The notes under the pieces: model-generated
The model's input: only the letters and a program-made list of their open reading frames with translations
Database searches by the model: none
What the model was told of the DNA's origin: nothing
Assembly (NCBI GenBank): GCA_030950285.1
Contig: JAUZRR010000011.1
Coordinates: 1 to 64,000, forward strand
Direction: 5' to 3'
Origin: Planctomycetota bacterium
GTDB lineage: Bacteria; Planctomycetota; Phycisphaerae; Phycisphaerales; UBA1924
Length of the DNA stretch: 64,000 bases
In this document: positions 1 to 64,000 of the stretch, in pieces
Layout: the number at the start of each line of letters is the position of its first letter
How positions within the stretch are numbered: the first letter of the stretch is position 1
Translations under genes and position numbers: made by a program

Positions 1-1384
1 CCTCCCCCACAATCGCCATCTTCGCCCCCGCCGAGCGGAGCTGGTCGAGCTGCCGCTGCCCGATCCGCGTCGTCAGCGTCACCGTCCGGTCGTCGTTGTA
101 CCGCCGATCGAGCACCTCCGCCCGGTTCTCGATCGTGTGGATCGTCTTGGCATCCGCCAGCGGCACCGTGATCTCCAGCTCGCGGATCTGCCCCTGCACC
201 GCGTCGCGGACCAGTGCCGCGAGCGCCGCCCCGCCGAGCAACAGTCCCTCCTCCTCGCCCGGCAACGCCGAGATCGCGATCGCGTCGGGATGGTTGTGCT
301 GCCAGACCAGAAGCTCGGCGTTGTCCTTGAGCCGATCGACCTTGTTGAGCAGCACAACCCGACGCGGATCCGACGCATCCCCACCCCCACCCGCACGCTC
401 CCCCAGCCGTTTCTCGACTCTTGCGACTTCCTCGAACACCTCGTCGAGCGTCCTGAGCACCGTCTCCAGGTGCATCTCGGCCGCGGGGTCGGCGAGATCA
501 ACCACGACCAGCAAGAGGTCGGCGTGGGTCGCCTCCTCGAGCGTCGCCCGGAACGACGCGATCAGGTGGTGCGGCAAATCGCGGACAAACCCAACCGTAT
601 CAGACAGCATCACCCGCAACCCACCCCCCAGGTCCCACTCGCGGGTGCGGGTCATAAGCGTCGCAAACAGCCGGTCGTCGGCGTACGCCCCCCCCGCGGT
701 CAGCGCGTTGAAAAGCGTGCTCTTGCCCGCGTTGGTATACCCGACAAGCCCGACCGTGAAATGGTCGTTCTTGCGCGCACGAACCTCCCGCCGCTTGCGG
801 GCCTGGATCGTCGCCAGCTCGCTCTGCAGCACCTGCTTGCGCTTCTGCACGAGCCGGCGGTCGATCTCCAGCTGCTGCTCGCCGGGGCCCCGCGTGCCGA
901 CACCGCCCGCCGAACCGCCCGCGAGCCGTTCGAGGTGCCCCCACATCGCACGCAGACGCGGCAGGGTGTACTCAAGCTGGGCGATCTCGACCTGAATCTT
1001 TGCCGCGTGCGTCGTCGCACGGGTCGCGAAGATATCCAGAATAAGCTCCGACCGATCGAGCACCTTGCGGTTGGTGACCTTCTCGATGTTCGAGATCTGC
1101 CGGGGCGAGAGGTCGTGGTCGAAGATGATGACCGAAGCATCAAGCCGCTCGGCAAGCTCAGCCAGTTCGCGGAGTTTGCCCGATCCGATGTAGGTCCCCG
1201 CGACCGGGCGCTCCAGCCGTTGCTCGAGCTCGCCGACGACCCGCGCCCCGGCCTGCTCGGTCAGCGCAGTCAGCTCGCCAAACGGATCGGCGGGGTCGTA
1301 ACGGGAATCAGGCAGCCGGACCGCCGCGAGCACCGCCCGCTCGGCCTTGACATCAATCGTGGTACGTTCTTTGGATGGTGGCAT
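1..1384 (-). CDS. hflX: GTPase HflX (3' end cut by window edge)
   Basis: Ribosome-associated GTPase of the HflX family, which binds and rescues stalled or heat-damaged ribosomes. The frame is open from an ATG at 1384 to position 1, giving about 461 residues without a stop, so the C-terminus lies outside the window. The N-terminal HflX domain includes the IGSGKL and DLSPRQ segments and the GGVGTRGPGEQQLE signature, followed by a coiled-coil stretch. The G domain shows G1 GYTNAGKST near residue 214, G3 DTVGF and G4 NKVD near residue 346. An Ala/Gly-rich insertion (ERAGGGGDASDPRR) precedes the NKVD strand. No clear Shine-Dalgarno precedes the ATG. It is transcribed divergently from the protease gene. 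Family assignment is secure. Confidence 0.95.
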   Translation of the reverse strand, partial: MPPSKERTTIDVKAERAVLAAVRLPDSRYDPADPFGELTALTEQAGARVVGELEQRLERPVAGTYIGSGKLRELAELAERLDASVIIFDHDLSPRQISNIEKVTNRKVLDRSELILDIFATRATTHAAKIQVEIAQLEYTLPRLRAMWGHLERLAGGSAGGVGTRGPGEQQLEIDRRLVQKRKQVLQSELATIQARKRREVRARKNDHFTVGLVGYTNAGKSTLFNALTAGGAYADDRLFATLMTRTREWDLGGGLRVMLSDTVGFVRDLPHHLIASFRATLEEATHADLLLVVVDLADPAAEMHLETVLRTLDEVFEEVARVEKRLGERAGGGGDASDPRRVVLLNKVDRLKDNAELLVWQHNHPDAIAISALPGEEEGLLLGGAALAALVRDAVQGQIRELEITVPLADAKTIHTIENRAEVLDRRYNDDRTVTLTTRIGQRQLDQLRSAGAKMAIVGE

Positions 1385-1400
1385 GGATCGAGGGAGGTTA

Positions 1401-1440
1401 GGGGCTCGTGGGTGCTCGTGGGGGCTCGTGGGGGCTCGTG
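1401..1440. repeat. 10-bp tandem repeat between hflX and the S41 protease gene
   Basis: Four back-to-back copies of GGGGCTCGTG, the second with one change (GGTGCTCGTG), followed by a partial fifth copy. It lies 17 bp upstream of the hflX start codon in the divergent intergenic region 1385-1598, which otherwise holds only promoters that I cannot place with confidence. Confidence 0.85.
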
Positions 1441-1598
1441 GGGGCGAAAGTGCCACGGTCCGAGCGTAAACGCAGAATCGGGCGATCAGAGGCGAGCGCT
1501 GGCCCGTACGATACCAGACAGGCGTGAGCCGAGCGAGCGGGAACCCTTCCGGTGTCCGCACTCTTGCTGGCCTCTGCTGACAACGAGGAGCGTGCCGC

Positions 1599-3236
1599 GT
1601 GAAGAAATCGAAAATGGTGTTGCAGCTGGCGTTGCTCGGGATTCTGGGCGTTGCGGTCCTGGGATCAACCCTCCGGATCGCCCAGATGGGCGACGACTAC
1701 AGGTTCTTCGACCCGCTTGTCGAGGTCAAGCACCTGCTCGACACCCGGGCCTACCGACCCGCCGAGCCTCAGGCGTTGCAGAACGCCGCGATCGAGGGCA
1801 TGGTCGAAGCCGTCGGCGACGACTACACCGTCTACGTCCCCCCCACCGAGTCCGAAGACTTCGAGAAACGGCTCATCGGTGAGTACGTCGGGATCGGCGC
1901 CGCCGTCAACATCGAGGAAGGCTACCTCACGATCGTGACACCGCTCGACGGCTCGCCCGCCATCCGCGCAGGAATCCAGGCCGGCGACAAGATCGTCGAG
2001 ATCGAGGGCGAAAGCACACTCGGCAAGACGATCGACGACAACATCGAGCTGCTCATGGGTGAGCCGGGAGTCCCGGTCAACGTCACCGTCGAACGCGACG
2101 GCGAACGGTTCCCCGTCGAGATCGTCCGCGACCACATCAACACGGTACAGGTCAAAGGCATCGAACGCCGCGGCGAGAACGACTGGCGCTTCATGCTCGA
2201 CGAAGAACGCAAAATCGCCTACATCTGGCTGACCCAGTTCACCCCGGGCTGCGCCGCCGAGGTCCGCGAAGCACTCGAATCAGTCGGCGCAAGCAAGGGC
2301 GAACTCAACGGCCTGATCTTCGACCTCCGCTGGAACCCCGGCGGCGTGCTGCGTGAAGCCGTCGATCTCGTGGACATGTTTATCGACGAGGGCGTCGTCG
2401 TCACCACCCGCAGCCGCGACGGCGACGAGGACGTGGACCGCGCCACCACCGAAGGAACACTCCCCGACTTCCCGGTCGTCATCCTGCTCAACCGGTTCAG
2501 CGCCTCAGCCAGCGAGGTGTTCTCCGGCGCGCTGGTCGACCACGACCGCGCGGTCGTCCTCGGTGAACGAAGCGTCGGCAAAGGAAGTGTCCAGAGCGTC
2601 ATCCCCATCCCCAGCGCCCCGGGCGCGATCCTGAAAATCACCGATCGAAACTACTACCTGCCCAGCGGGCGGAGCATCCAGCGCACCGACGACTCGGCGG
2701 TCTGGGGCGTCGACCCCACGCCCGGGTTCTACGTGCCCCTGACACAGGAAGAAGCCCGCGAGGTCGCCCGCGCCCGCCAGGCCGAGGACATCATCCGCGA
2801 CGACGCCGACAACCTGCACGCCGGCTCGCGCTTCGCCGACCCGGGCTGGATCGAGACCGAACTCCGCGACGTCCAACTCGCCGCGGCGATGCGCGCGATC
2901 GCCGCGAAGATCGAGACCGGTGAGTGGCTCCACCCGGGAAGCGACCAGCCCGTCACCGAGCTTGCCGCCCAGGCCGAGCTCAAACGCCTCGCCGAGGGGC
3001 GCGAGCAGCTCATCCTCGAACTCGAACGCCTCCAACGCCGCATCGGCGCGATCGAAGGCGGCACAGACCTGGCCGCCGCCGACCTCGAGACCGACCTCTG
3101 GCCCGACGAAACCAACGTCGCCGGCGGCACCGTCGAGGTCCGCGACGCCGAAGGGAACATCATCGCCCAACTCGAGATCGTCAACGAATCACTCGAACGC
3201 TGGCTCGTCGGCGCGGGGCTCGAGCCGAAGCCGTGA
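1599..3236 (+). CDS. S41 family carboxy-terminal processing protease
   Basis: Serine protease of the CtpA/Prc type that trims or degrades exported proteins in the periplasm. An N-terminal hydrophobic segment (residues 6-24) is a signal anchor. A PDZ domain spans about residues 92-175 (GIGAAV, GDKIVEIEG). The catalytic Ser/Lys dyad is visible: Ser303 in NRFSASASE and Lys328 in SVGKGS, the 25-residue spacing expected for the family. The last 150 residues form a long charged tail with a coiled-coil-like stretch that is not part of the minimal protease. GTG start at 1599 is preceded by GAGGAG at 1585-1590; an ATG at codon 6 is an alternative. The stop overlaps the tsaD start (GTGA), so the two are probably co-translated. 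Confidence 0.93.
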   Translation: MKKSKMVLQLALLGILGVAVLGSTLRIAQMGDDYRFFDPLVEVKHLLDTRAYRPAEPQALQNAAIEGMVEAVGDDYTVYVPPTESEDFEKRLIGEYVGIGAAVNIEEGYLTIVTPLDGSPAIRAGIQAGDKIVEIEGESTLGKTIDDNIELLMGEPGVPVNVTVERDGERFPVEIVRDHINTVQVKGIERRGENDWRFMLDEERKIAYIWLTQFTPGCAAEVREALESVGASKGELNGLIFDLRWNPGGVLREAVDLVDMFIDEGVVVTTRSRDGDEDVDRATTEGTLPDFPVVILLNRFSASASEVFSGALVDHDRAVVLGERSVGKGSVQSVIPIPSAPGAILKITDRNYYLPSGRSIQRTDDSAVWGVDPTPGFYVPLTQEEAREVARARQAEDIIRDDADNLHAGSRFADPGWIETELRDVQLAAAMRAIAAKIETGEWLHPGSDQPVTELAAQAELKRLAEGREQLILELERLQRRIGAIEGGTDLAAADLETDLWPDETNVAGGTVEVRDAEGNIIAQLEIVNESLERWLVGAGLEPKP

Positions 3237-4396
3237 ACGGGACGCTGACCCTCGGCATCGAAACCTCCTGCGACGAAACCGCCGCCGCGGTCGTACGCAC
3301 CGACCCCGCCGGCCCGGCCCGCGCCTGCCGCGTCCTCTCCAACGTCGTCGCGTCGCAGCACGAACTGCACGCCGAGTACGCCGGGGTCGTGCCCGAGATC
3401 GCAAGCCGGGCGCACGTCGAAGCGATCCTCCCGGTGGTCCGCAGCGCCTTGCGTGACGCCGGCGTCCGCCTCGATCAACTCGACGCGATCGCCGTCGGGC
3501 ACCGCCCAGGGTTGGTCGGCTCGCTGCTGGTCGGCGTCTCGGCCGCCAAAGGTCTTGCCTGGTCGCTCGGCCTGCCGCTGATCGGCGTCGACCACGTCCA
3601 CGCACACCTCTACGCGGGGCTGCTCGTGCACGACGACGACCGCGCGCAAGACGACAGCTCGCAAGAACGCCCGGCCTCCCCCCCACGCCCAACCGATGCG
3701 CCTGACCTGTTCCCCGCCCTCGGGCTCGCCGTCTCCGGCGGGCACACCTCGCTGTATGTGATGCGCTCACCGATCGAGCTGCACCGCGTCGGCGCAACCA
3801 TCGACGACGCCCTCGGCGAGGCGTTCGACAAAGCCGCGACGATGCTCGGGCTCGAACAACCCGGCGGGCCGAACGTCGACCGACTCGCCGCCAGCGAGGG
3901 CGCAAACGACCGCGCAGTCAAGCTCCCGATCGCCCGCCTCTCGCGCGAGTCCCTCGACATGTCCTTCTCCGGCCTCAAGACCGCCCTGCTCTACGCCGTC
4001 CGAGGCACACCCGGCCGAGGGACCCACGGGCCGCAGCGCTACCAGCGACGTACCGAAGACCTGACCGACACCCAACGCCGCGACCTGGCCGCCTGCTTTC
4101 AGAAAGCAGCCGTTGATGCGGTGCTGCTCAAACTCGAACGCGCGCTGGACCGGTTCGAGCAACTCGCGAGCGAACCCTGCCGATCGGTCCTGACCGGCGG
4201 CGGCGTCACCGCCAACTCGCTCCTCCGGGCACGCCTCACCGCGCTCTGCGCAGCGCGAAACCTCCCTCTCGTCCTGCCCCCGATGGCGCTGTGCGTCGAC
4301 AACGCCGCGATGATCGCCGGGCTCGGGCACCAACTCCTCAAAGCCGGACGGGTCGCAGACCTCACCCTCTCCCCCGTCCCGACAACCGCGTGCTAG
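3233..4396 (+). CDS. tsaD: tRNA N6-adenosine threonylcarbamoyltransferase TsaD
   Basis: Transfers the threonylcarbamoyl group onto A37 of ANN-decoding tRNAs (t6A synthesis) with TsaB and TsaE, neither of which is in this window. Starts with GIETSCDETAAAV. The metal-binding HxxxH is His121-Val-His-Ala-His125. VSGGHTSLY and TGGGVTANSLL are the ATP-binding loops and CVDNAAM supplies the late conserved Asp. About 20 polar residues (DDDRAQDDSSQERP) are inserted before VSGGHT, which makes the protein 387 residues against about 340 in most bacteria. I chose the GTG at 3233, which overlaps the previous stop by GTGA; the open frame continues upstream but that part is antisense-like filler inside the protease gene. 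Confidence 0.95.
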   Translation: MNGTLTLGIETSCDETAAAVVRTDPAGPARACRVLSNVVASQHELHAEYAGVVPEIASRAHVEAILPVVRSALRDAGVRLDQLDAIAVGHRPGLVGSLLVGVSAAKGLAWSLGLPLIGVDHVHAHLYAGLLVHDDDRAQDDSSQERPASPPRPTDAPDLFPALGLAVSGGHTSLYVMRSPIELHRVGATIDDALGEAFDKAATMLGLEQPGGPNVDRLAASEGANDRAVKLPIARLSRESLDMSFSGLKTALLYAVRGTPGRGTHGPQRYQRRTEDLTDTQRRDLAACFQKAAVDAVLLKLERALDRFEQLASEPCRSVLTGGGVTANSLLRARLTALCAARNLPLVLPPMALCVDNAAMIAGLGHQLLKAGRVADLTLSPVPTTAC

Positions 4397-4399
4397 AAA

Positions 4400-4984
4400 A
4401 TGTGCAATGATCATACGGATCACGAAATGACGAACACCCCCAACCGCCCCGCCGCACCCGCACTCTGGCGGGAGAGCACCCATCCCGCAGGGCAAGACAA
4501 CGACGCGCTGCTTGCCCAGTGCGAACTGGTCCGCGGCAGAACCAGCGGCCCCGGCGGACAACACCGAAACCGCGTCGCCACAGAAGTCGTCCTCCACCAT
4601 ACACCCACCGGCATCACCGCCCGCGCCGGCGAACGGCGCAGCCCCGAGATAAACAAGAAGGTCGCGGTCGGACGCCTGCGCTATACGCTCGCAGTCGAGG
4701 TCCGCACGAGTATCCCCGCTGGGGAAGCGCGAACCCCACTCTGGGCGCAGCGCTGCAGCAAGAGCGGACGGATCGTCTGTTCCGCCACGCACCGCGACCA
4801 CGCGACACTCATCGCCGAAGCCCTCGATGTCATCGCCGCCTGCAAATGGGACACCAAACGGGCGGCGGTCCGGCTCGGCTGCACCCAGACGCAGATGGTC
4901 CGAATGCTCGCCGACCACCCCCCCGCGCTGGCAAAGCTCAACGCCGAGCGCGCCAAACGAGGGATGCGCCCGCTGCGCGCCTGA
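4400..4984 (+). CDS. GGQ-motif peptide chain release factor-like protein
   Basis: A short protein of the class I release factor / ArfB-like superfamily. The GGQ motif (GPGGQHRNR, Gly52-Gly53-Gln54 from the first ATG) inserts into the ribosomal peptidyl-transferase centre to hydrolyse peptidyl-tRNA. There is no codon-recognition domain, so a role in ribosome rescue is likelier than normal termination. The C-terminal half contains a helical segment rich in Lys and Arg, the usual tail of rescue factors. It follows tsaD by 3 bp and may share its transcript. Start is uncertain: ATG at 4400 or in-frame ATG at 4427; neither has a good Shine-Dalgarno. Converges on the sulfotransferase gene with only 8 bp between stops. 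Confidence 0.85.
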   Translation: MCNDHTDHEMTNTPNRPAAPALWRESTHPAGQDNDALLAQCELVRGRTSGPGGQHRNRVATEVVLHHTPTGITARAGERRSPEINKKVAVGRLRYTLAVEVRTSIPAGEARTPLWAQRCSKSGRIVCSATHRDHATLIAEALDVIAACKWDTKRAAVRLGCTQTQMVRMLADHPPALAKLNAERAKRGMRPLRA

Positions 4985-4992
4985 GCCCAGCG

Positions 4993-6498
4993 TCAGCCCT
5001 CTTCACGCGGCCACGGATCATCCGGCCCGAGCCGGAGCGACTCAAACAACGGCCCGAGGTGCTCGGTGAAGTTCCGCCAGCGGCCGATCGACGTGGTGTA
5101 GATCGGACGGCGGACCTGATCGGTACTCGCCGTAAGCACGTCGCGCTTGGTCTCCCAAAAACGCAGGCAAGCGTCGTCCCACTCAAGCCCGAGAAAGTCG
5201 ATCAGCCCCCGCGCATAAGTCTCAAGGTCCTGCACGCCATCCTCGTAGTACGCCTTGAAAATCGGAAGATCCAGCGTCTTGTGCCAGTGGTCCATGATCC
5301 GTTCCTGCGCACGAAAGTAGTGCCCCAAGTGTTCGAGATTCCCCGAGAAAGGCTGGCTGTTGGCGCCGCCGAACAGCCTGGTATAGCACGACAGGCAGAT
5401 GTCACGCGGGTCGCGGATGCACTGAATCACCCGCGCCCGAGGGAAGAGCAACTGGATGATCCCCAGATGTAAAAAGTTCTGCGGCAACTTGTCAGAAAAC
5501 CGTTTCGCCCGCGGCGAAGGAGCGGTGATGAGCTTCTGCGTCTTCTGCGCCGCACGGTCGATCGTCGACTGGGTGAGCCCCTCCGCACGCGCCAGCACCG
5601 TCGACTCCTTGAGCGTCGGCAACAGCAGCTCGCGGGCAGTCCGCGTGACGAAGTTCAACTCACCACCGCCATACACCTCGGGGTGAGACGCGATGATCTG
5701 CTCAACAAGCGACGTGCCCGAACGGGGCATGCCCAGAATAAACACAAGCTGCTCTGATTTCTTTCCCTTCGCGTGAGGCAGCCGATCGAGGCGGTCCTTG
5801 CTCCAGACCATCATCGTGTCGGTGATCGCAGCGTCGTGCAACGCCGGTTGGTAGATGGTCCCGCGGTGCTTGTTCCCGATCGTGAAATGCTCCCACGCGG
5901 TCTCATAGTCCTTGAGCTTCTCGGCAACACTCCCAAGATGCAGGTGCGCCCAAGCCGCGGACTGGCTGTCGATATCCGGCTTGGCGACCGCACGCTCGAG
6001 CACGTCACGCGCCTCCTCTCGTCGATCCGCAGCACTCAGCAACTGGGCGTATACCACCAGAAACTGCGGATGGTCGCACCCCTCATCAAACAGCGGCTGC
6101 AAGAGCGCGAGCCCCTCTTCGATATCCCCGCGCACATGGTAAATGTCGCCGAGGATCTTCATGTTCGAGATATTCTTCGGGTCCAGCTCGACCCCACGCT
6201 CCGCAGCCCGAAAGGCATCGTCGAGACGATTCAGCCCCCGGTACACAATCGCCTGGAGCGCAAAGAACTCGGGAACGGTGTCCTTGAGCCGGATCGCAGC
6301 CCGCACAGCCTGCAGCGCCTCGGCAAACTCAAGCCGCGCGGTGAGCGCCAACCCCAGATGATAATGCAGCACCGGATCCGTCGGCTCCTCGGCGATCATC
6401 TCGCGGTAGTGCTTGATCGCGCCCTCGTGGTTGTTGACTGCCTCCATCCGCTGGGCGGACTGGACACGCTGGATCTTCTGCTGAAGCGGGATAGCCAT
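4993..6498 (-). CDS. TPR-repeat sulfotransferase
   Basis: Two-part protein of 501 residues. The first 230 residues are TPR helices (for example NHEGAIKHYREMIAEEP, GRL-type A/B helix pairs). The second half is a Sulfotransfer_3-like domain. Its 5'-phosphosulfate loop is GMPRSGTSL near residue 255 and its 3'-phosphate loop is CIRDPRDICLSCY near residue 360; these bind the sulfate donor PAPS. No signal peptide, so probably cytosolic. The acceptor cannot be deduced; family members in Planctomycetota act on glycans, lipids or proteins. The TPR part may present the acceptor. Stands alone between a convergent release-factor gene and the co-directional aldo/keto reductase. Confidence 0.9.
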   Translation of the reverse strand: MAIPLQQKIQRVQSAQRMEAVNNHEGAIKHYREMIAEEPTDPVLHYHLGLALTARLEFAEALQAVRAAIRLKDTVPEFFALQAIVYRGLNRLDDAFRAAERGVELDPKNISNMKILGDIYHVRGDIEEGLALLQPLFDEGCDHPQFLVVYAQLLSAADRREEARDVLERAVAKPDIDSQSAAWAHLHLGSVAEKLKDYETAWEHFTIGNKHRGTIYQPALHDAAITDTMMVWSKDRLDRLPHAKGKKSEQLVFILGMPRSGTSLVEQIIASHPEVYGGGELNFVTRTARELLLPTLKESTVLARAEGLTQSTIDRAAQKTQKLITAPSPRAKRFSDKLPQNFLHLGIIQLLFPRARVIQCIRDPRDICLSCYTRLFGGANSQPFSGNLEHLGHYFRAQERIMDHWHKTLDLPIFKAYYEDGVQDLETYARGLIDFLGLEWDDACLRFWETKRDVLTASTDQVRRPIYTTSIGRWRNFTEHLGPLFESLRLGPDDPWPREEG

Positions 6499-6553
6499 GC
6501 CACAAGACTAGCCGCCACGAAACCTGCGAGACACGCACCATCCCGCCACAGAT

Positions 6554-7639
6554 TCACCAACGCTCAGCATCGCTCTGCGGCGAGAGCGCCCAGGGCTCCG
6601 TCGCCTCGCCGTTGACCGTCGTCCCGCCCCGAACGATGCTCCGCGTAAAGGGCAAAAAGCTCTGCGGAAAGATCGCCGGCATCTCGCTGACCTCATCGAG
6701 CGCCGCGGTCTGCCCCGCCGACAGCTCAATCTCCAACGCCCCGAGATTGTCCGTGAGTTGCTCCATCGTCCGAGCCCCGAGAATCGTGCTCGTCACACCG
6801 TCCCGGGCCTGCACCCACGCCAGCGCCACCTGCGCCGCCGACGCCCCCACCTCCGCCGCGATCCGTACCAGAACATCGAGAATGTCCAGATTCCGATCGG
6901 TCAGGTTGTTCTTGACCCACTCCCCACGCCCCGGCTCGATCGTGTCCCTGTTCGCCCGCGTGTACTTGCCCGAAAGCACCCCCCCCTTCAGAGGCGACCA
7001 CGGCGTGACCCCCATCCCCAACTCCCGAGCCATCGGCAACAGCTCGTTCTCGACCGTCCGCTCCACCAGCGAATGCTCGATCTGCAACGCGACAATCGGC
7101 GCATAGTCACGGCACTGCGCCAGCGTCTGCGCCTGCGCACACTTCCACGCCGGCGTATCAGAAAAACCGACATACCGAATCTTCCCCGACGTCACAAGAT
7201 CATCGAGCGCACGCATGGTCTCCTCGATCGGCGTCAGGTGGTCCCAAAAGTGCATCCAGTACAGGTCGATGTACTCGGTCTGGAGTCGGCGAAGCGACTG
7301 CTCACACGCCGCGACGATCGCCTTGCGGTGCGACCCGCCGCCGTTGGGGTCGCCCGGGTACATGTTGCCAAGAAACTTGGTCGCGATGACGAGCCGGTCA
7401 CGCCGGACAGCATCCTTGCCGACATGGTCGCCGATGATGGTCTCGGAATGGCCGTTGGTATAGATATTTGCGGTATCGAGAAAGTTACCCCCAGCATCGA
7501 TATACGCATCCATGATCGCGTTCGAGTCTTCGACCGAAGACCCCCACCCCCAGTCCTCGCCGAAGGTCATCGTGCCCAGGCAGAACGGGCTGACACGGAG
7601 ACCGGAGCGGCCGAGGGTAACGTAATCGGTGAGGGGCAT
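6554..7639 (-). CDS. Aldo/keto reductase
   Basis: NADPH-dependent oxidoreductase of the aldo/keto reductase superfamily, 361 residues. The catalytic tetrad is visible: Asp in NFLDTANIY, Tyr in NIYTNGHSE, Lys in VIATKFLG and His in LYWMHFWD. C-terminal ILGART is the usual cofactor-binding end of the barrel. The start ATG at 7639 has GGAAAGGA about 6 bp upstream on the minus strand; the frame stays open further upstream but that sequence runs into the divergent gene. Resembles the group that reduces diketogulonate or aromatic aldehydes, but substrate cannot be assigned. Divergent from the zinc-ribbon gene at 7733. Confidence 0.92.
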   Translation of the reverse strand: MPLTDYVTLGRSGLRVSPFCLGTMTFGEDWGWGSSVEDSNAIMDAYIDAGGNFLDTANIYTNGHSETIIGDHVGKDAVRRDRLVIATKFLGNMYPGDPNGGGSHRKAIVAACEQSLRRLQTEYIDLYWMHFWDHLTPIEETMRALDDLVTSGKIRYVGFSDTPAWKCAQAQTLAQCRDYAPIVALQIEHSLVERTVENELLPMARELGMGVTPWSPLKGGVLSGKYTRANRDTIEPGRGEWVKNNLTDRNLDILDVLVRIAAEVGASAAQVALAWVQARDGVTSTILGARTMEQLTDNLGALEIELSAGQTAALDEVSEMPAIFPQSFLPFTRSIVRGGTTVNGEATEPWALSPQSDAERW

Positions 7640-7732
7640 GGCCGATCCTTTCCTTCCAAAGTGCTCCGGATGCAACATACTCCAGATGCAACCGCGATAC
7701 GATTCTACTCGCTGAAAGAACCGGAGGTCGGC

Positions 7733-8242
7733 GTGCCCATACGGCTCAACACATTCCAGGCAACCGACGATCGGGGCACCACGATCGACATCCCACCGCC
7801 GGGACTCGCAACCCCCAACGTCGACAACACCCGCGAGCCCCACAATGTCTGGCTCATGCATCGCCGCGTCCTTTGGTCGCGCCACGTCGCAGCGTCCCGG
7901 CCCATCCGCCTCTCTCTGGGCGTCCTGGCCGCCGCGATGACCCTGGTGGTCGTGCGTGTCTGGCGCGATCCGGTGTCATGGACCGAACAGCTGTTGGTGT
8001 TGCCCTTCACCGCGCTGAGTTGGGTCTGGTTTCTGTGGTGGAAGGCCTGCTGCCGACTAACCTCACGACGATGGGTCTCGGCACTGCGCACCGCCACCCC
8101 AGTCTGCCCATCCTGCGGCTACGAACTCACCGGTGTCCCAAAGGCCTCCGACGGCTGCACCCTCTGCCCCGAGTGCGGCGCCGCGTGGAAACTCGGTACT
8201 TCACCGGCCTCACAGAGGCTGGCTCGTGGGGGGGATGGATAG
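7733..8242 (+). CDS. Membrane protein with C-terminal zinc ribbon
   Basis: Hypothetical protein of 169 residues. A polar N-terminus is followed by two hydrophobic segments (near residues 58-77 and 86-104) and then a zinc ribbon made of CPSCGYELTG and CPECGAAW, four cysteines in two CxxC knuckles. This ribbon pattern is very common at the ends of Planctomycetota membrane proteins. GTG start at 7733 is well placed after GGAGG at 7722-7726. Its stop is immediately followed by the ATG of the next gene, which has the same type of ribbon, so the two are co-transcribed paralogue-like partners. Function unknown. Confidence 0.75.
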   Translation: MPIRLNTFQATDDRGTTIDIPPPGLATPNVDNTREPHNVWLMHRRVLWSRHVAASRPIRLSLGVLAAAMTLVVVRVWRDPVSWTEQLLVLPFTALSWVWFLWWKACCRLTSRRWVSALRTATPVCPSCGYELTGVPKASDGCTLCPECGAAWKLGTSPASQRLARGGDG

Positions 8243-9256
8243 ATGAGGCTCTTCTCCAAAGCCGCGACCACCGACGACACAGGCAAACCCCGCGCGATCA
8301 TCTCAATATGGCAACTCCGTTGGGACGAAAGACATTCGGACCCCGCGTTTGCCGCGGCTGTCCATCGGCTCTCCCGAGCACTGATAGTCGAGAAGACCAA
8401 CACCACGATCATGGCACCGCTCATGATGCTCGCCACGGGCGGGTTCTTCACGTACCTCACACTCCTTGCGAACTCCACGATCGTGCTCTCCTATCTGGTC
8501 TGGGCACCACCCGCGCTCGCTCTCTACTGGCTCCTGCGCCGCGAGAAACTCCCACGCGTCGCCAAGCGGACCGCCGACATCCTCCTCGCCAACGGCATCT
8601 GCCCGGGCTGCGCCTACAACCTCGCCGGTCAACCCGTGACCGACGAACTGCTCAAGTGCTCCGAGTGCGGCGCAGCGTGGCTGCGGTCACGGATCGCACG
8701 CTTTCACTCCTTCAGCCGGCGTGCCGGGCGGTCCGAAGCCCGGCCCCTGCAACTCTGGTGGGAACGGGTCAAGACGTACGAGCGACACGGCCCCACAAGC
8801 ATCTTCGACGACCGCAGCTTCCAGCGGCCGGTGGTCTCGCCACACCTTGCCTGGCCCATCCGGGCTGCCGATGGCGACTTCCGTGACCGTCTGCTCGAAG
8901 CAAGACGCGAAATGCTCTCCCACGGCAGTCTCCGCCGAATACTCGGCATGTGCGCGTTCCAGGTGTTCGCGTTCATCGTCGTTGTGGCCAATCTCCGCGT
9001 GGGACGCCCGCTCAATACCTTCACGGCACTCTTCCTCGTTCCCACGGCAGCCTACTCAGCGATACTCACCCTCCGCGGAGCTGCGGGCATCAACACCTCC
9101 CACATCAAGGACGCCATGCTCTTTCGCTGCCTCTGCCCATCCTGCGCAGCCGATCTCGTAACCGACAAGGCATCCCCACCGTCCGGACTCACCACCTGCC
9201 CCGAATGCGGCGCCATATGGCGACTGCCGTCTCCGAGAGCAGGAAAGAACGTCTGA
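8243..9256 (+). CDS. Membrane protein with two zinc ribbons
   Basis: Hypothetical protein of 337 residues, starting at the base after the previous stop. It looks like an internal duplication: each half has two hydrophobic segments followed by a zinc ribbon. The first ribbon is CPGCAYNLAG / CSECGAAW near residues 119-150, the second CPSCAADL / CPECGAIW near residues 297-325. Cytosolic ribbons attached to a membrane bundle suggest a structural or nucleic-acid/protein-binding role, but nothing identifies a function. Confidence 0.75.
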   Translation: MRLFSKAATTDDTGKPRAIISIWQLRWDERHSDPAFAAAVHRLSRALIVEKTNTTIMAPLMMLATGGFFTYLTLLANSTIVLSYLVWAPPALALYWLLRREKLPRVAKRTADILLANGICPGCAYNLAGQPVTDELLKCSECGAAWLRSRIARFHSFSRRAGRSEARPLQLWWERVKTYERHGPTSIFDDRSFQRPVVSPHLAWPIRAADGDFRDRLLEARREMLSHGSLRRILGMCAFQVFAFIVVVANLRVGRPLNTFTALFLVPTAAYSAILTLRGAAGINTSHIKDAMLFRCLCPSCAADLVTDKASPPSGLTTCPECGAIWRLPSPRAGKNV

Positions 9257-9392
9257 ACCCCCGGTGCTCCAGCCGCGCTCCCCCACACCAGCATGCGCAG
9301 CTGCCACAGAACCAACCTCGTCACCAAAAACAACCCGGGTGTTCGCGCCGCGCCCCACATTCCCGCCGATGACCGGCCCGGAGGCTTCACCC

Positions 9393-9611
9393 ATGAATCT
9401 CGACAACCCCGGCGTCCTGTTCTCGGGCCTCATCCTCGGCGCCATCGGCATGGGAATGTTCATCTACGGCAAGAAACAACAACGGCTGGACTGCCTCGCC
9501 GTCGGGGTCGCGCTCAGCGTCCTGCCGATGGTCGCCCACTCGCTCCTGGTGATCTGGGGCGTCGCCGGGGCGTGCCTGGGCGGGATGTACGCCAAATCAC
9601 GAGTGGGCTAG
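9393..9611 (+). CDS. Small two-helix membrane protein
   Basis: 72-residue protein with two hydrophobic helices (about residues 8-24 and 36-62) separated by a short basic loop GKKQQR, ending in a short basic tail. Start ATG at 9393 has GGAG at 9380-9383; an in-frame ATG at 9369 has no such site. I recognise no named family with certainty; similar short membrane proteins recur in planctomycete genomes. Followed 30 bp later by the convergent tRNA-Leu. Confidence 0.6.
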   Translation: MNLDNPGVLFSGLILGAIGMGMFIYGKKQQRLDCLAVGVALSVLPMVAHSLLVIWGVAGACLGGMYAKSRVG

Positions 9612-9641
9612 GGCCGCCTCAACCAACCCGAAACCAAGCAA

Positions 9642-9725
9642 TACCGGAGGGGGGACTCGAACCCCCAAGCCCTTTCGGACAGTGGATTTTGAATCCACCG
9701 CGTCTGCCAATTCCGCCACTCCGGC
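9642..9725 (-). tRNA. tRNA-Leu (anticodon CAA)
   Basis: Class II tRNA. Acceptor stem GCCGGAG pairs with CTCCGGT; D arm contains TTGGCAGAC; anticodon stem GTGGA / TCCAC encloses loop TTCAAAA, giving anticodon CAA at positions 34-36; a long variable arm (TGTCCGAAAGGGCTT) identifies Leu; T arm GGGGGTTCGAGTCCCCC. The 3' CCA is not encoded and must be added by the CCA enzyme. Confidence 0.97.
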
Positions 9726-9796
9726 CGCAGCAAAGGGTCACCCGACCCGCACGATCATCAGGCCCCCAACCCCCCCGGTCAATCCCCACCCGCCAC

Positions 9797-9815
9797 CCGG
9801 CTCCTGTGGAGCCGG
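9797..9815. repeat. Short perfect palindrome upstream of trigger factor gene
   Basis: CCGGCTCC, spacer TGT, GGAGCCGG. The outer ACCCGGCT...AGCCGGT resembles the family B element (core GGCTTCCAGCC) but with a longer stem. It lies in the 198-bp space between tRNA-Leu and tig. The remainder of that space is C-rich, with two direct copies of GGGGTGTGCCC at about 9879-9905; no promoter is evident. Confidence 0.6.
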
Positions 9816-9923
9816 TCAACCCACCACCCCCGCCCTACACTGCCAAGCTCAACCGATCGCACGCTGGTCGGTCCGGGGGTGTGCCCCGGGCCCGGGGTGT
9901 GCCCGAACCGAAAGGCCCTTGCC

Positions 9924-11291
9924 ATGTCAGAATCTGCCGTCGCTGAAAACAACGTCACCGTCTCCGATGTCGGGCCCAGCCGCAAGAAAATCACCATCGA
10001 GGTCCCCGCCGACGTCGTCGCCGGCAAGATCCGCGACTCGGTCGACACCCTGATGGCAGAAGCCGACCTCCCGGGTTTCCGCAAGGGCCGCGTCCCCCGC
10101 CGCCTCGTCGAAAAACGCTTCGGGTCATCCATCCGTGGCGAAACCAAAAACCAGATCGTCGCCGAGGCCTACAACCGCGCCATCGACGACAACGAGCTCA
10201 AAGTCATCGGCGAGCCCGCAAGCGACGGCCTCGACGACCTCGAGCTCGAAGACGGCAAGCCCTTCAAGTTCGAGGTCGAGATCGAAGTCCTCCCCGAGTT
10301 CGCACTCCCCGAGCTCAAAGGCATCAAGGTCTTCAAGCCCCAGCTCGAAGTCAAGGACGAAGCCGTCGCCGCCGAGCTCGAACGCCTCTGCACCGTCGAA
10401 GGCCAGCTCGAAGAACGCGAGACCAGCGAGCCCGGCGATTACCTCACCGGCGTCGCACGCATGGAGCTGCCCGACGGCACCGAGTTCTACAACATCAACG
10501 GCGCCGTCGTCCAGGTCCCCGCGGCCGACAAGGACGGCCGAGGCATGATCCTCGGCATCATGGTCGAAGACCTGCAAAAACAGCTCGGGCTCCCCAAAGC
10601 CGGCGACGAGGTCAACATCACCGCCAAGGGGCCGCAGAACCACGAGGTCGAACGCCTCCGCGGCACCGACCTGAAAATGACCTTCAAGGTCGAACGCATC
10701 GACCGCATCGTCCCTGCCGAGCCCGCCGCACTCGCCCTCGGCTTCGGCTTCCCCAGCGAAGACATCCTCAAGGAAGAGATCCAGAAACGCCTCGAAGGCC
10801 AGATCGCCGCCGAACAGCAGCAAATGATGCGCCAGCAGATCACCACGTCCCTCATCGAGGCCACCGAGATGGACCTCCCCGAGAAAATGACCGAGAACCA
10901 GGCCGGGCGAAACCTCGAACGCCGCCGCATGGACCTCATGTACCGAGGCATCGAACCGCAGCACATCGAGGAACAGATCTCCGACCTCCGCGACGCCAGC
11001 CACGAGGTCGCCGTCAGCGAGCTCAAGCTCTACTTCATCCTCCACCGCGCCGCCGAGGAACTCAAGGTCCAGGTCACCGAGGCCGACGTCAACAGCCGCA
11101 TCTCGCAGATGGCAGCCCAACGCCGCGAACGCCCCGAAAAACTCCGCCAGGAGCTCATCCAGAAAAACCAGATCGCCAGCGTCTTCCAGCAGGTCCGCGA
11201 GCACAAAACCCTCGACGCCATCCTCGCCGAAGCAGAGGTCGAAGAGATCAGCCAGGAAGCCTTCGCCGAGAAATTCGCCGACAAGGACTGA
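9924..11291 (+). CDS. tig: Trigger factor (ribosome-associated chaperone)
   Basis: Chaperone that binds nascent chains at the ribosomal exit tunnel. The N-terminal ribosome-binding domain carries the signature GFRKGRVPRRLVEKRFG near residue 51. The middle peptidyl-prolyl isomerase domain (about 150-260) is strongly diverged from the FKBP pattern and may have lost activity. The C-terminal helical chaperone domain is intact to the end. 455 residues, slightly longer than the E. coli protein. ATG at 9924 has AAGG at 9912-9915; the frame extends upstream to 9879 but without a better start. It is followed by a strong terminator and not by clpP/clpX, so it forms its own transcription unit. Confidence 0.93.
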   Translation: MSESAVAENNVTVSDVGPSRKKITIEVPADVVAGKIRDSVDTLMAEADLPGFRKGRVPRRLVEKRFGSSIRGETKNQIVAEAYNRAIDDNELKVIGEPASDGLDDLELEDGKPFKFEVEIEVLPEFALPELKGIKVFKPQLEVKDEAVAAELERLCTVEGQLEERETSEPGDYLTGVARMELPDGTEFYNINGAVVQVPAADKDGRGMILGIMVEDLQKQLGLPKAGDEVNITAKGPQNHEVERLRGTDLKMTFKVERIDRIVPAEPAALALGFGFPSEDILKEEIQKRLEGQIAAEQQQMMRQQITTSLIEATEMDLPEKMTENQAGRNLERRRMDLMYRGIEPQHIEEQISDLRDASHEVAVSELKLYFILHRAAEELKVQVTEADVNSRISQMAAQRRERPEKLRQELIQKNQIASVFQQVREHKTLDAILAEAEVEEISQEAFAEKFADKD

Positions 11292-11324
11292 TCCAGAGCC
11301 CCCGCCCGACTCACACACGACAAG

Positions 11325-11354
11325 GCCCCACGCAACGATGCGTGGGGCTTTTTT
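11325..11354 (+). terminator. Rho-independent terminator of trigger factor gene
   Basis: Perfect 9-bp stem GCCCCACGC / GCGTGGGGC around loop AACGAT, followed by six T at 11349-11354. It starts 33 bp after the tig stop. Confidence 0.95.
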
Positions 11355-11442
11355 GGGGAGCCATGGAAAGGCTCACAGCATCGCGTCGCGGTAGAGCGCG
11401 TTCCGTCATCGTGGTTCTTCTCACTGCACGGGTGGCGCAGAT

Positions 11443-11520
11443 CCACTCGCTTGCGCGATGGGCTCCATAAAACACATGATCGCCACACAAAAGAGCCCCT
11501 CGCGCAAGCGAGGGGGCAAC
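11443..11520. repeat. Family A palindromes, divergent pair (degenerate + full copy)
   Basis: A degenerate reverse copy at about 11443-11466 (CCACTCGC, TTGC, GCGATGGGCTC; two stem mismatches) and a full forward copy at 11492-11520 (GAGCCCCTCGC, GCAA, GCGAGGGGGC). Together with the tig terminator they fill the 269-bp gap between two convergent genes. See the family A finding for the consensus. Confidence 0.85.
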
Positions 11521-11560
11521 GCCGATCACGGACACAAAATCACTTGCACCAAGAAAAGAA

Positions 11561-11911
11561 TCAAACCGTCCGCTCGTCGTCCGTCTCAGGATCGCTCTCG
11601 GCCTCGGCCTTCGGCTCATCCGCTGCCGCCAGCTTCGGGGGGCCACCGATCTGCGTCATAAACCCGCAATCCGGACACACCGTGCCGTACGCCCCGGGAG
11701 GCACGCCATCGATCCCCTTCCCGCACCCGTGGCACACCGGCTGCTTCAGGCGGGAGGTCATCGAGTTCACCCCCACCGCAGCCGCAGCAAACGCCACCCC
11801 GATGATCGGCAACGCCGGCAACGCGGTCAGCGAGATCAGCCCGATCGCCGCCAGCCCAAGGCCGAGGACGAACGCAAGCACGCGGAGTCTGAGACGAGCC
11901 ATCCAGATCAT
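11561..11911 (-). CDS. Small membrane protein with zinc-ribbon
   Basis: 116-residue hypothetical protein. Two hydrophobic segments (about residues 7-47, possibly a hairpin) are followed by a zinc ribbon CHGCGKGIDG / CPDCGF and an acidic tail rich in Asp and Glu. Start is ATG at 11911 (or ATG at 11902). The open frame extends to 12067, but that extension translates family A repeat sequence and should not be counted as protein. Third membrane zinc-ribbon protein in the first 13 kb. Function unknown. Confidence 0.65.
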   Translation of the reverse strand: MIWMARLRLRVLAFVLGLGLAAIGLISLTALPALPIIGVAFAAAAVGVNSMTSRLKQPVCHGCGKGIDGVPPGAYGTVCPDCGFMTQIGGPPKLAAADEPKAEAESDPETDDERTV

Positions 11912-12030
11912 GGTGTACCACTCTTCGTCCGGATTCAGGCTGCGGGTTGACAGATCCGCCACCTCTCCGGCACAACACGCGAGGATAGGCAAAATACGAC
12001 CGCCCCGGCGGGAGAACGCGACCCAAAAAC

Positions 12031-12095
12031 GAGCCCCTCGCGCAAGCGAGGAAACAACCCCTTGCACAGAGCCCCTCGCGCAAGCGAGGGGACAA
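12031..12095. repeat. Family A palindromes, two direct copies
   Basis: Two forward copies, at 12031-12056 (GAGCCCCTCGC, GCAA, GCGAGGAAAC, right arm partly eroded) and 12068-12095 (AGAGCCCCTCGC, GCAA, GCGAGGGGACAA). They sit between two genes that both run on the minus strand. The rest of 11912-12123 shows no other feature. Confidence 0.9.
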
Positions 12096-12123
12096 CGCAG
12101 CCACCGGCCCCGATCACCAGCCC

Positions 12124-12771
12124 CTACCCCAGCGGCCGGTACGCATCAATAACCTCCCGAACACGCTCCGGACGGGGGATATCGCTGATCTCGATCTCGA
12201 TCCCGTCCTGTCCCGAACTCGAAAGCCCCAGCGTCCCCACATTCCACAGCCGCTGCCAGAACGTCTGCGTCACCTGCACATTCCGGATGTTGTCGTGCAC
12301 CACCTCGCTGGTCGCCTTGCTCAAAAGCCCCTGCCGATGCACCGTCCGCTTGTTGGTGATCTCCAGTGCCGCCGAGAGGGCTTTCATTTTCCAGGCACCC
12401 AGAGCCCCCAACGCCACGACGGCCCCGATCCCGCCCGCGAACTTGGCAAGCGTCTTCACAGTGTTCGGCATGCCGTACATCCCCCACGCAAACCCTGTGA
12501 TCCCCATAACGACGAGCAGCACGAGCCCTATAAACAGCAACGGGCGGGCCCGCAGCATCGCCGGGCGGACCTTGAGCACCTCCTGCTCGGGGCCTTCGTC
12601 CGGCGGAAGCCCGAGCTGCGCCGCCCGGCTGCCGGCAGCCACGGCAGCCGCCTCCCCCGCAGCCGGCATCACGTTGATATCGCCGCACGCCTCGCACGCA
12701 ACCTTCGCCCCGGCCAGCTCATCGTCCACCTCGATCACACGGTCGCAGTTGTCGCAAGGTTTACGGATCAT
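12124..12771 (-). CDS. PH-domain (bPH2/DUF304-type) membrane protein with N-terminal zinc finger
   Basis: 215 residues. The N-terminus is a four-Cys finger (CDNCDRVIEV, then CEACGD), followed by a low-complexity Ala/Gly linker, two hydrophobic helices near residues 75-95 and 105-130, and a bacterial PH-like domain (LEITNKRTVHRQGLLSK through DIPRPERVREVIDAYR). This is the layout of YdbS/YdbT-like proteins that sit at the inner membrane, here with an extra finger. ATG at 12771 was preferred over an upstream in-frame ATG at 12864 because the finger begins right there. Exact role unknown. Confidence 0.8.
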   Translation of the reverse strand: MIRKPCDNCDRVIEVDDELAGAKVACEACGDINVMPAAGEAAAVAAGSRAAQLGLPPDEGPEQEVLKVRPAMLRARPLLFIGLVLLVVMGITGFAWGMYGMPNTVKTLAKFAGGIGAVVALGALGAWKMKALSAALEITNKRTVHRQGLLSKATSEVVHDNIRNVQVTQTFWQRLWNVGTLGLSSSGQDGIEIEISDIPRPERVREVIDAYRPLG

Positions 12772-12912
12772 GCAGTCGGACCCTCTGAAATCGGCAGCCA
12801 GGTCGGGCACCCACCCAGAGCCCGACACCCGGTATCTCCGGCACTTGTTCGGCAGAACCAGCAACCACTTGCGGCCGGGACTCCGGCAAAGGTTAGCTAT
12901 AGTGGCGGATCA

Positions 12913-14745
12913 ATGCGGATTGTGCTGGTCAACTGGGCCCACATCTGGGACGGCGCGTCCTACGGCGGTGGTGTGAACGGGTATTGCCAAGCCCTCGGGC
13001 TTGAGCTTGTCGCGCGCGGTCACGACGTCATCAGCCTCTCCTCCGGCGTCACCTACACCCCCGGCAACACACCCCAAACCATCGGCACCTGCCAGGTCCG
13101 CCGCCACGACGACTGGCTCGGCATCCGCGTCTTCGAGATCATCAACAGCCCCGTCCTCGCCCCCTCCCTCCTCCAGTTCCCCGACCCCCAAAGCGAGGCA
13201 CACTGCCCCGAACTCGAAGCCGTCGTCCGCGAACTCTTCGTCACCCTCGAACCCGACATCGTCCACTGGCACAACGTCGAAGGGTTCAGCGCCGGGTGCG
13301 TCGAAGCATCCGCCCGAAGCGAGGGCAAAAGCCCCGACGCGTGGCGCGGCGCACAACTCCTCTACAGCCTCCACAACTACCACACCATCTGCCCCCAAGT
13401 CTACCTCATGCAGGGGCACACCGACCCCTGCTTCGATTCCCAAGGCGGCTCACGCTGCGCCACATGCATCGAATGCTCCGACCCGGCAGCCGAAAAACTC
13501 CTCCGCGCCGAGCGCTACGACAAAAACTACCGAAAAGACCATCCCGACGCCCGCCCCCAGCCCAAGCGGGCCGCGCCCCCACCGCCCCCGCCCCCGATCG
13601 CAAAACAGTTACTCCGGGAGATAAAACGCTACATCCAAGGCGAGCCCCTGCAGCCGCCCCCACCACCGCCGCCACGACCATCCCCGCCCGCCCCGGTCCA
13701 ACCGCCCGGAACCCCGATACACAACACCCAGGACACCACCACACCCCGCACCGTCGAGCCCCAGGCCGAGTGCCGAGGCCAGTCCCGCAGCATCACCGAC
13801 AAAGAACAGCACGGCTTTGTCCCCGCCCCCGAAGACCCGGCCTGGAAACCCCTGCTCAACGTCATCGAGCCCGAGCCCACCCCCGCTGCGCTCAACACCT
13901 ACGGCAACCGCCGCGCCGCGATGGTCGCCATGCTCAACCGCTGCGACCGCGTCCTCGCTGTCTCCCGGTTTGTCCGCGACAAGTTCGTCTCGATGGGTGT
14001 CGACACCACCCGCGCCGAGGTCCTCCAGATCGGCTCGCGCATGAACTCGGTCGTCGACGCAAACCGCGAACTCGTCTTCGCCCCCGAGCCCTTCGCCACC
14101 AACCCCACCCGCCCCATCCGCCTTATCTTCCTCGGCTACAACAACCACTACAAAGGGCTCCACGTCCTCGCCGACGCCCTCGAACTCCTCACCCCCGAAT
14201 ACCTCCGCAAACTCCACATCACCGTCCACGCCCACAACGGCCGATCCATGTCATGGCGCTTTGAACGCCTCAAACCAAGGCTCGCCGGCCTGGTCTACGG
14301 CGACGCCTACGACTACTCCGACATCCCCTGGTTCCTCGGCGGCAAAGACCTCACCGTCGTCCCCAGCGTCTGGTGGGACAACGGGCCACAAACCGTCTTC
14401 GAGTCGCTCACCTGCGGCGTCCCCGTCCTCGGCGCAGACCTCGGCGGCATCCCCGACTCCATCACCCACAACGTCAACGGCCTGCTCTTCCGAGGCAACG
14501 ACCGCTTCGACCTCGCCCGTCAGCTCGCCGCCGTCATACGCGATCCCGAAACACTCGACCGACTCCGCGCCAACGTCCGACCCGGCAAGTCAATCGCCGA
14601 CCACGCCGCCGAGATGGAAACGATGTACCGCGAACTCATCGAGGCAAACCACACCAACAAAACCGACAAGACCAAAACGAACGAACCGGGCGCGCCCCGC
14701 AACGGGAACGCCGGATCATCGCAACCGATAGGGGTAAGCGCGTGA
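12913..14745 (+). CDS. Glycosyltransferase family 4 (first of operon)
   Basis: 610-residue GT-B fold glycosyltransferase. The N-terminal half (MRIVLVNWAHIWDG) contains HNYHTICPQVYLM followed by a Cys cluster (DPCFDSQGGSRCATCIEC). A low-complexity proline-rich segment (runs of seven Pro near residues 221-260) separates it from NTYGNRRAAMVAMLNRCDRVLAVS. The nucleotide-sugar binding half has VVPSVWWDNGPQTVFESLTCGVPVLGADLGGIPD, the typical GT4 E-x7-E region. Its stop overlaps the start of the next gene (GTGA). The operon order GT4-GT2-GT4 suggests assembly of a surface polysaccharide or glycan; donor and acceptor cannot be read from the sequence. ATG at 12913 follows a 140-bp gap from the divergent PH-domain gene. 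Confidence 0.9.
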   Translation: MRIVLVNWAHIWDGASYGGGVNGYCQALGLELVARGHDVISLSSGVTYTPGNTPQTIGTCQVRRHDDWLGIRVFEIINSPVLAPSLLQFPDPQSEAHCPELEAVVRELFVTLEPDIVHWHNVEGFSAGCVEASARSEGKSPDAWRGAQLLYSLHNYHTICPQVYLMQGHTDPCFDSQGGSRCATCIECSDPAAEKLLRAERYDKNYRKDHPDARPQPKRAAPPPPPPPIAKQLLREIKRYIQGEPLQPPPPPPPRPSPPAPVQPPGTPIHNTQDTTTPRTVEPQAECRGQSRSITDKEQHGFVPAPEDPAWKPLLNVIEPEPTPAALNTYGNRRAAMVAMLNRCDRVLAVSRFVRDKFVSMGVDTTRAEVLQIGSRMNSVVDANRELVFAPEPFATNPTRPIRLIFLGYNNHYKGLHVLADALELLTPEYLRKLHITVHAHNGRSMSWRFERLKPRLAGLVYGDAYDYSDIPWFLGGKDLTVVPSVWWDNGPQTVFESLTCGVPVLGADLGGIPDSITHNVNGLLFRGNDRFDLARQLAAVIRDPETLDRLRANVRPGKSIADHAAEMETMYRELIEANHTNKTDKTKTNEPGAPRNGNAGSSQPIGVSA

Positions 14746-16481
14746 CCGAACACACGCCGGGAACACCCGGCACCACCACAACACCACACGCCCAGGGCAC
14801 CACCAGCCAGCTCCCCCGCCCGGTCGTGGTCGATGCCGCTGCGCACGCCGAGACGCGCACCACCCGCACGCCAAATATCGCCGTCGCGATGGTCACCTGG
14901 AACCGCAAAGAAATGATCGCCCGGGTCCTCGAAGACCTCGCCGCCCAGACCTTCCCCGTTGACCACCTCGACGTGGTCGTCTGCGACAACGCCTCGACCG
15001 ACGGCACCGCCGAGCACCTGCTCGAACGCTTCGCCCCCGAACGCATCGTCGACAACCCCACACCCAACGCACACGAGCCGGACTTCCGCGTCCCCGACCG
15101 CCGCCAGGGCACAAACACCCTCGGCTTCCGCTCCCTCACGATCGTCAAAAACACCGACAATATGGGCGGCTGCGGCGGGTTCAACACCGACTTTGCCTTC
15201 ATCGAGCGCGTCCTCGACGACGCTGGCAACGACGCCAGGCCCGACTACGTCTGGCTCGTCGATGACGACGTGCGGATGCCCGCCGAGACCTGCGAGAGGC
15301 TGGTGCAGGTCGCCGAGAACGACCCCGCCGTCGGGCTCGTCGGCACCCGCACCGTCCACATCGAAAAACCCGAAGAGACCATCGAAACCACCATCTACTT
15401 CAACCCAGACACCGGCCTCATGGACGACCACCCACAAGCCGGGCACCGGCTCGAAGCCTCGCACAACGCCTGGGCAACCCAAGTCGGAGGCCCCAAGGGG
15501 CTGCACAAGTACTCCGGCGTGCGCGAGGTCGACGTCGTCAGCGCCTGCTCCCTCCTGGCCCGCTGGTCGGCCGTCCGCGAGGTCGGGTTCTGGGACTGGC
15601 GCTACTTCATCTACTGCGACGATGCCGACTGGTGCCTCAGGTTTGCGCACGCGGGCAAAAAGGTCGTCCTCAATCTCGACGCCACCGTCCTCCACACCCC
15701 CTGGCACTACAAACTCACCCCCGCCCGCCTCTACTACGCCCAGCGGAACGTCATCTGGATGATGGAAAAGGTCCTGCCCCCCGCCGACCTCCGCCGCGTC
15801 GTCGGCCGCCGCTTTGTCTCGCTGCTCAAAGAGTCCATGCACGCGATGCTCATGCGCCGGCACTTCCACGCCGAGATCATCCGCCGCACCGCCAAGGACG
15901 TCTGCGTCGGACGCACCGGCAAACTCGACCCCATCGGCCCGAGCCCCGAGGCCCTCTGCCCCGCAGCCGCGCGGATCGGTCTGTTCAAGCCGGGCGCGCG
16001 CCTCGCGTTCCTCTGCAACCACCCCGATTCCCTCGAATGGGCCAAGCGCGTCCGCGCCCACCTCCGCGTCTACGCCGCAAGACAGCAGCTCCCGCTCCCG
16101 ACATTCGTCGAGATCGTCCGCAACACCGTCCCCGGCGCCGAAGGCACCCCCCCCGCCGGCATCGAGCGCGTGGTCTACGCCGGCAACTGGAAGTCCCGCA
16201 TCCGCCGCAACCTCGACCTGCTCAAACGCAGGCCCCACGCCGCGGTCGTCTTCGAGCAGGTCAACGACTTCCCCCTCCTCTTCGGCCGCCGCAACATCCA
16301 CATCGACCCCAAGTCCCTCCTCACCTGCCAGGTCGAAAAAGATCTGCCCGCACAACGGCTGCGGTTCGTCGGCCAGTGGCTCCGCACCTGCCTGCGCTGT
16401 GCTGTCTATGTCATGAAGCTCAAACCCTTCCGCTCCTCCGAAAAATACGGCGGGTTCCCCAAGGAGACGACCTCGCCATGA
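14742..16481 (+). CDS. Glycosyltransferase family 2 (second of operon)
   Basis: 579 residues. A Thr/Pro-rich N-terminus of about 45 residues leads into a GT-A domain: VAMVTWNRKEMI, VVCDNASTDGT, NMGGCGGFNTD and the metal-binding YVWLVDDDVRMP. A later FIYCDDADWCLR holds the conserved acidic pair of the catalytic region. This resembles GlfT2/rhamnosyltransferase-like GT2 enzymes. The C-terminal 200 residues are a separate domain that I do not recognise. GTG start at 14742 overlaps the upstream stop as GTGA, and the gene ends with ATGA overlapping the third glycosyltransferase, so all three are translationally coupled. Confidence 0.9.
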   Translation: MTEHTPGTPGTTTTPHAQGTTSQLPRPVVVDAAAHAETRTTRTPNIAVAMVTWNRKEMIARVLEDLAAQTFPVDHLDVVVCDNASTDGTAEHLLERFAPERIVDNPTPNAHEPDFRVPDRRQGTNTLGFRSLTIVKNTDNMGGCGGFNTDFAFIERVLDDAGNDARPDYVWLVDDDVRMPAETCERLVQVAENDPAVGLVGTRTVHIEKPEETIETTIYFNPDTGLMDDHPQAGHRLEASHNAWATQVGGPKGLHKYSGVREVDVVSACSLLARWSAVREVGFWDWRYFIYCDDADWCLRFAHAGKKVVLNLDATVLHTPWHYKLTPARLYYAQRNVIWMMEKVLPPADLRRVVGRRFVSLLKESMHAMLMRRHFHAEIIRRTAKDVCVGRTGKLDPIGPSPEALCPAAARIGLFKPGARLAFLCNHPDSLEWAKRVRAHLRVYAARQQLPLPTFVEIVRNTVPGAEGTPPAGIERVVYAGNWKSRIRRNLDLLKRRPHAAVVFEQVNDFPLLFGRRNIHIDPKSLLTCQVEKDLPAQRLRFVGQWLRTCLRCAVYVMKLKPFRSSEKYGGFPKETTSP

Positions 16482-18313
16482 AGAGCGACCAAACACCACC
16501 CCCCCCCCTCACCCGACCCGACGGCTGGCCGACCACCGACCGACCCATGCGCATCGCGATCCTCGCCTGGGCAAGGCTCTCCGCGCAAGCACGCGAGGGC
16601 TCGGGCTACAACCTCAGCGCCTCAGAGCTCGCCACCGGCCTGACCCTCAGCGGGCACACCGTCAGCTACCTCCGGTCGGGCATGCACTACTCGGCCATCC
16701 GCCGCGGCCCCCACATCAAGCACACCGAAACCTGGCGCGAGATCCCCTGCCACACCCTCTACAACAGCCGAAACCTCAGCCCCGCCGCCACCAACTTCCG
16801 CAACATGCAGCAGGAGATCTCCAGCCCCCGCGATAACGCCGTCGTGCTCGACTGGCTGCGCGAAATCAACGCCGAGGTCGTCCATATCCACTCGCTCGAA
16901 GGGTTCGCCCTCGACCTCATCGCCACCCTCCGCGACGCCGGGCTCCCCGTCGTCGTCACCACCCACAACTACCACTACGGCTGCCCCCAGGTCGACCTCC
17001 TCCACAACGAACGCGAGTGCTGCCTCGACTACGAAGGCGGCGCCCGCTGCGAGGGCTGCCTCACCGCCCCGGACCCAGCCAAAGCACGCCGCAACCGGGC
17101 GATCCAGCAGACCTTCGAGCAGACCCTCGGCTTCGAGCTGGCAGTCACGCTGCGCAACGCCGCCAAGCTCGCAAAGAAACGTCTCGCCGGCAACCCGGCC
17201 CGCACGCCCCAGCCCGAGGACCAGATCAAGCCCGACCCCGAAACCGCCCGCGGCTTTGACCCCGGCACGCCCGACCACCCCGGAACCATCGACCTGGGGC
17301 TCGAAGTCATCGAACGCGACAAGATCAACGAGCTGGGCGTCGCCCCCGAAGACGCCAACGAACAGTTCGAAGCAACCCGCGACGTCCACCTCCGCGTGGT
17401 CAATATCTATGGCAAACGCCGACGCGCCGGCATCGAAGCCCTCAACCGCGCCAGCCTCGTCACCCCGCCCAGCGCCTTCATGTGCCGAGCCTACGAAGCG
17501 ATGGGCGTCCGCCCCGAACAGCTCCGCCACGTTCGGCTCGGACAGCCCCACTTTGACCAGCTCCACCGCCGCGCCCTCCGCTCGCCCTACTACGACACCC
17601 GTCCGTGGGACCCCAAGACCGCCAAGCGTCCCCTCCGCGTCGCCTACTGGGGCACCACCCGGAACAACAAAGGCTTCGGCGTCCTCGCCCGTGCGATCGA
17701 ACGCCTCGAACGCGACACCCGCCGGCGCTGCCAGTTCATCCTCCACGCCGGCGGCCCCGACTGGGGCTACCGCAAAATGCTCAGCAAGTACCCCGAGGTC
17801 AGTTTCCTCGGCGGGTACGACACCCTCCAGCTCCTCGCCGGCGCAGGCGAATACGACGTCGCCGTCCTCCCCCACATCTGGTTCGAGAACTCGCCCCTGG
17901 TCATGCTCGAACACCTCCACGCCGGCAAGTTCATCCTCTCCTCCCGCCTCGGCGGCCCGGTGGACTGGCTCTGCGAACCCGGCACGCCCCAGGCCCAGGC
18001 CAACGGCGGGCTCGGCAACGCGCTCTTCCACCCGGGAGGCGACGACCAGGCCCTCGCCGCGTGCCTCGAGCGCGTCGTGCGGGGAGAGGTCGTCCTCCCC
18101 AGCCCCCGCGAGGTCCACGCCGTCAGCGAGCTCTGGAGCTACCCGCAGCACGTCGCCGAGGTCCAGTCGATCTACCGCGGACTGCTCGGGCTTGATGGCA
18201 TCGACACCACCAACCCCAACAGCCCCACCGACACCACCGCGCGCACACCCGAGGTCGTCACCACCCCCACCACCCCCACCACCCCCACCGACGCGATCAC
18301 GGCAGGTCGATGA
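16478..18313 (+). CDS. Glycosyltransferase family 4 (third of operon)
   Basis: 611-residue paralogue of the first gene of the operon. It shares the HNYHYGCPQVDLL block followed by a Cys cluster (ECCLDYEGGARCEGC), a long variable insertion, and the NIYGKRRRAGIEALNR segment, then a GT4 donor-binding half (RVAYWGTTRNNKGFGVLARAIE, HIWFENSPLVMLEHLHAGKFILSSRLGG). The C-terminus ends in a Thr/Pro microsatellite tail (about residues 585-608). ATG at 16478 overlaps the previous stop (ATGA) and has AAGGAGA about 11 bp upstream. The last 17 bp overlap the convergent phosphatase gene on the other strand. Confidence 0.9.
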   Translation: MKSDQTPPPPLTRPDGWPTTDRPMRIAILAWARLSAQAREGSGYNLSASELATGLTLSGHTVSYLRSGMHYSAIRRGPHIKHTETWREIPCHTLYNSRNLSPAATNFRNMQQEISSPRDNAVVLDWLREINAEVVHIHSLEGFALDLIATLRDAGLPVVVTTHNYHYGCPQVDLLHNERECCLDYEGGARCEGCLTAPDPAKARRNRAIQQTFEQTLGFELAVTLRNAAKLAKKRLAGNPARTPQPEDQIKPDPETARGFDPGTPDHPGTIDLGLEVIERDKINELGVAPEDANEQFEATRDVHLRVVNIYGKRRRAGIEALNRASLVTPPSAFMCRAYEAMGVRPEQLRHVRLGQPHFDQLHRRALRSPYYDTRPWDPKTAKRPLRVAYWGTTRNNKGFGVLARAIERLERDTRRRCQFILHAGGPDWGYRKMLSKYPEVSFLGGYDTLQLLAGAGEYDVAVLPHIWFENSPLVMLEHLHAGKFILSSRLGGPVDWLCEPGTPQAQANGGLGNALFHPGGDDQALAACLERVVRGEVVLPSPREVHAVSELWSYPQHVAEVQSIYRGLLGLDGIDTTNPNSPTDTTARTPEVVTTPTTPTTPTDAITAGR

Positions 18314-20432
18314 TCCGGACCACCACCAGCGTGATGTCGTCGAGCTGCGGATGCCCGCCCCGGAAGCGGTTGACATCCTCGACCACCGCGTCGGCGATCT
18401 CGCCGGCCGTGCCGCCCGCGTGCCGGCGGATGCACTCGCGCAGCCGGTCCTTGCCGTAGGGCTTCTCGGCCTCGTTGAACGCCTCCCAGATGCCGTCGGT
18501 CCCCAGAAAGAGAATCTTCCCGACCCCGACCGAATCGGTGCGCTCTTCGGTAAACACCCACCCTTGCTCGACCCCGAGCGGGATGTCCTTGCCGACCAGT
18601 TCGGTAAATGCGTCGGCCGTCGGGTCGTAGACCAGCACCGGGTCGTGCCCCGCCCCGACCCACCGCGCCGTGCCTTGCTCGCGGTCGAGCACCAGGAACA
18701 TCAGCGTCATAAACCGCCCGTCGTCGGTGTCGGCGGTGAGGTGACGGTTGATATCCCCAAAGTGCTCGGCCAGCTCGCCGGGCAGGGTCGTCCGCATGCG
18801 GATCAACGCCCGCGCCGTCGCCATCAAGAGTGCCGCCGCCACGCCGTGCCCGGTGACATCCCCCACCGCGATCGCCAGCGTCCCAGCGTCGGGCCGATCA
18901 AACTCGAGGAAGTCGAAGTAGTCCCCCCCGGTCTCGTCGCAATAGACGCTCCGCGCCGCGATATCGAACCCGGGCACCTCGGGGGGCGCCGCCGGCAAAA
19001 GCCCGCGCTGGACCTGCTGGGCAAGGTCCAGCGACTGGCGGATCCGCAACCGATCGCGCAGCTGCGGGACCATCGAGTTGAACGCCGTCGCCAGTTCCCC
19101 GATCTCGTCCTTGCTCTCGATCTCGGCCGAGACATCCAGGTCCCCCGCCGCGACCTTGCGGATCGACGCCACCAGCGTCCCGATCGGTCGGGTAATCACC
19201 CGCACCCCGATCGCCGCAGCGAACATAATGCTCAGCGAGAAGACCACCGCGCTGACAAGCATCCCGATCAGCAGATTCACCGCCTGCGAGCGGATCCGCC
19301 CGGCGGCCTGGTCGGCGATATCGGCGACGCTCCCGACCGGGACCAGCGTGATCAGCCCGGTCCCCTCACCCTCCATCCCCCCAAAGCAGCACAGCATCGG
19401 CACGCCGTCGAGCTCGATGGTCATGTGCCCGTACTCGCTCTGCATGATCCCCTCGAAGATCCGCGCCGTCTGCTCGGGGTCGTCAGCAGCGAAGGTATCG
19501 ATATTGAGAAACCCCGACACCTGCCCGCGGTCCTCGGTGTACGCCTCGCGGACGATGATAAAGATCCCCTCGGACGGAGGCAGCCGGGGGTCAACATAGA
19601 CGAAGATCGTCTCGGCGTCCTTCCCCCACTCGGTCCCGAACCGGAACCCCTCGAGCACCGACCCAAGCCGCGTCACCACCCCCGAGATCCCGATGACCTC
19701 TCCTGCGCTGTTGGTCACCGGCACCACCGACCCGACCAGCCGCTGCCCGGTCGCCGGGTCGATGCTCGCAGACGACCCGGCGCCCCGCCCCAGGCTCGGC
19801 CGCGACCGTTTGTAGATCGGGCTCTCACGCCCGTCGTAGTCCTCGGGCAGCAGCCCGTTCCCGGGATAGACCGCGTGCACCCCCGAATCGAGCGTAATGA
19901 ACTGCCAGAACGCCGTCGTTCGCAACGACGGCGCCAACGCCCGGAACGTCCCGGTCAATCCCGCCAGCTTTGCCGCGTCCTCGCGGCTGCCGCCCGGGGC
20001 CACCGAGATCACCGGGGCCGCGTACGACACCAGCGCCGGCCCCACCGGTCCGCCCCCGGGCGCTCCGGCAACAACGACGTGGTCGGGCGATCGCGCCAGC
20101 CCCGGGGCCTCTCCCCCCGCTCGAAAGGCCGACGCTCCCAAGTACCCGTCGGCGGCCTCAGAAGGAGGTGCCTCGAGCAGGCGGGACGCCTCCCCGGCCT
20201 GCACCAGCACGCCGCTGGCAAACGACCCCCCGATCTGCGCCATCGTCAGCGTGTTCTTGCGGACCACCGCCTGCATCACGCCCTCGGCCTCGAGCTTGAG
20301 GTGCTCGCGCTGGTCCGCCGCGAGCGTGCGGCTGAGCCGGAGCATCGAGGTCAACCCCATCAATGCGACAAACGACGCCGGCAGCAGCGTCGCGACCAAG
20401 ATGGCGATCAGGAACTTCAGGCGGAGAGACAT
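18297..20432 (-). CDS. SpoIIE/PP2C-type serine phosphatase with sensor and HAMP domains
   Basis: 711-residue membrane sensor phosphatase. TM1 at about 7-29 and TM2 at about 380-402 enclose a periplasmic region of about 350 residues that looks like a double Cache domain. A HAMP domain follows (RVITRPIGTLVASIRKVAAGDLD, DEIGELATAFNSM, about 405-460) and then a SpoIIE/PP2C domain with SLDLAQQVQRGLLP, GGDYFDF, AVGDVTGHGVAAALLMA and LDDITLVVVR. The Asp residues of GGDYFD and GDVTGHG bind Mn2+. Members of this group (RsbU-like) act in partner-switching regulation by dephosphorylating an anti-sigma factor antagonist; no such partner is encoded here. Single gene; its 3' end overlaps the glycosyltransferase operon by 17 bp. 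Confidence 0.93.
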   Translation of the reverse strand: MSLRLKFLIAILVATLLPASFVALMGLTSMLRLSRTLAADQREHLKLEAEGVMQAVVRKNTLTMAQIGGSFASGVLVQAGEASRLLEAPPSEAADGYLGASAFRAGGEAPGLARSPDHVVVAGAPGGGPVGPALVSYAAPVISVAPGGSREDAAKLAGLTGTFRALAPSLRTTAFWQFITLDSGVHAVYPGNGLLPEDYDGRESPIYKRSRPSLGRGAGSSASIDPATGQRLVGSVVPVTNSAGEVIGISGVVTRLGSVLEGFRFGTEWGKDAETIFVYVDPRLPPSEGIFIIVREAYTEDRGQVSGFLNIDTFAADDPEQTARIFEGIMQSEYGHMTIELDGVPMLCCFGGMEGEGTGLITLVPVGSVADIADQAAGRIRSQAVNLLIGMLVSAVVFSLSIMFAAAIGVRVITRPIGTLVASIRKVAAGDLDVSAEIESKDEIGELATAFNSMVPQLRDRLRIRQSLDLAQQVQRGLLPAAPPEVPGFDIAARSVYCDETGGDYFDFLEFDRPDAGTLAIAVGDVTGHGVAAALLMATARALIRMRTTLPGELAEHFGDINRHLTADTDDGRFMTLMFLVLDREQGTARWVGAGHDPVLVYDPTADAFTELVGKDIPLGVEQGWVFTEERTDSVGVGKILFLGTDGIWEAFNEAEKPYGKDRLRECIRRHAGGTAGEIADAVVEDVNRFRGGHPQLDDITLVVVRIIDLP

Positions 20433-20462
20433 GCTGCCCGAGCGTAGCAGAACCCCGAGCCG

Positions 20463-21626
20463 TCAGCCGTTCCACTTCCGCTGCGCCGGCCCGGTGTAGG
20501 TCGCGATCGGACGGATCAGCCGGTTGTTGGCGTGCTGCTCCATGATGTGCGCCGCCCACCCCGTGATCCGCGCCGCCACAAAGATCGGCGTGTACTGCGG
20601 CACCGGAATCCCCATCGTGAAGTACGTCATCCCGCACGGGAAATCCACGTTCGGGTGGATGTTCTTCTCCTCGAGCATGATCTGCTGGACCTTCTCACCA
20701 AGCTCAAACAGCTTCACAAACTCGGGCCCGGCCTTCTCGGCGGTCTTCCGCCCCAGCGCGTGCAGGATCGGCGCCCGGTGGTCCCCGTTCTTGTAGACCC
20801 GGTGCCCAAAGCCCATGAGCTTGCGCTTGTCCTTGAACGCCCGGTGCATCCACGCCTCGATCTTCGCCGGGTCGTTCTCCGGCCCGATGTCCTTCCTGAT
20901 CTCGGCGAGCATCTCCATCGCCGCCTCGTTGGCCCCGCCGTGCAACGGGCCCTTCAGCGCCGCGATCGCGCCGGTCACCGCCCCGTGCATGTCGCTCAGC
21001 GTCGCGCAGATCACCCGGCTTGCGAACGTGCTCGCGTTGTAGTCGTGCTCGGCGTACAGCGTCAGCGAGACGTCGATCGTTTTGGCCGCCTCGGGCGAAG
21101 GCTTCTCCCCCGTCATCAGGTACAGCATGTTCGCCGCGTGCGAAAGCTTCGCGTCGCCCCCGGTGTGGACCGCGATCGGCTCCTTGCCATCAATGATGTT
21201 CTGCATGTGCCCGATGATCGTGGGGATCTTCGCGGTCAGCCGCTTGGCTTTGCGCAGGTTCGCCTCGGCCGAGTTGTCCTGGCTGTCCTTGTCCAGGTTC
21301 CCCAAGATCGAGACCGCAGAGCGGAGGACGTCCATCGGGACCGCGGTCCCCTCCTCCAGCATCGGCGCCGCCGCGCGAAGAAAGTCAATCACCTGCGTCG
21401 GCAACGCCCGGTTGGCGATCAACTCATCCTTGAAAAACTGCAACTCCCCGGCGTCGGGCTTGTGCCCCACCAACAGCAGAAACGCAACCTCCTCAAACGT
21501 CGCGTGCGCCGCCAGGTCGTGGATCTCGTACCCACGGTAGATCAGGTCGCCCTGCGCCACCGAACAAATCTGCGTGTCGCCGGCAACGATGCCTTCGAGG
21601 CCTTTGGATGGGGTCGCGGTCGTCAT
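20463..21626 (-). CDS. gltA: Citrate synthase
   Basis: Condenses acetyl-CoA with oxaloacetate at the entry of the TCA cycle. 387 residues, the size of the short (type I, CitZ-like) enzymes. Catalytic residues are in place: His in GPLHGGAN near residue 225, His in GFGHRVYK near 274, Asp in NVDF near 326. A 2-methylcitrate synthase cannot be fully excluded from the sequence alone, but no prp genes are nearby. ATG at 21626. Separate from CrcB, which lies upstream on the same strand with a family B palindrome in between. Confidence 0.93.
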   Translation of the reverse strand: MTTATPSKGLEGIVAGDTQICSVAQGDLIYRGYEIHDLAAHATFEEVAFLLLVGHKPDAGELQFFKDELIANRALPTQVIDFLRAAAPMLEEGTAVPMDVLRSAVSILGNLDKDSQDNSAEANLRKAKRLTAKIPTIIGHMQNIIDGKEPIAVHTGGDAKLSHAANMLYLMTGEKPSPEAAKTIDVSLTLYAEHDYNASTFASRVICATLSDMHGAVTGAIAALKGPLHGGANEAAMEMLAEIRKDIGPENDPAKIEAWMHRAFKDKRKLMGFGHRVYKNGDHRAPILHALGRKTAEKAGPEFVKLFELGEKVQQIMLEEKNIHPNVDFPCGMTYFTMGIPVPQYTPIFVAARITGWAAHIMEQHANNRLIRPIATYTGPAQRKWNG

Positions 21627-21691
21627 CGGTCAATCTCCCTGCAAGAAATGGTGTGGTTGAGACAACACCATAGGAGCCGCCGCCCCAACCC

Positions 21692-21715
21692 GTGACGCCG
21701 GCTTCCAGCCGGTGT
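21692..21715. repeat. Family B palindrome (intergenic copy)
   Basis: Contains CCGGCT, TCC, AGCCGG inside GTGACGCCGGC...GCCGGTGT and is followed by C-rich sequence. It lies between the gltA start and the crcB stop. This is the only family B copy seen outside a reading frame. Confidence 0.85.
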
Positions 21716-21764
21716 GCACCCCGGCCACCCGGTCGCCCCCGCCCGCCCGCCCCGCCCGCCCCGC

Positions 21765-22169
21765 CTACCCCCGCACCGGCACCAGCGACGCAAGCCACCA
21801 CCCCGCCGCCGCCCCGACCAGCCCCACCGCCAGACTCCCCAACACATACAGCACCGCCGGCCCGGGGTGCCCCTGCCGCGCCAGCGCCACCGACTCGTAA
21901 CTGAACGTCGAGAACGTCGTCAGCCCCCCCAGCAACCCCACCGCCACAAACAGCCGCCACGCCTCGGGCATCGACGAACGCACCACCACCACCTGCATCA
22001 CCGCCCCCATCAACAGACACCCAAGCGCGTTGGCCGCCAGCGTGCCGTAGGGGAGCCGCGTCCCCAGCGAAGCCCCCCACAGGCTCAGCCCGTAGCGCCC
22101 CAGCGAACCCAACGCCCCCCCGGCTCCGACAGCAAGACACCGGATGAGGACATCGCCAGCCATACGCAC
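21765..22169 (-). CDS. crcB: Fluoride exporter CrcB/Fluc
   Basis: Dual-topology fluoride channel, 134 residues with four transmembrane helices. Family motifs are visible: GGALGSLGRY in TM1, ANALGCLLMG in TM2 with the conserved Asn, and VGLLGGLTTFSTFS in TM3 with the Na+ and F- coordinating Thr/Phe/Ser residues. Only one copy is present here, so a homodimer is expected. Start is GTG at 22169 or ATG at 22163. The neighbouring hydantoinase gene starts 17 bp away on the other strand, leaving no room for a fluoride riboswitch in the intergenic space. Confidence 0.93.
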   Translation of the reverse strand: MRMAGDVLIRCLAVGAGGALGSLGRYGLSLWGASLGTRLPYGTLAANALGCLLMGAVMQVVVVRSSMPEAWRLFVAVGLLGGLTTFSTFSYESVALARQGHPGPAVLYVLGSLAVGLVGAAAGWWLASLVPVRG

Positions 22170-22186
22170 CGTACTCTACCACCCCG

Positions 22187-25100
22187 ATGCCACCACGCGA
22201 ATCCACACGCCGATCCGCCCCGCCGCCCCCCTGGCAACTCGCTATCGATACCGGTGGCACCTTCACCGACTGCATCGCACGTGCCCCCCACGCCCCCCAC
22301 GCCCCCCACGGCTCGACCCACCGCTGCAAAGTCCTCAGCACCGGGGCCGTCCGGGCGACCGTCCGGCAGATCCTCTCGCCCACCGAACTGATCCTCGAAG
22401 CCGAATGGCTCGACCGCCCGGCCTTTGCCATCGGCGCAACCCTCCGCCCCACGCACCACCAGCCCCCCCACCAACCCCCCCACCAGCCCGCCCACCCGAT
22501 CGCCGCACACATCACCCGCGCCCAGCCAACCTCCCCCACCAACCCCGGCCTCGGCCGCGTCGAGCTGCGTGGCACCGGCTTCCAGCCGGTGTACCCCCCC
22601 ACCCCCACCAGCACCCTCTCCCCCGGCGACACCGTCGAAATCTCCACCGGCGAAGAGGCCCCCATCCTCGCCGCCCGCCTCGTCACCGGCACCCCCGTCG
22701 GCCACCCCCTGCCCACCATGCACCTGCGCCTCGCCACCACCCGAGGCACCAACGCCCTTCTCCAGCGCCGCGGCGGCCGCGTGGCGTTCTTCGTCACCGA
22801 GGGCTTTGCCGACCTGCTCACCATCGGCGACCAGACCCGCCCCGACCTCTTCACCCTCCGCGTCCAACGCCCCGACCCCCTCCACGAACAGGTCGTCGAA
22901 GTCCACGAACGCCTCGACGCTGCCGGCACCGTGCTGCGGCCGCTCGATCTCGAAGCCCTCCGCGCCGACGCCCGACGCACCCTCGACGCCGGCATCCGCA
23001 CCGCCGCCGTCGCCCTTCTCCACGCCTGGCGCAACCCCCACCACGAACGCCTCATCCGCGACGCGCTCCTCGACGAAGGCTTCGACCACGTCTCGGTCTC
23101 CAGCGATCTGGGCGCCTCCATCGGCTTCCTCGCCCGCGCCCAGACCACCGTCGTCAACGCCTTTCTCGCCCCCGTGATCGACCGCTACCTCGACAACGTC
23201 GCCGCCCCGCTCGACGCCCGCTCCACGCTCCTGGTCATGACCAGCAGCGGCGGCCTGATCGACCGCCCCGGCTTTGCCCCCAAGGACAGCCTCCTCTCCG
23301 GCCCGGCCGGGGGCGTCGTCGGCGCAGCCGCCGCCGGACGCCAAGCCGGGTGCCCCCACGTCGTCAGCTTCGACATGGGAGGCACCAGCACCGACTGCGC
23401 CCGCTGCGAAGGCACGCCCGAACTCATCTACAAAACCCGCGTCGGTGACGCCCGCGTCGGCGATGCGCAGATCGTCTCGCCCAGCGTCGCGGTCGAGACC
23501 GTCGCCGCCGGGGGAGGGTCCGTCTGCCGGGTCGAGCACGCCGAGCTCCGCGTCGGCCCGGAGAGCGCCGGCGCCGAGCCCGGCCCCGCCTGCTACGGCC
23601 GCGGCGGCCCGCTGACCATCACCGATTGCAACCTCCTCCTCGGCAGAATCGACACCGCGCGCTTTGCCCTGCCCCTCGACCAGACCGCCGCACAACAGCA
23701 AGCCAACGCCGTGCTCGCCGACGCACGCGAACAGCTCGACGACACGCTCGATCTCGAATCCCTGCTCGCGGGCTTTGTCGATCTTGCCAACCAGCGCATG
23801 GCAGAAGCGATCCGCCGCATCACCGTCCGCCGCGGGCACGACCCGGCCGACCACGCCCTGGTCGCCTTCGGCGGTGCCGGCCCCCAGCACGCCTGCGCCA
23901 TCGCCGAACTGCTCGGGATGGACCGCGTGATCGTCCCCCCGGACGCCGGCCTGCTCAGCGCCGTCGGCCTGACCATCGCGGCCCTCGAACGCACCTGCGC
24001 CGCCCAGGTCCTCCTGCCCCTCGACGAAACACTCGGCACGCTCGACACACAACTGGACGACCTCGAAGCCCACGCCCGTGCCGCCCTGCCCGCCAACGTC
24101 CGTCAGGAGAATCGCCCCGTCACCTCCCGCCGCTCGGCCGAGCTCCGCTTTGCCGGGCAGGACGACATCCTCGAACTCGACGCCGACGAAACACACGATC
24201 TCGCCGCACGGTTTGCCGCACGCTCCCGCGCAGTCTTTGGCTACCTCCCGAGCAACACCGCAATCGAGCTGGTCACCCTCCGCGTCACCGTTGCTGTCAA
24301 AGAAACACACGACAACTCCGCCCCCTCCCTCCGCCCACCCGTGGCACCGGCTTCCAGCCGGTGTGAACCCCCTCCCCCACCCCGGCCCCCACTCCGGCCC
24401 CATCGCGTCTACACCGCCAGCTGGACCGACGCCCACGCCGCAACGCGGGAGTCCCTGACAGCGGATATCCCTCTGGCCGGGCCGGCGCTCCTGACCGACC
24501 CCCACTCGACGGTCTTCGTCGAGCGCGGCTGGCGGGCAACCGCCGACGAAACCGGCACAATCACACTGCGGCGTGAAACCGAAACACCCGCCGCGAGCGC
24601 ACAACCGACGACCGCCTCCCGTGCTGTCGAGGTCGAACTCGCCGTCGGCAAGCTCGCCGCGATCGCCGAGGAAATGGGCGAAAGGCTCTGCCGCGCCGCG
24701 GTCTCGACCAACGTCAAGCAACGCCGCGACTTCTCCTGCGCCATCCTCGATGCCCAGGGCCGCCTCGTCGTCAATGCTCCGCACGTCCCGGTCCATCTGG
24801 GGTCCATGGGCGTCTGCGTGCGCGCAGTCCGCGAGCTGCTCGGCACCGATCTCCAGCACGCCACAATCGTCACCAACCACCCGGCCTTCGGCGGCTCGCA
24901 CCTGCCCGACGTCACCCTCATCCACCCCGTCCACAACGCCGCCGGACGCCTCCTCGGCTACACCGCCGCCCGCGCCCACCACGCCGAGATCGGAGGCATC
25001 GCCCCCGGCTCGATGGCACCCGAAGCGACAACCCTCGCCGACGAGGGCGTCGTCATCCCGCCCACAACACTCGGCCGCGAGAACCAGGTGGACTGGAACA

Positions 25101-26170
25101 CCGCTCGACAACTCTTTGCGACCGGACCCCACCCAAGCCGCGGCCCGACAACGAACATGCGCGACCTCGCCGCCAGCGCGCACGCGGTCTGGGCCGGCGC
25201 TCGCGAACTCCGACAACTCGGCGACCAACTCGGGGCCGAGGGGCTCGCATCGCTCGGCGTGACGATCCGTGAACGCGCAGCAGCACGAATCCGAGCCGCG
25301 CTCGCTCGCATGCCCGACGGCATCTACCACCACCAGGAACCCGTGCGCAACGGCGGCCCGATCCGTGTCCGCTTCGAGATCAAAGGCGAGCGCGCAATCA
25401 TCGACTTCGCCGGCTCAGGACAAACACACCCCAACTGCCTCAACGCCACTCCAGCGATCGTCACCAGCGCCGCCGTCTATGTGCTGCGCCTGCTCATCGA
25501 CGAAGACCTCCCCCTCAACGAAGGACTCCTCGAACCCGTCGAGCTCCGCATCCCCCGAGGCATGCTCGACCCCGAGTTCCACCACGACCCCGCAGCCTGC
25601 CCCGCGGTCGCCGGCGGAAATGTCGAAATGAGCCAGCTCCTCGTCGAGAGCATGCTCACCGCACTCGGCCTGTGCGCACAAAGCCAGGGCACCATGAACA
25701 ACATCGTCTTCGGCAACGAATCGTTCGGGGTCTACGAAACCCTCGGCGGCGGGTGCGGCGCCGGGCCGGGCTACCCCGGGGCGTCGGCGGCGCATTCGCA
25801 TATGACAAACACCTCGCTCACCGATCTCGAGATTCTCGAACACCGCCACCCGGTGCGGATCGAACGCTGCACGGTCCGCAGAGGCTCCGGCGGCCGCGGC
25901 CGATGGCCGGGCGGTGATGGGCTCGTCCGCGAGTACCACTTTCTGACCGCCGTCCAGATCGGCGTCCTTTCCGGGCGTGACCGGGCTGCCAGCGGCCTGG
26001 AAGGGGGTTCGGCCGGTGCCCTCGCGAAGTTTGTGCTCACCCAACCAGACGGCACCGAAGAGCCACTGGGCGCGGGGACCGTCACAGGCGAAGCGGGGGC
26101 AAAGCTCCTGATCGAGACGCCCGGCGGCGGTGGGTATTCCTCCTCTGATTTGCCATCCCGGTGCATATAA
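22187..26170 (+). CDS. Fused hydantoinase/oxoprolinase HyuA-HyuB protein
   Basis: 1327-residue ATP-dependent amidohydrolase of the 5-oxoprolinase/hydantoinase/acetone carboxylase superfamily. The HyuA half (about 15-790) shows the actin-like phosphate loops DTGGTFTD near residue 21, RLATTRGTNALL and DMGGTSTDCAR, and GGAGPQHACA. The HyuB half begins near residue 810 (VELAVGKLAAIAEEMGERLCRAAVSTN) and runs to the end with HLPDVTL and GGGGY. Fusion of both subunits is the eukaryotic/bacterial 5-oxoprolinase layout, so ATP-dependent cleavage of 5-oxoproline to glutamate is the best guess. Two low-complexity, repeat-derived stretches interrupt it, near residues 85-145 and 718-740 (family B palindromes plus C-rich microsatellite). 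The N-terminus has a HAPHAPHG microsatellite. Confidence 0.9.
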   Translation: MPPRESTRRSAPPPPWQLAIDTGGTFTDCIARAPHAPHAPHGSTHRCKVLSTGAVRATVRQILSPTELILEAEWLDRPAFAIGATLRPTHHQPPHQPPHQPAHPIAAHITRAQPTSPTNPGLGRVELRGTGFQPVYPPTPTSTLSPGDTVEISTGEEAPILAARLVTGTPVGHPLPTMHLRLATTRGTNALLQRRGGRVAFFVTEGFADLLTIGDQTRPDLFTLRVQRPDPLHEQVVEVHERLDAAGTVLRPLDLEALRADARRTLDAGIRTAAVALLHAWRNPHHERLIRDALLDEGFDHVSVSSDLGASIGFLARAQTTVVNAFLAPVIDRYLDNVAAPLDARSTLLVMTSSGGLIDRPGFAPKDSLLSGPAGGVVGAAAAGRQAGCPHVVSFDMGGTSTDCARCEGTPELIYKTRVGDARVGDAQIVSPSVAVETVAAGGGSVCRVEHAELRVGPESAGAEPGPACYGRGGPLTITDCNLLLGRIDTARFALPLDQTAAQQQANAVLADAREQLDDTLDLESLLAGFVDLANQRMAEAIRRITVRRGHDPADHALVAFGGAGPQHACAIAELLGMDRVIVPPDAGLLSAVGLTIAALERTCAAQVLLPLDETLGTLDTQLDDLEAHARAALPANVRQENRPVTSRRSAELRFAGQDDILELDADETHDLAARFAARSRAVFGYLPSNTAIELVTLRVTVAVKETHDNSAPSLRPPVAPASSRCEPPPPPRPPLRPHRVYTASWTDAHAATRESLTADIPLAGPALLTDPHSTVFVERGWRATADETGTITLRRETETPAASAQPTTASRAVEVELAVGKLAAIAEEMGERLCRAAVSTNVKQRRDFSCAILDAQGRLVVNAPHVPVHLGSMGVCVRAVRELLGTDLQHATIVTNHPAFGGSHLPDVTLIHPVHNAAGRLLGYTAARAHHAEIGGIAPGSMAPEATTLADEGVVIPPTTLGRENQVDWNTARQLFATGPHPSRGPTTNMRDLAASAHAVWAGARELRQLGDQLGAEGLASLGVTIRERAAARIRAALARMPDGIYHHQEPVRNGGPIRVRFEIKGERAIIDFAGSGQTHPNCLNATPAIVTSAAVYVLRLLIDEDLPLNEGLLEPVELRIPRGMLDPEFHHDPAACPAVAGGNVEMSQLLVESMLTALGLCAQSQGTMNNIVFGNESFGVYETLGGGCGAGPGYPGASAAHSHMTNTSLTDLEILEHRHPVRIERCTVRRGSGGRGRWPGGDGLVREYHFLTAVQIGVLSGRDRAASGLEGGSAGALAKFVLTQPDGTEEPLGAGTVTGEAGAKLLIETPGGGGYSSSDLPSRCI
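22569..22592. repeat. Family B palindrome inside the hydantoinase gene (first)
   Basis: GTGGCACCGGCT, TCC, AGCCGGTGT, followed by C-rich sequence (CCCCCCCACCCCCACC). It is read in frame as GTGFQPV followed by Pro/Thr. Upstream, 22460-22500 is a Pro/His-coding CCCCCCACC-type microsatellite. Confidence 0.9.
24341..24364. repeat. Family B palindrome inside the hydantoinase gene (second)
   Basis: Same 24-bp sequence as the copy at 22569, but read in another frame (VAPASSRC), followed by a proline-coding C-rich run to about 24405. The reading frame is kept across it, at the junction before the HyuB half. Confidence 0.9.
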
Positions 26171-26195
26171 TGGGTGGTTTTCCCGACATTACAAC

Positions 26196-26232
26196 CCGAT
26201 CATTTGCCGATCATGTTATCCATCTAGGATAA
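26196..26232. promoter_or_regulatory. Operator-like repeats upstream of the PAS-LuxR regulator
   Basis: A direct repeat CCGATCAT at 26196-26203 and 26207-26214 (11-bp period, one helical turn) is followed by a perfect inverted repeat TTATCC, ATCTA, GGATAA at 26216-26232. It lies in the AT-richer 181-bp gap upstream of the regulator, the only gene it can plausibly control on the plus strand. The binding protein is unknown; autoregulation is a guess. Confidence 0.45.
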
Positions 26233-26351
26233 GCACTTGATTCCCCACACGAAGCGGCTTTCATGGGAGAAGATCTATTTTCACGTGCGGTGCAACCTCG
26301 GTCGCGGGGCCCGCATTTGTCTGCCGCCAGGCCTTGCCCAAGGAGAACCCC

Positions 26352-27023
26352 ATGCCCGAGATGATCCAGGACGCCGCGATGATCGAGTTGAAAAAGGCCA
26401 CCCCCGCTGCCGCCAGGACCGGTGACTTTGTGTGGGCCGCTCTCGCCAACGATTCGGGGAGTGCCGTGCTCGTCTACGACGCACAGGGGCGGATCAGTTT
26501 CGGAAACCAGACCGCCTCGTCGATGCTCACCGGCGACGCGGCGACCGAGTTTGGCACCAAATCGCTCCACGACGTGATGAAAGCCGAGATCGCCGAGGAG
26601 CACATCGCCCACGCCAGGCAGGTCCTCGAGACCGGCGAGCCCGTCGTGATCGACGGCATGATCGCCGGGCGGCTCATGCGGGCGACTCTCCGTCCGGTGC
26701 GAGGGGAATCCCCCCAGGAGCACCGCGTGCTCGAGACCCTGCGGACGATCCCCGCTGAAGAAGCCAAACCCGAGATCGGCAACTACGTCAAAGCCAAGAC
26801 CAACGACGAGGGCGTGCTCGGCAAGCTGACCGCCCGCGAGCGTGAGGTCCTGTTCCACATCGGCCGCGGGCTCTCGACGGCCAACATCGCCGCGACCCTC
26901 GGGCGCAGCACCAAGACCGTCGAGTGGCACCGGGTGAGCCTGGGCAACAAGCTCGCAATCACCAACCGCGTCGAACTGGCAAGGATCGCGATCCGGGCCG
27001 GGGTCACCGGCGTCGAAGACTGA
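26352..27023 (+). CDS. PAS-like / LuxR-type HTH transcriptional regulator
   Basis: 223 residues. The N-terminal half (about 28-100) has the PAS-like pattern VLVYDAQGRISFGNQTASSML...; no phospho-acceptor receiver domain is present. The C-terminal DNA-binding domain is a typical LuxR/FixJ helix-turn-helix: LTAREREVLFHIGRGLSTANIAATLGRSTKTVEWHR... Start ATG at 26352 has AAGGAGAA at 26339-26346; a TTG 18 bp upstream is possible but lacks a site. Without a haem- or flavin-binding signature the ligand sensed by the PAS part is unknown. Stands alone, with repeats in its upstream region. Confidence 0.85.
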   Translation: MPEMIQDAAMIELKKATPAAARTGDFVWAALANDSGSAVLVYDAQGRISFGNQTASSMLTGDAATEFGTKSLHDVMKAEIAEEHIAHARQVLETGEPVVIDGMIAGRLMRATLRPVRGESPQEHRVLETLRTIPAEEAKPEIGNYVKAKTNDEGVLGKLTAREREVLFHIGRGLSTANIAATLGRSTKTVEWHRVSLGNKLAITNRVELARIAIRAGVTGVED

Positions 27024-27116
27024 CGCTGGGTCTCTCCGTTCCGGGAACTCTCACGCCCTCTCGGGGGTACGCTTTTGTGAGCGGCGAAGTGCCCGTTCAC
27101 CGAGGTGGGAAACGGA

Positions 27117-27878
27117 ATGGTCAGCAATCACCAACGACACACCTGCGCGACGGCGGCCCTGATCGGGGTTGCCGTCGCGTTTGCCTGCGCCCCGGCAGCA
27201 GGCCAGGACGAAGCCGCCGACCCCCCGACCAAGCAAACCGACGCGGACGCCGACGGGAACACCGCCGCCGACACCGCGCTGGCGTACACCGAAGCCCGGT
27301 TCGCCCTGACTTCGACGCCGAACGCGGCCGACCCAACCAGCGCCGACAACCCCGCCACCGAAGAGGCAGAAGCAAGCCCCCAGAGCCTGCTCATAACCGG
27401 CGCGGCGGCTCTGCACGGTCCGACCTCGACGGGCGGCTCCGACGACACCGGGACGTTGGCCGCGAGGCACTGGATGCTCGGGGAATGGCCGACCGAGACC
27501 GTGGCCACCGACATCCTGTGGACCGGGGCGGCTGTCGTCGAGCGCGCCGCGACACCGCACAGTTCGGGCAACCGGATCACCGTCAGAACCAGCGGCCAGT
27601 TCGGGGTCGAAGCGGCGCAACTCACCCCGCTCACCGGCGGCAAACAGATGTTCGCGCTCGAGCTCGCCGACGGGTTCACGCTCGCCGGCGTCGGGTCACG
27701 CCGGATGTGGACCGAGCGCAGCCGCGCGTTTGTCCTCGCCGCCGAAGCAGGCTGGCAACTCACCCCCCATGCCGGGCTCCACCTCGGGTACGAGGTCTTC
27801 CAGGCACCAACCGGCGGCGTGCTCCCCGCTGACGCCGGCGGCGACTCGATCTTCGCTCGGTTTCAGCTGCGGTTCTGA
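27117..27878 (+). CDS. Exported protein of unknown function, possible outer-membrane barrel end
   Basis: 253 residues with a signal peptide (cleavage likely after CAPAAGQ near residue 29-31), a Thr/Asp/Ala-rich linker and a C-terminal half with alternating hydrophobic residues. The final strand ends in FARFQLRF, the terminal aromatic pattern recognised by the outer-membrane barrel assembly machinery. It is too short for a large barrel. ATG at 27117 has AGGTGGGA 6 bp upstream; a GTG at 27105 is also possible. I do not recognise a family. Confidence 0.6.
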   Translation: MVSNHQRHTCATAALIGVAVAFACAPAAGQDEAADPPTKQTDADADGNTAADTALAYTEARFALTSTPNAADPTSADNPATEEAEASPQSLLITGAAALHGPTSTGGSDDTGTLAARHWMLGEWPTETVATDILWTGAAVVERAATPHSSGNRITVRTSGQFGVEAAQLTPLTGGKQMFALELADGFTLAGVGSRRMWTERSRAFVLAAEAGWQLTPHAGLHLGYEVFQAPTGGVLPADAGGDSIFARFQLRF

Positions 27879-27895
27879 TCGCGCCTCAGGCCGTA

Positions 27896-29086
27896 CTACT
27901 TCCCCGTGAGCATGTCCGTCAGGATGCCGAGCCCCTGCTCCAGCTTGTCGCGGCGGGTGGCAAAGCTCAGCCGGATGTGGGTGTCGCGGTCGCTGAACAC
28001 GCCGCCGGGGATGGTCAGCAGGTTCCGCTCGATCGCCCGCTCGCAGAACTCGGTCCCCGTGCAGCCGAGGCTCTTGGGGATCTCGACAAACGCATAGAAC
28101 GCCCCGCTCGGCACCGGCAACGACGCCACCGGGCTGAGCGTGCGGACCACAAGATCGCGGCGTGATTCGTACTCGGCAACGTGCATCGAGATATCCGCGT
28201 CCATCGCCGCCAGACACCCCCACTGCGCGATCGAAGGCGGACACACAAACGTGTACATCTGGGTCTTGGCCATCTCCGCCAGAAGAGCCTTCGGTCCCGC
28301 GGCATAGCCCATCCGCCAGCCGGTGATGCCGTAGGACTTGCCGAACCCACGGATCACCAGCACGTCCTCCGCGGCTGCTGCATCAATCCGCGCGGGACTC
28401 GGACACACGTTGCCATGCGGCGTGTTGGCGGTGGTGTCGCTGAGGCCGTCGGAAAACGTGAACGCGTCGTAAATCTCATCAGAGATCAGCAACACACCCT
28501 TCGCCCGGCAGAGCTCGAGCAGGTCCTTGCACTCGGCCCGGGTCGCGACGACACCCGTCGGGTTGCCCGGCGAGTTGAACAGCACCGCTTTGGTGCGCTC
28601 GGTGATGAGCGGCGCGACCAGCTCGGCGGTCATGCGAAAGTCGGGGTAGATATCGCACCGGACAGCCGTCCCGCCACAGATCGCCGCCAGCTGCGGGTAC
28701 ATCACGAAGTAGGGGTCGGGGATGATGATCTCGTCGCCGGGGTCCATGAGGATGAGGAACGCCAGGAGGAGCGCGCCGGAGGTGCCGCTGGTGAGCATGA
28801 CCCCCGGGTCGTCAGCCTTGCCGAACGACCACCCGAGATCGTGGGCCAGGTGCGCCTCGATACGGGTGCGCAGCTCGGGGATGCCCTGCGTGAGGGTGTA
28901 CCCGTTGCGGTCCTGCGCGATCGCGTCGATCGCGGCCTGCTTGATGGTGTCAGGGACGGGAAAGTCCGGCTGCCCGATCGAGAGGTTGATGGGGTCGTCG
29001 AGCTGGGTCCCGAGTTCGAGAATGCGGCGGATGCCGGAGACCTTGATGTCCCGGGTGCGATCGCTGAGCAGGTGTTGAATATCCAT
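27896..29086 (-). CDS. Class I/II pyridoxal-phosphate aminotransferase
   Basis: 396 residues of fold type I aminotransferase. Landmarks: LSIGQPDFPVP at the N-terminus, PDPYFVMYP, NSPGNPTGVV, SDEIYDAF and the Schiff-base lysine near 250 in GFGKSYGITGWRMGY. The pattern is closest to aspartate/aromatic aminotransferases of the AspC-like group found in many bacteria. Substrate is not decided by the sequence. ATG at 29086; an upstream in-frame extension to 29122 has no support. Converges with the exported protein at 27117, with 17 bp between the stops. Confidence 0.9.
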   Translation of the reverse strand: MDIQHLLSDRTRDIKVSGIRRILELGTQLDDPINLSIGQPDFPVPDTIKQAAIDAIAQDRNGYTLTQGIPELRTRIEAHLAHDLGWSFGKADDPGVMLTSGTSGALLLAFLILMDPGDEIIIPDPYFVMYPQLAAICGGTAVRCDIYPDFRMTAELVAPLITERTKAVLFNSPGNPTGVVATRAECKDLLELCRAKGVLLISDEIYDAFTFSDGLSDTTANTPHGNVCPSPARIDAAAAEDVLVIRGFGKSYGITGWRMGYAAGPKALLAEMAKTQMYTFVCPPSIAQWGCLAAMDADISMHVAEYESRRDLVVRTLSPVASLPVPSGAFYAFVEIPKSLGCTGTEFCERAIERNLLTIPGGVFSDRDTHIRLSFATRRDKLEQGLGILTDMLTGK

Positions 29087-29214
29087 TGAGCAACGGTATG
29101 CGGCCGGAGGGGCTGCGCACAAACAACCGCGCCCGGTGCAGAACCACCACGCGCGGCCGTCAACAACTCATGCCGAACCAACTCATGCCGAAACAACTCG
29201 TGCCGAAGGGCGGA

Positions 29215-29370
29215 TTACTTGGAGAGCGTCTTGGCCAGCCCGAGCACGCCGTCCTTCTTGGTGTCGATCTTTTTGTCGGCGACCAGCTTGGCAACCCGCT
29301 CGGCCCGGGTGAGCACCGAGCGCTTGCCGGTGAGGCCGCCCTTGATCTTGAGTGAGGAATCGAGGCTCAT
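29215..29370 (-). CDS. Small basic protein (TIGR04137-like)
   Basis: 51-residue, strongly basic protein (MSLDSSLKIKGG, KRSVLTRAERVAKLV, KKDGVLGLAKTL). It matches the small basic protein family that I recall from Planctomycetota, Verrucomicrobiota and Chlamydiota; its role is unknown and a ribosome or nucleic-acid association is only a guess. Start ATG at 29370 has GGAG about 8 bp upstream on the minus strand. Confidence 0.8.
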   Translation of the reverse strand: MSLDSSLKIKGGLTGKRSVLTRAERVAKLVADKKIDTKKDGVLGLAKTLSK

Positions 29371-29393
29371 GGTCACGTCTCCGAAAGTTTCGC

Positions 29394-29414
29394 CCGCAGC
29401 AGAACCTGCTGCGG
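29394..29414 (-). terminator. Hairpin between two minus-strand genes
   Basis: Perfect 9-bp stem CCGCAGCAG / CTGCTGCGG with a 3-nt loop, right after the stop of the gene ending at 29423. There is no T run, so it may be an attenuator or RNA-stability hairpin rather than a full terminator. Confidence 0.45.
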
Positions 29415-29422
29415 GGCTAGGA

Positions 29423-30256
29423 CTACTGCTTGTACAAGGCCCACACCGCGTCGTCAAAGTCCTTGACGCCGCCGACCTTCTTCCATGCTGCCCCCGCGGC
29501 GAGCACCTGCTCGCGGTAGCGGACGGCCTCCCGGCTGTTCGCCTGGCCGCTGGGGAACCCCCGGCTGGCAAAGAGAACATACAGAGGACCATCGTTGCGC
29601 CCCCGAGAGCCCGGATCAATGACCCCAAAGCAACCAAGATCACGCGAGGCCATCAGCTCGATGATCGACCGCATCTCCGAGACCCGGATCGACGACCCGA
29701 GCTGGAGATAGTTATACCGGTCTTGACGGGGGTCTGTTTGGGTCGGACCGGTGGGTGTCAGGAATGCTGCGGTCCCGATGCTCGGCGTCCCGGACGCAGA
29801 ATCAGACGAGCCGGACGGTTGGATCGCGGTTCGGGCGGAGGTGTCGGCATCCGTTCCGGCGGTGTTCGCCGACCGGATCTGGGGCTCGGTGATACGGCCA
29901 CCGGGGGCTCCAGACCCAACAGCCGATTCCAGAAGCTGCGCCCGGGCGGCTGCCTGGGACTCCCCGCGCCGGTAGCCCAGCGACCATGCCCCGAGAATGA
30001 GCCCGATCGCCACCGCCAGCGCCACCGCGGCATAGACCATCGGCATCTGCACCACGCCGCCCACGATGCGGATCGGAGCCTCGGAGAACCCGCCCTGAGG
30101 CTCTATCGGCATGGGCTGGGGGGTCGCAGCGTCGGCCGTGGTGGACGGCTGCGGCTGGGGCTCGGCCGAGGGGTCCGGCCGCGTCCCGACCCGGGCGGCG
30201 GCCTGGCTTTCCTGGAGCACCTCAAAGAGCGGGGTTGTGGGTCGTTTGCCGGGCAT
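29423..30256 (-). CDS. Single-pass membrane protein with C-terminal SPOR-like region
   Basis: 277 residues. A cytosolic, Pro/Gln-rich N-terminus, one transmembrane helix near residues 72-92 (VYAAVALAVAIGLILGAWSLGY), a Ser/Thr/Gly-rich linker, and a compact C-terminal region (YLQLGSSIRVSEMRSIIELMASRD through DDAVWALYK). The layout and the C-terminal alpha/beta pattern resemble proteins with SPOR-like peptidoglycan-binding domains, but I cannot confirm that. No catalytic residues visible. Confidence 0.6.
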   Translation of the reverse strand: MPGKRPTTPLFEVLQESQAAARVGTRPDPSAEPQPQPSTTADAATPQPMPIEPQGGFSEAPIRIVGGVVQMPMVYAAVALAVAIGLILGAWSLGYRRGESQAAARAQLLESAVGSGAPGGRITEPQIRSANTAGTDADTSARTAIQPSGSSDSASGTPSIGTAAFLTPTGPTQTDPRQDRYNYLQLGSSIRVSEMRSIIELMASRDLGCFGVIDPGSRGRNDGPLYVLFASRGFPSGQANSREAVRYREQVLAAGAAWKKVGGVKDFDDAVWALYKQ

Positions 30257-30327
30257 CGGGGTGATTGTACATCGCGCCAGCCCCCAGAGCGGGGCGGGGC
30301 GTTTGGGGGCGTTCTATACTGCGAGCC

Positions 30328-30873
30328 ATGACGATCCGCGACGAGGACATTATCGACGTCACCCCCGCCCCGATGAGCACCACCGAACGGGTGTACATGC
30401 CCGAAGTCCTGCGAGGGTTCGGGACGACGATGCGACACTTTTTCACCTCGTTCGGGCAGGGGAAGACCAGCCGAACGATGCAGTATCCCGAGGAACGCCG
30501 GGAGGACATGCACGTCGAGGACGGCGGGTCCAACCCGGGCAACTACCGCGGCGTCCACCGGCTCAACCGCGACGAAGCAGGCCGGGTCAAGTGCGTTGCC
30601 TGCATGATGTGCCCGACCATCTGCCCGGCAAACTGCATCCATATCACGGCTGCGGAAAGCCCCTGGGACGACCGCGAGAAATATCCCGCCAAGTTCGAGA
30701 TCGACGAGCTCCGCTGCATTTTCTGCGGCATGTGCGAAGAGGCGTGCCCGGTGGACGCGATCGAGCTGACCCCCGAGTACGACATCGTCGGGCTGAGCCG
30801 TCAGGAGATGGTCTTCGACAAAGAGAAGCTCCTGAGCATCTACGACCTCACGATCGAGAAGAAGCCGATGTAA
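30328..30873 (+). CDS. nuoI: NuoI-like 2x[4Fe-4S] ferredoxin subunit
   Basis: 181-residue protein with two 4Fe-4S motifs: CVACMMCPTICP near residue 91 and CIFCGMCEEACPVDAI near residue 131, plus the NuoI-type lead YRGVHRLNRDEAGRVKC and the closing DLTIEKKPM tail. In complex I this subunit carries clusters N6a/N6b that pass electrons to the quinone-reducing site. The other nuo genes are not adjacent, so it is an orphan copy here. Start ATG at 30328; a later ATG at 30373 is possible. Confidence 0.85.
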   Translation: MTIRDEDIIDVTPAPMSTTERVYMPEVLRGFGTTMRHFFTSFGQGKTSRTMQYPEERREDMHVEDGGSNPGNYRGVHRLNRDEAGRVKCVACMMCPTICPANCIHITAAESPWDDREKYPAKFEIDELRCIFCGMCEEACPVDAIELTPEYDIVGLSRQEMVFDKEKLLSIYDLTIEKKPM

Positions 30874-31054
30874 TCGGCCGCAACCTCTCCCCCCCCCAAA
30901 AAAGTCCCATAACACCAACCCCGCCGCCCGGGTCCGGTTTTTTTTGCGCTTTGCTGGCACACCACCCATTCTGGTGGTCTGTTGTAGCAATGACCCCCGC
31001 TGCGTCCGCTGCAGGGGAACGGTTTGGATTCACAACCAGAGAGTGAGAGAAATC

Positions 31055-31780
31055 ATGATCCGCACTACCGCATTGCTCGTGCTCGCAGGGGCTGCCACCG
31101 CCAACGCCGGGATATTCAGTTTCGCCTCCGACTTCAGCGACCAGAGCTGGACGTTCAGCGGCGAGTTCCACGGGGGGCACTTCGCCCTCGAAGACGGGAT
31201 CGGAAATGCCGATCCCATGACCCTTCTGATCGACGACGCCAACGGCGTGCTCGAACCGCTGAGCTACCAGGTCGACTTCAACATGCACGCCGACGTGGAC
31301 TACCTCTCCAGCACCCCGATCGGAGGCGGAAAGTTCCTCCACACCTACGTGGTCGAAGAGACGTTCGCTGGCTGGTTTACCGACACGGGGCCCGTGCTCG
31401 AGATGACCTTCGACGGCTCGATCATCACAGTCGTGGGCGACGAGTTCAGTTGGGATAGCGCAGGCTCGATGTTCGGTGCAGACTCGTGGGCCGACGTGCA
31501 GTACACAAGCTACATCGACGCACCGGCCTACGGCATGTACGTCGGCGACAGCGTCGGGCCGCAGGACTTCGGGTTCTCGCTCACCGCGATCAACACCAGC
31601 GGCGCGCTCCCCTACGACTTCGGCTCACCCGGCGCAGCCCTCGACCCGCAGACCATGTTCCCCATCGACGAAATCTTTGCTGAAGGGTCCTACTCGGGCT
31701 CGGCGCGGTTTGTGCCCACCCCCGCGACCGCGACACTGCTGCTCGGTGCCGGGCTGATGGGGATCCGTCGGCGGCGCTGA
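31055..31780 (+). CDS. PEP-CTERM-like exported protein
   Basis: 241 residues with a signal peptide (MIRTTALLVLAGAATANAG), a beta-rich central part, and a C-terminal sorting tail FVPTPATATLLLGAGLMGIRRRR: a Pro-Thr-Pro motif, a hydrophobic helix and an Arg cluster. This is the PEP-CTERM sorting pattern recognised by exosortase-type enzymes, with PTP in place of PEP, a variant common in planctomycetes. No exosortase lies in the window. It is followed by a terminator and stands alone. Confidence 0.8.
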   Translation: MIRTTALLVLAGAATANAGIFSFASDFSDQSWTFSGEFHGGHFALEDGIGNADPMTLLIDDANGVLEPLSYQVDFNMHADVDYLSSTPIGGGKFLHTYVVEETFAGWFTDTGPVLEMTFDGSIITVVGDEFSWDSAGSMFGADSWADVQYTSYIDAPAYGMYVGDSVGPQDFGFSLTAINTSGALPYDFGSPGAALDPQTMFPIDEIFAEGSYSGSARFVPTPATATLLLGAGLMGIRRRR

Positions 31781-31836
31781 TCGAAAGCGTCAGCACCCAA
31801 CCGAAGCACTCGGTTGCATGACCATGTTACATCTTG

Positions 31837-31874
31837 CACCGCCGGCCTTCTGGGAGGGTCGGCGGTGTTCTTTT
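31837..31874 (+). terminator. Terminator after the PEP-CTERM gene
   Basis: Stem CACCGCCGGCC / GGTCGGCGGTG (one G-U pair) around a 9-nt loop, followed by TTCTTTT. The whole 391-bp gap 31781-32171 holds this terminator, two family A copies and a family D element; the rest shows nothing. Confidence 0.9.
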
Positions 31875-31962
31875 GCGCAAGAATACACCGTGCGTGTGGC
31901 GCCTCTCATAGAAGTAATGACTCAGGCTCTGCCCCGTCCGGTCACGCTCTGGTGTTGCCCCT

Positions 31963-32038
31963 GTCCCCTCGCTTGCGCGAGGGGCTCTTTGAAGAAACAA
32001 CCCGTGCGGTAGAGCCCCTTGCGCAAGCGAGGGGACAA
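31963..32038. repeat. Family A palindromes, head-to-head pair
   Basis: Reverse copy at 31963-31989 (GTCCCCTCGC, TTGC, GCGAGGGGCTC) and forward copy at 32009-32038 (GTAGAGCCCCTTGC, GCAA, GCGAGGGGACAA), 19 bp apart and inverted. The second has CCCCTTGC in its left arm, which still pairs by a G-U. This is in a convergent gap. Confidence 0.9.
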
Positions 32039-32096
32039 TGTCAAGCACAGGAAATACAAGGGTCCTGAAGAACGAAGGAAAACACCCTCCCCCCAG

Positions 32097-32123
32097 CCCC
32101 CTCCCACGGGGCGCGGGAGGGGG
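32097..32123. repeat. Family D GC-rich hairpin
   Basis: CCCCCTCCC, nine-nt loop, GGGAGGGGG, inside a C-rich/G-rich block at about 32085-32130. The translation of such elements (PRPVGGGWGEG-type peptides) recurs in spurious frames of many bacterial genomes, so it is a generic dispersed element. Confidence 0.6.
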
Positions 32124-32171
32124 AGCAGGAAAAACTCAAAGGGCGAGAGGGGATCAGGAGAAGGCAGAGAA

Positions 32172-33095
32172 TCAGGACGGCGTTTTGCTCGTCTTGAGGA
32201 TGCTGCCCACGTCGGTTGCAAAGGCTCGGGCCGCTGCTGCAACCGCGTGATGCCAGTCGGATGGCTGGGCCGTTTCTGTTGCAGGATACAGCACACTCCG
32301 GCTGGCGTTGACGACCACGCCGCAGGCGCCCGCAGCCGCTCTCCCGGGGCGGAGCATGGCGCGGACATCCTCGGCCGAACCGCCCTGGGCGCCGTAGCCG
32401 GGGATGAGAAACACCTGGTCGGGCATGCGCTCGCGGAGGCGTTTGCCGTCGGCGGCTTTGGTCGCGCCGACCACCGCGCCGACATCGCTTCGCCCGACAT
32501 CCCCGAGACGGGCGAGGCCGAGGGTGTGGACGTGGGTTGCCATCATCTCCGCCACGGTGCGCGCAGCAGAATCATCGCCCTCAGCCCCCGCGAGCGGCAC
32601 CGACTGGACCGCGTCGCTGTCGGGGTTGCTGGTGCGAACAAGCACAAACACGCCGAGCCCGGCATCGAGATAGGGCTCGATGGTCAAGGGGCCGAGGTAG
32701 GCGTTGACGGTGATCGCGTCGGCCCCCATGCCGGTCGCGGCGGCGGCGTAGTGCTGCGCCGAGACGCCGATATCGCCTCGCTTGGCGTCGAGAATGACCA
32801 CCAGCCCCCGGGATCGGGCGTGGGCGCAGGTGGCTTCGAGGGCGCGGACCCCCGCCGAGCCGAAGCGCTCAAAGCAGGCCGACTGGGGTTTGACAACACC
32901 CACATGGTCGGCAACCGCGTCAATCACGCCGCGACAGAACGCTTCGATTGCACGGGCAGGATCCGTATGCTCGGTGCGGACCGCGTCGGGCAGCCGTTCG
33001 AGCACAGGATCAAGCCCGACACACACCGGCGAGCCCGAACGATCGAGCGCAGCGGCGAGACGGTCGGCGAATCGGGCGTCTTTCGTCTCGGTCAT
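32172..33095 (-). CDS. pyrF: Orotidine 5'-phosphate decarboxylase
   Basis: Last step of UMP synthesis. 307 residues of the longer type 2 form. Key segments are VCVGLDPVLERLP at the N-terminus, VVKPQSACFERFG, and LDAKRGDIG near residue 105 with the catalytic Lys and Asp. FLIPGYGAQGG provides the phosphate loop. The frame continues far upstream but this is the shadow of recG; ATG at 33095 has GGAGAC 8 bp before it on the minus strand. Other pyrimidine genes are not in the window. Confidence 0.93.
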   Translation of the reverse strand: MTETKDARFADRLAAALDRSGSPVCVGLDPVLERLPDAVRTEHTDPARAIEAFCRGVIDAVADHVGVVKPQSACFERFGSAGVRALEATCAHARSRGLVVILDAKRGDIGVSAQHYAAAATGMGADAITVNAYLGPLTIEPYLDAGLGVFVLVRTSNPDSDAVQSVPLAGAEGDDSAARTVAEMMATHVHTLGLARLGDVGRSDVGAVVGATKAADGKRLRERMPDQVFLIPGYGAQGGSAEDVRAMLRPGRAAAGACGVVVNASRSVLYPATETAQPSDWHHAVAAAARAFATDVGSILKTSKTPS

Positions 33096-33164
33096 GCGGC
33101 GTCTCCGTGAGGGCAGCACAAGCCTAGCGTTGCACGAATGCCGAGGCTGCCCAGGACGCTGCAC

Positions 33165-33569
33165 ATGGACCCCGCGACAACACCCACCCATCTCGACCTC
33201 AAGAAAGACCGCGGGCTGACCATCGAGTGGGGCGACGGCACAACCTCGTTCTACAGCATCACCTACCTGCGGCGCATGAGCCCCTCGGCCGACATGAAGA
33301 TGCTCCGCGATGAGATCGAGAAAAACCCGCTGACCATCGTCAACCCGCGCGGCGAGGCAACCGGCGGGCCGGTCGTCGCGGCCGGGGCCGAGATGGTCGG
33401 CAACTACGCGATCAGGATCGACTTCTCCGACGGCCACGGCACGGGCATCTATTCGTGGGCGTACCTGCGGCAGATCGACCCGGCACTCGCCAAAGAACGC
33501 CGCAGCGAAGAGCGGGAAGATACCGCGCACGATGCCGACGCCCCACCCCGGCCGGGTGCGCAGCCGTAG
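33165..33569 (+). CDS. DUF971 domain protein
   Basis: 134-residue protein with the DUF971 (GBBH-like N-terminal) pattern: LTIEWGDGTTSFYSITYLRRMSP and, later, NYAIRIDFSDGHGTGIYSWAYLRQI. The domain binds metal in gamma-butyrobetaine hydroxylase and is thought to act in iron-sulfur protein assembly in bacteria, but that is not established for this protein. The start is ATG at 33165 (AGGA at 33153); an upstream ATG at 33138 is possible. It lies 9 bp before recG and is probably co-transcribed. Confidence 0.8.
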   Translation: MDPATTPTHLDLKKDRGLTIEWGDGTTSFYSITYLRRMSPSADMKMLRDEIEKNPLTIVNPRGEATGGPVVAAGAEMVGNYAIRIDFSDGHGTGIYSWAYLRQIDPALAKERRSEEREDTAHDADAPPRPGAQP

Positions 33570-33578
33570 GCTTTGCCC

Positions 33579-35729
33579 ATGAGCCGCGGCGTGGACAGCG
33601 AAACGAAGATCGGCCTGACCACGACCGTGGACAAGCTGCCCGGCATCGGGCTCAAACGCGCCCACGGCTTGGCGTCGCTGGGGCTGACCAACCTGGGCAA
33701 GCTCATCGCGCACCTGCCCATGCGGCACGAGGTGCAGGCCGGCGAAGCGAAAATCGCCGAACTCAAGCCCGGGCAGGTGGTCTCGGCGCGGGGGGATGTC
33801 ACCGCGACCCGGCCCAGCGCGTTCGGGAGACGCCCCCGGTTCGAGGCGGTGCTCACCGACGAAACCGGTCGGCTCGACCTGGTGTGGTTCAACCAGAACT
33901 ACCTGCAACAACGAATCCACGCCGGGGCGCGCTTGCGGGTGCAGGGGGAGCTGCGCCAACGGGGCAACAAGATGCAGATCGCCAACCCCCGGTGGGAGTT
34001 GCTGCCTCTCGACGGCGAGGAGCCCGCGTCCCGGGAGGAACGGGTCCGCCCGGTCTACCCCGCGAGCGAACGGGTCAAGAGCTGGGAGATCGAGACGTCG
34101 ATCGCCGGCGTGCTTGATCTCGCGCTGCCGATGATCGAGGAACACCTGCCCGAGTCGTTCCGCCGCGAACGCAACCTGCCGACACTCGCCGAGGCGTACC
34201 GCATGTTGCACAAGCCGGCAACCCTCGAAGAAGTCGGCGAAGGGCGGCGCAGGCTGGCGTACGACGAGCTGTTGATGATGCAACTCGGCGTGTTCCTCAA
34301 GCGGATGCACCTGCGCGAGACCCTCCGCGCTCCAAAGCTCGACCACTCGCCCGAGCTCGACGCGCGGGTCCGCTCGCGGTTTCCCTTTACGCTGACCGAA
34401 GCCCAGGACCGGGTCGTCGGCGAGCTGGTCAAGGACCTGACCTCCTCGGTGCCGACCAACCGGCTGATTCAGGGGGACGTCGGCTCGGGCAAAACGGTGG
34501 TGGCGCTCTACGCGATGCTGCTGGCGGTCGCGAGTGGCCACCAGGCGGCCCTCATGGCGCCGACCGAGATTCTCGCCGAGCAGCACTTCGCGTCGATCTC
34601 GAGATCGCTCGAGGGTTCCCGCGTGCGGGTCGAGCTCTTGACCGGCGCGATCGTCGGGCACGAACGCGAATCCCTCGTCGGCCGGCTCGAACGCGGCGAG
34701 GTGGACCTGGTCATCGGCACCCACGCGCTGGTGACCGAGCGCGTCGCGTTCCGCAGCCTCGCGGTCGCGGTGATCGACGAACAGCACCGCTTCGGCGTCG
34801 AGCAACGGGCGATGCTGCGGGTGAAGGGGTCCGAGGGTGCCGACGCTACGGGCAGCGCGCTGGCGTCCACGCCGCACGTCATCGTGATGACCGCGACACC
34901 GATCCCGCGGACGCTGGGCATCACGCTCTTTGGCGACCTGGATATCTCGACGATCGACGCGCTGCCCCCCGGGCGGACGCCGATCGAGACCCGCATCGTC
35001 ATGCCCAGCGGACGGGCCGGGGCGTACGGGTTTGTCCGCGAACGGCTCGAAGCGGGCGAGCAGGCGTATGTCGTGGTGCCGACCATCGAAGGCAGCGGCA
35101 GCCACGAAGACAGCGACGGCGGGCTCGCGGGCGTGCGGTCGCTGCTCAAGGAACTCGAAGCCGGGCCGCTCCAAGGCAGACGCCTCGCCGCGATGCACGG
35201 CAAACTCCGCCGCGACACCCGCGAGCACGTGATGGAACGGTTCCGAGGCGGGCGGATCGACTGCCTGGTCGCGACGACCGTGATCGAGGTGGGCGTGGAC
35301 GTCCCCAACGCGACGGTGATGGTCGTCGAGCACGCCGACCGGTTCGGGCTCGCCCAGCTGCATCAGCTGCGGGGTCGCGTCGGGCGCGGCCGCGAGCGGT
35401 CGTACTGCCTGCTGATCGGCGAGCCGAAGACCCCCGACGCGATCGAACGGCTCAAGGTTCTCGCCGAGACCAACGACGGGTTTGTGCTTGCGGAGAAGGA
35501 CCTGGAGATCCGCGGCCCGGGCGAGGTGTTCGGCAGCCGGCAGTCCGGGGCGTCGCCGTTCAAGGTCGCCGATCTGATGCGCGACCGCGAACTGCTGGCG
35601 ATGGCGCGGCGGGACGCGCGGGGATGGATCGAGCGCAGCCCGGCGCTCTCGCGCGCCGAAGAAGCAACGCTCCGCCGGAGGCTGTTCAAAGTGTACGGCG
35701 ATTCGCTCGGGCTCGGGGATGTTGGCTGA
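33579..35729 (+). CDS. recG: ATP-dependent DNA helicase RecG
   Basis: Branch-migrating helicase that regresses stalled replication forks. 716 residues. An N-terminal wedge domain has the OB-fold block VWFNQNYLQQRI; the helicase core shows Walker A QGDVGSGKTVVAL near residue 300, TEILAEQHF, the Walker B variant DEQHRFGVEQR near residue 400, TATPIPRTL and RCMVGR-type motif VI (QLRGRVGRGRERSYCLL). ATG at 33579 was chosen over a TTG at 33573. Follows the DUF971 gene by 9 bp. Confidence 0.96.
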   Translation: MSRGVDSETKIGLTTTVDKLPGIGLKRAHGLASLGLTNLGKLIAHLPMRHEVQAGEAKIAELKPGQVVSARGDVTATRPSAFGRRPRFEAVLTDETGRLDLVWFNQNYLQQRIHAGARLRVQGELRQRGNKMQIANPRWELLPLDGEEPASREERVRPVYPASERVKSWEIETSIAGVLDLALPMIEEHLPESFRRERNLPTLAEAYRMLHKPATLEEVGEGRRRLAYDELLMMQLGVFLKRMHLRETLRAPKLDHSPELDARVRSRFPFTLTEAQDRVVGELVKDLTSSVPTNRLIQGDVGSGKTVVALYAMLLAVASGHQAALMAPTEILAEQHFASISRSLEGSRVRVELLTGAIVGHERESLVGRLERGEVDLVIGTHALVTERVAFRSLAVAVIDEQHRFGVEQRAMLRVKGSEGADATGSALASTPHVIVMTATPIPRTLGITLFGDLDISTIDALPPGRTPIETRIVMPSGRAGAYGFVRERLEAGEQAYVVVPTIEGSGSHEDSDGGLAGVRSLLKELEAGPLQGRRLAAMHGKLRRDTREHVMERFRGGRIDCLVATTVIEVGVDVPNATVMVVEHADRFGLAQLHQLRGRVGRGRERSYCLLIGEPKTPDAIERLKVLAETNDGFVLAEKDLEIRGPGEVFGSRQSGASPFKVADLMRDRELLAMARRDARGWIERSPALSRAEEATLRRRLFKVYGDSLGLGDVG

Positions 35730-35781
35730 ACCTCAGCAAAGCCACCCAACTTCTGGTAGAGTGACCGACGGAAGGACCGTT

Positions 35782-36261
35782 ATGCCAGAATCAGCACTGC
35801 ACCAACGCCTGCACGCCGCGACCGGGAACCGGAGCTATCGGCACCTCTCGGAGCTGACCGAAACCAACCCCGAGACCGTGCGGCGGTACATGCAAGGGCA
35901 ATCGCCCAGCGTCGAGTTTCTCTCGGCGCTGTGCGCCGCGTTGTCGATCAACGGCGAATGGCTGCTGACGGGCAAAGGCCCGATGCGGCTGGCGGACGTG
36001 CGCAAGTCGGCGCTTCAGAACGCCGAGGCATCGGAGCTCTTGTCCGCGATGGCGCGGACGATCGAGATGCTGATCGACCGCGTGGATCGGCTCGAACTGC
36101 TGCTGCAGATGCTCGAAATCCGTGTGCGGACCGCCCCAAAGGCGACCAATCTGTTGGAGACCAAGACCGATGCCAAAGACGCCAAAGGCACCAAGCCCGG
36201 AGACCGAATCCGAACCATCGCCGATGCTGTGCCCAAACGATCATCTCCGGCTGATCGTTGA
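35782..36261 (+). CDS. Helix-turn-helix (XRE/Cro-like) regulator
   Basis: 159 residues. The N-terminal 65 residues form a Cro/C1-like HTH (YRHLSELTETNPETVRRYMQGQSPSVEFLSALCAAL), then ING-EWLLTGKGPM, the typical ending of phage-like and planctomycete XRE domains. The second half is a predicted helix (ELLSAMARTIEMLIDRVDRLELLLQML) that looks like a dimerisation coiled coil, then a Lys/Thr-rich tail. Start ATG at 35782 has GGAAGGA at 35770. The gene's 3' end overlaps the next gene in another frame. Confidence 0.8.
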   Translation: MPESALHQRLHAATGNRSYRHLSELTETNPETVRRYMQGQSPSVEFLSALCAALSINGEWLLTGKGPMRLADVRKSALQNAEASELLSAMARTIEMLIDRVDRLELLLQMLEIRVRTAPKATNLLETKTDAKDAKGTKPGDRIRTIADAVPKRSSPADR

Positions 36262-36559
36262 GCTGATGCGCGAGGGCGGGATGGAACTCACCCGGCGGTG
36301 GGTCGCGGCGCTGGTGCTGGTCGCGCCCGAGGACCGCGAGGGCCTGGTCGCCGCGATCGAAGAACGGGTCGCGGCCGCCTACGACCTGCCGGGGAGCAAC
36401 GGGATCTTTCAGGTCGAGACGCCCATGCCCGAAGTTGCTGAAGTGCTCAAACCCTCGACAGCCGACGCCGCAACGACGGAAACAGCGGCAATCGAGACCA
36501 AACCGCCACGCAAAGTCGCGAAGAAAAAAACCGGCAAGAACGCCGCCACAAAGCGGTAG
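36170..36559 (+). CDS. Hypothetical protein overlapping the HTH regulator gene
   Basis: Protein of up to 129 residues. The central block NDHLRLIVELMREGGMELTRRWVAALVLVAPEDREGLVAAIEERVAAAY is well behaved, followed by an Ala/Lys-rich basic tail (KKKTGKNAATKR). It overlaps the regulator by about 90 bp in a +2 frame, so the start is either ATG at 36170 (GGAG at 36155) or ATG at 36224. The length and conservation of the overlap point to translational coupling with the regulator. I do not recognise a family. Confidence 0.6.
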   Translation: MPKTPKAPSPETESEPSPMLCPNDHLRLIVELMREGGMELTRRWVAALVLVAPEDREGLVAAIEERVAAAYDLPGSNGIFQVETPMPEVAEVLKPSTADAATTETAAIETKPPRKVAKKKTGKNAATKR

Positions 36560-36582
36560 GCGGCGCGTGTGGCGCAAGACAT

Positions 36583-36697
36583 GTCCCCTCGCTTGCGCGA
36601 GGGGCTCTATGCAAACGCAAGGATCGGTGTAGAGCCCCTCGCGCAAGCGAGGGGACAAATGATCGATGTAGAGCCCCTCGCGCAAGCGAGGGGACAA
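36583..36697. repeat. Family A palindromes, cluster of three
   Basis: Reverse copy at 36583-36610, then two forward copies at 36629-36658 and 36668-36697, all with the perfect CCCCTCGC / GCGAGGGG stem. The forward pair share an almost identical 38-bp unit (GATCG(G/A)TGTAGAG...GACAA). They occupy the gap between the 36170 gene and polX. Confidence 0.95.
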
Positions 36698-36752
36698 CCG
36701 CACGGACGCCAACCGGTCCGCTCCACACCGCTCTGCCTTCTACGATCCGGGC

Positions 36753-38564
36753 ATGAGTTTCAACCGCGACGCTGTTCGGCTTCTCAAGAATATCGCCGAG
36801 ATGATGGAGTTGCTCGGGGAGAACCCGTTCAAGATCAACGCCCATGCCCGGGCTGCGCGGACGATCGAGGGGCTCTCGCAAGACCTGCGCGCGCTGGCAG
36901 CCGACCGCACTGCGCTCACGGATATCGAGGGCATCGGGCCGAAGATTGCGGACAAGCTGATCGAGCTGGCCGAGACAGGGAATATCTCCGAACACCAGAG
37001 CCTCGCGGCGAAGGTGCCCCCCGGGCTGGTGCGGCTGCTCGGGATTCCCGGGCTTGGGCCGAAGACCGTGCGGCTGCTCTGGCAGGAGCGCGGCGTGACC
37101 GATCTGGCCGGGCTCAAAGCCATCATCGAGGACGGGTCGATCCTCGAGCTGCCCCGTATGGGCAAGAAAGCGGTCGAGAAAATCTCGCGGGCGATCCGCT
37201 TTGCCGAGCAGGACACAGGTCGGCTGCACCTCGGTGTGGCGATGCCGGTCGCCGAGACGATCGTGCAGCACATGCACAGCATCGAGGGCGTCACCCGTGT
37301 CACGTTCGCCGGGTCGCTGCGGCGGGGGCAGGAAACGATCGGCGATATCGACGTCCTGGTCTGCGCCGATGACCCCGCCACGGCGGGCGAGGCGTTCCGA
37401 ACCATGCCCGAGGTGGTCGCGGTGCTGGCTGCGGGCGAGACCAAATCAAGCGTGCGGTACGGGCTTGATGTTGACCTTGGGCGGTGGAACTTTGAGGGCA
37501 AATCAGGCGATGCTGAGGAACGGCCGAGCGTGCAGGTGGACCTCCGCGTGGTCCCCGAAGCATCATGGGGCGCAGCGCTCATGTACTTCACAGGGTCAAA
37601 GCAGCACAACGTTCGGCTGCGCGAGCGCGCGCTCAAGCAGGGGCTCACGCTCAACGAGTACGGGCTGTTCCCCGAAGACCGGGAGGCGAAGGGCTCGCCC
37701 CAGTCGCGGGGCATCGAGCCGGTGGCGGCCGCGACGGAGGAAGATATTTACGCAGCGCTGGGGCTGCCGTTCGTGCCGCCCGAGCTGCGGGAGGACCGGG
37801 GTGAGCTGACGCTCGAAGCAACGTCGCCGCTGATCGAGCTGGGCGACGTGCGCGCAGAGCTGCACGCGCACACGACCGAATCAGACGGCAAGCTCGAACT
37901 GGCCGAACTCGCCGCGCTGGCCAAAGATCGCGGGTTTCACACGATTGCGGTCACCGACCACTCGAAGAGTGCAGCCATTGCCGGCGGGCTGACGGTCAAG
38001 CGTTTGCGCGCGCAGCGCGAGGCGATCGAAGCAGCGCGAGAAGAAATCGAAGGCATCACGATCCTCCACGGCTCGGAGGTGGACATCCTCGCGGACGGTT
38101 CGCTGGACTATGACGACGACATCCTCGCGTGGCTCGACGTGGTCGTCGCCAGCCCGCACGCCGCGCTCAGTCAGGACCCCAAAGCCGCGACGACCAGGCT
38201 GCTGCGGGCGATCGAGAACCCGCACGTTAACGTGATCGGGCACCCGACCGGGCGACTCATCAACAAGCGGGCGGGGCTTGACCCGGCGATGGACGAGGTC
38301 TTTGCCGCCGCGATTGAGCACGACGTGGCGCTCGAGATCAACGCCCACTGGTTGCGACTCGACCTGCGCGATACGCACGTCCGCGGCGCGGTCGAGGCGG
38401 GGTGCCTGATCGCGATCAACTGCGATGTCCACCGCGCAGCCGACTTTGCCAATCTGCGCTATGGCGTGTTGACAGGGCGGCGGGGGTGGCTGCTGCGGGA
38501 GCGGTGCGTGAATACCTGGTCGGCGAAGAAACTGCATGGTTGGCTCGGCCAAAAACACGGGTAA
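36753..38564 (+). CDS. polX: DNA polymerase/3'-5' exonuclease PolX
   Basis: Repair polymerase fusing a family X polymerase to a PHP exonuclease. 603 residues. An N-terminal helix-hairpin-helix (DIEGIGPKIADKLIELAE; GIPGLGPKTVRLL) binds DNA. The nucleotidyl-transfer centre is GSLRRGQETIGDIDVLV near residues 186-203. The PHP domain starts near 365 with ELHAHTTESDG and continues with DHSKS, HGSEVD, SPHAA, HPTGR and NCDVHRA, the metal-binding set. ATG at 36753. Confidence 0.95.
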   Translation: MSFNRDAVRLLKNIAEMMELLGENPFKINAHARAARTIEGLSQDLRALAADRTALTDIEGIGPKIADKLIELAETGNISEHQSLAAKVPPGLVRLLGIPGLGPKTVRLLWQERGVTDLAGLKAIIEDGSILELPRMGKKAVEKISRAIRFAEQDTGRLHLGVAMPVAETIVQHMHSIEGVTRVTFAGSLRRGQETIGDIDVLVCADDPATAGEAFRTMPEVVAVLAAGETKSSVRYGLDVDLGRWNFEGKSGDAEERPSVQVDLRVVPEASWGAALMYFTGSKQHNVRLRERALKQGLTLNEYGLFPEDREAKGSPQSRGIEPVAAATEEDIYAALGLPFVPPELREDRGELTLEATSPLIELGDVRAELHAHTTESDGKLELAELAALAKDRGFHTIAVTDHSKSAAIAGGLTVKRLRAQREAIEAAREEIEGITILHGSEVDILADGSLDYDDDILAWLDVVVASPHAALSQDPKAATTRLLRAIENPHVNVIGHPTGRLINKRAGLDPAMDEVFAAAIEHDVALEINAHWLRLDLRDTHVRGAVEAGCLIAINCDVHRAADFANLRYGVLTGRRGWLLRERCVNTWSAKKLHGWLGQKHG

Positions 38565-38596
38565 ATACCTGATTTTTGCGATCCTCCTCCAGTAGT

Positions 38597-38617
38597 TGAA
38601 AATGAGTCTCATTCGCA
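38597..38617. promoter_or_regulatory. Fur-like box upstream of the prepilin-like gene
   Basis: TGAAAATGAGTCTCATTCGCA, with a perfect 13-bp inverted core AATGAG, T, CTCATT at 38601-38613. It lies 31 bp upstream of the start codon of the prepilin-like gene and resembles 7-1-7 Fur-type operators. AT content is well above the surroundings. The regulator (Fur, Zur or another) is inferred only from this similarity. Confidence 0.6.
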
Positions 38618-38647
38618 CTAGTCTTCGGCCTCACAAGGGAGGCCACG

Positions 38648-39559
38648 ATGCGGATATGTCTCAAGGAGTTGATCGCTGCTGGACCACGTGGGCGGCGGCT
38701 TGGTTTCACGCTGATCGAGTTGCTGGTGGTGATTGCGATTCTCGCGCTATTGATCGGGATTCTGCTGCCGGCACTGGGCAAGGCAAGGGCCGCAGCCCGG
38801 ACGGCGGGGAATCTGGTCAACCTGCGTTCGATCGGGCAGGGGTTGGTGATGTACACCGACGCGAATGCGGGGGCGTTGATGTCGCTGCGCTTGCCGCCGG
38901 GACAGACGCACGAGGCTTCGGGGCGCCCTCGGGCGCGGTGGCACTGGGTCATCGGCGAGTACGTGGGGATGCCTTACACGCCGAGCAATGCGGAGGAGTA
39001 CGACGACTTTCTGAACACCGACGACTTCGATCGGCTGGACAACGAGGTGTTCATCGACCCCAGCCACTCGCCGAGCGACTTTGTGAGCAAGAAGACGGGC
39101 GAGGTGCAGGTGCTGCGGAACGGGTCGTACGGGTACAACTACCACTACCTGGGCAACACACGGCTTGAAGGCCCCGACGGCGGGTTTGCCAACTACCCGG
39201 TGCGTATGTCAAAGATTGTGGTTCCGTTCGATACGGTGGCGTTTGCCGACAGCTCGGGCTCGCAGGTCTTGCGGACGACCGAGGGGTTCCGCGAGCACGC
39301 CTACACGATGGACCCGCCGCGCAAGGACACCGCCAACAACGGGGCGCAGACCTGGGCGCACAGCACCGGGCCGAGCCCCGCGCACAACCGGCAGGGGGGG
39401 AAGGCCACGACGCTGTTTCTGGACGGGCACGTGGCGCTGCTCTCGCTGGGGGGGCTTGGGTACGTGGTTACCGACGACACGGCCGGGGTTGTCGAGGTCG
39501 GTCGCGGGAGCAACGCGAGGTTCAACGGGCTCGGGCACGACCGGGACGAAACGGAGTAG
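38648..39559 (+). CDS. Prepilin-type N-terminal cleavage/methylation protein
   Basis: 303 residues with a type IV prepilin / type II secretion pseudopilin leader: cleavage after Gly19 in [19 protein letters not shown], with the Glu5 of the mature helix. The rest is the DUF1559-like planctomycete pseudopilin fold, ending in the usual motif [15 protein letters not shown]. In these genomes such proteins are numerous and often solitary. It is separated from other secretion genes but has a Fur-like box 31 bp upstream, so iron or zinc control of a pilin-like protein is possible. Confidence 0.9.
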
Positions 39560-39622
39560 AGCGGCACCATCGCGACGGGAGAGCGTATTGGGTTGGTGCG
39601 TTTCCGTGGATCGGGCCGGCGG

Positions 39623-39651
39623 TGTCCCCTTGCTCGCGCAAGGGGCTCTAC
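39623..39651. repeat. Family A palindrome with compensatory stem
   Basis: GTCCCCTTGC, TCGC, GCAAGGGGCTCTAC. Both arms differ from the consensus but pair perfectly (CCCCTTGC / GCAAGGGG), so the changes are compensatory. Convergent gap 39560-39663. Confidence 0.9.
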
Positions 39652-39663
39652 AGGTGTGACGCA

Positions 39664-40143
39664 TCAGCTCCCCCACCACGGCCAGGTGATGCCGAGGATG
39701 GAGTTGGCCAGCACGATGCCGAGTACGGTGAGGATGGTGCGGTCGGCAATGACGCGGCCGGTGGTGCGGATGCGGCTGGCGATGACGGCCGCGAGGATGC
39801 CGGCCTGGACGATGACCATGGGGAGGTAGACCCCCAGGTGCATGGTGATCTGGCGGGTGGGCATGAGGCCGGCGCGGTCGACTGAATCGAACGCGGCGGC
39901 GCAGAGGAGGCCACCCATGTTGAAAGGCACCGCGGCGAAGGGGCCGAGGACGAGTTCGGGGAACTCCTTTGCCTCGATGACCCAGAGGAACTGGGCGATG
40001 CCGACCGGGAGCGTGACGAGGGCCAGCAAGCCGATGGCGCGGAGGAAACAGAGCGCGAGGTTGCGTCGCGCGGGGATGGCGGCCATCGCGCAGAGGAGGA
40101 TGCCAAAGAACATCAACAGGGTGTCGGCTCGAGGCGTAAACAT
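39664..40143 (-). CDS. Multi-pass membrane protein of unknown function
   Basis: 159 residues with four hydrophobic segments (near residues 9-27, 35-60, 80-95 and 108-155). Charged loops are short. No motif recognised. ATG at 40143; an upstream in-frame ATG at 40191 is possible but no ribosome binding site is visible at either. Divergent from ffh. Confidence 0.6.
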   Translation of the reverse strand: MFTPRADTLLMFFGILLCAMAAIPARRNLALCFLRAIGLLALVTLPVGIAQFLWVIEAKEFPELVLGPFAAVPFNMGGLLCAAAFDSVDRAGLMPTRQITMHLGVYLPMVIVQAGILAAVIASRIRTTGRVIADRTILTVLGIVLANSILGITWPWWGS

Positions 40144-40261
40144 CAGTATTGCTTGAGTGTACGCGGCGTGCGATCGCTTGGGGCCTACCATGCCCGGCTG
40201 CGGTCACAGCACTGATCTGAACACTTTGGACGGGGCCCGGCTTTGCCGCCGGGGCGGTCTC

Positions 40262-41767
40262 ATGTTTGGACGACTCAGCGACGGTTTCGGCAAAGCGCTC
40301 CGCAAGCTCAGCGGCAAGGGGACGCTCAGCGAAGCGAACATCCGCGAAGCGATGGACGACGTGCGGACGGCACTGCTCGAGGCGGATGTCCAGTTCGATC
40401 TGGTCAACGAGTTCTGCGAGCAGGTGACCCAGGACGCGCTGGGGACCGAGGTGCTCAAGAGCCTCGAACCGGGCGAGCAGATGATCGGGATCGTCCATCG
40501 GCGGCTGGTGGAGTTTCTGGGCGGCGAGCCCGACGAGCAGGGACGCGCGACCGCCCCGCCGCCGGAGATCATGGCGCTCTCGCCGGGGCCGACCATCGTG
40601 ATGATGTGCGGCCTGCAGGGCTCGGGCAAGACGACGACGTGCGGCAAGCTCGCGGCGTACCTGAAAAAGCGCGGGCGGAGCGTCATGCTCGCGGCGGCCG
40701 ACCTGCAACGCCCGGCGGCGGTCGAGCAGTTGGAGATCGTGGCGCGGCGCGTCAACGACGAGGCGCCGGGCGGGTCGCAGGTGCATTTTTATGGCGAGCC
40801 GGACAAGTGCGACGAGTACGGCAAGGCGGTGGGCGTCGCGGTGCAGGTCTGCCGCAACGCGCTGAACGCGGCGCGGAAGCAGGGCGTGGATGTGCTGATC
40901 CTTGACACCGCGGGGCGGCTGCACGTCAACGACGACCTGATGGGCGAGCTGCAACAGGTCAACCGGGCGCTCACGCCCCAGCACATCTTCCTGATCGTCG
41001 ACGCGATGACCGGGCAGGACGCGGTGACCAGCGCCAAGGCGTTCCACGAACGGCTCGAGGTCGACGGGGTGATCCTCACCAAGTTTGACTCTGACACCCG
41101 AGGCGGCGCGGCGATCTCGGTCAAGAAGGTGACGGGCGCACCGATCAAGTTCATCGGCGTCGGCGAGAAGTGGGACGCGCTCGAAGAGTTCCACCCCGAG
41201 CGGATGGCGGGTCGAATCCTCGGCATGGGCGACGTGGTGAGCCTGGTCGAGAAGGCGTCCGAGGAGGTCAGCGAGGAAGAAGCCCTCGCGCTCGAAGCCA
41301 AGATGGCCAAGGGCGAGATGACGATGGAGGACTTCGTCAAGCAGCTGCGGACGCTGCGGCGGATGGGGCCTCTCAAGCAGGTGCTCGGGCTCTTGCCGGG
41401 GCTGGGCTCGGCGCTCGAGGGTGCGCAGATTGATGACAAGCAGCTCGACCACGTCGAGGCGATGATCGGGTCGATGACCAAAGCCGAGCGGCGGTCGCCC
41501 GGGATCATCACCATGAGCCGGCGGAAGCGGATCGCGCGGGGCAGCGGGCGGAGCCTCGACGAGGTGGGCAAGCTGGTCAAGCAGTTTGAGACGATCAACA
41601 AACTGACCAAGACGATGGCGGGGATGTCGGCCAAGCAGAAGGTGGCGGCGGTGAAGGAGATGGGCGGCGCCGGGGGGGTGGTGCCGGGGATGCCGATGAT
41701 GCGGTCGAAGGGGTCGACCAAGAGCACGAGTGGGCGTGGGTTTAAGAGCCGGAAGAAGCGGCGGTAG
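40262..41767 (+). CDS. ffh: Signal recognition particle protein Ffh
   Basis: GTPase that delivers inner-membrane and exported proteins co-translationally. 501 residues. The N domain is followed by the G domain with G1 CGLQGSGKTTTCGK near residue 117, DLQRPAAVEQL, DTAGRLHVND and TKFDSDTRGGAA. The M domain (about 340-450) contains FVKQLRTLRRMGPLKQVLGLLPG and ends with a basic tail. Start ATG at 40262. The 4.5S RNA gene is not in the window. Confidence 0.96.
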   Translation: MFGRLSDGFGKALRKLSGKGTLSEANIREAMDDVRTALLEADVQFDLVNEFCEQVTQDALGTEVLKSLEPGEQMIGIVHRRLVEFLGGEPDEQGRATAPPPEIMALSPGPTIVMMCGLQGSGKTTTCGKLAAYLKKRGRSVMLAAADLQRPAAVEQLEIVARRVNDEAPGGSQVHFYGEPDKCDEYGKAVGVAVQVCRNALNAARKQGVDVLILDTAGRLHVNDDLMGELQQVNRALTPQHIFLIVDAMTGQDAVTSAKAFHERLEVDGVILTKFDSDTRGGAAISVKKVTGAPIKFIGVGEKWDALEEFHPERMAGRILGMGDVVSLVEKASEEVSEEEALALEAKMAKGEMTMEDFVKQLRTLRRMGPLKQVLGLLPGLGSALEGAQIDDKQLDHVEAMIGSMTKAERRSPGIITMSRRKRIARGSGRSLDEVGKLVKQFETINKLTKTMAGMSAKQKVAAVKEMGGAGGVVPGMPMMRSKGSTKSTSGRGFKSRKKRR

Positions 41768-41825
41768 ATCGCCGGGCGGCGGGGGCGGATTGATACAGTG
41801 CACAAACGGCGTGTTTGCGTCATGA

Positions 41826-41909
41826 CGAGCCCTGTGCGCAAGCACAGGTTGAGGCAACACTCGTGGTCTTGCCCATACATGAAACCGAGCTTGCGCTCGG
41901 GGCTCGTTG
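41826..41909. repeat. Family A-related palindromes, diverged inverted pair
   Basis: Forward variant GAGCCCTGTGC, GCAA, GCACAGG at about 41826-41849 and reverse variant CCGAGC, TTGC, GCTCGGGGCTCGT at about 41884-41909. The stem sequences differ from the consensus but stay complementary; the GCAA loop and the GAGCC flank are kept. They lie in the convergent gap between ffh and the permease. Confidence 0.75.
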
Positions 41910-41937
41910 ATACCCACGGCCCGTGCACAATCCAAGA

Positions 41938-43410
41938 TCAGGCGCGGTCGATGGGCAGGAAGTCCTGCTCTCTGCCCTCGGCCCACGCCTTGAATCGGGG
42001 CCAGAAGACCTCCTGGATAAGGATCTTCAGGCACGCGGCGATGGGGATCGCGATGAGCAGGCCGAAGACGCCGAAGAGTGCGCCGCCGGCGAGCGAGGCG
42101 AACAGGATCATCGGCGTGGACATGTCGGTGCCCTTGCCCTGGATGAGCGGCGTCCAGACATAGTCGTCGAGCGACTGCCCGAGGAAGTAGATGAAGGTCG
42201 GTGCGCCCAGGTACCACCACCACTCGCCGCGGAAGCCGTCGTTGCCGTTGAGCGCAAGCAGGAGCGCCGAGATCGGCAGCCCGACCAGCGCGAGGTAGGG
42301 GACGATCGACAGGACCGCCACCAGGGGCCCGAGGATGAACGCGGCGGGGACGCCGATGATGAGATAGCCGACGGTGAAGACGATCGACTGGATGAACGCG
42401 ATGGTGAGGCGGCCTCGGATAAAGGCGCTGATGACCGCGTCGAACTTGGTGAGCAGGTCGAAGAGGAGGTCGCGGTGTTTGTCGGGGACGAGCTTTGCCC
42501 CGAACGCCTGGACCTCGACCCAGCCGGTGGCGAGGAAGAAGAAGAAAAACGCGGTGATGAACGCCATGAAGAGCAGGCTGAAGACGCTGCCGAAGAGGGA
42601 GAGGGTGGAGCGGACCGCGCCCGCGCCGGCGGTGGCGATCTCCTCGGCGTTGGCGGTGAGCCACGCCTGGGCCGAGGCAAGGGCGTTGGTGAGTGTCTCG
42701 CCGTCGTCTTTGGCGTACAGGTAGTCGGCGATCCACCGGTAGGCTTTCCCGGCGTCGGATGTCGCGGCGAGGTGTCTGGTGTACTCGGCGTCGAGCGTCC
42801 CGACCTCTTGCTCGAGCCGGGCAAGCTCGGCTGGGTCCATCGCAGGCTCCGGCTGGGATGCAGACTCGGGCGCGGGTGCATCGTCGGGCGTTGGCGTCGC
42901 GGCCGCGTCGCCGGTCGTGGGGTCGGTTGTGGGATCGGTTGTCTCGGGTGCTGCGACTTGCGTTTCGGCGGGCACGGGGGGGAGCTGCGCCTTGGCGTCG
43001 CGGAGTTTGACGCCTTCCTGCACAGCCGCGAGCGTGGTGCTGGTGTTCTCAGCAACCCGCTTGACCAGCGAGGCCGACTGGATCACGCCGAAGGTCAGCC
43101 CCAATGCCGAGGGGACAAGCACCGCGAGGATCGTCGCGGCGAGCACCGCAGCGACCGCGCCCTGCCGCTTCAACCCCGTGCGGACGATCAACCACCGGAT
43201 CACCGGCTCGAACAGGTACGCGAAGAGGATCGCCAAAAGCAACGGCACAGTCACGATGCTGATCGTCTGCCCGACCCAGAACAGGCCGAGGATGCCGAGC
43301 ACGACGAGGACATCGCGGACGCCCTGGATCTGCCAGAGGTGGAGCGACTTCCAGTCGCGGCGGGGTGCGGGTGCTTCGGGCGTCGGCTCGGTGTCGGGGG
43401 TCTCTGCCAT
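41938..43410 (-). CDS. AI-2E family (PerM-like) transporter
   Basis: 490-residue permease of the AI-2E exporter / PerM family, probably seven or eight transmembrane helices. The central cytoplasmic or periplasmic segment is expanded by an Ala/Pro/Thr/Glu-rich insertion (about residues 160-225). The conserved C-terminal half contains FRGEWWWYLGAPTFIYFLGQSLDDYVWTPLIQGK and the final Gly-rich helices. Whether it moves autoinducer, sodium or another small molecule is not decided. ATG at 43410; the extension to 43452 is unlikely. Confidence 0.85.
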   Translation of the reverse strand: MAETPDTEPTPEAPAPRRDWKSLHLWQIQGVRDVLVVLGILGLFWVGQTISIVTVPLLLAILFAYLFEPVIRWLIVRTGLKRQGAVAAVLAATILAVLVPSALGLTFGVIQSASLVKRVAENTSTTLAAVQEGVKLRDAKAQLPPVPAETQVAAPETTDPTTDPTTGDAAATPTPDDAPAPESASQPEPAMDPAELARLEQEVGTLDAEYTRHLAATSDAGKAYRWIADYLYAKDDGETLTNALASAQAWLTANAEEIATAGAGAVRSTLSLFGSVFSLLFMAFITAFFFFFLATGWVEVQAFGAKLVPDKHRDLLFDLLTKFDAVISAFIRGRLTIAFIQSIVFTVGYLIIGVPAAFILGPLVAVLSIVPYLALVGLPISALLLALNGNDGFRGEWWWYLGAPTFIYFLGQSLDDYVWTPLIQGKGTDMSTPMILFASLAGGALFGVFGLLIAIPIAACLKILIQEVFWPRFKAWAEGREQDFLPIDRA

Positions 43411-43483
43411 GCGGGCATGGTACAGCAACTCTGCCCGCCGGGGCGCGCACACACACCGCCCGGCCGCGGCTCCTGGGCCGTTG

Positions 43484-44755
43484 CTATTTAGATGGCTCGG
43501 TCAGTCGGCTCACAGCCGCGTCGTGGTTCACCGGCCAGCGCTGGCTGAGACGCACGTCGTGCCCCTTGCCCCAGCCCCGGCTGCTGGTGCCCCAGTGGTT
43601 CGCGGGCCACCCGAGCGAGAACTCTCGCAGGTGCATCCCTGCCTGCTCGCCTTCCTTTGGCGCGCGCCAGTCCCGTTTGGATTCGTAGGTTGCGGTCGTC
43701 CAGGCGGTGGGGCCGGCAACATCTGTCATCATCCCTTCGAGGTCTTTCTCGAGCTGCGCCCCGGACTCGTACGCCCGGTAGGGGCTGATCGCGACGCGCT
43801 GGCCTTGGAGTTCCAGGAAGTTGCCGTGCTCGTCGAGCCCGCCGGCGTCCTCGACATAGGGATACGCCTCTTCGAGCATCGCCCGCAAGGGCAGCCGGGG
43901 CGGGACCTGATCGAACGGGCCGTCGTACCAGGTGTTCTGGGCGATCTCGCGGCGGCTCACCCCGACCAGAATGTATCTCCCCGTGGGGGCGTGCCTGACA
44001 AAGCAGAACCTCGACCGCTCGCCGAACCATGTCTCGACCCTTGCGGACTCGCCTCGGACCCACGCTTCCGGGCGCGGCTTGCGGTCGTCGAGCACATAAT
44101 AAAACGCCCGGCCGGGTTTGTAATAGAGCAGTTGCAAGAAATACCCCGATTCGTCGCGCACGCCGGTGACGTGCTCTTCGCCGGGCAGGAGCGGGAACCC
44201 GGGCGGCTCGAGCGCGGAGCGGTCGAGCACGAAGACCCGCGAGAGGCCGTCGACGCTGAGCGACACCTCGCCGGTCTGGGCGTTGTAGTGCATCGAGACG
44301 CCCTCCCGGCCGTGCTTGAAGTGCCCGACCATCATCTCGCGCTGGCTGTAGGCGTCGAAGTAGCCGACGCTGAACCGGCCGTCCTCGGCATCGGCAAAAC
44401 GGATGTTGCCGCTCACAACACGGGGCCCGAGCGGGAACGTGTAGTAGTAATACCGCTCGGTCGGGTACACGACCGCCCGCTCGGGGGCGGCTGCCATGAC
44501 GAACCGGAGCACGCTCCGAGGATCATCGAAGCTCGGCTCCGAAACGGGGCCCGTCGGGGTGACACCGAGGCTCGTCTCATCACCTCGACGTACCTCGCTC
44601 GAACGCAGCGACAGCTCATTAAGAACAATCCAACCCGAGCTCGGTACGGCACGCTCTGCACCGCATCCGGTACAAATCAATGCACCGATATAGATTGTCC
44701 ATCCCCAAACCACATACGTGAGAGGCCTCAGGCAACATATCTTGGAAAGAATCAT
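43484..44755 (-). CDS. Exported protein with C-terminal WPxxH repeats (third gene of cluster)
   Basis: 423 residues. A hydrophobic signal segment ends at a Cys-rich site (ALICTGCGAE), which could be a lipoprotein attachment but lacks the usual residue at -3. The main body (about 45-370) is a beta-rich domain with many Tyr and Arg; I do not recognise it. The last 40 residues carry three short repeats: GWPANHWGTSSR, GWGKGHDVRLSQ and RWPVNHDAAVSR, matching the repeat unit of the two upstream genes. The ATG at 44755 overlaps the stop of the middle gene as TGATG, so translation is coupled to it. Function unknown; the shared repeats suggest it belongs to the same assembly. Confidence 0.8.
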   Translation of the reverse strand: MILSKICCLRPLTYVVWGWTIYIGALICTGCGAERAVPSSGWIVLNELSLRSSEVRRGDETSLGVTPTGPVSEPSFDDPRSVLRFVMAAAPERAVVYPTERYYYYTFPLGPRVVSGNIRFADAEDGRFSVGYFDAYSQREMMVGHFKHGREGVSMHYNAQTGEVSLSVDGLSRVFVLDRSALEPPGFPLLPGEEHVTGVRDESGYFLQLLYYKPGRAFYYVLDDRKPRPEAWVRGESARVETWFGERSRFCFVRHAPTGRYILVGVSRREIAQNTWYDGPFDQVPPRLPLRAMLEEAYPYVEDAGGLDEHGNFLELQGQRVAISPYRAYESGAQLEKDLEGMMTDVAGPTAWTTATYESKRDWRAPKEGEQAGMHLREFSLGWPANHWGTSSRGWGKGHDVRLSQRWPVNHDAAVSRLTEPSK

Positions 44756-46122
44756 CACCACGGCCAATCAAAGAACCAGTCGCGGAGATCGTTGGCTGTA
44801 GTCCACCATGAGTGGTCCGGGGGGAACACAGGCCAACCGCCTGAATCCGGATCACCCCAGGACTCCGAAATCGGAACTGTGTGCCCGGGAGGCCAGGACG
44901 GCTGGGGACCGGGCCATTCTCCGGAAATAATATCGAGATGCCCCGGCGGGTAGTACACGCTGGTTCCCATGTTGTGATCAGGACCCCAGTTATTCGAGAT
45001 CACCGACTGGTGATTCGGCGGCCACCGACTCTGCGAACGGTCGGTCTCGTGGACCCAGGTCTCGGTCCATGCCGTACGATGGTACGGGGGCATCTTCATC
45101 TGGAGCGAATCTGAATAGTAATGGTTCGGCCACCAGATCCGTGAAACTGTCGGCTCGTGCTCAGGCGGCATCGGACGACTCGACGAGGCCTGTTCTATGT
45201 GCCCGGGAGGCCAGGCCTTACTCACACTCGTTTCGTGGTAGGGGTCATCGGAATAGGTGACGAAGATGAGATGCCCGCCACGCGGAGGAAGCCATGTATT
45301 GGAAGCATACCAGATGTGGTTGGCCGGCCACTGCTTGCTTACTTCATACTGATGAGGACCGGTCGGCGTTGTTTTCGAGGCCCAGGCCTCGTGATCCCCG
45401 TCCGGATCCTCGCCGTCGTAACTTGCCGAAATGTTCCAGAGATGGTTCGGGGACCACCAGCCCGGGCGGTCCGGCGGCCACGTGTCGCTCACGCCCGACA
45501 GGTGCGTGTCCGGGGCACATCCCGAAGCCATGAATGCCTCTCGCCCGTGGGAGACAATGTATCCCATGTACTCGGCTGCCAACCGTGCCGCCTGGTCGAT
45601 ATCGTAGTTGCTCACTTCCTCACCGAATCGGTCGACGGTCACGAGCAGGTCCTCGGCGTTCACGTCGCCGTCAAAGTTAAGGTCGCCTTCGACATCCCCT
45701 GCGGCGACCGCCAGGAGCGTTTGTTCGATATCTGCTGCGCCAACGGCTCCCTGCGCATCCGGGGCGGTCTTCCCGAACGCCCCTTTCATCAAGAAACCGA
45801 TCGCCGTGACGATATCTTCAGACGTCTCGATCCCGTCCCCGTCCAAGTCTCCAACATCCAGATCGGGGCCGTACAACTCGGCCATCCGGTCCATGAGCAA
45901 CATGACAACATCCACATCACTCACGAGACAGTCGTTGTTGAGATCTGTCATCACCATGCTCGACCGCGACATGAACCGCGTCACGCCGGTCCGGTCTGGC
46001 GCGCCGTACTGGGCTGCGACAGACGCCGCCGTGACGGTAGTTCCGATCACACTGGTCATGATGTACGGCTTCGCACCCGCACCAAACCGGCCGGTTCGGA
46101 TCTTCCGACAATACTTCTTCAT
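44755..46122 (-). CDS. WPxxH repeat protein with EF-hand/dockerin-like motifs (middle gene)
   Basis: 455 residues. A basic N-terminus with a possible signal (AKPYIMTSVIGTTVTAASVAAQ) is followed by EF-hand-type segments DLNNDCLVSDVDVV, DLDGDGIETSEDIV and DLNFDGDVNAEDLLV. From about residue 215 to the end there are some 15 short repeats of the form H-x-x-x-[VI]-S-x-x-W-P-x-[NGD], for example PPGHIEQASS and PPNHQSVISNN. The start ATG at 46122 has AGGAGGA at 46131-46137, a very good ribosome binding site. The stop overlaps the next gene. Its promoter contains a run of 17 G between -35 and -10. No enzymatic motif is visible; a surface or matrix role is inferred. Confidence 0.85.
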   Translation of the reverse strand: MKKYCRKIRTGRFGAGAKPYIMTSVIGTTVTAASVAAQYGAPDRTGVTRFMSRSSMVMTDLNNDCLVSDVDVVMLLMDRMAELYGPDLDVGDLDGDGIETSEDIVTAIGFLMKGAFGKTAPDAQGAVGAADIEQTLLAVAAGDVEGDLNFDGDVNAEDLLVTVDRFGEEVSNYDIDQAARLAAEYMGYIVSHGREAFMASGCAPDTHLSGVSDTWPPDRPGWWSPNHLWNISASYDGEDPDGDHEAWASKTTPTGPHQYEVSKQWPANHIWYASNTWLPPRGGHLIFVTYSDDPYHETSVSKAWPPGHIEQASSSRPMPPEHEPTVSRIWWPNHYYSDSLQMKMPPYHRTAWTETWVHETDRSQSRWPPNHQSVISNNWGPDHNMGTSVYYPPGHLDIISGEWPGPQPSWPPGHTVPISESWGDPDSGGWPVFPPDHSWWTTANDLRDWFFDWPW

Positions 46123-46168
46123 GACAGGCGTCCTCCTGTTTCCGCTACGAAAGAGCGGCGACCTGCCG

Positions 46169-46199
46169 AGCATACCCCCCCCCCCCCCCCCTGTGTCAA
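46169..46199 (-). promoter_or_regulatory. Putative phase-variable promoter: TTGACA - CA + G17 - TATGCT
   Basis: On the minus strand TTGACA (46199-46194, perfect -35) is followed by CA and 17 consecutive G (46191-46175), then TATGCT (46174-46169, good -10). The spacer is 19 bp, two longer than the 17-bp optimum. Losing two G would restore the optimum, gaining G would weaken it. The -10 lies 46 bp upstream of the middle repeat-protein ATG. Homopolymer spacers of this kind control on/off switching of surface proteins in pathogens such as Neisseria. The exact G count may be affected by sequencing. Confidence 0.75.
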
Positions 46200-46287
46200 G
46201 CCGTATTCTGAAAGACAACACGGAAACTGCCTCAGCCGTTTCGAGAGCATCGGATTGATCTGGAGTCTTTGTGGCTTGCCGAGAGTC

Positions 46288-47307
46288 TCATCTTCCCGAC
46301 GCCGGTCTGCCCCACGATTCCGACACCGTCCCGACGTGCCCGGCCGGCCATGTGGGCTGCGGCCGGGTCCATGTTTCGGATACCTCCCCGGAATGCCCGG
46401 GCGGGTAGCGCTTGTCCGCGGCCTTTTCCTTATCCTTCCAGGTCTCCGAGACATCCTGCGTGTGGTTCGGCGGCCACCGGCTCAGCGACGGTGCGGTCTC
46501 GTGTGACCAGGTCATCGAAAGGTCGTCAAGGTGCTCGGGGGTGAGGAGCCTCATCGAGTCCCAATACCTGTGGTTCGTCCACCAGACACGCGAGACAACC
46601 GGGTTGTGGTCGTCGGGGTATGTCGAGGTGATCTCTTGCAGGTGGCCCGCGTGCCAGTACTTGCTGACACTTTCCTTGTGGTACTCCGGCGGCTCGGTGT
46701 CGGGCGACCGGGCGCGGCGTTTGTTGGGGGTGGCGGGGGGGAGCCACGTGCTCGAGGCGTACCAGAGGTGGTTGGCCGGCCACTGGCTGCTGATGTGTGT
46801 TTGGTGGGGCGCGGTGGGGTGGCGGCTGGAGGTGTACGAGAGGTGCTCGAGGGGGTCGGCTTCCTTGCCTTCGTACCTTGCCGAGATGTTGACGAGGTGG
46901 TTGGGCCGCCACCAGCCGGGGTGGTCGGCCGGCCATGCGTTGCTTGCGTCGGTCAGGTGCGTCTTTGCGGCGTCTGGTTGCTTCTCGGGCTGGCGGTGCG
47001 TTGCCTCGATGCGCGTGCCGAGCGCTGCGGCGGCGTGCCGCGCGGCGAGTTCGATATCCGTTGTTGCCCCGGGCGACTCTCGCAGCAGTTGCTCGATCGC
47101 GGCGACGATGTCTTCGTAGGTCCGGGCGCCGTCGCCGTCCTGGTCGCCGACCGCCAGGTCCGGGCCGTAGCGCTCGGTCAGCCGATCGTGGAGGGCAGCG
47201 ATATCCACGTCGTCCGCGTCGCCCACGTCGGCAGCGGCTGATGCGGCGATGCCGACGAGCGCCGCGGCGGCACACTGTCGGGCCAGAATGGCAGGATAGT
47301 GCTTCAT
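46288..47307 (-). CDS. WPxxH repeat protein with dockerin-like motif (first gene)
   Basis: 339 residues. A clear signal peptide (MKHYPAILARQCAAAALVGIAASAAA), an EF-hand-like segment (DLAVGDQDGDGARTYEDIV), a short linker, then about 13 repeats of the WPxxH type (RWPPNHTQDVSETW, TWPAGHVGTVSESW) through to the C-terminus. The order of variant repeats matches the middle gene one by one (PGWWRPNH, QWPANHLWYAS, VWWTNH, TWSHET), so the two arose by duplication. No good Shine-Dalgarno precedes ATG 47307. Upstream lies a tandem family B-related repeat. The gap of 165 bp to the middle gene contains the latter's own promoter. Confidence 0.85.
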   Translation of the reverse strand: MKHYPAILARQCAAAALVGIAASAAADVGDADDVDIAALHDRLTERYGPDLAVGDQDGDGARTYEDIVAAIEQLLRESPGATTDIELAARHAAAALGTRIEATHRQPEKQPDAAKTHLTDASNAWPADHPGWWRPNHLVNISARYEGKEADPLEHLSYTSSRHPTAPHQTHISSQWPANHLWYASSTWLPPATPNKRRARSPDTEPPEYHKESVSKYWHAGHLQEITSTYPDDHNPVVSRVWWTNHRYWDSMRLLTPEHLDDLSMTWSHETAPSLSRWPPNHTQDVSETWKDKEKAADKRYPPGHSGEVSETWTRPQPTWPAGHVGTVSESWGRPASGR

Positions 47308-47364
47308 CTTGCGTGCTCGAAGAATGCCGGACCAGAACAGACCCGACGGTTGCGTTCCAGGCTT

Positions 47365-47425
47365 TGCCAACGCGGGCTGGAAAGCCCGCTCCCCTGGAGT
47401 TGCCAACGCGGGCTGGAAAGCCCGC
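47365..47425. repeat. Tandem palindrome upstream of the WPxxH cluster
   Basis: Two direct copies with 36-bp period of a unit containing TGCCAAC followed by a perfect palindrome GCGGGCT, GGAA, AGCCCGC (47372-47389 and 47408-47425). The core GGCTGGAAAGCC is a family B relative. Confidence 0.9.
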
Positions 47426-47460
47426 CCCCCCGTATGGTTCAGAGGCTCCCGTCGCAGAGA

Positions 47461-47853
47461 CTACCCCATCTGAACCGGATCAAACGCCACGGCGAAGTCG
47501 TAGACGGCCATGAAGTCTTCGAGGGTGTCGTCTTCGGTTTTACGCATGAGCCCGACCTCGACCATCGCAAAGACGATGCGGCCGAAGTCGTCGGTGGTGT
47601 AGAGGCCCCAGTGCTCCAGGACGGTGCGGGCAAGGCGGCCGTAGCGTTCGATCGCGTAGTCGCGCAGTCCCAGGCAGAGCTCCTGGCCGCTGACGTGCTT
47701 GGACTCGTCGGACGCATCGCCGCGTTGGCCTTCGCCGTGGGACATCTCGACGGCGTGGGCAAGCCCGTCGCGGACGAACTGGAACGCTTCGCGGGGGAAG
47801 GGGCCGGCGATCGCGCGCATCTTTTGCCAGTCGACTTTGATGGTGTCGGACAC
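47461..47853 (-). CDS. Minf_1886 family protein
   Basis: 130 residues matching, from memory, the Minf_1886 (TIGR04138-type) family of Planctomycetota and Verrucomicrobiota: FVRDGLAHAVEM, HVSGQELCLGLRDYAIERYG, DDFGRIVFAMVEVGLMRKTEDD. Role unknown. GTG at 47853 with GGAG about 10 bp upstream is the preferred start; the frame is open to 47937 but begins inside low-information sequence. Confidence 0.8.
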   Translation of the reverse strand: MSDTIKVDWQKMRAIAGPFPREAFQFVRDGLAHAVEMSHGEGQRGDASDESKHVSGQELCLGLRDYAIERYGRLARTVLEHWGLYTTDDFGRIVFAMVEVGLMRKTEDDTLEDFMAVYDFAVAFDPVQMG

Positions 47854-47946
47854 GGGTACTGCTCCGGAGGTCTTCGGCCAAAGCGGGTCCGCCCGCCGGG
47901 CTCTCAGTATTCTACGCGCTTCGGCCCGGGCGGCCAAAGGTTCCCG

Positions 47947-48633
47947 TCAGAGCCGGGGTCGGCTCGTGTACGGGGACCCGGCAACCACGAACCGCAGCGG
48001 GGCGTGGGTCCACTTGTCGTCGCCGCTGAGCCCGACCCGAGGCCCGGTAACGATGCTGCTATCGGCCAAAGGAGCGGTTTTTCTTCGCTCAACCGCCAGA
48101 GCCCCGAGCCGGGGCATGCGCCTGGGCTTGGACCCGGACCCGACGCCCGCGGTCAGATCGAGGCCGTCGAGCGTCCGGTCGATAGCGAACGCCTGGCACA
48201 AGCGGGCGGGGCCGGAGCAGAGATCGCGGTCGGTGAGGGGGTTCTTGCGAGGTTTGGTGCCGGCGGGGTGGGCACGATTGGCACGGATCAGGTCGAGGCC
48301 TTCGGTCGGCTCGACCGCCCGCAGCAGCACCGCGACGGGGATCCCCTCGGCTTCGGCCGAGATGTTCATGCAGTGGTGCATGCCGTAGGTGAAGTAGACG
48401 TACGCGGTGCCCGCAGCCGCCCACATCGAGGCGACCCGCGGCGTGCGGCGGCCGCCGAAGGTGTGGGCGGCGGTGTCGGGGATACCGAGGTAGGCCTCGG
48501 TCTCGACGATGGTCCCGGCCAGGCGGGTGCCATCGGACAGTGTGCGGACGAGGGTGCAGCCCAGGAGCTTGCGGGCGAGCGTGACCGGGTCGGTCGCAAA
48601 GAACCCGCGGGTGAGCATGGTGTGGGGCGGCAT
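47947..48633 (-). CDS. DNA-3-methyladenine glycosylase (AAG/MPG type)
   Basis: Base-excision repair glycosylase removing alkylated purines. 228 residues of the AAG fold: VETEAYLGIPDTAAHTFGGRRTPR with the catalytic Glu, MWAAAGTAYVYFTYGMHHCMNISAEAEG with the Tyr that intercalates and the conserved FTYGMHHCMN. Ends with the WTHAPLRFVVAGSPYTS segment. ATG at 48633 (or 48618). The long upstream frame is spurious. Confidence 0.93.
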   Translation of the reverse strand: MPPHTMLTRGFFATDPVTLARKLLGCTLVRTLSDGTRLAGTIVETEAYLGIPDTAAHTFGGRRTPRVASMWAAAGTAYVYFTYGMHHCMNISAEAEGIPVAVLLRAVEPTEGLDLIRANRAHPAGTKPRKNPLTDRDLCSGPARLCQAFAIDRTLDGLDLTAGVGSGSKPRRMPRLGALAVERRKTAPLADSSIVTGPRVGLSGDDKWTHAPLRFVVAGSPYTSRPRL

Positions 48634-48669
48634 GGCGGGGAAGGGTACGGGAGTCCACAGTCTGGGTGC

Positions 48670-48731
48670 CACTGGGCGCCAGCCCAGTGCCGGGAGGTGC
48701 ACGACGTCTCGCACTGGGCTGTCGCCCGGTG
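48670..48731. repeat. Family C palindromes, pair
   Basis: CACTGGGC, GCCA, GCCCAGTG at 48670-48689 and a diverged copy CACTGGGC, TGTC, GCCCGGTG at 48712-48731. They fill the 140-bp gap between the glycosylase and the amidohydrolase, both on the minus strand. Confidence 0.85.
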
Positions 48732-48773
48732 TCACCCGACGCCGCCCGTGCGCACGACGCGAGAGCCGGACGG

Positions 48774-50390
48774 TCAGGGAGAGCCCGGGCAGCCTGTCCC
48801 AATCGCCAGCAGCCCGGCATGGGCGCGCGATCGAAGCACCCGTTCCGCGGGCATCTGCTCGGCGGGCGGCACGTCCCGAACATCGACCGCGACCAGCCCC
48901 AGCGGTTGGGCTCCGGGCGCGAGCACGCACGCCGACTCGTCCCACCCCAGCGCCCGGCAGCCGTTGATGGTCATCATCGCCAGCAGCGTCTCGGCGAGGG
49001 TGGGGTCGGCATCGGTCCCGTCGCGGGCAAAGAGCAGGCGGGCTTCGTCCAGGACACTGAGCCCCGGGCCGTCGGGGTGGGGGTCGGGGTGGGGGTCGGG
49101 GTGGGGGTCGGGGTGGGGGTGTACATCGGCTGGAAGCCGGTGCCACAGGTTGATGATCGAATCGGTGCCGAGGCAGACGTTGACCCCCGCAGCCAGCATC
49201 TCGCGGTAGCGGTGCGGGCCGAAGCGGGCGGGGGCACCGAAGTAGCTGCTGGCACGGGGGCAATAGGCGACGCTGGCGCCCGAGCGTTTGAGGATCTCGA
49301 GCGCCCGCGATGTTTCTGAGTCACCATCCGAGCCGATGTCGTTGACGTGGGCGACGACGAAGGGTGTCGCGTCGCGGGCCGCCTCGTCGAGCACCGGCCC
49401 GAGGTGGGCGAGGGGCGACTCGCCCTTTCCGATGTGCGCGAGAATGCCATCGGTCCAGACGCCAAGGCGCTCGAGCATCTCGCGTTGCGGCCCGGTGCCT
49501 TGGGCGATGAACTCACGCTCCTCGATCGTCTCGGCCAGGTGCGTCGCCAGGGGAAGGCCGAAGCGACGGGCGAGCCCGACCGCGCAGCGGTAGGCGGGCA
49601 GGCTGACGGTGTTGGGCGCGTGGGGCTGGAGGCCGAGCCGGGCAGTGGCCGGGGAGCGGTTCGCCCCGTCGAGCACCGTTTCGAGCCGCCCGAGCGCGGC
49701 CGCCTCACGCGAACCGATCGCAAAGAACTCGACGAACGACACCCCGGCCAGCGGCGACTCGGCGAGCGCCTCGAAAGGATCGAGCCGGGGAACGCCCGCC
49801 GCCGCCCCGGCAATATCGCCCACCAGCACAACCCCGGCCCGCAGCGAGAGCCCGATGCCCCGGCGGACCGACTCTTTGATCTCCCCGGCGGTCTGGGCCC
49901 GGCCCTCCCGGACCCGATCGACCCACGCGACAAACCCCCCACCCCCACCCCCACCCCCACCCCCACTCGCACCCCCACTCGCACTCTCGCCCTCGGCCGT
50001 GTCGAACGGCAGCGGGCCCAGGTGGGTGAGGTCGAGGTGGGTGTGGGCGTTGACCATGCCGGGCATCAGGACGGCGTGGGTGAGGTCGATCGGGATGGCG
50101 GCCGCTGCGCCGGGATGGGCGTTGATCTGGCGGGGGGTGCCCGAAGCGAGGATGCGGATGTCCCGGCGGGACGGCAGATCGAGCCCGTCCCCGGGCGATC
50201 CGGCGCAGGTACCGAGTTCGACAAGCAGGTCGGTCGGGCCCGGAAGAGGGCTGGCGGAGAGGGCGTCGGCCATCGGGCCGGGCGGTGTCGGCGAGGCGAT
50301 ACCGGCGGTTCGGAGCCGATAGAGGCCCGGGGCGGGGGGGAGCGTGGGGGGCATCGTGGGGGGTGGTTGTGGCAAGGGGGTGGATTTCAT
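48774..50390 (-). CDS. Amidohydrolase (ATZ/TRZ-like deaminase family) with repeat insertion
   Basis: 538 residues of the metal-dependent amidohydrolase superfamily. The metal-binding HxH is in MVNAHTHLDLTHLG, later GLQPHAP, THLAETIEERE and LGTDSIINL (Asp ligand). The closest relatives are S-adenosylhomocysteine or chlorohydrolase-type deaminases. Two low-complexity insertions interrupt it: a Gly-rich stretch (run of ten Gly, 49935-49985) and, right after LGTDSIINL, a segment HRLPADVHPHPDPHPD... made from a family B palindrome plus a 12-bp tandem repeat. The insert sits next to the catalytic Asp loop yet the frame is kept. ATG at 50390; the first 40 residues are Pro-rich and uncertain. Confidence 0.88.
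   Translation of the reverse strand: MKSTPLPQPPPTMPPTLPPAPGLYRLRTAGIASPTPPGPMADALSASPLPGPTDLLVELGTCAGSPGDGLDLPSRRDIRILASGTPRQINAHPGAAAAIPIDLTHAVLMPGMVNAHTHLDLTHLGPLPFDTAEGESASGGASGGGGGGGGGGFVAWVDRVREGRAQTAGEIKESVRRGIGLSLRAGVVLVGDIAGAAAGVPRLDPFEALAESPLAGVSFVEFFAIGSREAAALGRLETVLDGANRSPATARLGLQPHAPNTVSLPAYRCAVGLARRFGLPLATHLAETIEEREFIAQGTGPQREMLERLGVWTDGILAHIGKGESPLAHLGPVLDEAARDATPFVVAHVNDIGSDGDSETSRALEILKRSGASVAYCPRASSYFGAPARFGPHRYREMLAAGVNVCLGTDSIINLWHRLPADVHPHPDPHPDPHPDPHPDGPGLSVLDEARLLFARDGTDADPTLAETLLAMMTINGCRALGWDESACVLAPGAQPLGLVAVDVRDVPPAEQMPAERVLRSRAHAGLLAIGTGCPGSP
49073..49146. repeat. 12-bp microsatellite plus family B palindrome inside the amidohydrolase
   Basis: Four exact copies of CGGGGTGGGGGT at 49073-49120, followed by the palindrome ACATCGGC, TGGAA, GCCGGTGCCAC at 49123-49146. 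On the minus strand it is translated as HRLPADV then HPHPDPHPDPHPD. Confidence 0.95.
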
Positions 50391-50445
50391 GCCTGACTAC
50401 GCGTGCGGCCGATGAGACGGGGACGGCGCGATACTATTCAGGGGC

Positions 50446-50463
50446 GGGGGCTTTCCAGCCCCC
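50446..50463. repeat. Family B-related palindrome upstream of the OmpA-like gene
   Basis: GGGGGCT, TTCC, AGCCCCC, perfect, in the 197-bp gap between the divergent amidohydrolase and OmpA-like genes. The rest of the gap is C-rich and shows no promoter. Confidence 0.9.
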
Positions 50464-50587
50464 GGGCAACTGCGCCAGAGCGAACGGTACGCCCAGCCGG
50501 GTGTCGGCATGGGCGTCCCCCTTCACACCCCCACACCCCCACCCCCCTCGAACCACCCCCCTCAGACCCACTCCAGGAGACGACGCG

Positions 50588-51481
50588 ATGACACAACGAA
50601 CAGCTTTCTTCAGTCGGCACAACGTAAGACAAGCGGCGCTGCTGGCGCTGGCCGGGCTGACCGCGACCCTCGGCGGGTGCATCAGCCAGGTGGACTACGA
50701 CAACCTGCTGGTCACCAACCGCACACTCACCAACCGCAACCAAGAACTCCGGGCGTCGCTGGATGAGTGCGAAGCCGCCCGCTCGGCCCTCGGTGGCAGC
50801 CGCCAGAGCGGCGACACGACCATCAGCCAGCTCACCGCGCAGCTCAAGGAGAAGGACTCCCTCCTCGACGACTACGAGCAACGGATGCGCCAGCTCGAAG
50901 AGCAGATGCAGGGCTTCAGCTTCGGCGCCCTTGACCCGGTCACCGACGCGGCGCTGGCCGACCTGGCCGCGAGACACTCCAACCTGCTCAGCTACGACTC
51001 GGCGCAGGGGATGCTGCGATTCAACGCCGACCTGACGTTTGGCTCGGGCTCGGACGTGGTCAGCGCCGGAGCGAAACGAACCCTCAGCTCGCTGGCGAAC
51101 ATCCTCAAAGGCAGCGGCGCGTCGCAGTACGACCTGGTGATCGTCGGCCACACCGACTCCCAACGCATCAGCTCGGGGACCGCGCGGCGACACCCGACCA
51201 ACATGCACCTCTCCTGCCACCGGGCGATCTCGGTCCGCAACGAGCTGACCACGCTCGGGATCGACGGCTCCAAGATTCAGGCCGCCGGCTGGGGCGACCA
51301 ACGGCCGCTGGTCCCCAACAACGCCGACGGCAACACGCCGGCGAACCGGCGCGTCGAGATCTATGTCGGACGCTCGGTCGGCGGAGCCGGTGGCGGCGCG
51401 CCCGCGGGCGGCAGCGGGAGCGCTGGAGTCGATATCGACCGCCAAACGCCCCCGGATCGGCAGCCGGCGATCACCAAGTAA
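50588..51481 (+). CDS. OmpA-family lipoprotein
   Basis: 297 residues. A lipoprotein signal with lipobox LGGC (Cys31) anchors it to the outer membrane. A coiled-coil region (LTNRNQELRASLDECEAARSAL through YEQRMRQLEEQM) is followed by the OmpA peptidoglycan-binding domain: LVIVGHTDSQRISSG and NTPANRRVEIYV. A Gly-rich tail ends the protein. ATG at 50588 has AGGAGA at 50575. Followed 60 bp later by a terminator. Confidence 0.92.
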   Translation: MTQRTAFFSRHNVRQAALLALAGLTATLGGCISQVDYDNLLVTNRTLTNRNQELRASLDECEAARSALGGSRQSGDTTISQLTAQLKEKDSLLDDYEQRMRQLEEQMQGFSFGALDPVTDAALADLAARHSNLLSYDSAQGMLRFNADLTFGSGSDVVSAGAKRTLSSLANILKGSGASQYDLVIVGHTDSQRISSGTARRHPTNMHLSCHRAISVRNELTTLGIDGSKIQAAGWGDQRPLVPNNADGNTPANRRVEIYVGRSVGGAGGGAPAGGSGSAGVDIDRQTPPDRQPAITK

Positions 51482-51540
51482 GCGGCCCGATTGCCCCGGG
51501 CGGCCCATCCCCGGCGGCATCGAGAAAGACAAGCACTCCG

Positions 51541-51570
51541 AGCCCGGCCCGAAGACGGTCGGGCTTTTTT
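51541..51570 (+). terminator. Terminator of the OmpA-like gene
   Basis: AGCCCGGCC / GGTCGGGCT (one G-U pair) with loop CGAAGAC and a run of six T to 51570. Confidence 0.92.
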
Positions 51571-51619
51571 GTGTGGTGTCGGCGGGGTGTCCTTGTTCGT
51601 CTGTTGCACGTGGTGTCCT

Positions 51620-51714
51620 GCCCCCTCGCTTGCGCGAGAGGCTCTATGAAAGACAAGGGACGAGAACAAGAGACAACGAACGCAGTAGAGCCCCTCGCGC
51701 AAGCGAGGGGACAA
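51620..51714. repeat. Family A palindromes, inverted pair
   Basis: Reverse copy at 51620-51647 (CCCCCTCGC, TTGC, GCGAGAGGCTC; one arm eroded) and perfect forward copy at 51685-51714. Convergent gap between the OmpA-like gene and nadD. Confidence 0.9.
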
Positions 51715-51757
51715 CAACCGACCGGGCACCCGAAGCAACTCCACAACGCAAGATGCT

Positions 51758-52510
51758 CTATCGAAAAATGTAGAGCTTGTGCGCGCAGATGTAATCGAGC
51801 ACCGCCGGGTCGAGCAGGCGCTCGAGCGTTGCCCTGTCCTGCGGCTGTGCGGCCAGCGCCGTGCGGGCTTGGGTGGCGCTGCCCCGGACAAGAGGAATCG
51901 GCAACACCGCGTCCCGCCAGATCGTGAGCTCGTCCTCGCTCCACTCGGTCGTCGCCCGGAGGTGCGCAGCAAGCGCGGCCGCGTCGGCGAAGGGCTCACG
52001 GAGCACCACCAGAGGGGACGCCAGCGCGAGTATCTGGTGCGCCTCACGCCAGCGGTGGAACGCGGCGGCCTGGTCGGCACCGATGAGAAAGCGGAACTCG
52101 GCGTCGGGGCGAGCTTCGCGCGCGCGGCGGAGGGTGTCGATCCAGTAGCTCGGGGTGTTGTCGCCAGCGCGGTCGAACTCGTCGGTCCAGACCCCGGCCC
52201 GATCGAGACGATCGGTGGCGAGCTTGAGCATCGCCGCGCGGTGAACGTCGAGCGCGGGAGGGTCGGGCTTGAAGGGTGAACGGGCGGCGGGGACAAAGAC
52301 AAGCCAGCCGCCCGGCGCGAGCGCAACGGCCCGCACACGCTCGGCGATCTGCACGTGGGCAAGGGTCGGCGGGTCGAACGAGCCGCCGACGAGGAGGATG
52401 TCCAGGTCGCCCTCGGGCACCGGCAGCGGGGTGATCGCGGGGTGCGGATGGGGGCGCGGATGGGGGTTCGGCTCGGGAGGTCGCGGCGTGTTGGAATGAT
52501 CGGAGGTCAT
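51758..52510 (-). CDS. nadD: Nicotinate-nucleotide adenylyltransferase
   Basis: Adenylates nicotinate mononucleotide in NAD synthesis. 250 residues. The nucleotidyltransferase signature is ILLVGGSFDPPTLAHVQ near residue 40, then SPFKPDP and FLIGADQAAAFHRW; IPLVRGSATQAR is the ISSTxxR-type motif near the C-terminus. The first 35 residues are an odd His/Pro-rich extension (PNPHPRPHPHP) encoded by a microsatellite; a functional start further in is possible but no Met is available. ATG at 52510. Confidence 0.92.
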   Translation of the reverse strand: MTSDHSNTPRPPEPNPHPRPHPHPAITPLPVPEGDLDILLVGGSFDPPTLAHVQIAERVRAVALAPGGWLVFVPAARSPFKPDPPALDVHRAAMLKLATDRLDRAGVWTDEFDRAGDNTPSYWIDTLRRAREARPDAEFRFLIGADQAAAFHRWREAHQILALASPLVVLREPFADAAALAAHLRATTEWSEDELTIWRDAVLPIPLVRGSATQARTALAAQPQDRATLERLLDPAVLDYICAHKLYIFR

Positions 52511-52608
52511 GCTGCTGGGGATGGTATGGGGAGGCGGCGCGGCTGCGCGAATCGATCGCCTGGACACCGCGCCAGAGCCGGGGGTGGGCGGCTACACTTG
52601 GCCCGAGA

Positions 52609-52683
52609 GGCCCCGTCGTCTAGTCTGGTCCAGGACACCAGGTTTTCATCCTGGTAACACGGGTTCGAATCCCGTCGGGGTCA
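52609..52683 (+). tRNA. tRNA-Glu (anticodon UUC)
   Basis: Acceptor stem GGCCCCG pairs with CGGGGTC. D arm contains CTAGTCTGGTCCAGGAC; anticodon stem CCAGG / CCTGG encloses loop TTTTCAT, anticodon TTC; T arm CGGGTTCGAATCCCG. Discriminator base A at 52683. CCA not encoded. Confidence 0.96.
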
Positions 52684-52954
52684 CTTTGCTGACACACCCG
52701 CCACACCGGCGGGTGTGTTGCGTTTTGGGGGCGTGCATCTCTCTTGGCACGGGCGCGGGAGGCGGGCGGTGTCTGCGCACCGGTGCCTCGACATCGGCTG
52801 TTCCAGAAAAAAATCGACCACGCGCGATCCGTCGGCGGGGGGTCGTCCGAAGTGTGCGTACCAGCGGCCCGGGTGGACGCTGGCAGCCCGTCAATGTCGG
52901 CGGTCCTGGAAACTGCGCGATCGCTGCGCACACATTGTCTCGAAAGGACACCAA

Positions 52955-54559
52955 ATGCCTCTCTCTTTGCACAGAACGTTGCGGACCGCTTCGGCGGGGC
53001 TGCTTGTCGCCTGCGGCACCGCGATGGCGGCGTCGAGCTCGGCTCTTGAGACCTCCGGGTCTGACGGGTTGCGCTCGTGGCTGCCTTCGAGCCACAACGA
53101 CGCCCCGCTTATCAAGCTCGACCCGCAGGCCAACCTGACCGACGTCTACGCGTTTGTCGGCTCGCGCTACGACACCAGCGAGGACGTACTCAACGTGATC
53201 GTCAACGTCCGCCCCTTCAGCGAGCCGGGCGACGGGCCCCACTACGAACGCTTCAGCCACGACGCGCTCTACAGCATTCACATCACCAACCCGGCAACCG
53301 GCGAGACCGTGATCCGCTACGACTTTGCCTTCTCCTCCACAGCCGACAACTACAAGAACGAGAACACCATCCTCTCGTTTGGGTTCGGCACCGAAGTCGG
53401 CCCGATCATGAACCTCGGCGATGCACGGCAGAACTTCACGCAGACCTATTCGGTCACACGCACCGAGGGCGGCGACGCGACGATGATCGCCGACGGCATC
53501 CTCACCGCGGTCCCCAATGTCGGCAACAACGTCACCCCGCTCTACAACGACGCGAACGGGCGGGCGATCACCGGCGCGGCGTCCTTTGCCGAGCTCGACG
53601 GCTACACCCAGCAGGCGATCGTTGACGCGAGCAACGGCGACGCGCTCTTTGCCGGGCCGCGCGACGACAGCTTCTTTGCCGACATCCCGGGCGTCTTCGA
53701 CCTGCTCAACGTGCGAATCCTCGACAACGACGACGATTTCAGCGACGGGCTCGGACAGGACGGCCGGGGCAAGGACGGGTTCAAGGGCTTCAACGTCCTG
53801 TCGTTTGCGATCCAGATCCCGATCGATGAGCTGCCCGAGATGGCGTACAACGACGCGTTCTTCGGGCCTCAGACCGGGGTTGGGGTGTACGCCTCGGTCA
53901 GCCGACCGATGATGACCATCCGCAACAGCGGCGACGACATCCAGAGCTCGGGCGACTGGGTGCAGGTCAACCGTCTGGGCAACCCGCTGTTCAACGAGGG
54001 GCTGGTCGCGATCGCCGACAAGGACCGCTACAACGCGACCTCACCGGTCGACGACGCGCAGTACTCGACGTACGCGTCGAACCCGGAGCTGGCGGTGCTC
54101 ATCAACCTCGTCTTCGGGACGGCGTTTGAGACCACCAACCGCACCGACCTCGAAGCGATCTTCATCCCCGACGTGCTGCGGGTCGCGACGACGACCGGGC
54201 CGGTGCCTCTCGAGGGCGAGCCCGGGTTCAGCCGGTTCGGGTTTGTCGGCGGCGACACCACCGGCGGCGTCTCGAGCGGCTGGCCGAACGGGCGGCGCAT
54301 GGGCGACGACGTGGTCGATATCGCGCTGACCGCGATCGCCAGCGGGCCTTCCTACGCCACCATCACCGTGGTCGGCGACAACGTGCCTCGCAACGACGTG
54401 GACTACAACCGCGTGTTCCCCTACGGCGCGACGCCGCACTCGGGCACCTTCAACCGCAAGGACCCGCCCAAGATCCTCAAGGCAGACTTCAACAACGACG
54501 GCGAAGTGAACACCCTTGACCTCCTTGCGTTCTTCAACGCCTGGAACTCGGACCGCTGA
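52955..54559 (+). CDS. DUF4331 domain protein with dockerin-like C-terminus
   Basis: 534 residues. Signal peptide (cleavage after AMAA near residue 26). The body (SSHNDAPLIKLDPQANLTDVYAFVGSRYDTSEDVLNVIVNVRP...) is the DUF4331 pattern. The last 24 residues (ADFNNDGEVNTLDLLAFFNAWN) form a half dockerin typical of Planctomycetota. The 271-bp gap upstream (52684-52954) shows no feature. Likely exported and retained in the envelope. DUF4331 proteins often sit next to ECF sigma factor / anti-sigma pairs and fasciclin-like proteins, as here. Confidence 0.85.
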   Translation: MPLSLHRTLRTASAGLLVACGTAMAASSSALETSGSDGLRSWLPSSHNDAPLIKLDPQANLTDVYAFVGSRYDTSEDVLNVIVNVRPFSEPGDGPHYERFSHDALYSIHITNPATGETVIRYDFAFSSTADNYKNENTILSFGFGTEVGPIMNLGDARQNFTQTYSVTRTEGGDATMIADGILTAVPNVGNNVTPLYNDANGRAITGAASFAELDGYTQQAIVDASNGDALFAGPRDDSFFADIPGVFDLLNVRILDNDDDFSDGLGQDGRGKDGFKGFNVLSFAIQIPIDELPEMAYNDAFFGPQTGVGVYASVSRPMMTIRNSGDDIQSSGDWVQVNRLGNPLFNEGLVAIADKDRYNATSPVDDAQYSTYASNPELAVLINLVFGTAFETTNRTDLEAIFIPDVLRVATTTGPVPLEGEPGFSRFGFVGGDTTGGVSSGWPNGRRMGDDVVDIALTAIASGPSYATITVVGDNVPRNDVDYNRVFPYGATPHSGTFNRKDPPKILKADFNNDGEVNTLDLLAFFNAWNSDR

Positions 54560-54576
54560 GCCTTCACCTTCTGTGA

Positions 54577-54608
54577 CGCCCGGCGGGACGGAAACGCCCC
54601 GCCGGGCG
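54577..54608 (+). terminator. Hairpin between DUF4331 and DUF4198 genes
   Basis: CGCCCGGCGGG and CCCGCCGGGCG form an 11-bp perfect stem around the loop ACGGAAACGC, 18 bp after the stop of the DUF4331 gene. No T tract follows, so it may terminate weakly or act as an RNA-stability element. Confidence 0.55.
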
Positions 54609-54681
54609 ATTGTTCGAGAATCGGAGACGGGTCTCAAGCCCCGCACACCCCGCACACATCACACCGTTCGAGAGGACGACC

Positions 54682-55533
54682 ATGACTATCTCACGACGAC
54701 TGATTCATTCCGCACTGCTCTGCATCATCGCGGTGACGCTGACCGCGGGCGAGGCGCTCGCCCACGAGTTCTGGATCTCGCCGAGCACCTACAGCCCGGC
54801 CGCCAACGGGCTTGTCCGGGTTTCGCTCTTTCACGGCGAACGGTTCGCCGGCGACGTGGTAGGCCGGAACGACCCGATGATCAAACGGTTCGAGTACCGG
54901 CTCGGCGGGACAGTGGCCGATGTCCGGGGCATGCACGGCGCGACGACCGGCTTCATGCGGCCCGCCGGTGTCGGGCACGCGGTCATCGTCTACGAGACCG
55001 AGGAGTACATTCATCTGCTGCCTGCCGAGAAGTTTGAGGCGTACCTGCTCGAGGAGGGGCTCGACGAGATCCGCGAACGGCGGGCGGCGCTGGGCGAGTC
55101 GGGGACCGAAGGCCGCGAAGCGTATGTAAGGTGCGCCAAGTCGCTGCTGACCGTCGGCGACGCCGGCCCGTTCACGGGCGAGACCGAGGCGGTCGGGCTG
55201 CCGCTGGAGATCGTGATCGAGCGCATCGAGAACAGCGCCGACGGCGTGCTTGAGGCGCGGCTGCTGTTCGAGGGCGAGCCTCTCGCGGGTCGGCGGGTGG
55301 TCGCGACCTCCGAGAACAACCCCGGCGCGCTGGTCGAACTCGAGGCCGACGCCTTGGGGATGGTGCGGTTTGTGCCCGATGAGGGCGGGCCTTGGATTTT
55401 GACTGCGCTGCATATGGAGCGGGTGACGGACCGGGACGACATCGATTGGAAGAGCTACTGGGCGTCCACGACGTTTGCGGTGCCGGAGCGGATGCAGGCT
55501 GGCGAAGGAACCCATCTGGGAGGAGGGGCCTGA
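54682..55533 (+). CDS. DUF4198 periplasmic protein
   Basis: 283 residues. Signal peptide ending TAGEALA, then HEFWISPSTYSPAANGLV, the typical start of DUF4198/CbiK-like periplasmic proteins, and a late GMVRFVPDEGGPWILTALHM. These proteins are linked to nickel and cobalt uptake or other metal handling. Starts at ATG 54682 in the same orientation as the DUF4331 gene. A role in envelope metal handling fits the metal-efflux genes downstream but is not proven. Confidence 0.8.
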   Translation: MTISRRLIHSALLCIIAVTLTAGEALAHEFWISPSTYSPAANGLVRVSLFHGERFAGDVVGRNDPMIKRFEYRLGGTVADVRGMHGATTGFMRPAGVGHAVIVYETEEYIHLLPAEKFEAYLLEEGLDEIRERRAALGESGTEGREAYVRCAKSLLTVGDAGPFTGETEAVGLPLEIVIERIENSADGVLEARLLFEGEPLAGRRVVATSENNPGALVELEADALGMVRFVPDEGGPWILTALHMERVTDRDDIDWKSYWASTTFAVPERMQAGEGTHLGGGA

Positions 55534-55670
55534 ACCCGGCGCGGGGCCCTGTTCCCCCTCGGGCCCCGCTGCTTGGTTCGGGTGCGCTTGTTGTCCCCTT
55601 GAGCTACACTGGATTGATCGTACGAAAAGGTCGGCCCCGGTCGGGCCCGCAACACCACAGCGAGACACAC

Positions 55671-56237
55671 GTGCCAGCACAGACGATACTCCAACGTGTT
55701 GCAGCCGGGGACCAGCCCGCGGTGGATGCGTGTGTTCGCGAATACGGCGGGCTGGTGTGGAGACTCGCGCGGAAGTATCTCGACCAGGTGCCGGCAGAAG
55801 TTGAGGACGCGGTGCAGGATGTCTTTCTCGAAGTCTGGCTCTCGGCGGCACGGTTTGATCCGGGCAAAGGGCGCGAAGCCGCGTTTGTCGCGACCATCGC
55901 GCACCGGAGGCTGATCGATCGGCAGCGAGAGATCACCACCCGTCGAAAGCACGACAGAAGAGCGGCCGAGCAGGAGCACGCGCCGCGGCTGTCTGAAGAG
56001 GCCCCGGGTGTGGCAGCGGAGGATCAGGTGAGGCTCGCGATCGCGTTCAACAGTTTGCCAGCAGTCGAACGGGACGCGCTGTGGTTGTCGGTCTATCGCG
56101 GGCTGAGCCACCGCGAGATCGGGCTGGCAACCGAGCTGCCGATCGGGACGGTCAAGTCGCGGCTGCGGCGGGCGATGATCCGGCTGACGGAGATGCTGAC
56201 CAAGCCTGCCACGGGCGTCAAGGAGGGAGCATCGTGA
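55671..56237 (+). CDS. ECF-type RNA polymerase sigma factor
   Basis: 188 residues. Region 2: YGGLVWRLARKYLDQVPAEVEDAVQDVFLEVW with the -10 recognition helix FVATIAHRRLIDRQR. Region 4: LPAVERDALWLSVYRGLSHREIG with the -35 recognition helix LPIGTVKSRLRRAM. GTG start at 55671; a longer open frame upstream is not supported. The stop overlaps the anti-sigma start (GTGA), so the two are co-translated. Confidence 0.92.
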   Translation: MPAQTILQRVAAGDQPAVDACVREYGGLVWRLARKYLDQVPAEVEDAVQDVFLEVWLSAARFDPGKGREAAFVATIAHRRLIDRQREITTRRKHDRRAAEQEHAPRLSEEAPGVAAEDQVRLAIAFNSLPAVERDALWLSVYRGLSHREIGLATELPIGTVKSRLRRAMIRLTEMLTKPATGVKEGAS

Positions 56238-57304
56238 GCCAAACCCCTTCCAACCTGCAACGGCTCGCCGAACTCGCGGCCGACGAGACCCTCGGGCAGC
56301 TCTCGGTCGAGGACCGCGCCGAGCTGGAACTCCTTCGCGAAGAGCTGGGCGTCGCGAGCCGAGGTGATGGAGACAGAGTCCTGGGCGAGCTGTTCGTGGC
56401 GTTCGACGCTGCGGCTGACGACGCCGACGCGATGCCCGAAGAACTCAGCGCCAAGCTGATCGCCAGAGGGCGGCGCATCGTGGGCTCTGAAACTTCTCCG
56501 GCTGCGGCCCCGCCGATCCCCCTCCCGGCACCCGGCCCGTCGCGGGGCTGGAAATCGGCGCTGGTCGCGGCGGGGCTCATCGCGGCGGTCTCGCTGACAG
56601 TCGCGGCGGTCTCGTTCGGCAATCGGGCCAAGGACCGGGACCGGTGGCAGACAGAACGGCAGGCGTTGGAGTTGCGCGTTGAGGAAAACCAAACACTGTT
56701 GGCTGTGGCAAGGACCGCTTCTGACGAGCTGCGGGTTGCGCTCGCTGCGAGTGAGTCGCTCGCCGCAGCGCAGCGTGAGCAGGTCCTGGCGGCCCAGCAG
56801 CGCGAGTTGCAGTACGCGCAGCAGTTGGCCGAGGCGACAAGCACCATCGGCGACCTCTCGACGAGAGTCGCGATGTACGAGGAGCCGATTCCGCCGGAGA
56901 TCCTCGCGGCGAATCGGCAGAAACTGCTCGAAGTGCCCGACACGATCCGGGTGGCGTGGCAGCCGTTCGACCTGCCTGACAACCCGGCCGAGCAGCAACT
57001 GGTGCGGGGTGATGTCGTCTGGAACGACGAGTTGGAAGAGGGCTATCTCCGCTTTGTCGGGCTCGAGCCCAACGATCCGAGCGTCGAGCAGTACCAGGTC
57101 TGGGTGATCGACGATCGCGGGATGGAGCAGAAAGTCAGCGGCGGGGTGTTCAACGCGACCGCCGACGGCGAGGTCATCGTCCCGATCGTGCCGGGGATCG
57201 ATGTCCACCGGGTGGCGCTGTTCGCGGTGACGATCGAGGAGCCGGGCGGGACGTGGGTTCCGGACCTCAAACGCCGCGTCGTGGTCGCGCCGGTCGAGGG
57301 CTGA
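56234..57304 (+). CDS. RskA-type anti-sigma factor
   Basis: 356 residues. N-terminal sigma-binding segment (LAADETLGQLSVEDRAELELL), one transmembrane helix at about 113-133 (SALVAAGLIAAVSLTVAAVSF), a periplasmic coiled coil (AASESLAAAQREQVLAAQQ), and a C-terminal RskA-like beta domain (YQVWVIDDRGMEQKVSGGVFNATADGEVIVPI). It should hold the ECF sigma factor at the membrane until a periplasmic signal triggers proteolysis. GTG at 56234 with AAGGAGGGAG just before it. Confidence 0.9.
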   Translation: MSQTPSNLQRLAELAADETLGQLSVEDRAELELLREELGVASRGDGDRVLGELFVAFDAAADDADAMPEELSAKLIARGRRIVGSETSPAAAPPIPLPAPGPSRGWKSALVAAGLIAAVSLTVAAVSFGNRAKDRDRWQTERQALELRVEENQTLLAVARTASDELRVALAASESLAAAQREQVLAAQQRELQYAQQLAEATSTIGDLSTRVAMYEEPIPPEILAANRQKLLEVPDTIRVAWQPFDLPDNPAEQQLVRGDVVWNDELEEGYLRFVGLEPNDPSVEQYQVWVIDDRGMEQKVSGGVFNATADGEVIVPIVPGIDVHRVALFAVTIEEPGGTWVPDLKRRVVVAPVEG

Positions 57305-57307
57305 CCT

Positions 57308-57363
57308 GCCCCCCCACGCCCCCACGCCCCCACGCCCCGACGCCCCGACGCCCCTCACGCCCC
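57308..57363. repeat. C-rich microsatellite
   Basis: Eight-base units CCCCCACG (three copies) and CCCCGACG (two copies), with a partial unit either side, directly after the anti-sigma stop. Same C-rich repeat type as in the hydantoinase, amidohydrolase and nadD genes. The rest of the gap to 57496 shows nothing else. Confidence 0.85.
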
Positions 57364-57496
57364 TATCTTGGGGCCTGCCCAAGCCGCACAATCCACACAA
57401 CCGATCCACACGGCCTCAAATACGACGGTTCACACGGAATAGACGCTCTGCCTGCGGTGTCTGCACCAGCGTTCCCACGATGCTAGAGTTCGCCGC

Positions 57497-57907
57497 ATGA
57501 TCCGAATACTCGCCATCCTGATGCTCATTCTCGCCGGCGCACCCGGTTTGGGAGCTGTCGGGGTGCGTGGTGGGTTCGCAGGGTCTTGCGAAGAGACGGC
57601 GTGCCAGCATGTGGTGGTCCGCACCACCTGTTGCAGCGAGACGATCGAGACGATGCCCTGCCACACGGGCGAGGACGACTGCACCTGCGGCGTCGCCCCG
57701 ATGCCGGACCGACAGCCTCAGCCTCAAGCCCCGCTGCCACGCACCGAGCGTGATTCGCCCGCCGCCGCGCCCGCCGAGCGGCCTGCTCTGGTCGGCGCTG
57801 CTGCGTGGGACGCCAAGGCGCCGCGCAGCCCGATCGCCGCGCCGGACCAGTTCACGGCACTGACCAACAACGAGGTTCAGGCGCTCATGGGGGTCTGGAG
57901 AACGTAG
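57497..57907 (+). CDS. Small Cys-rich exported protein leading the metal-efflux operon
   Basis: 136 residues with a signal peptide (MIRILAILMLILAGAPGLGA). The mature N-terminus is rich in Cys (CEETACQHVV, TTCCSETIETMPCHTGEDDCTCGV), then a Pro/Ala-rich linker and a short Asn/Glu/Arg C-terminus. Cysteine spacing suggests metal binding. It precedes the CusC-like gene by about 100 bp in the same orientation. No family recognised. Confidence 0.65.
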   Translation: MIRILAILMLILAGAPGLGAVGVRGGFAGSCEETACQHVVVRTTCCSETIETMPCHTGEDDCTCGVAPMPDRQPQPQAPLPRTERDSPAAAPAERPALVGAAAWDAKAPRSPIAAPDQFTALTNNEVQALMGVWRT

Positions 57908-58006
57908 CGACCGAGCACCACAGAGAGCGTGCGCGCCGACTTCGGCGGTGCACGCCCTGTGCCACTCGGACTTTCGCTCGTTCTTCTTGACACTCTGGAG
58001 CCCACC

Positions 58007-59440
58007 ATGACACCGCGATCGGTCGCGTGCGCATTCAGCGCCTCGGCGATAGGACTACTCGGGGGATGTTCCTCCTCTCCGTTCGATCAGCCGTACGACA
58101 CCAACCACTCGCTCAGCCGGACTCTCCCCGAGAGCGCGGACCCCGCCGCCCGCGCCCGGCTCGGCGAAGATGCCCCGCAACCGGAGTTGACCGAGACCTC
58201 GTCGCCGGACGACTACATCCGCTACGCGCTCTTTCACAGCCCGCAGGTCGAGGCTGCCTACCAGCGGTGGCGTGCGGCGGCCGAGCGGTTGCCACAGGTC
58301 AGCGCGCTGCCCGATCCCCGGCTGAGCTTCGGGTTCTTTCTCGATGAGGTCGAGACCCGTACCGGCGCTCAGCAAGGCCGGATCGGCGTGCAGCAGAGCT
58401 TCCCGTGGCCCGGGCAACTCGGGGCCCGCGAAGACGCGGCGTCCAGAGGCGCTTCGGCGGCGTGGCGGCGCTTCGAGGCGGCGCGGCTGACAGTCGCCGA
58501 GCGGGTGGTCACCACCCTGCACGACCTGGCATACCTCGACAAGACCATCGGCATCACCCGCGAGAACCTCGACCTCTTGCTGTCGTTCGAGGAGGTGCTC
58601 CGCGCACGGTATAGGGTCGGCGCGAGCTCGCACCCGGAGGTGATCCGCGTGCAGGTCGAGCTCGGGCAACTCGAGGACCGGATCGCCCAGCTCGACGCGA
58701 TGCGCCCGGCGTACGTCGCCGAGCTGAACTCGGTGCTCGATCGGCCGGGCTCGACCGCGGTCCCCCTGATGGGCACGCTGCCGGGGCGGGTGGCGAGTGT
58801 GGACGCCGAGGGCTTGGCCGCGATCGCACGTCGGGCCAACCCGACACTGCTTGCACTCGACGAACAGATGGAGGCGCAACGGTTCCTGACCGAGGTTGCC
58901 CGCAAGGATGGGCTGCCTGATTTCACGGTCGGGGTGGATTACATCGTGACCAACGACGCGGCGGGAGCGTCCTTTCCCGAGAGCGGGGACGACCCGATCC
59001 TGCTCCGCTTCGGGCTGAGTCTCCCGGTGTGGCGTGAGAAGTACGACGCCGGGGTTCGGGAGTCGATCGCCCGTCGGCTCGCGATCGCGGGCGACCGGCA
59101 CGCCGAGGCGAACCGAATCGCAGCCGGGATCCACCGGGCGTGGTTCGAGCACACCGACGCCGACCGGCGCGTGAAGCTGTACGAGCTGACGCTGATCCCC
59201 AAGGCCGAGGAATCGCTGCGGGCCTCGCTGGCGGGGTTCCGGGCCGGGGACACGAGCTTTCTTGACCTGCTTGACACCGAGCGCACGTTGCTCGAGTTCT
59301 CGATTGCTGCCGAGCGGGCCCGGGCCGACCGCGGCAAGGCGCTTGCGCGGCTGAACACGCTCGTCGGTGCCTCGGTGCCGACCGACGGCACGACCGGCGA
59401 AGAAACTCCTGCCTCGCCCACCGAAGGGGGTCAGCCATGA
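58007..59440 (+). CDS. CusC/TolC-type outer-membrane efflux lipoprotein
   Basis: 477 residues. Lipobox LLGGC with Cys21. The rest is the outer-membrane efflux protein (OEP) repeat fold: ALFHSPQVEAAYQRWRAAAERL, the coiled-coil repeats and the internal duplication FEEVLRARYRVGASSHPEVIRVQVELGQ. It forms the channel of a tripartite Cus/Czc pump. ATG at 58007 with GGAG at 57997. The stop overlaps the next gene (ATGA). Confidence 0.92.
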   Translation: MTPRSVACAFSASAIGLLGGCSSSPFDQPYDTNHSLSRTLPESADPAARARLGEDAPQPELTETSSPDDYIRYALFHSPQVEAAYQRWRAAAERLPQVSALPDPRLSFGFFLDEVETRTGAQQGRIGVQQSFPWPGQLGAREDAASRGASAAWRRFEAARLTVAERVVTTLHDLAYLDKTIGITRENLDLLLSFEEVLRARYRVGASSHPEVIRVQVELGQLEDRIAQLDAMRPAYVAELNSVLDRPGSTAVPLMGTLPGRVASVDAEGLAAIARRANPTLLALDEQMEAQRFLTEVARKDGLPDFTVGVDYIVTNDAAGASFPESGDDPILLRFGLSLPVWREKYDAGVRESIARRLAIAGDRHAEANRIAAGIHRAWFEHTDADRRVKLYELTLIPKAEESLRASLAGFRAGDTSFLDLLDTERTLLEFSIAAERARADRGKALARLNTLVGASVPTDGTTGEETPASPTEGGQP

Positions 59441-61506
59441 ACCGCTTTCTCAAGATACTCCGGGTGACAGTTGCCTGGATCTGGCGTCATACGTCCGCGG
59501 GTGTCGCGGTTGTGCTGATCGGGCTTGCGCTGGTCATGGGGTACCACCTGGGTCAGGATTCACCCGAGGCGTCGACCGAGATTGCCGCGAATGCACACGA
59601 CGACCAGACGGACGACACCGCGAGCGAGCCGCAGATGTACACCTGCTCGATGCACCCCTCGGTGCGGCTGCCGGACCCCGACGCCAAGTGTCCGATCTGC
59701 TTTATGGAGCTGATCCCGGTGACCGCCGACGTCGGTGAGGACCACGATCGGCGCGTGACGATAAGCAAGAGCGCCGCGGCGCTCAGCCGGATCGAGACCG
59801 CCCAGGTCGGGCGGTTCTTCCCGACCGCCTCGACCCGCCTCTACGGCAAGATGACGTTCGACGAGACCGCGGTCGCGAGGCTCACCGCCTATTTTCCCGG
59901 GCGCATCGAGCGGCTGTTCGTGAACTATCTCGGGGTGTCGGTCTCCAAGGGCGACCACATGGCGGAGGTCTACAGCCCCGAACTGCTCGCGGCGTTCGAG
60001 GAGCTCCGCCAGTCCATCGCGGCGGACCAGAACACCCGGGGGACCAGCGAGATCGTCCGCTCGACAACCCGCGACATGCTCGCGGCGGCTCGGGAAAAAC
60101 TCAGGCTCTTCGGCATCACACCAGAACAGATCGCCGAGATCGAGAACGGGTCGTTCGACTCTGACCTGCTCACAATCTTTGCGCCGATCGGCGGCGTGGT
60201 CACCCATCTTGCGGTGCGCGAGGGCGACTATGTGCAGACCGGCGCCGCGATCGCGACGGTCGCCGACCTCTCGCGGCTGTGGCTTGATATGGAAGCCTAC
60301 GAGTCGCAGCTCCCGCTCCTGCGCTGGGGGCAGCCCGTGACGTTCACGGTCGAATCGCATCCGGGCGAGACCTTCGAGGGGCAGATCTCGTTCATCGAAC
60401 CGATGGTTGATGAACGCACGCGAACCGCTGCGGTGCGCGTCGCGGTGGACAACGCCGACCGACGCCTCAAGCCCGGGATGTACGTCTCGGCGGTGGTCCG
60501 GACCCGGATCGCAGACCACGGCGCGGTGGTCAACGACGAACTGGCCGGGCGTTGGGTCGGTCCGATGCACCCCTCGGAGCTGCAGGACGGGCCGGGGGCG
60601 TGCAAGATCTGCGGCATGGACCTGGTCCCGACCGAGTCGCTCGGCGTCGTTGGGGACTCGAGCGAAGTCGAGATGCCGCTGGTGATCCCGCGAACGGCGG
60701 TGCTCTTTACCGGCACGCGCTCGGTGGTCTACGTCGAGGTGCCCGACTCAGAACAGCCGACCTACGAGGGGCGTGAGGTCGTGCTCGGCCCGCGGGCGGA
60801 CGATTTCTACGTTGTCCGCGAGGGGCTGCGCGAGGGCGAATCGGTCGTCGTCGATGGCGCGTTCCGGATCGACAGCGCCATGCAGATCGTGGCCAAGCCG
60901 AGCATGATGACCCCGGCCGGCGGTGGCGGCGGCAACGCCCACGCCGGACACACCGGGATGGCGCCGGGCGCGATGCCGACGGAGACCAGCGCGAGTGTTC
61001 CTGAGGCATTCATGGCTGCACTGAAACCCGTGTACGCGGCGTACCTCGATGCGCAGGAATCGCTCGCAGGGGACGACGTGGGCGGGTTTGTTCAGGCCGC
61101 TGACGATCTGCAGGCGGCGCTCGAGAACGTCAAGGAAGTCGGCCTGGTCGGCGAGCCGCGCGGGGAGTGGCGTCGGGCGGCGGCCAAGCTCCGCACAGAG
61201 ACGGCCGTCACCACGCCCGAGCAGGCAAGGGTGCTCTTTGAGCGCATGAGCAAGGGCATCATCGCGCTGGAAAGAGCGTTCGGCCACAGCACCGACGAGA
61301 CCTGGCACGTTGCCTATTGCCCGATGGCGTTTGACAATGCCGGGGCGGAGTGGATGCAACGCGGGGACAAGGTCAACAACCCCTACTTCGGCAGCCGGAT
61401 GCTGCGGTGTGGAGATATCCGCGCAGCATTCCCCCCGACCGGCACCGCAGCTGATGCCGTGAGCGACATGCCGGACATGCCGGGGATGGAGCACGACCAT
61501 GAGTAA
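59437..61506 (+). CDS. CusB-type periplasmic adaptor with heavy-metal-binding domains
   Basis: 689 residues. An N-terminal membrane anchor is followed by a heavy-metal-binding domain (YTCSMHPSVRLPDPDAKCPICFME, CxxH / CPIC ligands), the barrel-sandwich adaptor core (FPGRIERLFVNYLGVSVSKGDHMAEVYSPELL; VTHLAVREGDYVQTGAAIATV), a second metal-binding motif (GPMHPSELQDGPGACKICGMDL) and a DUF3347-type C-terminus ending in a Cys/Met site (HVAYCPMAFDNAGAEW). Start ATG 59437 overlaps the CusC stop; it overlaps CusA by 8 bp at the 3' end. Two metal sites plus the DUF3347 domain suggest Cu(I)/Ag(I) delivery to the pump. Confidence 0.94.
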   Translation: MNRFLKILRVTVAWIWRHTSAGVAVVLIGLALVMGYHLGQDSPEASTEIAANAHDDQTDDTASEPQMYTCSMHPSVRLPDPDAKCPICFMELIPVTADVGEDHDRRVTISKSAAALSRIETAQVGRFFPTASTRLYGKMTFDETAVARLTAYFPGRIERLFVNYLGVSVSKGDHMAEVYSPELLAAFEELRQSIAADQNTRGTSEIVRSTTRDMLAAAREKLRLFGITPEQIAEIENGSFDSDLLTIFAPIGGVVTHLAVREGDYVQTGAAIATVADLSRLWLDMEAYESQLPLLRWGQPVTFTVESHPGETFEGQISFIEPMVDERTRTAAVRVAVDNADRRLKPGMYVSAVVRTRIADHGAVVNDELAGRWVGPMHPSELQDGPGACKICGMDLVPTESLGVVGDSSEVEMPLVIPRTAVLFTGTRSVVYVEVPDSEQPTYEGREVVLGPRADDFYVVREGLREGESVVVDGAFRIDSAMQIVAKPSMMTPAGGGGGNAHAGHTGMAPGAMPTETSASVPEAFMAALKPVYAAYLDAQESLAGDDVGGFVQAADDLQAALENVKEVGLVGEPRGEWRRAAAKLRTETAVTTPEQARVLFERMSKGIIALERAFGHSTDETWHVAYCPMAFDNAGAEWMQRGDKVNNPYFGSRMLRCGDIRAAFPPTGTAADAVSDMPDMPGMEHDHE

Positions 61507-64000
61507 CCCGTCGCCTCAACCGAAGCCGGGCGTGCTCAACAACCTGATCCGGTTCTGCCTGGAACAGAAGCTGGTGGTTGCGATCGTGCTCGCCGGAACG
61601 CTGCTCTGGGGCGGGCTCGTTGCGCCGTTTGACTGGGACCTCGGCGGGCTCGCCCGAGACCCCGTCCCGGTCGATGCGATCCCCGACATCGGTGAGAACC
61701 AACAGATCGTCTTTACCGAGTGGCCGGGCCGAAGCCCGCAGGATATCGACGACCAGATCAGCTACCCGATGACGGTCGCGTTGCTGGGCATCCCGGGTGT
61801 CAAAGATATCCGCAGCTATTCGGTGTTCGGGTTCTCGACGATCTACGTCGTGTTCGAGGACGGCATCGAGTTCTACTGGTCCCGATCGCGCGTGCTCGAA
61901 AAGCTCAACTCACTCCCGGCGGGCACACTCCCGCCCGGGGTGACCCCGATGCTCGGCCCCGACGCCACCGCGCTGGGGCAGGTCTACTGGTACACGCTCG
62001 AGGGACGCGACCCCGAGGGCAACCCCACCGGCGGCTGGGGGCCCGACGAGCTGCGGTCGATCCAGGACTTTATCGTCAAGTACAAACTCGCCGGCGTCGA
62101 GGGCGTCTCGGAGGTCGCCTCGATCGGCGGCTACGTGCAGGAGTATCAGGTCGATGTCGACCCCGACGCGATGCGGGCGGCGGGAGTCTCTCTCCAGCAG
62201 GTCATCGGCGCGGTCCGGCAGAGCAACCTCGACGTGGGCGCACGCACGATCGAGATCAACCGAGCCGAGTACATCGTTCGCGGGCTCGGCTTTATCGAGA
62301 GTGTCGAGGACCTCGAGCAGGCGGCGATCACCGCACGCGACGGGCAGCCGATCCTCATCGGCGACATCGCGAAGGTCGCGCTGGGGCCGGCGATGCGGCG
62401 CGGGGTGCTCACCAAAGCCGGGGAAGAGGCGGTCGGGGGCGTGGTCGTGGTGCGCTACGGCGAGAACCCGATGGCGACGATCCAACGGATCAAGGACACG
62501 ATCGCTGACACCGCGGCGGGCATGCCCTCGAAGATCCTCGCCGACGGCACCGAGAGCCGGGTCACGATCATCCCCTTCTACGACCGCTCGGGGTTGATCA
62601 AGGAAACGCTCGAAACGCTCAACTCGGCGATCACGCAGCAGGTGCTGGTCACGATCATCGTCGTGGTGCTCATGGTGATGCACCTGCGGAGCAGCCTGCT
62701 GATCGGGGCGATGCTCCCGATCACGGTGCTGATGACGTTTATCGGGATGAAGCTTTTCCGGGTGGATGCGAACATCGTCGCGCTCTCGGGGATCGCGATT
62801 GCGATCGGGACGATTGTCGATATGGGGATTGTGCTGAGTGAGAACATCCTGCGACGACTCGACGAAGCAGAGGCCGACGAGACCAGCACCGAGCCGACCA
62901 TCGACGTCATCTATCGCGCGACCTGCGAGGTCGGCAGCGCCGTGCTTACTGCGGTCGCGACGACCGTCGTCGGGTTTCTGCCGGTCTTCACGATGGAAGC
63001 CGCCGAGGGCAAGCTGTTCAAGCCTCTCGCGTACACCAAGACCTTTGCGCTGATTGCCGCGATCGTCATCGCGCTGGCGATCCTTCCCGCAGCGGCTCAT
63101 GGGCTCATGGGCTTCCGCATCCGGACCAGGCTCCTCCGCATGGTCGGGGCTGCGGCGTTGGTTGTTGGCGGCCTGGCGACCGCGGTCTGGGTCCACACGA
63201 TCGGCGGCAGCATCATCGCGGCGTTCGGGGGCTTCTACCTTGTCAAGCCGTGGCTCCCCGACCTGGTGGCGCGCGGCATTCAATGGTCGACCAACCTCGT
63301 CGCGGTGTTTCTTGTCCTGCTCGTGCTGGCGGGCGCGTGGGAACCGCTCGGGCCCGAGCCCGGGCTGCCCGGCAACGCGCTCTTTATCGGGATCATTGTC
63401 GGCGCGCTCTTGCTCGCGTTCTGGCTTGTCCGGGCCGCGTTCCCCTACATTCTCGCATGGACGCTGCGGCACAAGCTCATCGGGATCTCGCCGGCGGTGC
63501 TCGTCGTGCTCTTCGGCGCAACGGTGTGGCTCGGGTTTGACAAGGTCTGGGGCTGGCTCCCCGATTCGGTCCGCCAACGGCAGGCAGTGGTCCAGGTCTC
63601 GCACGCTTTCCCGGGCCTGGGCAGCGAGTTCATGCCCTCGCTCGACGAGGGTGCGTTCCTCTACATGCCCACCACGATGTCCCACATCTCCATCGGCGAG
63701 GCAACCGAAATCCTCAAAGAGCTCGACCGCCGGATCATGAGCGTGCCCGAGGTCGAGATGGCGGTCGGCAAGATCGGACGTGTCGAGAGCCCGCTCGACC
63801 CCGCACCGGTCTCGATGATCGAAACAATCATCGAGTACAAGAGTGAGTACCGAACCGACGAGTCCGGACATCGCCTGAACTTCCGTTACGACAAAGACGC
63901 CGCCGAGTATGTCCGCGACGAAGACGGTCAACTCATCGAAGACAAGGACGGGCGGCCCTTCCGTCAGTGGCGCGACGAGGTGACGTCCAACCAGGACATC
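61499..64000 (+). CDS. CusA/CzcA-type heavy-metal RND efflux pump (3' end cut by window edge)
   Basis: Inner-membrane proton-driven pump, 834 residues before the right edge, so about 200-250 residues are missing. Landmarks: DAIPDIGENQQIVFTEWPGRSPQDIDDQI at the N-terminal porter domain, RSSLLIGAMLPITVLMTFIGMKLF, and GIVLSENILRRLDEAE with the TM4 region. The ATG at 61499 overlaps the CusB stop by 8 bp. Between TM6-like LPAAAHGLMGF and the second porter domain (VSHAFPGLGSEFMPSLDEGAFLYMPTT) there are extra hydrophobic segments (63100-63540), about four helices more than in canonical CusA. The Cu versus Zn/Co specificity cannot be decided here. Confidence 0.94.
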   Translation, partial: MSNPSPQPKPGVLNNLIRFCLEQKLVVAIVLAGTLLWGGLVAPFDWDLGGLARDPVPVDAIPDIGENQQIVFTEWPGRSPQDIDDQISYPMTVALLGIPGVKDIRSYSVFGFSTIYVVFEDGIEFYWSRSRVLEKLNSLPAGTLPPGVTPMLGPDATALGQVYWYTLEGRDPEGNPTGGWGPDELRSIQDFIVKYKLAGVEGVSEVASIGGYVQEYQVDVDPDAMRAAGVSLQQVIGAVRQSNLDVGARTIEINRAEYIVRGLGFIESVEDLEQAAITARDGQPILIGDIAKVALGPAMRRGVLTKAGEEAVGGVVVVRYGENPMATIQRIKDTIADTAAGMPSKILADGTESRVTIIPFYDRSGLIKETLETLNSAITQQVLVTIIVVVLMVMHLRSSLLIGAMLPITVLMTFIGMKLFRVDANIVALSGIAIAIGTIVDMGIVLSENILRRLDEAEADETSTEPTIDVIYRATCEVGSAVLTAVATTVVGFLPVFTMEAAEGKLFKPLAYTKTFALIAAIVIALAILPAAAHGLMGFRIRTRLLRMVGAAALVVGGLATAVWVHTIGGSIIAAFGGFYLVKPWLPDLVARGIQWSTNLVAVFLVLLVLAGAWEPLGPEPGLPGNALFIGIIVGALLLAFWLVRAAFPYILAWTLRHKLIGISPAVLVVLFGATVWLGFDKVWGWLPDSVRQRQAVVQVSHAFPGLGSEFMPSLDEGAFLYMPTTMSHISIGEATEILKELDRRIMSVPEVEMAVGKIGRVESPLDPAPVSMIETIIEYKSEYRTDESGHRLNFRYDKDAAEYVRDEDGQLIEDKDGRPFRQWRDEVTSNQDI

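Follow-up and report, generated by a model that had tools for sequence, protein, structure and literature searches.

Background

The exported enzyme ApbE flavinylates short Ser/Thr motifs outside the cytosol, and copper-binding His/Trp repeats are also known. Dockerin type I modules consist of two duplicated 22-residue calcium-binding segments and bind a cohesin partner. In Neisseria meningitidis, the length of a homopolymer in the promoters of porA and opc sets the distance between the -35 and -10 boxes (van der Ende 1995; Sarkari 1994; both via PMC5084427), and PMC5084427 cites a change in the length of this spacer as the mechanism of porA phase variation.

We analysed 64,000 nucleotides of a Planctomycetota bacterium (contig JAUZRR010000011.1, positions 1 to 64,000; this whole stretch is called the window below), in which three genes, P1, P2 and P3, code for exported proteins with His-Trp-Pro-rich repeats. 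The likeness to ApbE is one of idea only, in that an exported enzyme would act along a partner in which a short Ser/Thr motif recurs: the motif is another one, and none of 75 relatives of P3 has a Pfam match to ApbE. There is also a likeness to dockerin type I and EF-hand modules: Asp-rich calcium-loop segments of P2 and of its relatives match the corresponding models (Dockerin_1, PF00404, in 10 of 18 family members, EF-hand in 8 of 18), but P1 and P2 of the window stay under the Pfam thresholds, and the module here precedes a repeat array. With porA and opc, the locus shares a homopolymer inside the -35/-10 spacer of a sigma-70-like promoter; it differs in belonging to Planctomycetota and in standing before an unrelated exported cassette, and slippage is here putative.

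Results

A cluster of three genes

The genes all lie on the minus strand, and their outer ends are exactly 43484 and 47307, as given in the initial annotation:

46288..47307, minus strand: P1, exported repeat protein, 339 aa (open reading frame; 47% identical to P2)
44755..46122, minus strand: P2, exported EF-hand/dockerin-like and repeat protein, 455 aa (open reading frame; homologues in 12 of 100 related genomes)
43484..44755, minus strand: P3, exported, lipoprotein-like partner, 423 aa (open reading frame; shares its 12 of 100 genomes with the repeats)
45523..45990, minus strand: EF-hand/dockerin-like module of P2, residues 45-200 (AlphaFold2 pLDDT mostly >90; match to a PDB dockerin, E 0.0026)

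Judged by eye, P1 and P2 begin with signal-like sequences and P3 with a lipoprotein-like one. Most of what had been read from the letters holds. P1 and P2 are alike along their whole length and agree in the order of their variant repeat units, P3 carries repeats only at its end, its start overlaps the stop of P2 (TGATG at 44757-44753), and searches of Pfam, NCBIfam and PHROG give no match for any of the three proteins of the window. EF-hand/dockerin segments had been announced in both repeat proteins; there are several in P2 and just one in P1. The AlphaFold2 model of the module of P2 is confident and helical. Matches of P2 in seven genomes (G016, G017, G026, G033, G039, G063 and G094) were discarded, as they concern the EF-hand only.

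The repeat arrays

The repeats are described here by the hexad H-x4-S, a His followed by a Ser five residues later:

46306..46959, minus strand: H-x4-S repeat array of P1 (13 H-x4-S, against 1.7 in shuffles)
44800..45504, minus strand: repeat array of P2, units S-x2-W-P-x-N-H-x4 (14 H-x4-S; invariant His and Ser columns in 33 relatives)
43505..43633, minus strand: C-terminal H-x4-S units of P3 (translation of the open reading frame and H-x4-S count)

These units are far above chance in all three proteins: shuffled versions of P2 and P3 contain on average 1.5 and 0.7 hexads, while P3 has 4, three or four of them at its C-terminal end, behind a body that is unrelated to the repeats. The longer string H-x4-S-x2-W occurs 9, 8 and 3 times in P1, P2 and P3, against 0.02-0.07 in shuffles. 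When 33 repeat proteins are aligned, many of the columns with His, Ser, Trp or Pro vary little or not at all, and each position of the array keeps its own variant across the relatives: the units are not shuffled. Stacked turns or a solenoid had been suggested for the arrays, and the AlphaFold2 model of P2 does not bear this out: the pLDDT of the repeat region is about 40-57 with short turns only, a low confidence which is compatible with order all the same.

Pairing of P3 with repeat proteins

We searched 100 genomes of the family for P3 and, separately, for the repeat region without the rest of the protein. Both searches gave an identical set of 12 genomes, and the remaining 88 have neither; two of the 12 have two copies of the cassette. 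In these genomes the repeat gene and P3 are always adjacent and read from one strand; they overlap slightly or are 0-107 bp apart, and are often translationally coupled, one or two repeat genes standing before P3. In one locus (L061) the second repeat protein is naturally fused to P3.

We then looked for P3 in 84,980 species genomes with a profile and retained the best 80 of 217 relatives. What stands next to P3 at these 80 loci is an unbiased test, because P3 alone decided which loci were taken; their neighbours were scored for enrichment in H-x4-[ST] in open reading frames within 400 bp. Such a frame with z >3.2 is present at 54 of the 80 loci, and with z >5 at 47, while the best frames more than 2 kb away from P3, taken as a control, reach z >5 in 0 of 74 loci. 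At eight further loci the neighbours are small exported proteins in which 2-5 hexads occur, often HWRWGS; these are weaker when taken one by one. Three loci have a repeat of another type, H-[IV]-x2-G-x3-[ST]-x-Y, called H-x7-[ST] below. In all, 65 of the 80 loci adjoin an exported repeat protein. The 15 that have no clear repeat partner nearby include one cut by the end of its contig (L096) and one whose genome holds a second P3 that does adjoin a hexad protein (L144). P3 may lie upstream of the repeat gene, downstream or on the opposite strand, and the pairing is kept. The idea of the initial annotation that the body of P3 could be a partner is thus strongly supported, both by the co-occurrence within the family and by this wide pairing.

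By eye, the repeats of different lineages look unrelated: S-x2-WPPNH in Planctomycetota and two archaea, and elsewhere, for instance, HRPKGSVV, SPHNKLQSHLKTG, SHDKDESHHKTG, HTKNVTWPP, THDPVTSHN or HDYDKTKKW. We aligned 22 of these unlike proteins on their His. A Ser or Thr follows at +5 in 68-100% of the cases (median 92%), while every other offset from the His falls to 0 in at least one protein; Ser or Thr five residues after His is the only common feature of the 22 sampled repeats. Fixed His and Trp, as previously claimed, are a property of the versions of Planctomycetota and of a few archaea and CPR bacteria; across lineages neither Trp nor Pro is constrained, and what persists is the His with Ser/Thr at +5. 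The bases on which the repeats stand also differ: PG_binding_1, alone or together with DUF11, in alphaproteobacteria, a membrane segment (seen by eye) in archaea, EF-hands in Planctomycetota. At one locus (L105) a match to PF08017, below the cut-off and driven by the repeats, was set aside.

The P3 family

43661..44578, minus strand: body domain of P3, about residues 60-365, unnamed family in bacteria and archaea (75-row alignment; AlphaFold2 model)

The best 80 of the 217 relatives come from Planctomycetota, alphaproteobacteria (mostly Hyphomicrobiales), Legionella gresilensis, Thermodesulfobacteriota, Aquificota, Bacteroidota, Ignavibacteriota, Verrucomicrobiota, Acidobacteriota, Nitrospirota and CPR bacteria and, among archaea, from Pacearchaeota and Woesearchaeota; several of these genomes are metagenome bins and may be mislabelled, and one "Leptolyngbya" groups with Phycisphaerales in the tree. 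This breadth is an observation that the initial annotation did not contain.

Thirteen residues are invariant in the 75-row alignment: P98, E100, Y104, G116, F175, E193, D201, R260, N274, D278, G279, D282 and Q283. The acidic ones, together with the Arg, Asn, Gln and Tyr, resemble the residues of an active or binding site. AlphaFold2 models the body as mostly beta (pLDDT 82.9, pTM 0.79). The family has no match in Pfam (run on 75 relatives), NCBIfam, PHROGs or the sequences of the PDB, and Foldseek finds nothing at E 1e-3 in the PDB and BFVD; the best VIA-align result is a Z of 4.0 over 70 residues to NlpE. Matches to propeller and lipocalin-like folds are partial and none is convincing; absence of a match does not mean a new fold. 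A single-sequence match to IFRD2 (E 0.007) was lost with profiles.

A change of spacing

The motif GNxR (residues 116-119 of P3) is present in all 59 readable P3s that stand beside H-x4-[ST] repeats, and absent from the five that stand beside H-x7-[ST] repeats. On the tree, these five form one supported group (99/95) nested within the H-x4 diversity. An independent replicate of this switch was sought on the P3 tree, which holds a single event; the passage from H-x4 to H-x7, in which GNxR was lost, hence counts as one observation, and this co-change is suggestive and no more.

A promoter with a poly-G spacer

46169..46199, minus strand: promoter TTGACA-19-TATGCT upstream of P2 (sigma-70-like boxes before most orthologous operons)
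46175..46191, minus strand: G17 tract filling the -35/-10 spacer, putative phase-variation switch (sequence; non-random placement)

The promoter before P2 reads TTGACA-CA-G17-TATGCT, so that its 19-bp spacer is made almost entirely of G. A generic promoter scan, which by design excludes spacers of 19 bp, missed it, and it does not figure in the initial annotation either. Comparable promoters, with G9 or C9-C16 in the spacer, stand before the repeat operons of five other genomes (G080, G088a, G046, G037 and G085), and four more were read by eye (G036 with G18, L069 with G17, L074 with G11, L091 with G9). About half of the orthologous operons have no long tract and an ordinary promoter. In 281 kb, 7 of the 12 runs of at least 9 G or C are found in the 110 bp that precede the 14 repeat operons, where 0.07 would be expected (P about 1e-13).

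The differences in tract length, from G9 to G18, are between related genomes only, and homopolymer lengths in draft assemblies are unsure. Two tracts lie on complete chromosomes (CP053450.1 and CP054186.1), which argues against a sequencing artefact even if the exact lengths stay unsure. The promoter of P2 and P3 looks switchable. P1 lies upstream of the tract, so that in the window it would escape the switch, which would act on P2 and P3.

Discussion

What the cassette may do

Signal sequences and anchoring domains suggest that the proteins of the cassette lie at the cell surface. We propose that P1 and P2 are exported and display an array of H-x4-[S/T] hexads, which sit here inside a 12-residue unit S-x2-W-P-P-N-H-x4, on an EF-hand/dockerin-like base. 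P3 would be the dedicated exported partner, whose body domain would recognise the hexad through its His and its Ser/Thr and would most likely modify or cross-link it; the repeats, the tail of P3 included, would be built into a surface matrix. Slippage of the poly-G between the -35 and -10 boxes would alter the spacer and thereby switch the P2-P3 transcription unit. On this view the cassette is a two-component surface system under phase variation, with P3 recognising the hexads and probably modifying or cross-linking them; we give it about as much chance of being right as of being wrong. Against it count the 15 of 80 P3 loci that have no clear partner, the many orthologous operons that have no long tract, the unsure tract lengths and the place of P1 beyond the reach of the switch. 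The structure of the genes, the conservation of the cassette, the linkage of P3 with repeats across phyla, the common H-x4-[ST] spacing and the position of the tract are observations; direct recognition, catalysis, the surface matrix and slippage are inferred from them.

One could suppose that the repeats are just a structural surface fibre and that operon history alone links P3 to them, since an operon-like arrangement and translational coupling could hold the genes together; yet the pairing survives changes of order, of strand and of repeat sequence, and a co-occurrence of 12/12 against 0/88 speaks against this too, so that we regard it as very improbable. The regular spacing of the His, and the resemblance of His-Trp-Pro-rich repeats to those which bind copper, invite another view, that of a sponge or fibre for Zn, Cu or Ni with P3 as its metal chaperone or cap; a metal-binding fibre had been raised in the initial annotation. 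However, the Ser/Thr at +5, not a usual ligand, is nearly as regular as the His, P3 has no conserved His in the 75-row alignment, and the family loci that we compared have no conserved metal-transport genes as neighbours. This view seems improbable to us, if slightly less so than the preceding one.

P3 could be a binder without covalent chemistry, that is, a receptor, a chaperone or a cap which anchors or assembles the repeat protein. All the evidence for the linkage applies equally here; moreover the model of P3, mostly beta, resembles no enzyme, P3 itself carries units in many Planctomycetota, and PG_binding_1 on the repeat proteins of alphaproteobacteria fits an anchored scaffold. Against this, 13 residues strictly invariant across bacteria and archaea, many of them acidic or Arg, Asn, Gln and Tyr, seem excessive for the binding of a two-residue motif. 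We hold the binder to be quite conceivable, though rather less than an even prospect, and favour modification or cross-linking, only modestly, because the His and the Ser/Thr are strict while the rest is free and because P3 has so many invariant polar residues. Since searches with sequence profiles and folds gave no known catalytic motif or fold in P3, the case for catalysis is drawn from residue conservation. A more ambitious form of modification or cross-linking, which we put forward as doubtful, makes P3 the founding family of exported enzymes that would read a minimal H-x4-[S/T] code, with no constraint on the remaining positions, in bacteria and archaea and install a modification or a His/Ser cross-link along it, one branch having been recoded to H-x7-[S/T] with loss of GNxR.

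If the proposed system is real, a class of unannotated, lineage-specific repeat proteins of bacteria and archaea becomes legible: proteins that seem unrelated would carry one two-residue code and have one conserved partner. P3 would then stand for a new family of peptide-recognising or peptide-modifying proteins, for whose direct test a single purified protein and a synthetic peptide are enough. The promoter would be an example, in Planctomycetota, of phase variation through the promoter spacer, apparently untreated in the open-access papers that bring Planctomycetes and slipped-strand phase variation together. No paper on the repeat strings or on the P3-repeat system was found in the open-access literature: the P3 family, the hexad rule and their linkage are new to the protein libraries and to the open-access literature that we searched, and an earlier description elsewhere is possible.

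Occurrence of the cassette

The distribution of P3 is patchy: 35 of 199 genomes in one alphaproteobacterial order, 4 of 294 widely drawn Planctomycetota and 1 of 11 in a sample of the genus Legionella. A viral, phage or plasmid origin was considered and set aside, as the viral contigs, phages and plasmids searched contain no relative of P3. The genes flanking the cassette are unrelated between genera and alike within a genus only. Two genomes of the same genus as the window illustrate this last point: G080 has the cassette in the same position but a single repeat gene in it, and in G014 both flanking genes adjoin and the 4-kb cassette is absent, which leaves a clean empty site.

Another promoter-like site containing a homopolymer, TTGACA-G-C15-GG-TTAGAAT, is found in the genome from which the window is taken (locus L199, contig C4:86174-86188). 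The gene downstream of this site encodes a signal-peptide protein with a membrane segment at its C-terminal end and is possibly a second phase-variable gene. The same genome also holds poly-G/C stretches which are very long or mirrored, reaching about 58 G (contigs C28:39878, C42:1781 and C44:27408), and these look like assembly artefacts.

Immediately 5' of P1, an exported H-x4-S repeat protein, and close to the edge of the cassette, the palindrome GCGGGCTTTCCAGCCCGC occurs in two exact copies (window 47372-47389 and 47408-47425) which lie in a short direct repeat; a third copy, with two mismatches, lies at window 50446-50463.

As for P3, the exported partner protein, its gene directly adjoins a recO-like gene in several Hyphomicrobiales (loci L099, L138, L139, L143 and L145), where this is a steady chromosomal position. 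One can notice that P3 is flanked on both sides by H-x4-S repeat proteins, the two differing, in a Pacearchaeota bin with a genome of about 0.9 Mb (L097:6061-9096). Finally, genome G728 carries two P3 homologues in tandem, both without the GNxR motif (L187:4206-7519), and this pair adjoins a single H-x7-[ST] repeat protein.

Follow-up and report, generated by a model that had tools for sequence, protein, structure and literature searches.

The tract promoter of the window gene

The window, which is the whole 64,000-nucleotide stretch of contig JAUZRR010000011.1 analysed here, carries on its minus strand a gene (P0001) whose promoter has a spacer consisting largely of G (Table 1). The bases CA (46193-46192, minus) lie between TTGACA and the 17-G tract and bring the spacer to 19 bp, and the ATG (46122-46120, minus) is found 46 nt past TATGCT. 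The initial annotation had described TTGACA, CA plus 17 G, TATGCT, a 19-bp spacer and AGGAGG; on re-reading, both the letters and the coordinates are exact. The locus thus has a homopolymer of at least 8 bp (G17) between -35 and -10, as in promoters of the porA/opc type. No divergent gene is present at the window locus, which is one-directional and does not have a tract shared by two genes as in hifA/hifB.

Table 1. Promoter and gene features at the window locus, and promoters of orthologs of the window gene
Feature	Position	Strand	Description
-35 element TTGACA	46194..46199	minus	6/6 consensus match; kept as TTGAC[AG] in orthologs
17-G tract	46175..46191	minus	Bulk of the 19-bp spacer; putative site of slippage; read from the sequence, with same-place tracts in orthologs
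-10 element TATGCT	46169..46174	minus	Read from the sequence; TANNNT enriched after TTGAC-tracts
Shine-Dalgarno AGGAGG	46132..46137	minus	Read from the sequence; 9 nt 5' of ATG
P0001, target gene	44755..46122	minus	455 aa; signal-peptide-like N-terminus, two dockerin/EF-hand-like pairs, tandem WPPxH/HxxxxS repeats
Upstream paralog	46288..47307	minus	339 aa; 47% identity to P0001 in the repeat part; without own tract promoter
G001 ortholog promoter			TTGACG-caac-G9-agt-TATCCT
G002 ortholog promoter			TTGAC-G17-ATACT (tract about G17)
G038 ortholog promoter			TTGACG-ctc-G18-TAATTC
G048 ortholog promoter			TTGATT, C10 tract, then TATTCT
G005 (HBSAPP03) ortholog promoter			Without tract; 17-bp spacer, TTGACA-N17-TAGCAT

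The second-longest G/C run in the 64-kb window has a length of 10, compared with 17 for the promoter tract. Run counts drop approximately 2.5-fold with each added base; extrapolated to a 17-mer, this gives an expectation of about 1e-3, so that chance would not be expected to produce the tract. The exact motif TTGACANN-G10 has one copy in the 3.1-Mb genome to which the window belongs, and the reversed motif has none. A generic sigma-70 scan, which allows spacers of 16-18 bp, finds no promoter near P0001 because the spacer here is 19 bp. Directly 5' of the ATG, positions 46122-46139 may form a short hairpin (ACAGG-AGGACG-CCTGT), the loop of which holds most of the Shine-Dalgarno sequence.

The N-terminus of P0001 combines positive charge with a hydrophobic stretch that ends in VAAQ, so that the protein is predicted to be exported; a surface or exported product is characteristic of porA/opc-type promoters. 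The calcium-loop pairs precede the repeats, and the earlier proposal of an exported tandem-repeat protein as target is borne out. A Pfam search with P0001 gives no match; within the set of genes behind tracts, some members have matches to a GC-type dockerin model. The AlphaFold model of P0001 is confident only at approximately positions 65-200 and poor across the repeats. The paralog upstream is context and not a component of the proposed switch. Upstream of the paralog gene, positions 47357-47428 hold two tandem 36-nt copies, 89% identical, with the palindrome GCGGGCTGGAAAGCCCGC, which resemble REP sequences. An inverted repeat at 51619-51713 (28-nt arms, 93% complementary, with 39 nt between them) is perhaps a small mobile or REP-type element.

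Orthologs and changes in tract length

We studied the window's own genome and its relatives by pattern searches and by reading selected stretches of sequence; the relatives include Planctomycetota PNC22, Dive96_bin4.162, Phycisphaeraceae H1_PLA1, UBA11155, HBSAPP03 and IP29b_bin.111. P0001 alone as query found no matches on the genome contigs, and an alignment of orthologs as query did find matches. The DNA upstream of the orthologs in G001, G002, G038 and G048 has diverged, and the boxes and the tract are retained: tract lengths at the window gene and its orthologs are G17, about G17, G18 and G9, with C10 in G048. The gene preceding the G001 ortholog matches the gene at 47461-47937 of the window, so at least this pair of loci is syntenic. 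The mutS gene of G001 (PNC22; C1:1418657-1421402) is split across several frames. The organism may be a natural mutator, or the assembly may contain indel errors, and the G9 length is therefore doubtful to the base. In the tract-free ortholog of G005 (HBSAPP03), four near-copies of a 14-nt unit (GGGCTGGCCCGGRT) lie between promoter and gene (L058:1380-1460).

A check put forward with the initial annotation was whether the tract varies among relatives while the boxes stay fixed, and this is what we find. In three congeners (L150, L312 and L313), the promoter reads TTGACAGATGTAC-Gn-TAGGGT with n = 11, 9 and 9 and flanks that are ~90% identical. A G12/G9 difference is the sole indel in 348 nt of near-identical DNA in L172 and L315, giving spacers of 16 and 13 bp. 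As these two sequences are labelled as two genera and yet nearly identical, one of them may have been misbinned, which would leave the difference in tract length in place. Paralogs within single genomes also differ, with G11 and G12 in G019, G18 and G9 in G036 (upstream stretch 92% identical), and G11 and G12 in G070. Length variation of the porA/opc type is thus seen at sister loci in close species and paralogs, and among orthologs of the window gene with diverged flanks. Because these comparisons, with one genome per species, are between different genomes or gene copies and not within one clone, they demonstrate that the tract is mutable and not that it switches in a population. Most of the genomes compared are metagenome assemblies, in which homopolymer lengths are error-prone.

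Tract promoters recur across the family

Of the 42 G/C runs of at least 10 nt in the window's own genome, 10 qualify as promoter spacers under one fixed promoter criterion, and none does in the reversed sequence. The corresponding figures for the complete chromosome of G038 are 12 of 66 and none. The placement of tracts between the boxes is therefore not due to chance. An eleventh candidate in the own genome was recognized by eye (C61; TTGCAC-tc-G18-TAGTCT).

The pattern of a -35 box, a G-tract and a -10 box occurs at 118 sites, counted as listed places, in 60 of 163 genomes of the family, compared with one site for the reversed pattern. Of 99 tracts preceded by TTGAC, 63 are followed by a TANNNT box no more than 5 nt away, compared with 7 of 107 other G-tracts. 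The motif TTGAC-N1-9-G9, searched in 101 relatives, shows enrichment in the own family and, beyond it, in a small number of families of the same order; these counts are of distinct sites, with overlapping reverse-strand matches left out. A survey across the phylum outside the own order gives mostly single matches, with nearly as many in controls, and we therefore make no claim for the phylum as a whole. The window site is one of a large class of promoters and not an isolated case.

Very long or compound poly-G and poly-C stretches (33 to 58 G; 26 G beside 24 C) are also seen in L043, L048, L037, L258 and L241, near contig ends and even within a complete chromosome. In L241, TTGACA and TATGTT flank a G/C block of ~70 nt.

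Spacer lengths

Tract-free promoters of the same gene families served as our comparison, as the background of non-tract TTGACA...TANNNT sites in the sampled loci is too sparse for a spacer statistic. All 11 have spacers of 16-18 bp, indicating that spacing matters. Among tract promoters, 45 of 76 spacers fall outside this range (P = 1.5e-4, Fisher's test), extending from 13 to 24 bp and more. The remaining spacer bases hardly compensate for the length of the tract (r = -0.15, P = 0.09, permutation). Such a wide spread with little compensation is what slippage around an optimum would leave.

Over all tract promoters, the spacer distribution peaks at 16 and 19 bp, with few at 17, which a simple model with 17 bp as the ON state does not predict. 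Five of the 10 tract promoters in the own genome have spacers of exactly 19 bp; a poly-G spacer may therefore have an optimum of its own, longer owing to a shorter rise per base pair. ON and OFF are accordingly not readable from length alone, and the initial annotation's statement that the promoter should be weak at its present length of G17 is only an inference.

Genes downstream and two-way promoters

The families of genes downstream of tract promoters comprise exported proteins of ~380 aa (family A, 11 in the first set), pseudopilins (matching the N_methyl, GspG/GspH and Verru_Chthon cassette D models), P0001-like proteins, small Cys-rich exported proteins, and MauE/DoxX-like membrane proteins. 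By a heuristic of N-terminal hydrophobicity, 50 of 75 proteins downstream of tracts look exported, compared with 16 of 46 window genes (P = 7e-4), for which the gene calls are crude. Few of the tract-downstream proteins match Pfam (58 proteins, 14 families), in contrast to window genes, of which 10 were searched and 9 gave a match. When family A homologs are collected by protein and not by tract, 14 of roughly 27 with readable upstream DNA have a tract of at least 8. Some tracts in this family are of G and others of C, which speaks against a G structure tied to one strand.

In two relatives, a pair of overlapping divergent promoters has a single tract as its common spacer, an arrangement of the hifA/hifB type. 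In L175 (1190-1235), the sequence reads TTGACAGAATA-gt-G13-TATTCTGTCAA, with 20 bp each way and a perfect 11-bp inverted repeat around the tract; in L231 (1185-1230), the shared spacer is 19 bp each way. Both boxes are present on both strands at each site, and the two divergent genes encode a Cys-rich exported protein and a pseudopilin.

A slippage-variable promoter and its alternatives

We consider it highly probable that the window tract is the spacer of a slippage-variable promoter of the sigma-70 type, comparable to those of porA and opc, and that it belongs to a family-wide set within one lineage of Phycisphaerales, driving mostly exported proteins. This agrees with the phase-variable promoter proposed at the outset, which the fixed boxes with changing tracts in relatives and paralogs support. 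Slipped-strand mispairing during replication would add or remove G-C pairs in the tract, and so change the distance and the helical phase between the -35 and -10 boxes. The altered spacing would in turn leave the gene for the exported protein at higher or lower transcription in different cells. The promoters of the set would mostly act on secreted, pilin-like or surface-associated proteins, and where two divergent promoters share a tract, a single slippage event would alter both genes. As the design recurs throughout the family with lengths that differ between close relatives, these bacteria probably vary the expression of the genes behind tract promoters at random, in the manner of some pathogens. 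Against a switch, the own genome encodes MutS; this protein reduces slippage in long runs without preventing it altogether, and it is present in most phase-varying bacteria. The unexpected spacer peaks described above also speak against a simple switch.

The most serious competitor, which we nevertheless regard as unlikely, is neutral expansion: in a GC-rich genome, unconstrained spacer sequence would let G/C runs grow by slippage, adding length noise to accessory genes without any selected switch. Long runs are indeed also found outside promoters, in other intergenic and in coding places, and promoters account for 9/19 and 9/38 of intergenic runs, no overwhelming excess over a guessed share of intergenic DNA. 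Tracts nevertheless recur at the same position, in both polarities, in homologs with only 30-60% protein identity; they favour exported proteins; and the narrow 16-18 bp range of tract-free relatives implies that spacing matters. An improbable reading is that the poly-G spacer is a fixed structural element, either A-form-like DNA or the site of a MerR-like activator that needs 19-20 bp, with a length not meant to vary. The own-genome promoters at exactly 19 bp fit this, but the full range of spacers, the use of either G or C, and the existence of homologs without a tract do not.

There is very little chance, in our view, that variation acts on translation instead, through a gene start upstream of the tract from which slippage would shift the frame. 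An open frame with a GTG at 46221 does pass in frame through the tract, and similar open frames exist in G002 and G038. The -35 box would then fall inside the gene, however, and AGGAGG and the signal-peptide-like start lie downstream of the tract, as do the Shine-Dalgarno sequence and start codon in the G002 and G038 orthologs and at most other sites. An artefact of sequencing or assembly, such as poly-G from two-color chemistry or collapsed or inflated homopolymers, is equally hard to credit. Some contigs do end in poly-G of a length that is hard to believe (58 G at C44; 15+28+33 G in C42), and for 11 of 83 tract sites a contig end is less than 150 nt away, a figure that fits real heterogeneity and homopolymer difficulty alike. 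The window tract, on the other hand, is internal and lies between matching boxes, and independent projects, complete chromosomes among them, show it again in orthologs; an artefact could alter the exact length but not the architecture.

Relation to known systems

Taking the slippage-variable promoter as the preferred reading, its nearest counterparts are found in Neisseria, where the tract in the porA promoter is poly-G. The N. meningitidis porA promoter varies in the spacing between -35 and -10 (van der Ende 1995, as cited in PMC5084427). Like the window promoter, it has a G homopolymer between the two boxes and serves a surface protein, and its spacing sets its strength. It belongs to another phylum, whereas the planctomycete tract is longer and has many counterparts in one lineage. 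N. meningitidis opc has a poly-C promoter (Sarkari 1994, as cited in PMC3447861), for which 11 C give low and 12 C high expression (PMC3447861). For both genes, change of promoter spacing by slipped-strand mispairing is established, according to the references in PMC5084427 and PMC3447861. The opc promoter likewise contains a C/G homopolymer and its product is an outer-membrane protein; it differs in phylum, in its shorter tract, and in that the planctomycete lineage has many such promoters, with both polarities in one gene family.

The fim2 and fim3 genes of Bordetella pertussis, which encode surface fimbriae, carry poly-C in their promoter regions and depend on BvgA. The C tract in the promoter region is a shared feature, but the activator BvgA acts there, whereas the planctomycete promoter has no known activator site. 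In hifA/hifB of Haemophilus influenzae the repeat consists of TA dinucleotides. One repeat tract lies in the combined promoter region of these two divergent genes (van Ham 1993, as cited in PMC11868660). The two-way promoters of L175 and L231 resemble it in sharing a tract between divergent genes, and differ in that the tract is a G/C homopolymer.

Most known cases of phase variation through simple repeats come from pathogens and commensals adapted to a host. If our reading is correct, variation through homopolymer spacers would extend to environmental Planctomycetota, a phylum for which we, in line with the initial annotation, found no earlier report in the open-access literature, although such absence is not proof. 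This would suggest phage, predator or biofilm pressure, and not immunity, as the driver. We lean, with less assurance, towards a wider interpretation as well: a promoter-based phasome in a free-living, mostly uncultured family of Planctomycetota, in which promoters with G/C-homopolymer spacers, as many as a dozen or more in one genome, would stochastically set how strongly secreted Cys-rich proteins, pseudopilins and dockerin/WPPxH proteins are expressed, and in which palindromic two-way promoters would let one slippage retune two genes.

The genes behind tract promoters also provide candidates for secreted proteins used in bet-hedging. Two kinds of product found repeatedly at these promoters are MauE/DoxX-like membrane proteins and small exported proteins rich in Cys (L041, L107 and L189, with L028, L104 and L191). 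Since MauE-type proteins elsewhere aid the maturation of disulfide-rich partners, the two groups may be functional partners.
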